IMG/VR virus record: IMGVR_UViG_3300031952_000086 | Location: 1 to 32,244 of that record | Direction: 5' to 3' (one strand) | Length of the DNA: 32,244 nt | DNA from: a virus | Shown: positions 1 through 32,244 of the stretch, piece by piece | Layout of the letters: every line of letters begins with the position of its first letter | Position numbering within the stretch: the first letter of the stretch is position 1 | Notes under the pieces: generated by a model | The model's database searches: none | What the model was told of the DNA's origin: nothing | Seen by the model: the letters and a program-made list of their open reading frames with translations, nothing else | Translations under genes and position numbers: made by a program

Positions 1-1416
1 GAGATACGTATATCCTGTATAGCTACAAATATGGAACAGGCCTCTGAGCTATTCAGAAGAATAACAGGACATCTTGAACGGGCAGACTGTTTCAGACTAT
101 ATAGAAATAAACCTACTCTTAGTTATATGCAGCTGTCTTCCCAAAGAGACCTGGAAAAATATAAAGGGATGAGACCATCCATACGACTTGTAGCTGCTCC
201 CTGCAGTGGTCGTGGTATTCGGGGACACAATAATATCATAGCAGTCATGGATGAAATGGCTTATTTCTTTGAATCTGATACGTCTACAGATAAATCTGAT
301 GCCAATATCTATGACTCAGTAACTCCTTCTACAATCAAATTTGCTCCTCATGGAAGAATCATATGCATTTCCTCTCCTGCTGCACGTTCAGGTAAATTTT
401 ATGACCTGTATCAGAGATCCATGGAGGTCGAGTGCAATGACTGGTTAATGATTCAGGCCCCTTCCTGGGAAGTTGATCATACACTATCATCAAAAATTTT
501 ACGTTCAAAATTTTCTGAAAATCCTACTACATATATTGCTGAATATGGGGCCCAGTTCAGTGATAGAGTATCTGCCTGGATAGAGAATGAACAGGTTTTA
601 AGAATTAACATCATTCCAGGACTAAGGTTAAAAGATCATAGTTACGAGAGATTACCTCATTTCATGGGAATAGATGTTGGACTACGCGGAGACGGTTCAG
701 CCATAGCTGTAGTACATCTTACCAGACGTGAAGTTGATGGAGTTCTTAAAGATCTCATAGAACTGGACCATGTTGAAGTTCGGTATAACTGGGAAGAACA
801 TAAAGAATATTTTCAGCCGGAAGAAATTGCAAACTGGATAGCTTCTTACAAAGATAAATTTCTCATTGTTAAAGGCGTTATGGACCAGTACTATGGACTA
901 TCTATGATACCTGTACTTCAAGAAGCCGGCATGAAACAAGTAGAAATAGCCCAAATGACCCGAGAACTAAATTCTAAAATATATCAGAATTTAATGTCAC
1001 AAATGCTCAATGCTTCTTTAAGAATCCCTGAAGGTAATGAAGTAATAATAGATGGTCGTAAAACCACCGATATTCCTCTTGTTACAGAAATGCTTAAACT
1101 ACAGGCAACTATCCATTCCAAATATCTCATTTCTGTAGAAGCTCCTCAGGTAAAAGGAATACATGATGACTGTTCTGATGCTTATGCCCGGGCAGTCTAT
1201 CTTGCTACAGAATATCTGTCCCAGGGTGGTGGAGTTTCCCGACAGAATGTTGCCGGGGCAGTAGGTTCTACGACTCCTACCTATAGGCAGTATTATATGA
1301 AACAGAAAAAAGTTTCTTCTTACACAAATAGACCTTCAACTTCTTTGCAGTTAAGTACGAGCCAGAGCCGTTTTAGTAGTTCTATGAACAGTTTACCTAA
1401 TAGATTTGGTAGGTGA
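1..1416 (+). CDS. Terminase large subunit, 5' end outside the window
   Basis: This is the DNA-packaging motor and headful nuclease of a tailed phage, acting at the portal of the procapsid. The frame is open from base 1 through the ATG at 31, and the residues before that ATG (IRISCIATN) read as terminase sequence, so the gene continues upstream and the Walker A region is missing from view. The ATPase Walker B motif is visible as IIAVMDEMAYF. The RNase H-like nuclease follows, with its first acidic residue in MGIDVGLRGDGSAIAVVH, a further acidic site in VMDQYYG and the last in GIHDDCSDAYARAV. The C-terminal tail is Ser/Thr-rich. The stop codon (TGA) is followed almost at once by the next gene's ATG at 1419. 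The family assignment is secure. Confidence 0.9.
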   Translation, partial: EIRISCIATNMEQASELFRRITGHLERADCFRLYRNKPTLSYMQLSSQRDLEKYKGMRPSIRLVAAPCSGRGIRGHNNIIAVMDEMAYFFESDTSTDKSDANIYDSVTPSTIKFAPHGRIICISSPAARSGKFYDLYQRSMEVECNDWLMIQAPSWEVDHTLSSKILRSKFSENPTTYIAEYGAQFSDRVSAWIENEQVLRINIIPGLRLKDHSYERLPHFMGIDVGLRGDGSAIAVVHLTRREVDGVLKDLIELDHVEVRYNWEEHKEYFQPEEIANWIASYKDKFLIVKGVMDQYYGLSMIPVLQEAGMKQVEIAQMTRELNSKIYQNLMSQMLNASLRIPEGNEVIIDGRKTTDIPLVTEMLKLQATIHSKYLISVEAPQVKGIHDDCSDAYARAVYLATEYLSQGGGVSRQNVAGAVGSTTPTYRQYYMKQKKVSSYTNRPSTSLQLSTSQSRFSSSMNSLPNRFGR

Positions 1417-1418
1417 TT

Positions 1419-5348
<3,930 letters not shown>

Positions 5349-5371
5349 TATTTTTTAGAAAGGGTTTTTAA

Positions 5372-8300
5372 ATGGCTCTGATTAAGGGTTTAATAGATGC
5401 ATCTTCTGGATATGAGATATCTAATGCTGATGGTCGTTATGGTATTAAAGCATCTTCAGCTAATTATTTAATGACTTTAAATTCAGACGGCTCTTATATA
5501 AATTCCCCTTTATATACAGACGGTACTTATGTAAGTTCTTCTATTGGTCTTGACGTCACTGGCAGTATATTGTCATCTTCTTTTTTTAGAGATCAGAATG
5601 GTTGGATGACTACTAAAAGTCAGTCCATTAATTTACCTGTCACTAATCAGCTCGGAGGAGGTTTTGGAGGAAGTGTTGCCCCTTTATCCTCTGGAGACAT
5701 GACTACTAATGACTTCGTAGAATTTGATGCCTCTACTAATGTTGCTAATACAGTGGCATATAACGGTTCTGTGTTTGATGGCCGGTATCTCTATCAGGTC
5801 CCTTATGGAGGGGCCTCAGCACATGGAAGAGTAATTAGGTATGATACTGCTTCATCTTTCTCTGATAGAAGTTCCTGGACTTCTTATAATGCTTCTGGTA
5901 CGGGTAATGCAGATAACTCTACTGCTGTTGGTTATTTAGGGGGTTCTTTTGATGGGCGTTATGTCTATTATAGCCCTTACTGGACAGGGTCTACACGTTA
6001 TGGGAATATTTTAAGATATGATACTAAAGCTTCTTTTAATAGCCCATCATCTTACTCAGTATTTGATGCCACAAAGATTAATCCTAATGCTAAAGGGTTT
6101 TATGGGATGGTGTTTGATGGTCGGTATAATTACCATGTCCCTAATTATACGGGGACCGATTATCATGGGAATATTCTGAGGTATGATACTTCCGGTAGTT
6201 TTAAGGATGTAGCATCTTATTCAGTATTTGATGCTACGACATTAGATACATCAGCTAGGGGTTTTGTTGGAGCTATTTTTGATGGTAAATACATCTATTA
6301 TTCCCCTAATAGAGTGACTGGAACAGTCCTTAATGGAAAGGTATTAAGGTATAACACACATAAGGATTTCTTGGATGCAAGTTCTTATAGTATTTTTGAT
6401 TTAGGGCTAATGAATCCTTTAGCTAGAGGTTATTTTGGAGGGACTTTTGATGGCAGATTTGTTTATTTAACTCCATATTATAATGCGGCATATCATGGGA
6501 ACGTAGCTCGGTATGATACCCTAAAGAATTTCAGTGATACGACTGCCTGGGAGATTTTTAATATTGCTGCACTAGGAACAGGATTTGAAGGGGCCTATTT
6601 TGAGGGTAGATATGTTTATTTTGTTCCTTATGATAGCTCTAATTTAGTTCGATATGATACCCAGCAGAGGTTTTCAGATATTAGTTCCTGGTCCAGATAT
6701 AATGTGGTAAGAAATAGCTTTACAGGGATAAATTCAGATGGAAGATACTTGTACTTAACTCAGGCTCAGAATTACATTATAAGATTTGATACGAAGACAG
6801 TGTTATCTTCAAATTATCCGAGTCTGGATAATTTAGCTGTAGGAGAAAATTTATATATAGACTCTTCTTCAGGGTATGTAGGATTAGGGACTAAAACTCC
6901 TCAGGCTAAATTAGATGTTCAGGATACTACGAACCAGTTAAGATTAGGGTATAATGATTCTACTCAGGTTGTTTTTAATGCTGATTCTTTTGGCAGTCTG
7001 AATATTTCGTCTAATAATTCTCAATCAAATATTAATGTTGATAGAATGTCTGTATCAGCTACTCTTTTTAGAGATCAGAATGGTTGGATGACTACTAAAA
7101 GTCAGTCCATTAATTTACCTGTCACTAATCAGCTCGGAGGAGGTTTTGGAGGAAGTGTTGCCCCTTTATCCTCTGGAGACATGACTGCTAATGACTTCGT
7201 AGAATTTGATGCCTCTACTAATGTTGCTAATACAGCGGGATATTACGGTTCTGTATTCGATGGCCGATATCTTTACGAGGTCCCTACTACTACACCTACA
7301 ACAGCACATGGAGTAGTCATTAGGTATGATACAGCTTCTTCTTTCTCTGATAGAAGTTCCTGGACTTCTTATAATGCTAATGGATCAGGGAATGCAGATA
7401 ATTCTATGGCTGCTGGTTTTGTTGGAGGATCTTTCGATGGCCGCTATATCTATTATAGCCCTAATTATGTGACAGGAGGTCTTACTCTTCATGGGAATAT
7501 TTTAAGGTATGATACTAAAGCTCCTTTTAATAGCTCTTCTTCTTACTCAGTATTTGATGCGACAATGATTAATCCTAATGCTAAAGGGTTTTATGGAGTA
7601 GTATTTGATGGCCGGTATAATTATCATGTCCCTTATAATTTAACAAATGTCGTTTATCATGGAAATATTCTGAGGTATGATACTTCCGGGAGTTTTAAGG
7701 ATGTAGCATCTTATTCAGTATTTAATGCTACGACATTAGACACTTCCGCTCAGGGTTTTTCAGGGGCAATATTTGATGGTAAATATATTTATTATGTCCC
7801 TTATATAATAACTAACGCAATTGGTAATGGGAAGGTATTAAGGTATAACACACATAAGGATTTCTTAGATACCAGTTCTTATAGTCAATTTGATTTAAGT
7901 TTAATGAATACTTTAGCTAAGGGGTATCGAGGAGGAACTTTTGACGGTAGGTTTGTATATTTTACTCCCTATTATAATTTATCTACAGCAGTTTATCATG
8001 GGAACGTAGCTCGGTATGATACCCTAAAGAACTTTAGCGATGCCACTGCTTGGGAGATTTTTAATATTGCATCATTAGGAGTAGGTTTTAATACGGCTTA
8101 TTTTGAGGGTAGGTATGTTTATTTAGCTCCTTATGATAGCTCTAATTTAGTTCGATATGATACCCAGCAGAGGTTTTCAGATATTAGTTCCTGGTCAAGA
8201 TATAATGTAGTAAGATCTGGGATGGGTGCGTTAAGTTCTGATGGGAGATTTTTATATTTAACGCAGAATTTAACAGAGCAGAATTATGCTATAAGGTTTG

Positions 8301-10267
8301 ACACGAAAACCTCGAAGAATTATCCGAGCCTGGATAATTTAGCTGTTGGGAAGAATTTGTATATAGACTCTTCTTCAGGGTGGGTCGATTTTGGGGCGAA
8401 GAGCCCTAGCGCTCCTGTCACGATAGATTCTACTAATAACCCTCAGTTGATGATTAGGTATAATGATACCACGACAGGTTCTTTGAGTGTTAATAATCAG
8501 GGTAATTTAATAATATCTCATACAGGATCTACTGCCTATTTATCTACTGATATGTCTATTGGAAGAGATGTGTCTATTGGAAGAGATGTGTCTATTGGAA
8601 GAGATTTATCTATAATAGGGCATGTTAAAACACCTGTTATAATTGATTCTACAGTAAATCCTCAGTTGAGAATTGCTTATAATGATACCACGACAGGTTC
8701 TTTAACTGTCAATAGTCAGGGTAATCTACTAGTAGATTACACAGGAGATAGTGTTTATTTTTCTGAAAATGTTCAAGTAGAAGGGATAATTAGAGATAAG
8801 AATGGGTGGTTAGATACAAATAGATTGTCAATGCGTCGGTTAAATCATAGTAGTGAGGCTTCATTAACTATAGGATTGTCTAGGTTGGAAGGAGGCTTTC
8901 AACCTGATACTGTTACTGATGGCCTTGCTTATTATAGCTGTTGTAGTAATGGACGATATGTTTATTATGGGGGTGGTTATACATGGTGGAATCCAGGACC
9001 ACAAAATTATGGGGCATTTCTTCGTTATGACACTTATAAGCCATTTGAAGCAGCTTCTTATGATTGCATTAATACAAATGTAAATGGTGAGGTTATTACC
9101 GTTGGTATGGTGGCTACTTTAATTACAGATAGTAGTAATTTATATGGGGCAACAAGGTATACTGAGGTAACGAGGGTACAAAATCCTGGTCATATATGGA
9201 AGTATAATACTAGGGATCCTTTTGTTAAAAACAGTTTTACTGTATATGATACCTCTAATAATATTGATGCTAGTTGTTGCGGCTATTGGGGTGCTGCAAA
9301 TGATGGTAGTAACTTATATTTTGCTCCTTTTGGGTTTGATAATGCAGGTATGGCTTTAAAGTATAATCTTAAAGGAGATTTTACAGATGCTTCTTCTTGG
9401 ACGAAATTTGATGTAAGTAATTTAGACGGTACTGGGAATGCTGTAGGATTTAGTGGGGCCTGCTTTGATGGCAAATATGTTTATTTTACTCCATTTAGTA
9501 GAGGAAGTCTGTTAAGATATGATACTTCAAGAGGTGTTTTTAATGATGCATCTTCCTGGCAACATTTTGACTGTTCAAATTCTTTAGGGGTTTTTAATCT
9601 TGAGGGGGCAGTGTATGATGGTAGGTATGTTTATTATTTGCCTGGTAATATACCCCCAGATTTGCCTCCACCTTCTACTAATAAAAAAGTTCTTCGTTAT
9701 GATACTGCTTTAGATTTTACATCGGTTACTTCTTATACGTCTTTTGATATTGGTATGAAAGCTTCAGGGGGTCATTTTGATGGAAGGTATTTACATGTAG
9801 CCCCAGCAAGAGATTATTGTAATGTAAAGGTGTATGACACATATCAAAGATTTGATAGTACCTCTTCTTGGATTACTGTATTTGGCGGTATTGGGGGTTA
9901 TTGGGGTATATGTTCAGATGGGGTTTATATATATGTTGCCCCTAATAATTTTGATAATAGCCGTTCCAGCTTAAATAAAATAATGTATCGTTATAAGTTG
10001 ACTTCTGTAAAAGAGAATTCATGGAAAAACAGTGCTATTTCAGATGAGCTGTTTATAGGCTCTTCAGGTGTAGGCATAGGGACTATAACTCCTCAAGCTA
10101 AACTAGACGTTAGTGGTAATGCTAGAATAGGGGTTGGAGGTTATAATACTGGACATCTTCTTCTTGGTAATTATCATTTCTGGGTAGATAGTACTGGTAA
10201 TTTAAGAATAAATAACGGACAGCCTGCGTCAGATGCTGATGGTACTGTTGTAGGATTACAATCCTAA
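5372..10267 (+). CDS. Giant repeat-built tail fibre with beta-propeller-like units
   Basis: A 1,631-residue virion fibre candidate. The start at 5372 follows an AGAAAGGG ribosome-binding site. Most of the protein is built from units of roughly 45-60 residues with a core of 'FDGRYVYYxPY...HGNxLRYDTxxxFxDxSSWxxFD', which resemble beta-propeller or Kelch-like blades. Two large arrays of these units begin with the same 'FRDQNGWMTTKSQSINLPV' sequence (near residues 70 and 565), so the array was duplicated. A third, diverged array follows. Between arrays are 'VGLGTKTPQAKLDV' and 'VGIGTITPQAKLDVSG' linkers, which are typical of phage fibre shafts and tips. I see no obvious C-terminal intramolecular chaperone (S74) catalytic motif. 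The order after the terminase and the first fibre fits a virion gene block. The ligand is unknown. Confidence 0.75.
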   Translation: MALIKGLIDASSGYEISNADGRYGIKASSANYLMTLNSDGSYINSPLYTDGTYVSSSIGLDVTGSILSSSFFRDQNGWMTTKSQSINLPVTNQLGGGFGGSVAPLSSGDMTTNDFVEFDASTNVANTVAYNGSVFDGRYLYQVPYGGASAHGRVIRYDTASSFSDRSSWTSYNASGTGNADNSTAVGYLGGSFDGRYVYYSPYWTGSTRYGNILRYDTKASFNSPSSYSVFDATKINPNAKGFYGMVFDGRYNYHVPNYTGTDYHGNILRYDTSGSFKDVASYSVFDATTLDTSARGFVGAIFDGKYIYYSPNRVTGTVLNGKVLRYNTHKDFLDASSYSIFDLGLMNPLARGYFGGTFDGRFVYLTPYYNAAYHGNVARYDTLKNFSDTTAWEIFNIAALGTGFEGAYFEGRYVYFVPYDSSNLVRYDTQQRFSDISSWSRYNVVRNSFTGINSDGRYLYLTQAQNYIIRFDTKTVLSSNYPSLDNLAVGENLYIDSSSGYVGLGTKTPQAKLDVQDTTNQLRLGYNDSTQVVFNADSFGSLNISSNNSQSNINVDRMSVSATLFRDQNGWMTTKSQSINLPVTNQLGGGFGGSVAPLSSGDMTANDFVEFDASTNVANTAGYYGSVFDGRYLYEVPTTTPTTAHGVVIRYDTASSFSDRSSWTSYNANGSGNADNSMAAGFVGGSFDGRYIYYSPNYVTGGLTLHGNILRYDTKAPFNSSSSYSVFDATMINPNAKGFYGVVFDGRYNYHVPYNLTNVVYHGNILRYDTSGSFKDVASYSVFNATTLDTSAQGFSGAIFDGKYIYYVPYIITNAIGNGKVLRYNTHKDFLDTSSYSQFDLSLMNTLAKGYRGGTFDGRFVYFTPYYNLSTAVYHGNVARYDTLKNFSDATAWEIFNIASLGVGFNTAYFEGRYVYLAPYDSSNLVRYDTQQRFSDISSWSRYNVVRSGMGALSSDGRFLYLTQNLTEQNYAIRFDTKTSKNYPSLDNLAVGKNLYIDSSSGWVDFGAKSPSAPVTIDSTNNPQLMIRYNDTTTGSLSVNNQGNLIISHTGSTAYLSTDMSIGRDVSIGRDVSIGRDLSIIGHVKTPVIIDSTVNPQLRIAYNDTTTGSLTVNSQGNLLVDYTGDSVYFSENVQVEGIIRDKNGWLDTNRLSMRRLNHSSEASLTIGLSRLEGGFQPDTVTDGLAYYSCCSNGRYVYYGGGYTWWNPGPQNYGAFLRYDTYKPFEAASYDCINTNVNGEVITVGMVATLITDSSNLYGATRYTEVTRVQNPGHIWKYNTRDPFVKNSFTVYDTSNNIDASCCGYWGAANDGSNLYFAPFGFDNAGMALKYNLKGDFTDASSWTKFDVSNLDGTGNAVGFSGACFDGKYVYFTPFSRGSLLRYDTSRGVFNDASSWQHFDCSNSLGVFNLEGAVYDGRYVYYLPGNIPPDLPPPSTNKKVLRYDTALDFTSVTSYTSFDIGMKASGGHFDGRYLHVAPARDYCNVKVYDTYQRFDSTSSWITVFGGIGGYWGICSDGVYIYVAPNNFDNSRSSLNKIMYRYKLTSVKENSWKNSAISDELFIGSSGVGIGTITPQAKLDVSGNARIGVGGYNTGHLLLGNYHFWVDSTGNLRINNGQPASDADGTVVGLQS
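5583..5753 (+). repeat. 171-bp direct repeat, copy 1
   Basis: Copy 1 of a direct repeat whose second copy is 1,482 bp downstream at 7065-7235. The two copies differ at one base only (A at 5705, G at 7187). The flanking repeat arrays are clearly more diverged, so this segment marks a recent duplication or gene conversion at the head of each propeller-like array. Confidence 0.9.
7065..7235 (+). repeat. 171-bp direct repeat, copy 2
   Basis: Copy 2 of the direct repeat at 5583-5753, with one mismatch at 7187. It keeps the reading frame (offset 1,482 bp = 494 codons) and opens the second propeller-like array of the same fibre gene. Confidence 0.9.
8553..8606 (+). repeat. 18-bp triplicate repeat encoding SIGRDV
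   Basis: Three tandem 18-bp units encode SIGRDV-SIGRDV-SIGRDL. A six-residue period is typical of a trimeric beta-helix shaft. The unit lies in the linker between the second and third propeller-like arrays. Confidence 0.8.
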
Positions 10268-10281
10268 AATAAAAATATTTC

Positions 10282-10310
10282 TTGACAGTAAATGTTTTTT
10301 ACTATATATT
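10282..10310 (+). promoter_or_regulatory. Sigma70-type promoter of the RNA island
   Basis: A perfect -35 box TTGACA (10282-10287) is followed after 17 bp by TATATT (10305-10310). It sits just after the fibre gene's stop and about 72 bp before the tRNA. It predicts a start near 10317 and a transcript through the tRNA, and possibly through the repeat-flanked RNAs downstream. Confidence 0.65.
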
Positions 10311-10381
10311 TGAGGTAGATTGATAGCTGATCTTTGATAAAAACGAGAGCTTTGAGCACTTATTACTTCAAGGGCATACAT

Positions 10382-10458
10382 TAACATATAGCTCAGTTGG
10401 TTAGAGCAGTTGCCTTCAAAGCAACATGTCACGGATTCAAACTCCGTTATGTGATCCA
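10382..10458 (+). tRNA. tRNA with anticodon UCA (reads UGA), CCA encoded
   Basis: A full cloverleaf can be folded. The acceptor is TAACATA (10382-10388) with TATGTGA (10448-10454), six pairs and one A-G mismatch at 2-71. The D arm is GCTC/GAGC (10391-10394, 10404-10407) with an AGTTGGTTA loop. The anticodon stem GTTGC/GCAAC (10409-10413, 10421-10425) carries the loop CTTCAAA, so the anticodon TCA is at 10416-10418. A five-base variable loop follows, then the T arm ACGGA/TCCGT with loop TTCAAAC. The discriminator is T and CCA is encoded at 10456-10458. This reads UGA. It is not tRNA-Sec, because the variable arm is short. U1-A72, the A2-G71 mismatch and A53-U61 are unusual. It could be an opal suppressor, a Trp-type reader, or a tRNA with another role; the amino acid cannot be assigned. 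Confidence 0.85.
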
Positions 10459-10464
10459 AAGGTT

Positions 10465-10482
10465 TCGACCCTAAAAGGTCGA
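10465..10482 (+). other. Short hairpin after the tRNA
   Basis: A perfect 6-bp stem TCGACC/GGTCGA (10465-10470, 10477-10482) with a CTAAAA loop, followed after a few bases by four Ts. It could be a weak terminator or a processing element separating the tRNA from the downstream RNAs. Confidence 0.4.
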
Positions 10483-10523
10483 GATCGTTTTGCCTGTGAG
10501 ACTTGTGCTCAACTCTCTCTTTA

Positions 10524-10557
10524 TATTTTGTCATGCCTTATGGCGTGTGGATTGAAA
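10524..10557 (+). repeat. Type I-C CRISPR-repeat-like block, copy 1
   Basis: Copy 1 of a 34-bp block found again, identical, at 10667-10700. From 10530 it reads GTC, then ATGCC, TTAT, GGCGT and GTGGATTGAAA, followed by C at 10558. That is the layout of type I-C CRISPR repeats: a GTC start, a small hairpin and a GTGGATTGAAA(C/T) 3' handle. At 29 nt it is shorter than the usual 32. The first bases (TATTTT) could instead be a -10 box, and GGCGTGTGGATT can pair imperfectly with the shared downstream tail AACTCAGACACC. The block may therefore be the 5' arm of a Y RNA. Confidence 0.6.
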
Positions 10558-10559
10558 CG

Positions 10560-10647
10560 AAAATTTAGGTGTCTTTTACCGTAAGGGCTTACATTCATTT
10601 CTCGGTTCGATTCCGAGTGTACCTTCCAAAACTCAGACACCTTTTTT
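10560..10647 (+). ncRNA. tRNA-mimicking RNA, probable Y RNA partner of the Ro60 protein
   Basis: The segment AGGTGTCT (10567-10574) pairs perfectly with AGACACCT (10635-10642), forming an 8-bp stem that closes the RNA and is followed by a T run (10642-10647). Inside lies a perfect tRNA T arm, CTCGG-TTCGATT-CCGAG (10601-10617), followed by TGTACCT, T and CCA (10626-10628), exactly as at a tRNA 3' end. There is no normal D or anticodon arm, only a small GTAA/TTAC hairpin. Bacterial and phage Y RNAs encoded beside Ro60 genes are known to carry a tRNA-like domain and a terminal Ro60-binding stem, and a TROVE gene lies 500 bp downstream. The exact 5' end is unknown and may include the block at 10524-10557. 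Confidence 0.65.
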
Positions 10648-10666
10648 AAAAATTTCATGCGTTTTG

Positions 10667-10700
10667 TATTTTGTCATGCCTTATGGCGTGTGGATTGAAA
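10667..10700 (+). repeat. Type I-C CRISPR-repeat-like block, copy 2
   Basis: Identical 34-bp copy of 10524-10557, offset 143 bp. The first base after it differs (T at 10701). Between this block and the shared 16-bp tail at 10732-10747 lie 31 unrelated bases, close to the length of a CRISPR spacer. The two blocks are too far apart (109 bp) to form an ordinary array. Confidence 0.6.
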
Positions 10701-10747
10701 TAAATCAAGCGATATAGAAAATAGCTCTCACAACTCAGACACCTTTT
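10701..10747 (+). ncRNA. Second small RNA body with the shared 3' tail
   Basis: This stretch follows repeat copy 2 and ends in AACTCAGACACCTTTT (10732-10747), the same 16 bases that end the tRNA-like RNA (10630-10645). Two units with the same 5' block and 3' tail but different middles (72 and 31 bases) suggest two related small RNAs. With no other GGTGT-type partner, its tail would pair with GGCGTGTGGATT of copy 2 (9 of 12 positions). It could be a second Y RNA without a tRNA module, or a crRNA-like transcript. Confidence 0.4.
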
Positions 10748-10754
10748 ATAATCT

Positions 10755-10806
10755 AAAGCCGGAAAGTAGAAATAAAAAATATTTCTTTTTTCGGCTTTTA
10801 TTTTTT
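10755..10806 (+). terminator. Rho-independent terminator of the RNA island
   Basis: The stem AAAGCCG/CGGCTTT (10755-10761, 10792-10798) is extended by A-U and G-U pairs and an inner GAAATA/TATTTC hairpin (10769-10774, 10780-10785), then followed by a T-rich run to 10806. It separates the RNA island from the protein operon. Confidence 0.75.
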
Positions 10807-10819
10807 AATCTAAAAAGTG

Positions 10820-10825
10820 TATAAT
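10820..10825 (+). promoter_or_regulatory. -10 box upstream of the ubiquitin-like operon
   Basis: The sequence GTGTATAATAC contains a consensus TATAAT at 10820-10825, 32 bp before the first ATG of the operon and just after the terminator. The -35 region is a poor match. The same TGTATAAT string occurs before 24506 and 31083, so it may be a shared phage promoter class. Confidence 0.55.
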
Positions 10826-10857
10826 ACATTAAACCTTATTTACAAAGGAGCCTGTTT

Positions 10858-11103
10858 ATGTCAGTTCATGTTATTTACAACGGTCGTACTGAAGACATTG
10901 CCTTTGATGAAATGTTTTCTTCTGAACATCTCTCAGGCCTGGGTATCACTGGAACGGTCACTCCTCAGTCAGTCACACCTGAGCAGGTTAAAATGGCCGC
11001 TGCTCAACATTTTGATGTTGGTCTTAATGAATTCCAGGACCATTTCGTGGAAATAAATCCAAACGGTAATATCACCGTACGGCCACAGACAACTTTCGGC
11101 TAA
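10858..11103 (+). CDS. Ubiquitin-like small protein (PRTRC C-like)
   Basis: An 81-residue protein that I read as the ubiquitin-like modifier of the downstream operon. The start at 10858 has an AAAGGAG ribosome-binding site. It opens with a beta-strand pair (SVHVIYNGRTEDIAF), has a predicted helix (TPEQVKMAAAQHFDV) and a final strand (GNITVRP), and ends in TTFG. The size, order of strands and helix, and C-terminal Gly resemble PRTRC-system protein C and other phage Ubl proteins. There is no GG and no extension beyond the terminal Gly, so it would not need trimming before activation. The assignment rests mainly on context: the E1/ThiF and JAB genes are in the same operon. Confidence 0.55.
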   Translation: MSVHVIYNGRTEDIAFDEMFSSEHLSGLGITGTVTPQSVTPEQVKMAAAQHFDVGLNEFQDHFVEINPNGNITVRPQTTFG

Positions 11104-11143
11104 TAGCCCATATATACAAATAAAATAAGATAGGATTAATGAC

Positions 11144-19321: not shown

Positions 19322-19768
19322 ATGGCTATAAAAAACTATACCTCTGAAGTCACAGTCAACAAGAGCGTCCAACATATAGAAGACCGTCTGGTAAAGGTCG
19401 GGGCATTTAATATCTTAAAAGAGTACTCAGAAGGTGAGCTTTCAGGAATTTGTTTTATCATAAAAACAAATAACAAAGAAGTACCTTTCAAGTTACCTTC
19501 CAAGGTCAAAAACGTTGAAAATTATTTAGCTTCAAAGGTTAAAAAAAGACGGTCAGGTACTCTGAACAAAATAAAGAACCAAGCAGCCAGGACCGCCTGG
19601 AAGCTACTTTCTGACTGGGTTGATATCCAGGTCAGTCTTATTGAATTGGACCAGGCTGAGCCTTTAGAGGTTTTTCTTCCATATGCATATGATTACCAGA
19701 AGAAACAGACCTTTTTCGATCGTATTAAATCCGGAAACTTTCAGCTTTTAGAACATAAGGATAAATAA
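19322..19768 (+). CDS. Conserved phage hypothetical
   Basis: A 148-residue protein with the stretch TAWKLLSDWVDIQVSLIELD followed by EVFLPYAYD. From memory, this pattern is common in phage and plasmid hypothetical proteins of about this length, but I cannot give a function. It lies in the coupled run of small genes, 1 bp before the next one. Confidence 0.6.
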   Translation: MAIKNYTSEVTVNKSVQHIEDRLVKVGAFNILKEYSEGELSGICFIIKTNNKEVPFKLPSKVKNVENYLASKVKKRRSGTLNKIKNQAARTAWKLLSDWVDIQVSLIELDQAEPLEVFLPYAYDYQKKQTFFDRIKSGNFQLLEHKDK

Positions 19769-19769
19769 C

Positions 19770-20051
19770 ATGGGGGGCACAAACGAAAAAACAATAAACG
19801 GCCTCAGGTATCACGAGGATAACGGTAACGTACATTTTCATGATGATCCCAGATCTTTGAAATTCTGTATGGATAAAGTTGCTTTCGTTAAGGAGATGAA
19901 AAATGCTCTCAAAGACCTGTCTAATCAGGATGGTGTTATAAACATAGACGGTAATAATTTTAGTACACTTATTATCGGAAAAATAAACAAAGCCTACTTC
20001 ATTACTGTTCCTGACCTACTCACAGAAGAAACTATTAAAAACTTACTATAA
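19770..20051 (+). CDS. Phage hypothetical
   Basis: A 93-residue small acidic protein with several His residues near the N-terminus (YHEDNGNVHFHDD). It starts at 19770, directly after the previous stop, and continues the co-directional run. No family recognised. Confidence 0.5.
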   Translation: MGGTNEKTINGLRYHEDNGNVHFHDDPRSLKFCMDKVAFVKEMKNALKDLSNQDGVINIDGNNFSTLIIGKINKAYFITVPDLLTEETIKNLL

Positions 20052-20063
20052 AGAGGCCTTGTC

Positions 20064-20777
20064 ATGGCAACAGCGGCTGATTATGACATTATGAACGTGA
20101 GTTATACTGGGTCCATCTATTCCACTTTTCCTGTTAAATGGACGATACCGTCTGCTACAAATGTTACAGATGGTAATTATCTGTACCCAACAATAGATGA
20201 TTATAATACATGTATTAATAGCTCCTCTTATACAGTAAAATTTGCAGATGTACCATTAGTAGCAGATTATGTCCCGTTAAAAGAACCGGATGATACAGGA
20301 CCATACTATCATATTTATCCTCATATTCTACCTATCAACTGTACTGCTAGTATTTCTTTTAGTAATGAGTACACAATAGAAATTAATCCTGTAAATCCCA
20401 AAAAACTAAAATTACAAGACAATCTTCGAGTATCAGTAAAGACTCGAGCGGATTATTCCAATAATGTTTCCGACAATGAAAAAGCGGCTTTAGGAACTCT
20501 TCGGGAATATGTAACAGAGCTGGAATTCAGAAAGTATCTCAAATACGGATTTGTTCTGGTCAAAGGCATGAGCGGAAATGTCTATCAGGTCTATAAAAAC
20601 AAGGCACATACTCGAGTATGGAAAAATGGAAAGGTCATAGAAGAGATCTGTGTACGTTTAAAAGGTTTTGAAGCACCTCCTACAGATAATGTCATAGCTT
20701 TTAAGACTATGATTGAGGCTGATGAATCTGAATTTAAAAAACTAGGTAATGTCTATAATATGCAATATGCTGCTTAA
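20064..20777 (+). CDS. Conserved phage hypothetical
   Basis: A 237-residue protein with a low-charge, Tyr/Thr/Ser-rich N-terminal half and a distinct C-terminal half containing LKYGFVLVKGMSGNVYQVYK, VIEEICVRLK and a closing EFKKLGNVYN. The C-terminal half looks like a separate conserved domain of unknown role. A ribosome-binding site AAAGAGG precedes the ATG. Confidence 0.55.
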   Translation: MATAADYDIMNVSYTGSIYSTFPVKWTIPSATNVTDGNYLYPTIDDYNTCINSSSYTVKFADVPLVADYVPLKEPDDTGPYYHIYPHILPINCTASISFSNEYTIEINPVNPKKLKLQDNLRVSVKTRADYSNNVSDNEKAALGTLREYVTELEFRKYLKYGFVLVKGMSGNVYQVYKNKAHTRVWKNGKVIEEICVRLKGFEAPPTDNVIAFKTMIEADESEFKKLGNVYNMQYAA

Positions 20778-20793
20778 TTTAAGGAGATTTTTT

Positions 20794-21237
20794 ATGCCAC
20801 TACTATCAGAACAGTACAGACTCAATGAAAAAATAAATGAAGCTCAATTGGCTATTGGTAATCAAATATCTCAGATGGAGAGTAACCACAACAGCATCAA
20901 GGAACTTGAAACACTTAATGAAACTCTGAAAAAAAATCTAGAAAAAACCAAAGAAACCATGTACATCATGGAACAGCAAAGACTACATGTAAATGAAATA
21001 GTACGCCTTGCAGAAATGCATCTACCTCGATTAAGAGGTGCAACTAATAATGAATTAATAGAATCTGATGTAACTGAACTTAGTAAATGGATTAGCCGAG
21101 TGAAAACTATGGATGGGTATTTGAGTATAATAAATGCTTTTAAAAGAATGGAAACATATCGTCCCAAAGACGTGAAAAATCCTTATGCTCTTATACAGAA
21201 AATTATCATAGAAGGTCCGTTAAAGAAAAAATCTTAA
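20794..21237 (+). CDS. Coiled-coil hypothetical
   Basis: A 147-residue protein. I chose the ATG at 20794 (MPLLSEQYRL) because a strong AAGGAG lies upstream; an in-frame ATG at 20749 would sit inside the previous gene. Residues about 8-65 form a long heptad-like coiled coil (LETLNETLKKNLEKTKET), followed by a helical C-terminal half. It may be structural or an oligomeric adaptor. Confidence 0.6.
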   Translation: MPLLSEQYRLNEKINEAQLAIGNQISQMESNHNSIKELETLNETLKKNLEKTKETMYIMEQQRLHVNEIVRLAEMHLPRLRGATNNELIESDVTELSKWISRVKTMDGYLSIINAFKRMETYRPKDVKNPYALIQKIIIEGPLKKKS

Positions 21238-21253
21238 GGAGTTGTTTTTTCTG

Positions 21254-21507
21254 GTGAACTTTAAAACTATTCCAATACCATTAAAAATAGGTCTGAATCA
21301 TATCGATCTTCCGTCAGATTTTGAAATACTCAATATCATTAATTACAGGTCTGTCCCTCATATAGTCATCAATTATTCAGAAGAAGATACAATACGTTAC
21401 CCGCAATAGAAGGTAAATCAACTGTAGGCCATACCTATATAGGATCTTCTATTATATACAATGACTTATGTCCTGATCAACTTGTCCATATATGGTTAAA
21501 GAACTAA
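21254..21507 (+). pseudogene. Small phage gene broken by a one-base frameshift
   Basis: From a GTG at 21254 (upstream AAGGAG), a frame runs 51 codons to TAG at 21407, ending IRYPQ. A second frame, one base off, continues sensibly from about 21400 (AIEGKSTVGHTYIGSS, then CPDQLVHIWLKN) to TAA at 21505. The two join into one plausible protein of about 84 residues. A lost base near 21400 would explain it. It could also be two overlapping small genes or a sequencing error. The tail overlaps the next ATG at 21492. Confidence 0.5.
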
Positions 21508-21785
21508 CAAAAACAATAAAGATTTTACTGAAAAAAGAGGGCTATAAAGTCCTCAGTACTAAATATTTAAAAGAGTTTAATCTTTTGAATATTAATCTGG
21601 ATATTGTAGCTTCTAAATTTACTGGACTAAGAAATGCATTAACTGTTATAAAACAGATAACCGTAGAAGAGCCTGTCACAATAGGTCTACACTGGGACCT
21701 TATGTCTATAGCTAAAAAATACAAAAATAAGGCCCATCTTTTCAGTAATAGAAGTTTTATTATTGATTTAATGTCCGCTAAATAA
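21492..21785 (+). CDS. Phage hypothetical
   Basis: A 97-residue basic protein overlapping the end of the frameshifted gene by 16 bp. Predicted mostly helical with one beta segment (EEPVTIGLHWDLMSIA). No family recognised. Confidence 0.45.
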   Translation: MVKELTKTIKILLKKEGYKVLSTKYLKEFNLLNINLDIVASKFTGLRNALTVIKQITVEEPVTIGLHWDLMSIAKKYKNKAHLFSNRSFIIDLMSAK

Positions 21786-21876
21786 AGCTATCTTCTTTTT
21801 ATACAATGATTTAGGTGTTTTTGATAATCTTTTAATTTTTTAATCATAATTTACTTATTTTTTAGAAAGGTTAATT

Positions 21877-22362
21877 ATGTATAAAAAAATTACTGATTCA
21901 ATTGAAGTTCTGGCATCCAGTCTTGTGTTAGCTGAAATGACCCGGGAAAGAGCTCTTCAGATCATTGAGAAAGCTTCCCCGGAAGAACTTATTCAGGCCC
22001 TAAAAGGCATGAAAGCAATGCCTGGAGAGAAGACTGCCTTGGTTAAAGAGCTTCTTCTAGCTCTTGCTATAGCCATTCCTACACTGGCTCAGGAACCTGC
22101 TCAGGCTGCTGACCTGGCAAAAAAAATTGAAAATATCAAGACAGAATTCGTAAGCCAGGAAGGTAAAGATATTCCTGCCCAGGGAAGAATGACTATCCTT
22201 GTTGATGGTAAACCGAAAACTCTAGAAGCTATGAATGAACATCAGAAAAAAATGCTTGCTGTTATCAGTAAAACCCTGGCTGGTTATAAAGGTCAGCCTC
22301 CCGCTGAATATAACGTGATTGCTCGGGCTTTGGTAAGTATGTACGAAAGAGGCGGAAAATAA
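21877..22362 (+). CDS. Hypothetical helical protein
   Basis: A 161-residue Ala/Glu/Lys-rich helical protein with an AGAAAGG site. It contains MTILVDGKPKTLEAMNEHQ near the middle and no signal peptide; the Ala-rich segment (LLALAIAIPTLAQ) is internal. Base composition is slightly GC-richer than its neighbours. It precedes a long inverted repeat at 22414. Function unknown. Confidence 0.55.
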   Translation: MYKKITDSIEVLASSLVLAEMTRERALQIIEKASPEELIQALKGMKAMPGEKTALVKELLLALAIAIPTLAQEPAQAADLAKKIENIKTEFVSQEGKDIPAQGRMTILVDGKPKTLEAMNEHQKKMLAVISKTLAGYKGQPPAEYNVIARALVSMYERGGK

Positions 22363-22413
22363 GAAATACTTCTTTAGGTCTTGAAACAGACGTCCCAAAA
22401 TCAGCGTTGTATA

Positions 22414-22465
22414 AAGTAGCTGACCTATTGAACAACTACTTTCTTGTTCAATAGGTCAGCTACTT
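22414..22465. repeat. 22-bp perfect inverted repeat at a convergent gene end
   Basis: Arms 22414-22435 and 22444-22465 are perfect reverse complements separated by 8 bp. The right arm encodes the last residues of the minus-strand AcrVA2-like gene (QVADLLNK), so the coding sequence itself has been copied inverted downstream of its stop. It could act as a bidirectional terminator, though no T run follows on either strand. Confidence 0.8.
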
Positions 22466-23450
22466 GGGGCCCTTTATCATAATCTTCTATCCAGATGACC
22501 TCTGATTTTTTATTGTCCTCTTTCTCACTGCCATACCATTGAGCTCTCCAATGCCCGGAAACCCTAACCCTATAAGCTAATTTCCAGGCCCCTATACTGC
22601 CGGCTTTCTGTAAATCTTTTGATTCCTCTAAATTTTCTTTTAAAGTCGATCCGGCCACAAATAACCGGTATTGATTTGATTTCTCTAACCGCTGTTCCAG
22701 TTTTCTTTTCTTCGCAGGAGACTTAAGTTCAGCCAGCTTCTTATTAAAATCAATAGGATCTTGAGTTATTATGTCAGTATTCTTACTGGTAAGATACAGC
22801 AGGACATTAAAAACAAAACTAGTAAATTCCTCTGTGTAATCTAAATTTTTTATGGTTTTACCCTGTAAATATCCCCCATCTTTCATATTATTTTTTATAT
22901 AATTTCGAGCTATGTCCATTAATTTCCCTGAAGGAATTTCCAGCCTAAAGTAATAAGTCGTATCATTAAACGGTATTTTTAAAGTGGGCTTCAATAAAGA
23001 ACAGGCCATTATCCTGATCTTTTTATATTCTCCAGTATCATTGAAAAAAATATAAAATCCATGAATAGGCACAGTCGACCCATCTATGTCTTTAATACTG
23101 AAAAGTCCAGAATCTATCTGGATAAATATTTCCCGGAAAGGGGATTTCAGATAATAGGAATCAATATTCAGGTTTGTCTTAGCCAGTCTTCTTGCAAGTT
23201 CCGGCATTATATAATAAATCTTACTGCCACCCTGATCCATATTGAATAAATGAAAATAAATATTCAGAAAATTAGCTGCATTTGCCGGGTCTTTTACAGG
23301 TTCAGGTATGATTTCTCTGCAGAAGTCCTCATAAGACGGTTCAGGACCTAAAGCTGTAATTACTTTTTCTACCAGCCAGTCGAATTCTGAAACCTTTTTA
23401 AGGTAATTTACTGCAGCTTCATAATGTGTTTTAAGTATGAAATGTGTCAT
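22425..23450 (-). CDS. AcrVA2-like protein (possible anti-CRISPR family member)
   Basis: A 341-residue protein resembling, in order and spacing, the AcrVA2 family (AcrVA2 is an inhibitor of Cas12a biogenesis; the core domain is widespread in phages and plasmids). Shared features as I read them: an early Leu-rich region, an 'IYYIMPELARRLAKT' segment, a 'PFREIFIQIDSG...GFYIFFND' strand pair, a later helix 'FTSFVFNVLLYLTS', and a C-terminal 'RVSGHWRAQWYG...WIEDYDKGP' block like the HWHxYW...RW region of AcrVA2. The match is from memory and weak in identity, and homologues in phages may have other roles. It is the last gene of a three-gene minus-strand set. Confidence 0.45.
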   Translation of the reverse strand: MTHFILKTHYEAAVNYLKKVSEFDWLVEKVITALGPEPSYEDFCREIIPEPVKDPANAANFLNIYFHLFNMDQGGSKIYYIMPELARRLAKTNLNIDSYYLKSPFREIFIQIDSGLFSIKDIDGSTVPIHGFYIFFNDTGEYKKIRIMACSLLKPTLKIPFNDTTYYFRLEIPSGKLMDIARNYIKNNMKDGGYLQGKTIKNLDYTEEFTSFVFNVLLYLTSKNTDIITQDPIDFNKKLAELKSPAKKRKLEQRLEKSNQYRLFVAGSTLKENLEESKDLQKAGSIGAWKLAYRVRVSGHWRAQWYGSEKEDNKKSEVIWIEDYDKGPQVADLLNKKVVVQ

Positions 23451-23456
23451 TGTATC

Positions 23457-23696
23457 TCAATAATGAGAACTTTTACCATCATTTTCACCGGTCAGGTTTC
23501 CATACTCACTATCAGGTCTGTCGTATTCAGAGGAATCGTGTAAGATATCTTCTTTTACGATAGCCTCATGTATGTTATCTTGATGCTGTTTATAATAAAT
23601 TTGCATCATTTTTCTATCTTGGTAATTAATTACCAGGAGAAAAACAAAACCACTAATAAATAAAATACCAAGAATACATAACAAAAATGTTTGCAC
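23457..23696 (-). CDS. Small membrane-anchored protein
   Basis: A 79-residue protein with an N-terminal hydrophobic span (residues about 3-24, LLCILGILFISGFVFLLVI) and a hydrophilic, acidic tail. The start is a GTG at 23696 with AGGAG nine bases upstream, which decides the start. It sits 6 bp before the AcrVA2-like gene in the same operon. Spanin-like proteins look similar, but no lipobox or partner is seen. Confidence 0.55.
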   Translation of the reverse strand: MQTFLLCILGILFISGFVFLLVINYQDRKMMQIYYKQHQDNIHEAIVKEDILHDSSEYDRPDSEYGNLTGENDGKSSHY

Positions 23697-23757
23697 AATA
23701 AGACACTCCTGCTAAAAAATAGCTCTTAATATAATTATACGAAAATTAAGGCTGAAA

Positions 23758-24384
23758 CTAAAGTTTTTTTATAGTCAGCTCTGCTTTATCTGCGGAATAA
23801 ACCAAAGGAATGACACCAGACTGCTTTAATTCGTCCAATGCATGAGGTTCGTAAGAAGAACATACTGTCACCGGTTGTACATATTTATATAAATGATAAT
23901 GCAACATAAGTCTATGATGCAGCTCATATTTAGCTATCTGACCGATGAGGTCATGCCTGCCCTGGCCTTTTTTAACTTCAACCGGATAAACAGTTTCTTT
24001 GCCCATGAAGACCATGTCAACAAAGCCGTAAGGAGGACAAGGCTGTTCTATATTATACAAATATAAATCGTCATTAAGAATATCTTGAATAATTGTTTTT
24101 TTGTCATTTATTTTTCTTACTAAGTCTTTTTGACGCATAGATTCAGGTTCAGGGTTTCCTTTTACAGACCCAGCTAATTCACTGATCCATGACCTTTTAG
24201 ACACGTCCCCAGACGATATGGAATCCCTTATCCTTTTCAGCTCCATGAACTGGTATGATTCTAAAGAATTCTTGGAACCTTTCGTCTTAAACTCGTCTTG
24301 TAATACATTATAAAAGAACTTAGTTTGAGGCAAATTACCTAATAAATAAGCATAATAGCACTTAAAGAAAAGAGTTTCTATCAT
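23758..24384 (-). CDS. PD-(D/E)XK nuclease-like protein
   Basis: A 208-residue protein starting at the ATG at 24384 (a GTG two codons earlier is possible). It shows the PD-(D/E)XK core: D123 in GFVDMVFMG, E136-V-K138 in YPVEVKKGQ, and a following helix HDLIGQIAKYE with the conserved Gln/Tyr. It probably cleaves or binds DNA or RNA as a metal-dependent nuclease. It leads a minus-strand operon with a membrane protein and the AcrVA2-like gene. The substrate is unknown; a role in host DNA attack or recombination is possible. Confidence 0.6.
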   Translation of the reverse strand: MIETLFFKCYYAYLLGNLPQTKFFYNVLQDEFKTKGSKNSLESYQFMELKRIRDSISSGDVSKRSWISELAGSVKGNPEPESMRQKDLVRKINDKKTIIQDILNDDLYLYNIEQPCPPYGFVDMVFMGKETVYPVEVKKGQGRHDLIGQIAKYELHHRLMLHYHLYKYVQPVTVCSSYEPHALDELKQSGVIPLVYSADKAELTIKKL

Positions 24385-24424
24385 ACACACATAAAAAAAA
24401 TTAATAAAGAATTACAACTCTCGT

Positions 24425-24453
24425 TTAACAAAGAGACCAGAAAGTTGTATAAT
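24425..24453 (+). promoter_or_regulatory. Promoter for the nicotinamidase/phospho-signalling genes
   Basis: TTAACA (24425-24430), a 17-bp spacer, then TATAAT (24448-24453) preceded by TTG. This is a near-consensus sigma70 promoter about 50 bp before the nicotinamidase ATG. It shares the TGTATAAT string with the promoters at 10820 and 31033. A GGTA/TACC hairpin follows in the leader (about 24457-24470). Confidence 0.7.
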
Positions 24454-24505
24454 TAGGTATTGAAGTACCCTAAAGACAGCTAAAAACTAAACAAAAGGAC
24501 ATGAA

Positions 24506-25315
24506 ATGGCTTCAAAACAGAAAGTGTGTCTGCTCGCAATCGACCCGCAAAATGATTTTGTAGGCCGAAATGGAGGTTCGCTTGTCGTGGTCAATGCCAT
24601 CGGTGATATGGATAGGCTATCAAAAATGACTGATAGAAATGGTCCTGATATTGATGATATCCAGATTACTTTGGATTCACACTACCACTACCACATAGCT
24701 CATTCATGTTTCTGGCTGGATAAGGCAGGTAATCACCCGAAACCGTTCACGGTCATACTCGAAGACTCTATTAAAAACGGTGACTTCCGGGCAACCAATC
24801 CTGAACACCAGGACTGGGCCAATTATTACATCAGTCAACTAGGGGCACAGAAAAAGTTTGCCCTGGTAGTTTGGGAGGACCATTGTATAATCGGCTCTTC
24901 AGGGCAATGTATCGACCCGGCTTTTTTTGCTGCTGTCACCAAATGGGAAACCAAGTATTTTGCCATGGCTCCTCGAACGACCAAAGGATCAAATCCTTTT
25001 ACCGAACATTACGGTGCGGTCAAAGCAGAAGTCGAACATCCCGATGACCCCAAAACCCGGCTCAATACCAGACTCATCGATACGCTCAAAGCCTACGACA
25101 TTCTGCTTCTGAGCGGTGAAGCTCTGTCACATTGCGTGGCTACAACTATCCGGCAGATTGCTGACGAGTTCAGCGACGATCAGATCAAGAAGTTCGTCCT
25201 CCTTGAAGACGCTTGCTCCAATGTGACCGGTTTTGAAAAACAGGGCGAAGACTTTGTCAACGAAATGGTTGGCAGAGGAATGAAAATCGCCAAAACAACC
25301 ACTTTTTTCAAATAA
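24506..25315 (+). CDS. Nicotinamidase / isochorismatase-family amidase
   Basis: A 269-residue cysteine hydrolase of the PncA type, converting nicotinamide to nicotinate in NAD salvage. The catalytic triad is D13 (AIDPQNDF), K160 (TTKGSNPFTEHYGA) and C210 (GEALSHCVATT). Metal ligands are D57, H59 and H63 or H66 in LDSHYHYHIAH. VVWEDHCIIG matches the 'WPDHC' signature. The gene is GC-richer than the tail genes, which suggests more recent acquisition. It is first in a plus-strand series with vWA, PP2C and kinase genes. The phage may use it to manage NAD pools or bypass NAD-depleting defences; that is inference. Confidence 0.85.
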   Translation: MASKQKVCLLAIDPQNDFVGRNGGSLVVVNAIGDMDRLSKMTDRNGPDIDDIQITLDSHYHYHIAHSCFWLDKAGNHPKPFTVILEDSIKNGDFRATNPEHQDWANYYISQLGAQKKFALVVWEDHCIIGSSGQCIDPAFFAAVTKWETKYFAMAPRTTKGSNPFTEHYGAVKAEVEHPDDPKTRLNTRLIDTLKAYDILLLSGEALSHCVATTIRQIADEFSDDQIKKFVLLEDACSNVTGFEKQGEDFVNEMVGRGMKIAKTTTFFK

Positions 25316-25330
25316 TATCAGCCTGATATT
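25314..25330. other. Short palindrome at the nicotinamidase/vWA junction
   Basis: The 7-bp arms AATATCA and TGATATT surround a GCC loop, overlapping the nicotinamidase stop. No T run follows. It is more like an mRNA hairpin or operator than a terminator, and sits just before the ribosome-binding site of the vWA gene. Confidence 0.4.
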
Positions 25331-25350
25331 ATACTGGAAGGAAAAAAATT

Positions 25351-26124
25351 ATGCCAAAACTTGCAGGTCTTTCTCTTACTGATGTCAACAAGACTCTCAG
25401 TGGTTTCGGGTACACCAGTATGTCGGTCGATAAACTGGGTGCTTCTGAATACACTCTCGTGGGTATAGTCGTTGACAAGACCGGTTCTGTTTCTCCTTTT
25501 AAAGATCAGCTCGAAGACATGCTTGCTCTGAGTCTGGAATCTTGCAAAAAATCGCCCCGGGCGTTAAATCTCGTTGCCCGATCAACTGCTTTCAATGCAA
25601 CCTTCGGAAAAGTCGATATCGAAGAAATACACGGCTTTACTTCTCTGTCTGCCATTGATACCACGAAATTCAAAGGCACGATCGAGCCTGATGGCGGGAC
25701 CCCACTTTTCGATGCCACTCTGGAAGCTGTCGAAGCCTTGTACGATTACGGTAAAAAACTTTACCAAAAACAAATCCTCTCGAACGCCATATTATTTGTC
25801 ATCACAGACGGCGATGACAATGCATCGGTCAAGGCCGCCAACAAGCCTGAAAAAATCAAGGAGGTCTTGGATAAGATCAGGAATGAAGAAATTCTTGAAT
25901 CTGTCCGGGTCATTCTTATTGGCATCAATGATACCGAGGCCTACATGAAACAACGGCTTGATGAGTTCATGAAAAAAGGTGGTCTGAGCGAGTACGTCTC
26001 CGTGGGTGATGCCACGAAGGGCAAACTGGCTAAATTAGCTCAGTTTGTCAGTCAAAGCACTTCGTCACAGTCTCAGGCCCTCGGTTCTGGTGGAGTATCA
26101 CAGCCGGTCGATTTCACGTTCTAA
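25351..26124 (+). CDS. vWA-domain protein (TerY-like)
   Basis: A 257-residue von Willebrand A domain protein with a metal-binding MIDAS site: D42-x-T44-x-S46 in VVDKTGSVS (Thr in the first Ser position), T117 in DGGTPLFD and D153 in ITDGDDN. It is cytoplasmic, with a Ser/Gln-rich tail. It is followed by PP2C and kinase genes, an arrangement like the TerY-P triads (vWA, PP2C, kinase) linked to bacterial stress and defence. It is GC-richer than neighbouring phage genes, like the nicotinamidase. It probably scaffolds a regulated complex. Confidence 0.8.
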   Translation: MPKLAGLSLTDVNKTLSGFGYTSMSVDKLGASEYTLVGIVVDKTGSVSPFKDQLEDMLALSLESCKKSPRALNLVARSTAFNATFGKVDIEEIHGFTSLSAIDTTKFKGTIEPDGGTPLFDATLEAVEALYDYGKKLYQKQILSNAILFVITDGDDNASVKAANKPEKIKEVLDKIRNEEILESVRVILIGINDTEAYMKQRLDEFMKKGGLSEYVSVGDATKGKLAKLAQFVSQSTSSQSQALGSGGVSQPVDFTF

Positions 26125-26142
26125 AACCAAAAAAGGTATATA

Positions 26143-26967
26143 ATGAACTCCGATTCTTACTTCGAAATAGGGTGTGCCCATAATGTCTGTCAGGACTATG
26201 CCCTTAATGGCAGTTATGAAGATATGATTTATGGCATTGTCTCTGATGGATGTTCATCGGCCCCCTTTTCGGAGATCGGGGCACAAGTACTCTGTCATGT
26301 AGCTAAACATTATCTGGTCACTTTTTATAGATCAGGCCTTTTTATCAATAGTGATAAAAACACCATAGCGAATACCCTTCGCTCTTGTATCATACAGAGA
26401 GCAGACGATATCAGAAAACTATATAACGTCCCTCAAAAAAGTCTACAGGCTACTCTCCTGATCACTTTTGCAATCAAAAACAGGGTCTTTGTTTTTGCCT
26501 GGGGAGATGGTGTTATCATCAAAAGAACAAAATTCCCCAGTCCGATTGCTCATTGTACAGAAATAATCCAGATCGATTACCCACCTTCCAATGCTCCAGT
26601 TTACCCGGTACTTGATTCAGTTGGGTATCTGGCAGAACACCCTGACACGCGTAAAAAAATCATCTCTTGTAGCAGTGATGGAAAAATATTGTCTGACTAT
26701 GACTTTACAGGAAACACACTGTTTTCTCCTTTTATTTTAATTGATGATAACATAACGTATATAACAATATGTACGGACGGACTTCTCAGCTATAAAAACA
26801 AGGACAAAGACCCTATAGCACACTATAAAATGGCTGCTGAAGTCACCGACTACGCATCCTCAACCGGAGTTTTTGTTGAACGGTGCATGAGATTTTTAAA
26901 AAGAAAAAATCTGAAAAACGGCACCACTCATTATGATGATGTTGCCTGTGCATCTTTAATTTTATAA
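26143..26967 (+). CDS. PP2C-family protein phosphatase
   Basis: A 274-residue metal-dependent Ser/Thr phosphatase. PP2C signatures are D18 in NVCQDYAL, D35-G36 in GIVSDGCSSA, the GDG loop at 121-123, D212-G213 in TICTDGLLS, and D265/D266 in HYDDVACASLIL. It would reverse phosphorylation by the kinase encoded at 27925. It starts 18 bp after the vWA gene with AAAAGG upstream and is followed within 12 bp by the next gene. Confidence 0.82.
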   Translation: MNSDSYFEIGCAHNVCQDYALNGSYEDMIYGIVSDGCSSAPFSEIGAQVLCHVAKHYLVTFYRSGLFINSDKNTIANTLRSCIIQRADDIRKLYNVPQKSLQATLLITFAIKNRVFVFAWGDGVIIKRTKFPSPIAHCTEIIQIDYPPSNAPVYPVLDSVGYLAEHPDTRKKIISCSSDGKILSDYDFTGNTLFSPFILIDDNITYITICTDGLLSYKNKDKDPIAHYKMAAEVTDYASSTGVFVERCMRFLKRKNLKNGTTHYDDVACASLIL

Positions 26968-26979
26968 AGGAGAATGTCT

Positions 26980-27504
26980 ATGTCCTTAGATTACAGTAAA
27001 GCCGATGAGTACATCAAAGCGTACCCTAAACACCCGTTCACTGCTTTTGATAAAGAAAATCCGAAATCGGGCATCACCAGCTCTTCCTATTGCAGAAGAC
27101 GAACAAAACTGCTCTCAGGAAAAGACACCAAAAGAGCAATTAACAATAACAGAGGAATTGATTACACTCTGCTGGATCAACTTTTTAAAAAAGCTCCTGA
27201 CATGACCTATTCAACGTTCCTGGAAAAACATCCTCATTTCAAAATCTCCGATGCCATGTTCTATAATCGTCGGAGACTAATTAATACTAGAAAGGGCTAC
27301 ACAAAAGCGGAAAAAAGAACCTTTACCAGAAGCACTAATAGCCTCTACATGACTGTCTGGTCAAAGCCCATCGAATCTTTAGGGACAGCTCAGGACATCC
27401 TTAAGGACCTTATCGAAACTCTTAACACCACTCAAAAACTCCGCTGGGAGCTGGTTGAGCTTAAAAGTCCGGCCTGTCTGGAAATTCGTCAAAGAACTCG
27501 TTAA
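26980..27504 (+). CDS. Two-repeat basic protein, possible DNA-binding
   Basis: A 174-residue basic protein. I chose the ATG at 26980, six bases after an in-frame ATG at 26974 that is too close to the AAAGGAG site. It contains two similar segments: YPKHPFTAFDKE followed by SSSYCRRRTKL, and APDMTYSTFLEKHP followed by DAMFYNRRRLI. These look like duplicated helix-turn-helix units ending in Arg-rich helices. Its place inside the vWA/PP2C/kinase series suggests a regulator or phosphorylation target. The family is not recognised. Confidence 0.5.
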   Translation: MSLDYSKADEYIKAYPKHPFTAFDKENPKSGITSSSYCRRRTKLLSGKDTKRAINNNRGIDYTLLDQLFKKAPDMTYSTFLEKHPHFKISDAMFYNRRRLINTRKGYTKAEKRTFTRSTNSLYMTVWSKPIESLGTAQDILKDLIETLNTTQKLRWELVELKSPACLEIRQRTR

Positions 27505-27541
27505 TGTGACCGTCAAAATTTATTAAAAAGAAAGGTTTTAT

Positions 27542-27928
27542 ATGTCTTTTCACAGTACCTTTATAGCAAAGTTACAGAAAGATAATCATTGGCATGTTGA
27601 ACACGATTCCAGCCAGATCAAACTTTCCAAAGTCATTGCAGGAAAAGCGGTCTCTATTATGCTTGAACGGCAAAAAAACGAGACCTATGCTCTGAGCCCT
27701 GTCAAAAATCTTTTCCAGTCTACTACTTCCCACTATGACTATGCCGTACCGGAAGAACGATGGATCAGGAATAAAGGGATTTTCAATAACTTTGTTCGTA
27801 CCATCAAACGAGTGGGAATGCACGAGTATATTAATTGGAGTACTTTCATTAAGGTCAATGACAACAATCCGAAATCCAACAAAAAAACGGTCAAGGAACA
27901 ATTAGCCTCACTTTTACTTATCTCATGA
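27542..27928 (+). CDS. Hypothetical protein coupled to the kinase gene
   Basis: A 128-residue protein after AAAGG, ending 4 bp into the kinase gene (ATGA overlap). Trp and His are frequent near the N-terminus (DNHWHVEHDSS) and the C-terminal tail is basic. No domain recognised. Coupling suggests that it acts with the kinase. Confidence 0.5.
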   Translation: MSFHSTFIAKLQKDNHWHVEHDSSQIKLSKVIAGKAVSIMLERQKNETYALSPVKNLFQSTTSHYDYAVPEERWIRNKGIFNNFVRTIKRVGMHEYINWSTFIKVNDNNPKSNKKTVKEQLASLLLIS

Positions 27929-29643
27929 AAAAGACCTATCAAATTAAAGCCGGAAAAAATACGGTCACTCTCACCGACAAGGATTACATAGCTGCCGGTG
28001 GCCAAGGTGTGGTATTTGTTCAAAAGGGTCTCGCTTATAAAATTTACCATGACCCTAAACAAACTATTCCTGTGGCCAAGATCAATGAACTGGCAGCTCT
28101 GACAAGGCCTGATATCCTGGGTCCTAAAGAGCCCATATATGACCTGTCTAATACTCCTATTGGGTTTACCATGGATTATGTCGATGGGGTAGAATTCCTG
28201 TGTAAAATTTTCACTCAGGAATTCAGGAATGATCAGAATCTGTCTCCTCAGGACGTTTCCGATCTTGTTGTGTCCATGCAAAAAGCCCTGGAATACGTAC
28301 ATTCAAAAAGCGTCCTTGTAGTGGACTACAATGAAATGAATTTTCTGCTGGGTAAAAAAATAGTCTATCATATAGACGTTGATTCCTGGCAGACAAAACA
28401 TTTCAAGGCACCCGCCATCATGGAAAGCATTCGTGACCGGTCTACTCCTAAAGGAGTATTCACCGAATTCACTGACTGGTTCAGCTTTGCTGTTGTCACC
28501 TTTCAAATGTATGCCGGAATCCACCCTTATAAGGGCATGCATCCTGATTTTAAACCCAGTGAATGGGCTAAACGAATGGAACAAGGTGTCTCAGTATTTG
28601 ATAAAAAGACCAAGATCCCGGCTTCCTGTCAGAACTTTAATGTCATCCCCAAACGGCATCTGGAGTGGTATAAAGACATTTTTTCTAAAGGGCAGAGATC
28701 GATACCACCTTACCCAGATGATGTCACTGTGCCTGCCCAGATCAAGACGGTCATTGTAAGCAAAGGGGATTTCATCATAAAATTATTAGAAAGCTATGAT
28801 GAAAATATCCGTAGTGTCTATCACTACAATAATCGCAGATATGTCATAACTGATAAAGCTCTGTACCATGCAGACAAAAAAGTCTGTGATCTGTACCCGA
28901 AGATCAGGACCGAACTTTACAGCACCCCGGGAAATGACCCTATACTGGTCTGTAAAAAGAATTCAAGTGTTGATTTCCTTGACCTGAAAAAAAACCTAAT
29001 CACATCAGTGCCGGCCGAAAACATGATGATGAGTAATGGTCTTATTTATATCATCAATAATGGATTTCTTATTGAAAACACTTTTGAAAATATGGGAAAG
29101 CTTTTTCTTAAGAGTCATGTTGTCTGTGACATCAGCCGGTCTTACAAAGTCTACCGAGGGATCATTACTCAGGATGATTTCATGTCCTGTCATCTGGCCA
29201 TACCGTATGCTTCTGGTAAATGTGTCAATATCCATGCAGAAGAATTAGACGGCAGTCATATTATTGACGCTCATTACCACAATCGAATAGCCGTTGTGAT
29301 CTCCGAAAAAACAGGGGCTTACTTCCAAACCATCTTTCATTTCTATGACAACTGGCACAACAATTACACCGTCAGAGATGAGCAGATAAATGAAGTAAAC
29401 CCAGCTAATTTTATTGTACTTCCAAATAAATTATGCGTTCATGTCGAGCAGAATAAAATCAGCCTCTTTAAGGACAACACAAAAAGAAAAGAGCTGGCTG
29501 ATCCTCCAATAGAACCCTCTATGAGACTCTATAATGAGGACATGACTGTTTTATTCGCAGACGGAAAAAAGCTATATTCTATGGGGGTAAACTACCACGG
29601 ACACAAAGCCCGTGGCTTTAAACCTGAGACCCTGAACAGATAA
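27925..29643 (+). CDS. Protein kinase with C-terminal extension, 3' end altered by TnpB element 2
   Basis: A 572-residue protein with an N-terminal protein-kinase domain (residues about 1-270). Visible motifs: Gly-rich loop GGQG (25-28), Lys39 in LAYKIYHD, hinge FTMDYVDG, catalytic loop VVDYNEMNF (D134, N139) and metal site HIDVDSW (D151/D153), then FSFAVVTFQM. The HRD His is replaced (VVD), as in atypical bacterial kinases of TerY-P-like sets. Residues about 275-550 are beta-rich and may form a propeller-like sensor. The last ~18 residues (NYHGHKARGFK) are encoded by the right end of a TnpB element, so the native C-terminus is probably lost. It likely phosphorylates partners within the vWA/PP2C cluster. 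Confidence 0.72.
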   Translation: MKKTYQIKAGKNTVTLTDKDYIAAGGQGVVFVQKGLAYKIYHDPKQTIPVAKINELAALTRPDILGPKEPIYDLSNTPIGFTMDYVDGVEFLCKIFTQEFRNDQNLSPQDVSDLVVSMQKALEYVHSKSVLVVDYNEMNFLLGKKIVYHIDVDSWQTKHFKAPAIMESIRDRSTPKGVFTEFTDWFSFAVVTFQMYAGIHPYKGMHPDFKPSEWAKRMEQGVSVFDKKTKIPASCQNFNVIPKRHLEWYKDIFSKGQRSIPPYPDDVTVPAQIKTVIVSKGDFIIKLLESYDENIRSVYHYNNRRYVITDKALYHADKKVCDLYPKIRTELYSTPGNDPILVCKKNSSVDFLDLKKNLITSVPAENMMMSNGLIYIINNGFLIENTFENMGKLFLKSHVVCDISRSYKVYRGIITQDDFMSCHLAIPYASGKCVNIHAEELDGSHIIDAHYHNRIAVVISEKTGAYFQTIFHFYDNWHNNYTVRDEQINEVNPANFIVLPNKLCVHVEQNKISLFKDNTKRKELADPPIEPSMRLYNEDMTVLFADGKKLYSMGVNYHGHKARGFKPETLNR

Positions 29644-29760
29644 CACTATTATGTGCAATCATTTCAAGTACTACCAATCCCGATTTTTCAAGGGTGTTTA
29701 CCGACCCTATCCTGCGAAAGCCTTGCTCTCGCAGGATATATCGACTCCTAATGTTCTTAC
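29590..29760 (-). ncRNA. Probable reRNA of TnpB element 2
   Basis: The 3' part of the tnpB gene and the right end fold into hairpins, including CCTGCGA/TCGCAGG-type pairing around 29710-29740 and the CCACGG/CCGTGG hairpin. The guide would match the kinase-gene sequence to the left of about 29590. Limits are approximate. Confidence 0.4.
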
Positions 29761-30775
29761 TTGCAGTCAGGTCCGCATCTCCCCTGTGGCCACAGGACAC
29801 ACATTGGAACTGCAAACCTGTACGGTTCCCATTAGCTATATGCCCACATCTCGGACATTCCTGACTCGTATATGCAGGATTCACAATCTCTGTTCCAATA
29901 CCTTTCTCGGCAAGCTTATAGCCTGCCTTGAACTGCATTCCTGCATACGGCCACCTACATACCTTCTCTCGAAGATCCTGGCCCTTCTTCAGAGAGGCTT
30001 CTCGAATATTGCTAAGGTCTTCGAACACGACCACCCGAGCATTAGACTGAACGGCATACAGGGTCAAGGCTTTAGAAGCAACATGCAAAAGATGTTCCGT
30101 AATGGCCCTTTCGCGGTGTGCCAATCGCTGCAAAAGGCGATGGGCCGACCGGGTACCTACGGCTTGAATCTTACTCCGTCTCTGTCTAATACATTTCCTC
30201 AGGTGATTAAGTTTTCCGCCAGAAAAGAAGAAAGTTTTATTGTCAGAGGAGTTCGAGGCAACAAGCATCCGCTTGATGCCGGAATCCACACCTACAATGG
30301 AACCTTTCTGAACAGGTTCTGGAACTTCTTTTTCATAGCACAAAATCAAATAAAGTTTATTTTTAACAAGTTTAAGTTTCGAATCTTTCCAGGTATTTTG
30401 AGGTATGTTGGGATGATACATGGAAATGGTTTCTCCCCAGAGGGAGACACCTTTTTTGGATTTATTGAAATCCCGTTTCCAGACCAGAGGAAGAGTAGGA
30501 TTTTTAAAAATGGCCAGTTTCCATTTTTTATTGGACTTAGCAGCCTGATAAGTTGCGGTAATATGCTTGCAAATACTGCAAGCAAGCTGGGACGGGAGAC
30601 TAAATTTTTCACGAAGGGCTGGGTAATAAGCCTTGGCGAGTCGATTAGCGTTCATCTCTTTGGAGTCGAACGCTATAGGACTAAGCCAGTTAAGGGCCAG
30701 GAGATAATTTTTGATTATTTCTGGGGCTTTGTTGGAGCCTTTAATTTTAATTTTGGTAGTACGAATGACTTTCAT
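29618..30775 (-). CDS. tnpB: TnpB-family RNA-guided nuclease, second and divergent
   Basis: A 385-residue TnpB of a different lineage from the one at 15490. The RuvC residues are present: D164 in VGVDSGIKRM, E252 in VVFEDLSNI and D335 in GDADLTAS. The zinc ribbon is C307/C310 (CPRC) and C325/C328 (CVSC). The N-terminal region is unlike the first TnpB. The gene's start codon lies in the left-end inverted repeat. Its stop is next to the right-end hairpin, so the reRNA overlaps its 3' end. The catalytic residues argue for an active nuclease rather than a repurposed repressor. Confidence 0.88.
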   Translation of the reverse strand: MKVIRTTKIKIKGSNKAPEIIKNYLLALNWLSPIAFDSKEMNANRLAKAYYPALREKFSLPSQLACSICKHITATYQAAKSNKKWKLAIFKNPTLPLVWKRDFNKSKKGVSLWGETISMYHPNIPQNTWKDSKLKLVKNKLYLILCYEKEVPEPVQKGSIVGVDSGIKRMLVASNSSDNKTFFFSGGKLNHLRKCIRQRRSKIQAVGTRSAHRLLQRLAHRERAITEHLLHVASKALTLYAVQSNARVVVFEDLSNIREASLKKGQDLREKVCRWPYAGMQFKAGYKLAEKGIGTEIVNPAYTSQECPRCGHIANGNRTGLQFQCVSCGHRGDADLTASKNIRSRYILREQGFRRIGSVNTLEKSGLVVLEMIAHNSVICSGSQV

Positions 30776-30832
30776 TACACAAATCCCTTGATATCTATGT
30801 AATGAAAATATATTAATACATTAAGGTAAGCA

Positions 30833-30971
30833 ATGACTGAGAAAGAATTGCTCATAAAATTTATGGGAGCCACAAAATGAAAAATTCGCCGGATCTGATG
30901 AGTATTGGACGTGGTATAATAAATGGAAAAAGTATATAAAGGATCTATCTGAAAAAACATGTTTACCCTAG
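30833..30971 (+). pseudogene. Short gene broken by a frameshift
   Basis: ATG at 30833 starts MTEKELLIKF and then meets TGA. A different frame from about 30863 gives WEPQNEKFAGSDEYWTWYNK, continuing to KTCLP and TAG at 30969. This second part has strong protein character but no start codon of its own after an upstream TAA. An indel in the A-rich stretch near 30858 would join them into one protein of about 46 residues. The break may be linked to the adjacent TnpB insertion. The family is unknown. Confidence 0.4.
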
Positions 30972-31032
30972 GTGATTTATCCAGCTAATAAAAATTTAAA
31001 TCTTTTAGTTTTAAAAACCACTCATAATTTTG

Positions 31033-31038
31033 TATAAT
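31033..31038 (+). promoter_or_regulatory. -10 box before the secreted Pro-rich gene
   Basis: TTGTATAATAGGG holds a consensus TATAAT at 31033-31038, 45 bp before the ATG at 31083. The -35 region (TTAAAA at 31011-31016, 16-bp spacer) is weak. It shares the TGTATAAT string with 10820 and 24448. Confidence 0.55.
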
Positions 31039-31082
31039 AGGGTATATCTGAATAATATTAAATCTCAAGAAAGGTTGGACTT

Positions 31083-31895
31083 ATGAGAAAAGTAGTAGTT
31101 ATTCTCCTCAGCTTGTCCCTGTTGCTGTCCTCTGACATTTTGGCCAGGTCCAGTTCTCGTTCCGGAGGTTCTTCTTTTAGGTCTTCACCAAGGTCAGCTC
31201 CTAGACCTGCCCCCAAGCCTGCCCCCAAGCCTTCAACACCCGCCCCCAAACCTTCAACACCTCCAGCACCTACTGTAAAACCACCTTCAGGTATCAGTGG
31301 AGCTGCTGTCGGCAGTGCCGTTGTTGGTGGAGCTGTTGTCGGTGGTGCCGTTGCTCAGTCCTCGACAGAGAAACAACAATCCTCAACTATTAAAAAAACT
31401 ACGACTTCTACAACAGAAAAACCCAAAGCTACTTCAGTCAATACTTTGGACAAGAAGCAACAAAAAATATTGGCAGCTAAAGATCAGACTGCCGCTAAAA
31501 AATACTCAACAAAAACTGCTGCAGAAAGTGATTATAAAGCGTCCTTAGCAAAACAGAGCACCTATACCAGCCCTACTCCTCCGACACAAAAACCAAGTTA
31601 TATACCCGACAATGTCACCAGCAACGGCCGGCCTGTAAATGTTACCTATAATGTATACCCAGATGGTCGCTATGGTTATGGCTATATGGACCCCACTACC
31701 ATGCTTTTCGTGGCTCTGGCAGCAGACCATTACAGAGCAGACCCCTATGAGATGAGAAATGCAGGGTACGGCAATTGGGATAATTCAGGAAGACCGATTG
31801 TAGTAAGAAACAGTCACGGCCTTCTTATCTTTTTTATTATTTTAGGCGGTATCGTTGTCACTGTGATCATCGTTGCAGCTATAAAAGGACAGTAA
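31083..31895 (+). CDS. Exported Pro/Ala-rich protein with C-terminal membrane span
   Basis: A 270-residue protein starting after AAAGG. It has an N-terminal signal-like segment (MRKVVVILLSLSLLLSS, cleavage likely near ILA-RS), then an Arg/Ser-rich and Pro/Lys-rich stretch (PAPKPAPKPS), a Gly/Ala/Val-rich segment (residues about 75-92), a Thr/Lys-rich linker, a conserved-looking 'YPDGRYGYGYMDP' region and a C-terminal transmembrane helix (GLLIFFIILGGIVVTVIIV). It resembles bacterial secreted proteins more than virion proteins. It could remodel or mark the host envelope. The 3' end is 1 bp from the next gene. Confidence 0.65.
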   Translation: MRKVVVILLSLSLLLSSDILARSSSRSGGSSFRSSPRSAPRPAPKPAPKPSTPAPKPSTPPAPTVKPPSGISGAAVGSAVVGGAVVGGAVAQSSTEKQQSSTIKKTTTSTTEKPKATSVNTLDKKQQKILAAKDQTAAKKYSTKTAAESDYKASLAKQSTYTSPTPPTQKPSYIPDNVTSNGRPVNVTYNVYPDGRYGYGYMDPTTMLFVALAADHYRADPYEMRNAGYGNWDNSGRPIVVRNSHGLLIFFIILGGIVVTVIIVAAIKGQ

Positions 31896-31896
31896 G

Positions 31897-32244
31897 ATGA
31901 AGGAGTTTTTAGGCTTTAATAAAGATGATATAGTCACCCTTTCAGATATTCAAACTCAGACGGACTTCTCTGAGATGTCAGTGGATTTCAGAATCATTGA
32001 AACCCGGATATACCGAGAACCTAATAATTTCTTTGTCTATACCGGATACGTGATTAGTTATCAACCACCAGAAGAAGACCCTATAAAAATGCTGATCCTT
32101 ATCCGACAGGTAGGGGGTGCTTCTGATGTCATGGTCTATTTTCTCGACAATGATGGGGCTGCTTCTGATTTTGAGTCTCTTTTCACCGAGGACAAGCAAG
32201 ACCTCGTCAATCGTTTTGATGTCACCATGCACTTAAAAGACAAA
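31897..32244 (+). CDS. Hypothetical protein, 3' end outside the window
   Basis: The ATG at 31897 opens a frame with no stop to the window end (116 codons seen). The visible part is acidic and beta-rich (FFVYTGYVISYQPP, MLILIRQVGGASDVMVYF). It is coupled to the exported Pro-rich gene one base upstream, so the two may act together. No family recognised. Confidence 0.6.
   Translation, partial: MKEFLGFNKDDIVTLSDIQTQTDFSEMSVDFRIIETRIYREPNNFFVYTGYVISYQPPEEDPIKMLILIRQVGGASDVMVYFLDNDGAASDFESLFTEDKQDLVNRFDVTMHLKDK

Follow-up and report, generated by a model that had tools for sequence, protein, structure and literature searches.

A probable phage Y RNA gene with a tRNA-like piece beside a Ro60 gene

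Does the RNA encoded at position 10567 of this virus record, close to a phage gene for a putative Ro60 protein, belong to the Y RNAs, and how much of a tRNA does it contain? We analysed the 32-kb record over its whole length of 32,244 nt, referred to here as the window. A 40-kb sister contig was 99.99% identical to the window over the part compared and added no variation. A preliminary description had proposed a Y RNA in which a T arm, a tRNA-like 3' strand and CCA are closed by an 8-bp stem with a T run, with neither a D arm nor an anticodon arm. The candidate, denoted as unit B, has the following elements, two of which are competing 3' strands.

10567-10574, plus strand: lower Y stem, 5' strand AGGTGTCT
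10575-10595, plus strand: internal loop TTTAC on the 5' side, then the 5' strand of the upper helix and motif CTTACATT; top profile site of the window
10601-10617, plus strand: tRNA T arm, CTCGG-TTCGATT-CCGAG; sole strict T arm of the window
10618-10628, plus strand: acceptor-like 3' strand TGTACCT (10618-10624), then TCCA (10625-10628)
10631-10647, plus strand: proximal 3' strand ACTC-AGACACCT and T run, the closure of the preliminary description; 8-bp stem with no upper-helix 3' strand
10721-10747, plus strand: distal 3' strand ATAGCTCTCACA-ACTC-AGACACCT and TTTT; pairs best with the 5' strand 10567-10595

The T arm, the acceptor-like 3' strand with TCCA and the stem with its T run were all present on the plus strand where they had been claimed. 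In the stem, AGGTGTCT at 10567-10574 pairs over 8 bp with AGACACCT at 10635-10642, followed by TTTTTT. When both strands of the 32 kb were scanned for strict T arms, only the one at 10601-10617 was obtained. The fold of 10555-10655 had z = -2.35, and 2 of 200 shuffles were equally stable. We found no D arm and no anticodon arm in unit B, as had been described, and no rotation of the stretch yielded a tRNA, as a circularly permuted tRNA gene would have done. The tRNA-like content is therefore real but limited to the T arm with the 3' acceptor strand. Considering the GC-rich stem and the TTTTTT at 10642-10647, the structure might be taken for an intrinsic terminator or a chance hairpin 3' of a tRNA gene. 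However, the terminator scan did not call the hairpin at unit B, and the module to which it belongs occurs 2-12 times per related phage, in the same place and with covariation, so that this reading is disfavoured and hardly credible.

The RNA sits 0.4-0.6 kb upstream of the gene for its likely binding partner.

11144-12793, plus strand: Ro60/TROVE protein (profile, Foldseek, phrog_850)

Scans with the single protein sequence were blank or weak, and Pfam matches stayed below the cut-off. A profile made from eight homologues matched TROVE/Ro60 chains, namely 9l5y/9kop (E 5e-5) and human RO60 (E 4e-4). When the predicted structure (mean pLDDT 81) was searched with Foldseek, the top 13 matches were all Ro60, with E down to 5e-12 (a TROVE structure) and TM of about 0.6, and the matches included the Ro60 of Thermus phage phiLo. 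The protein belongs to phrog_850 (RNA-binding protein), and its structural matches fit a TROVE ring fold with a vWA domain. Judged by its predicted fold, it is a genuine Ro60/TROVE protein. TROVE proteins are known from some jumbo phages (PMC7824862). Around the gene, 10858-14848 is a conserved neighbourhood of genes for a small protein, Ro60, the 12777 protein, a JAB-like protein and a ThiF/E1-like protein, and this order was found again in most relatives. The neighbourhood is possibly a ubiquitin-like conjugation cassette tied to Ro60. The ThiF and JAB-like identities were supported; the small protein 10858 and the protein 12777 matched no family, the latter also giving no confident fold match, and the label PRTRC (ubiquitin-like cassette) was dropped.

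The same Ro60 is present in the 595-kb phage LR756511.1 as well as in other IMG/VR contigs. Besides the window, ten phage records that encode this Ro60 have the stem of unit B in 2-12 tandem copies, all beside the Ro60 gene, and the Ro60-adjoining RNA family spans at least eleven large-phage records, the window included. In each locus read closely, the tandem copies lay beside the Ro60 or the small-protein gene. On its 5' side, the module consists of the lower stem, a 5-nt loop ending in AC (CCNAC, TTTAC, ATTAC), the upper helix and CNTACA(AAC/TT), and on its 3' side of an upper-helix strand containing AGC, which is separated by two or three bases from ACTT/ACTC/ACTA, with the lower stem thereafter. 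Read as RNA, the lower helix is followed by the internal loop YCNAC/ACUU, then by the covarying upper helix and the motif CNUACA. The window holds two such modules (10352 and 10567), compared with 0.3 per dinucleotide shuffle. When the scanner was applied to the RNA regions, 3-11 modules were obtained in five relatives and 2 in the window, whereas shuffles gave 0-0.06 and the opposite strand none.

For the comparison of 56 modules from 10 phage records, the distal 3' strand was taken in the row of unit B, and hand corrections were made to three rows from other loci. In this alignment, 81.4% of cells were paired, compared with 59.4% in shuffles and 32-47% when slid, and both-side changes were seen in all 14 pairs, although the pairing and covariation of the lower stem are partly built in because the lower stem was the selection criterion of the scanner. 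The upper helix, which had no part in the selection, was paired in 82.8% of cells. Covariation in related phages, on whose absence the preliminary description would have let its proposal fall, is at hand. Within four whole records, matches to the 5'-strand motif were confined to the neighbourhood of the Ro60 gene (12 of 12 matches within 3.4 kb in the 595-kb phage, 7 of 7 in a 390-kb record), and the reversed control gave 0. In L020, a locus left out of training, four modules were found, all in this region and on the other strand. The 5' and 3' ends of the module are paired in a stem with an internal loop that is conserved, covarying and laid out as in the YrlA model. From these sequence comparisons, the stem of unit B belongs to a conserved module that covaries and is restricted to the Ro60 locus, and by this stem unit B would be a Y RNA. 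The proposal of a Y RNA adjoining a phage Ro60 gene is well supported by the Ro60 fold, by the restriction of the covarying stem to the Ro60 locus and by the YrlA-model loop layout with its ACUU(G) strand.

The 3' end of unit B had to be placed between the two 3' strands, since a second copy of AACTCAGACACCT lies at 10732-10744. We scored unit B with a family profile that was built without it. Its 5' strand ranked first among all window positions with 16.5 bits, followed by unit A, the module at 10352, with 13.0 bits. On the 3' side, the distal copy (10721-10736) scored 17.2 bits and ranked first in the window, whereas the proximal copy (10631-10642) scored 7.1 bits and ranked 27th. With the distal strand, the AGC sequence is again in place and 7 of the 8 pairs of the upper helix can form, while the proximal one has no 3' strand for the upper helix. 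The minimum free energy fold over 10560-10755 likewise uses the distal closure, at -41.7 compared with -38.3 kcal/mol for the proximal. Because the profile prefers the distal 3' strand, which comes with upper-helix pairs and the lowest-energy fold, we place the Y RNA at 10567-10744, so that it is probably 178 nt long. The 8-bp stem of the preliminary description does exist, but the 3' boundary drawn from it is probably wrong, as the distal strand fits far better. The short form 10567-10642 is an alternative and could arise, for example, from cleavage at repeats. With its two 3' strands and an internal repeat, unit B has the look of a rearranged, possibly decayed copy.

The preliminary description made no mention of a tRNA-TCA in a similar stem, or of two 38-nt CRISPR-like repeats, in the same region. 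The tRNA lies within unit A, behind a promoter-like sequence.

10282-10310, plus strand: sigma-70-like promoter TTGACA-17-TATATT, 5' of the RNA cluster; 11 of 12 consensus bases, a consensus match only and not proof of function
10345-10517, plus strand: unit A, a complete tRNA enclosed by a Y stem whose lower helix, 10352-10359 / 10505-10512, continues outward; module scan
10382-10458, plus strand: the tRNA of unit A, with anticodon TCA and CCA encoded; ARAGORN, Rfam tRNA 60 bits

The fold of unit A (10340-10524) had z -4.6. Its tRNA-TCA is of the opal suppressor type, though TGA is the stop of 7 of the 34 ORFs in the window, and the recoding of TGA that such a tRNA suggests is not supported.

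Across the family, tRNA parts are combined with the Y stem in three topologies. In topology (a), the Y stem surrounds a complete tRNA, as in unit A, in L005 (Thr and Ser) and in L007 (Gln and Cys), and also in L009, L010, L011, L012, L013, L017, L020 and L022, with encoded CCA in many. In topology (b), a capped Y hairpin follows the D arm of a tRNA, and cutting out the hairpin restored the tRNA in 26 of 32 cuts for L005 Arg, 29 of 32 for L012 Gln and 17 of 32 for L005 Tyr; this topology is less firmly shown than (a) and (c) because the excision test worked for some units only. In topology (c), the Y stem contains a circularly permuted tRNA. Seven units (Lys, Leu, Leu, Arg, Ser and two more) gave a tRNA on rotation only and are otherwise missed by ARAGORN; rotated shuffles gave 0 of 10 for each of the seven, and random windows 1 of 600. 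In each of the seven, an acceptor stem of 7/7 bp forms over a linker of 4-8 nt, L020 adds two units, and the permuted tRNAs of the family carry anticodon arms.

L013 6290-6763: permuted units
L011 5910-6054: permuted unit
L017 5455-5605: permuted unit
L009 6337-6487: permuted unit
L005 4401-4548: permuted unit
L020 4590-5194, minus strand: permuted units

These units bear on a further proposal, that AGGT in the 5' strand switches between pairing with ACCT of the acceptor-like strand and with the terminal stem. The switch is not supported and has no counterpart in the relatives, where the 3' strand of the acceptor forms 7/7 bp with a 5' strand of its own and the Y stem invariably makes up the lower stem. 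As for the fate of the permuted units, several linkers are capping tetraloops (UUCG, GAAA), suggesting mimics rather than precursors, and in L011 an A-CCA ahead of the linker speaks for processing. Ligases, which permuted tRNAs might require, are encoded in some records only (RtcB in the L017 contig; an RNA ligase in LR756511.1 and in the L012 contig), so splicing is no common feature of these phages. The RtcB gene of the L017 contig (L027/L028, 193767-196052) is one 801-aa frame with about 1 kb between two matched parts, and looks as if it carries an intein or a large insertion. In L005, two further structures were observed: at 6942-7043, between Y units, a tRNA-like sequence whose anticodon arm is much lengthened by an insert of about 35 nt (Rfam tRNA 29.6 bits), and at 4680-5020 a 5' strand of the Y type (GATACCGTCCCCGAC...CTTACAAAC) with a complementary 3' strand (ACGGTATC) that seemingly lies about 300 nt away, the two enclosing a large structured RNA.

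The T arm of unit B begins 5 nt after the motif, the same as in the permuted units of relatives. On sequence grounds, unit B looks like a permuted unit without its 5' tRNA half, that is, an abridged member of the permuted class. It might instead be a decayed remnant of a permuted Y-tRNA unit, a rival that we consider unlikely but worth weighing. Units B and C would then be tandem duplicates, B having retained the 5' strand with the tRNA 3' half and C the 3' strand; the D/anticodon half would have been lost, and only unit A would be functional. The failure of every rotation to give a tRNA agrees with decay, as do the upper-helix strand that is absent from the proximal and present in the distal 3' strand, the direct repeats of 38 nt and 30 nt surrounding the rearrangement, and the existence of an intact relative at L017 5455-5605, a permuted tRNA-Ser with a nearly identical 3' strand. 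However, the Y stem of unit B is intact in both closures and has the best 5' strand in the window, the sequence is the same on both contigs, and the stem is kept even in family members without any tRNA part (L005 6623 and 6701). Very unlikely, in our estimate, is that unit B supplies the 3' half of a trans-split tRNA and that the matching 5' half lies elsewhere in the phage genome, the halves being joined by Y stems. Its complete T arm, 7-nt acceptor strand, single base and CCA would suit such a half and can be compared with L011 5910, a permuted unit in which CCA is encoded, but the 32-kb window has no 5' strand complementary to TGTACCT with a following D arm, and the 40-kb sister contig no further AACTCAGACA strand.

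The short form of unit B is flanked by the two 38-nt direct repeats, which are 97% identical where 0 are expected by chance.

10520-10557, plus strand: CRISPR-repeat-like copy 1 (hairpin and GTGGATTGAAA), just 5' of the Y 5' strand of unit B
10663-10700, plus strand: CRISPR-repeat-like copy 2, within the long form of the Y RNA or between units B and C

L010 has two repeats of another sequence and the same design (GTCGCTGAAAAGCGYGGATTGAAAC), near 5713-5737 and 5895-5919, each directly 5' of a Y unit, and the repeats of both are type I-C-like, with a hairpin and GGATTGAAA. Neither the window repeat, for all its I-C-like hairpin and GTGGATTGAAA end, nor the L010 repeat was matched exactly in any of 84,980 species genomes, and a host CRISPR array could therefore not be assigned. 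Solitary repeats carried by phages can work as RNA anti-CRISPRs (Racrs), type I-C among them (PMC10651486), and the window repeats may be RNA anti-CRISPRs or processing signals. As in the Racrs of that work, they are phage-borne CRISPR-like repeat copies without following cas genes; unlike Racrs, they have no matching host repeat that we found and sit beside Y RNA units. The stretch between the copies might accordingly be an RNA anti-CRISPR or mini-array, with the Y-like RNA as cargo freed by a host Cas5d. This seems improbable to us: the two copies, their counterparts in L010 and the known activity of solitary repeats fit it, but the repeat lacks an exact match, the spacing of 143 nt from start to start does not fit a spacer, Y units in most family phages have no such repeats, and the Y stem is left unexplained.

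Chen et al. in 2014 reportedly described Y RNAs close to Ro60 from numerous bacteria and phages, with at least one per species having a tRNA-like domain; phage Y RNAs that include a tRNA-like part are therefore an already known kind. Animal Y RNAs have pyrimidine-rich loops in place of tRNA parts, and we know of no tRNA fusions among them. Animal and Deinococcus Y RNAs resemble unit B in the two-part Ro60-binding stem with a conserved internal loop. YrlA is by its structure a circular permutation of tRNA (PMC11472068), and its Rfam model (RF02553) runs from the Y stem through the T arm and a capped acceptor to the D arm, with AcUuG in the 3' strand. Unit B shares with YrlA the place beside a Ro60 gene, the lower stem, the 5-nt 5' internal loop, the upper helix and the AcUu(G) 3' strand, and in both the T arm comes first after the 5' strand. 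It differs in having no acceptor hairpin, no D arm and no Rfam match, and other phage family members differ in that they have an anticodon arm or enclose or interrupt complete tRNAs, neither of which is done by YrlA. In Rfam scans of the window, tRNA was the sole match, with no Y RNA or YrlA at the gathering score or at E up to 10; the YrlA model matched one family member (E 2e-6). With no match at the gathering score and without the series of T arm, capped acceptor and D arm, unit B is not a YrlA by the tests made. The permuted tRNA genes of algae and archaea likewise have the 3' half ahead of the 5' half and acceptor ends joined by a short linker (PMC3978253, PMC3218864), whereas the phage breakpoint is at the variable region, is filled by the Y stem and has no bulge-helix-bulge splice motif. 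In the literature searched, we found no description of whole multi-isotype, interrupted or anticodon-arm permuted tRNAs in Ro60 stems, and whole tRNAs of many isotypes in such stems appear to be new. The interest of the family lies in these new-looking tRNA fusions; the 10567 copy itself holds a tRNA fragment only.

Taken all together, we favour the reading that the 10567 copy is a phage Y RNA gene, in which a two-part stem for docking on Ro60 is combined with a tRNA-like piece in a bait or tether role. A transcript would start from the promoter at 10282 and fold into the lower helix, a YCNAC/ACUU-type internal loop and the upper helix. By established Ro60 biology, the stem would dock on the phage Ro60 from 11144-12793, and the far end of the RNA would show the T arm, the acceptor 3' strand and CCA. 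By analogy, Ro60 would then display tRNA shapes as bait or tether for tRNA-binding proteins, which seems the likeliest role; the RNA could be a decoy for tRNA-cutting defences or, like bacterial YrlA-type RNAs, an adaptor for a nuclease or modifying enzyme. The decoy idea has already been raised for YrlA (PMC7790460). More tentatively, large phages may encode a set of Ro60-bound tRNA chimeras, of many isotypes and in three topologies, as armoured tRNAs or decoys against tRNA-cutting host defences, a proposal toward which we lean less than toward the Y RNA itself. If true, the set would include the first reported phage circularly permuted tRNAs with anticodon arms. Fusions of Ro60 stems with tRNAs of varied anticodons, in three topologies, make it directly testable what bacterial and phage Y RNAs do and why some of them resemble tRNAs: are these tRNAs charged, are they cut by anticodon nucleases, and are they processed? 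The fusions also suggest tRNA genes as the origin of the permuted YrlA layout. As standard tRNA finders miss permuted and interrupted tRNAs, phage tRNA counts may be too low. Elsewhere in the window, two divergent TnpB-like (IS605-type) ORFs, named by eye from their translation, were observed on the minus strand at 15490-16746 and 29618-30775.
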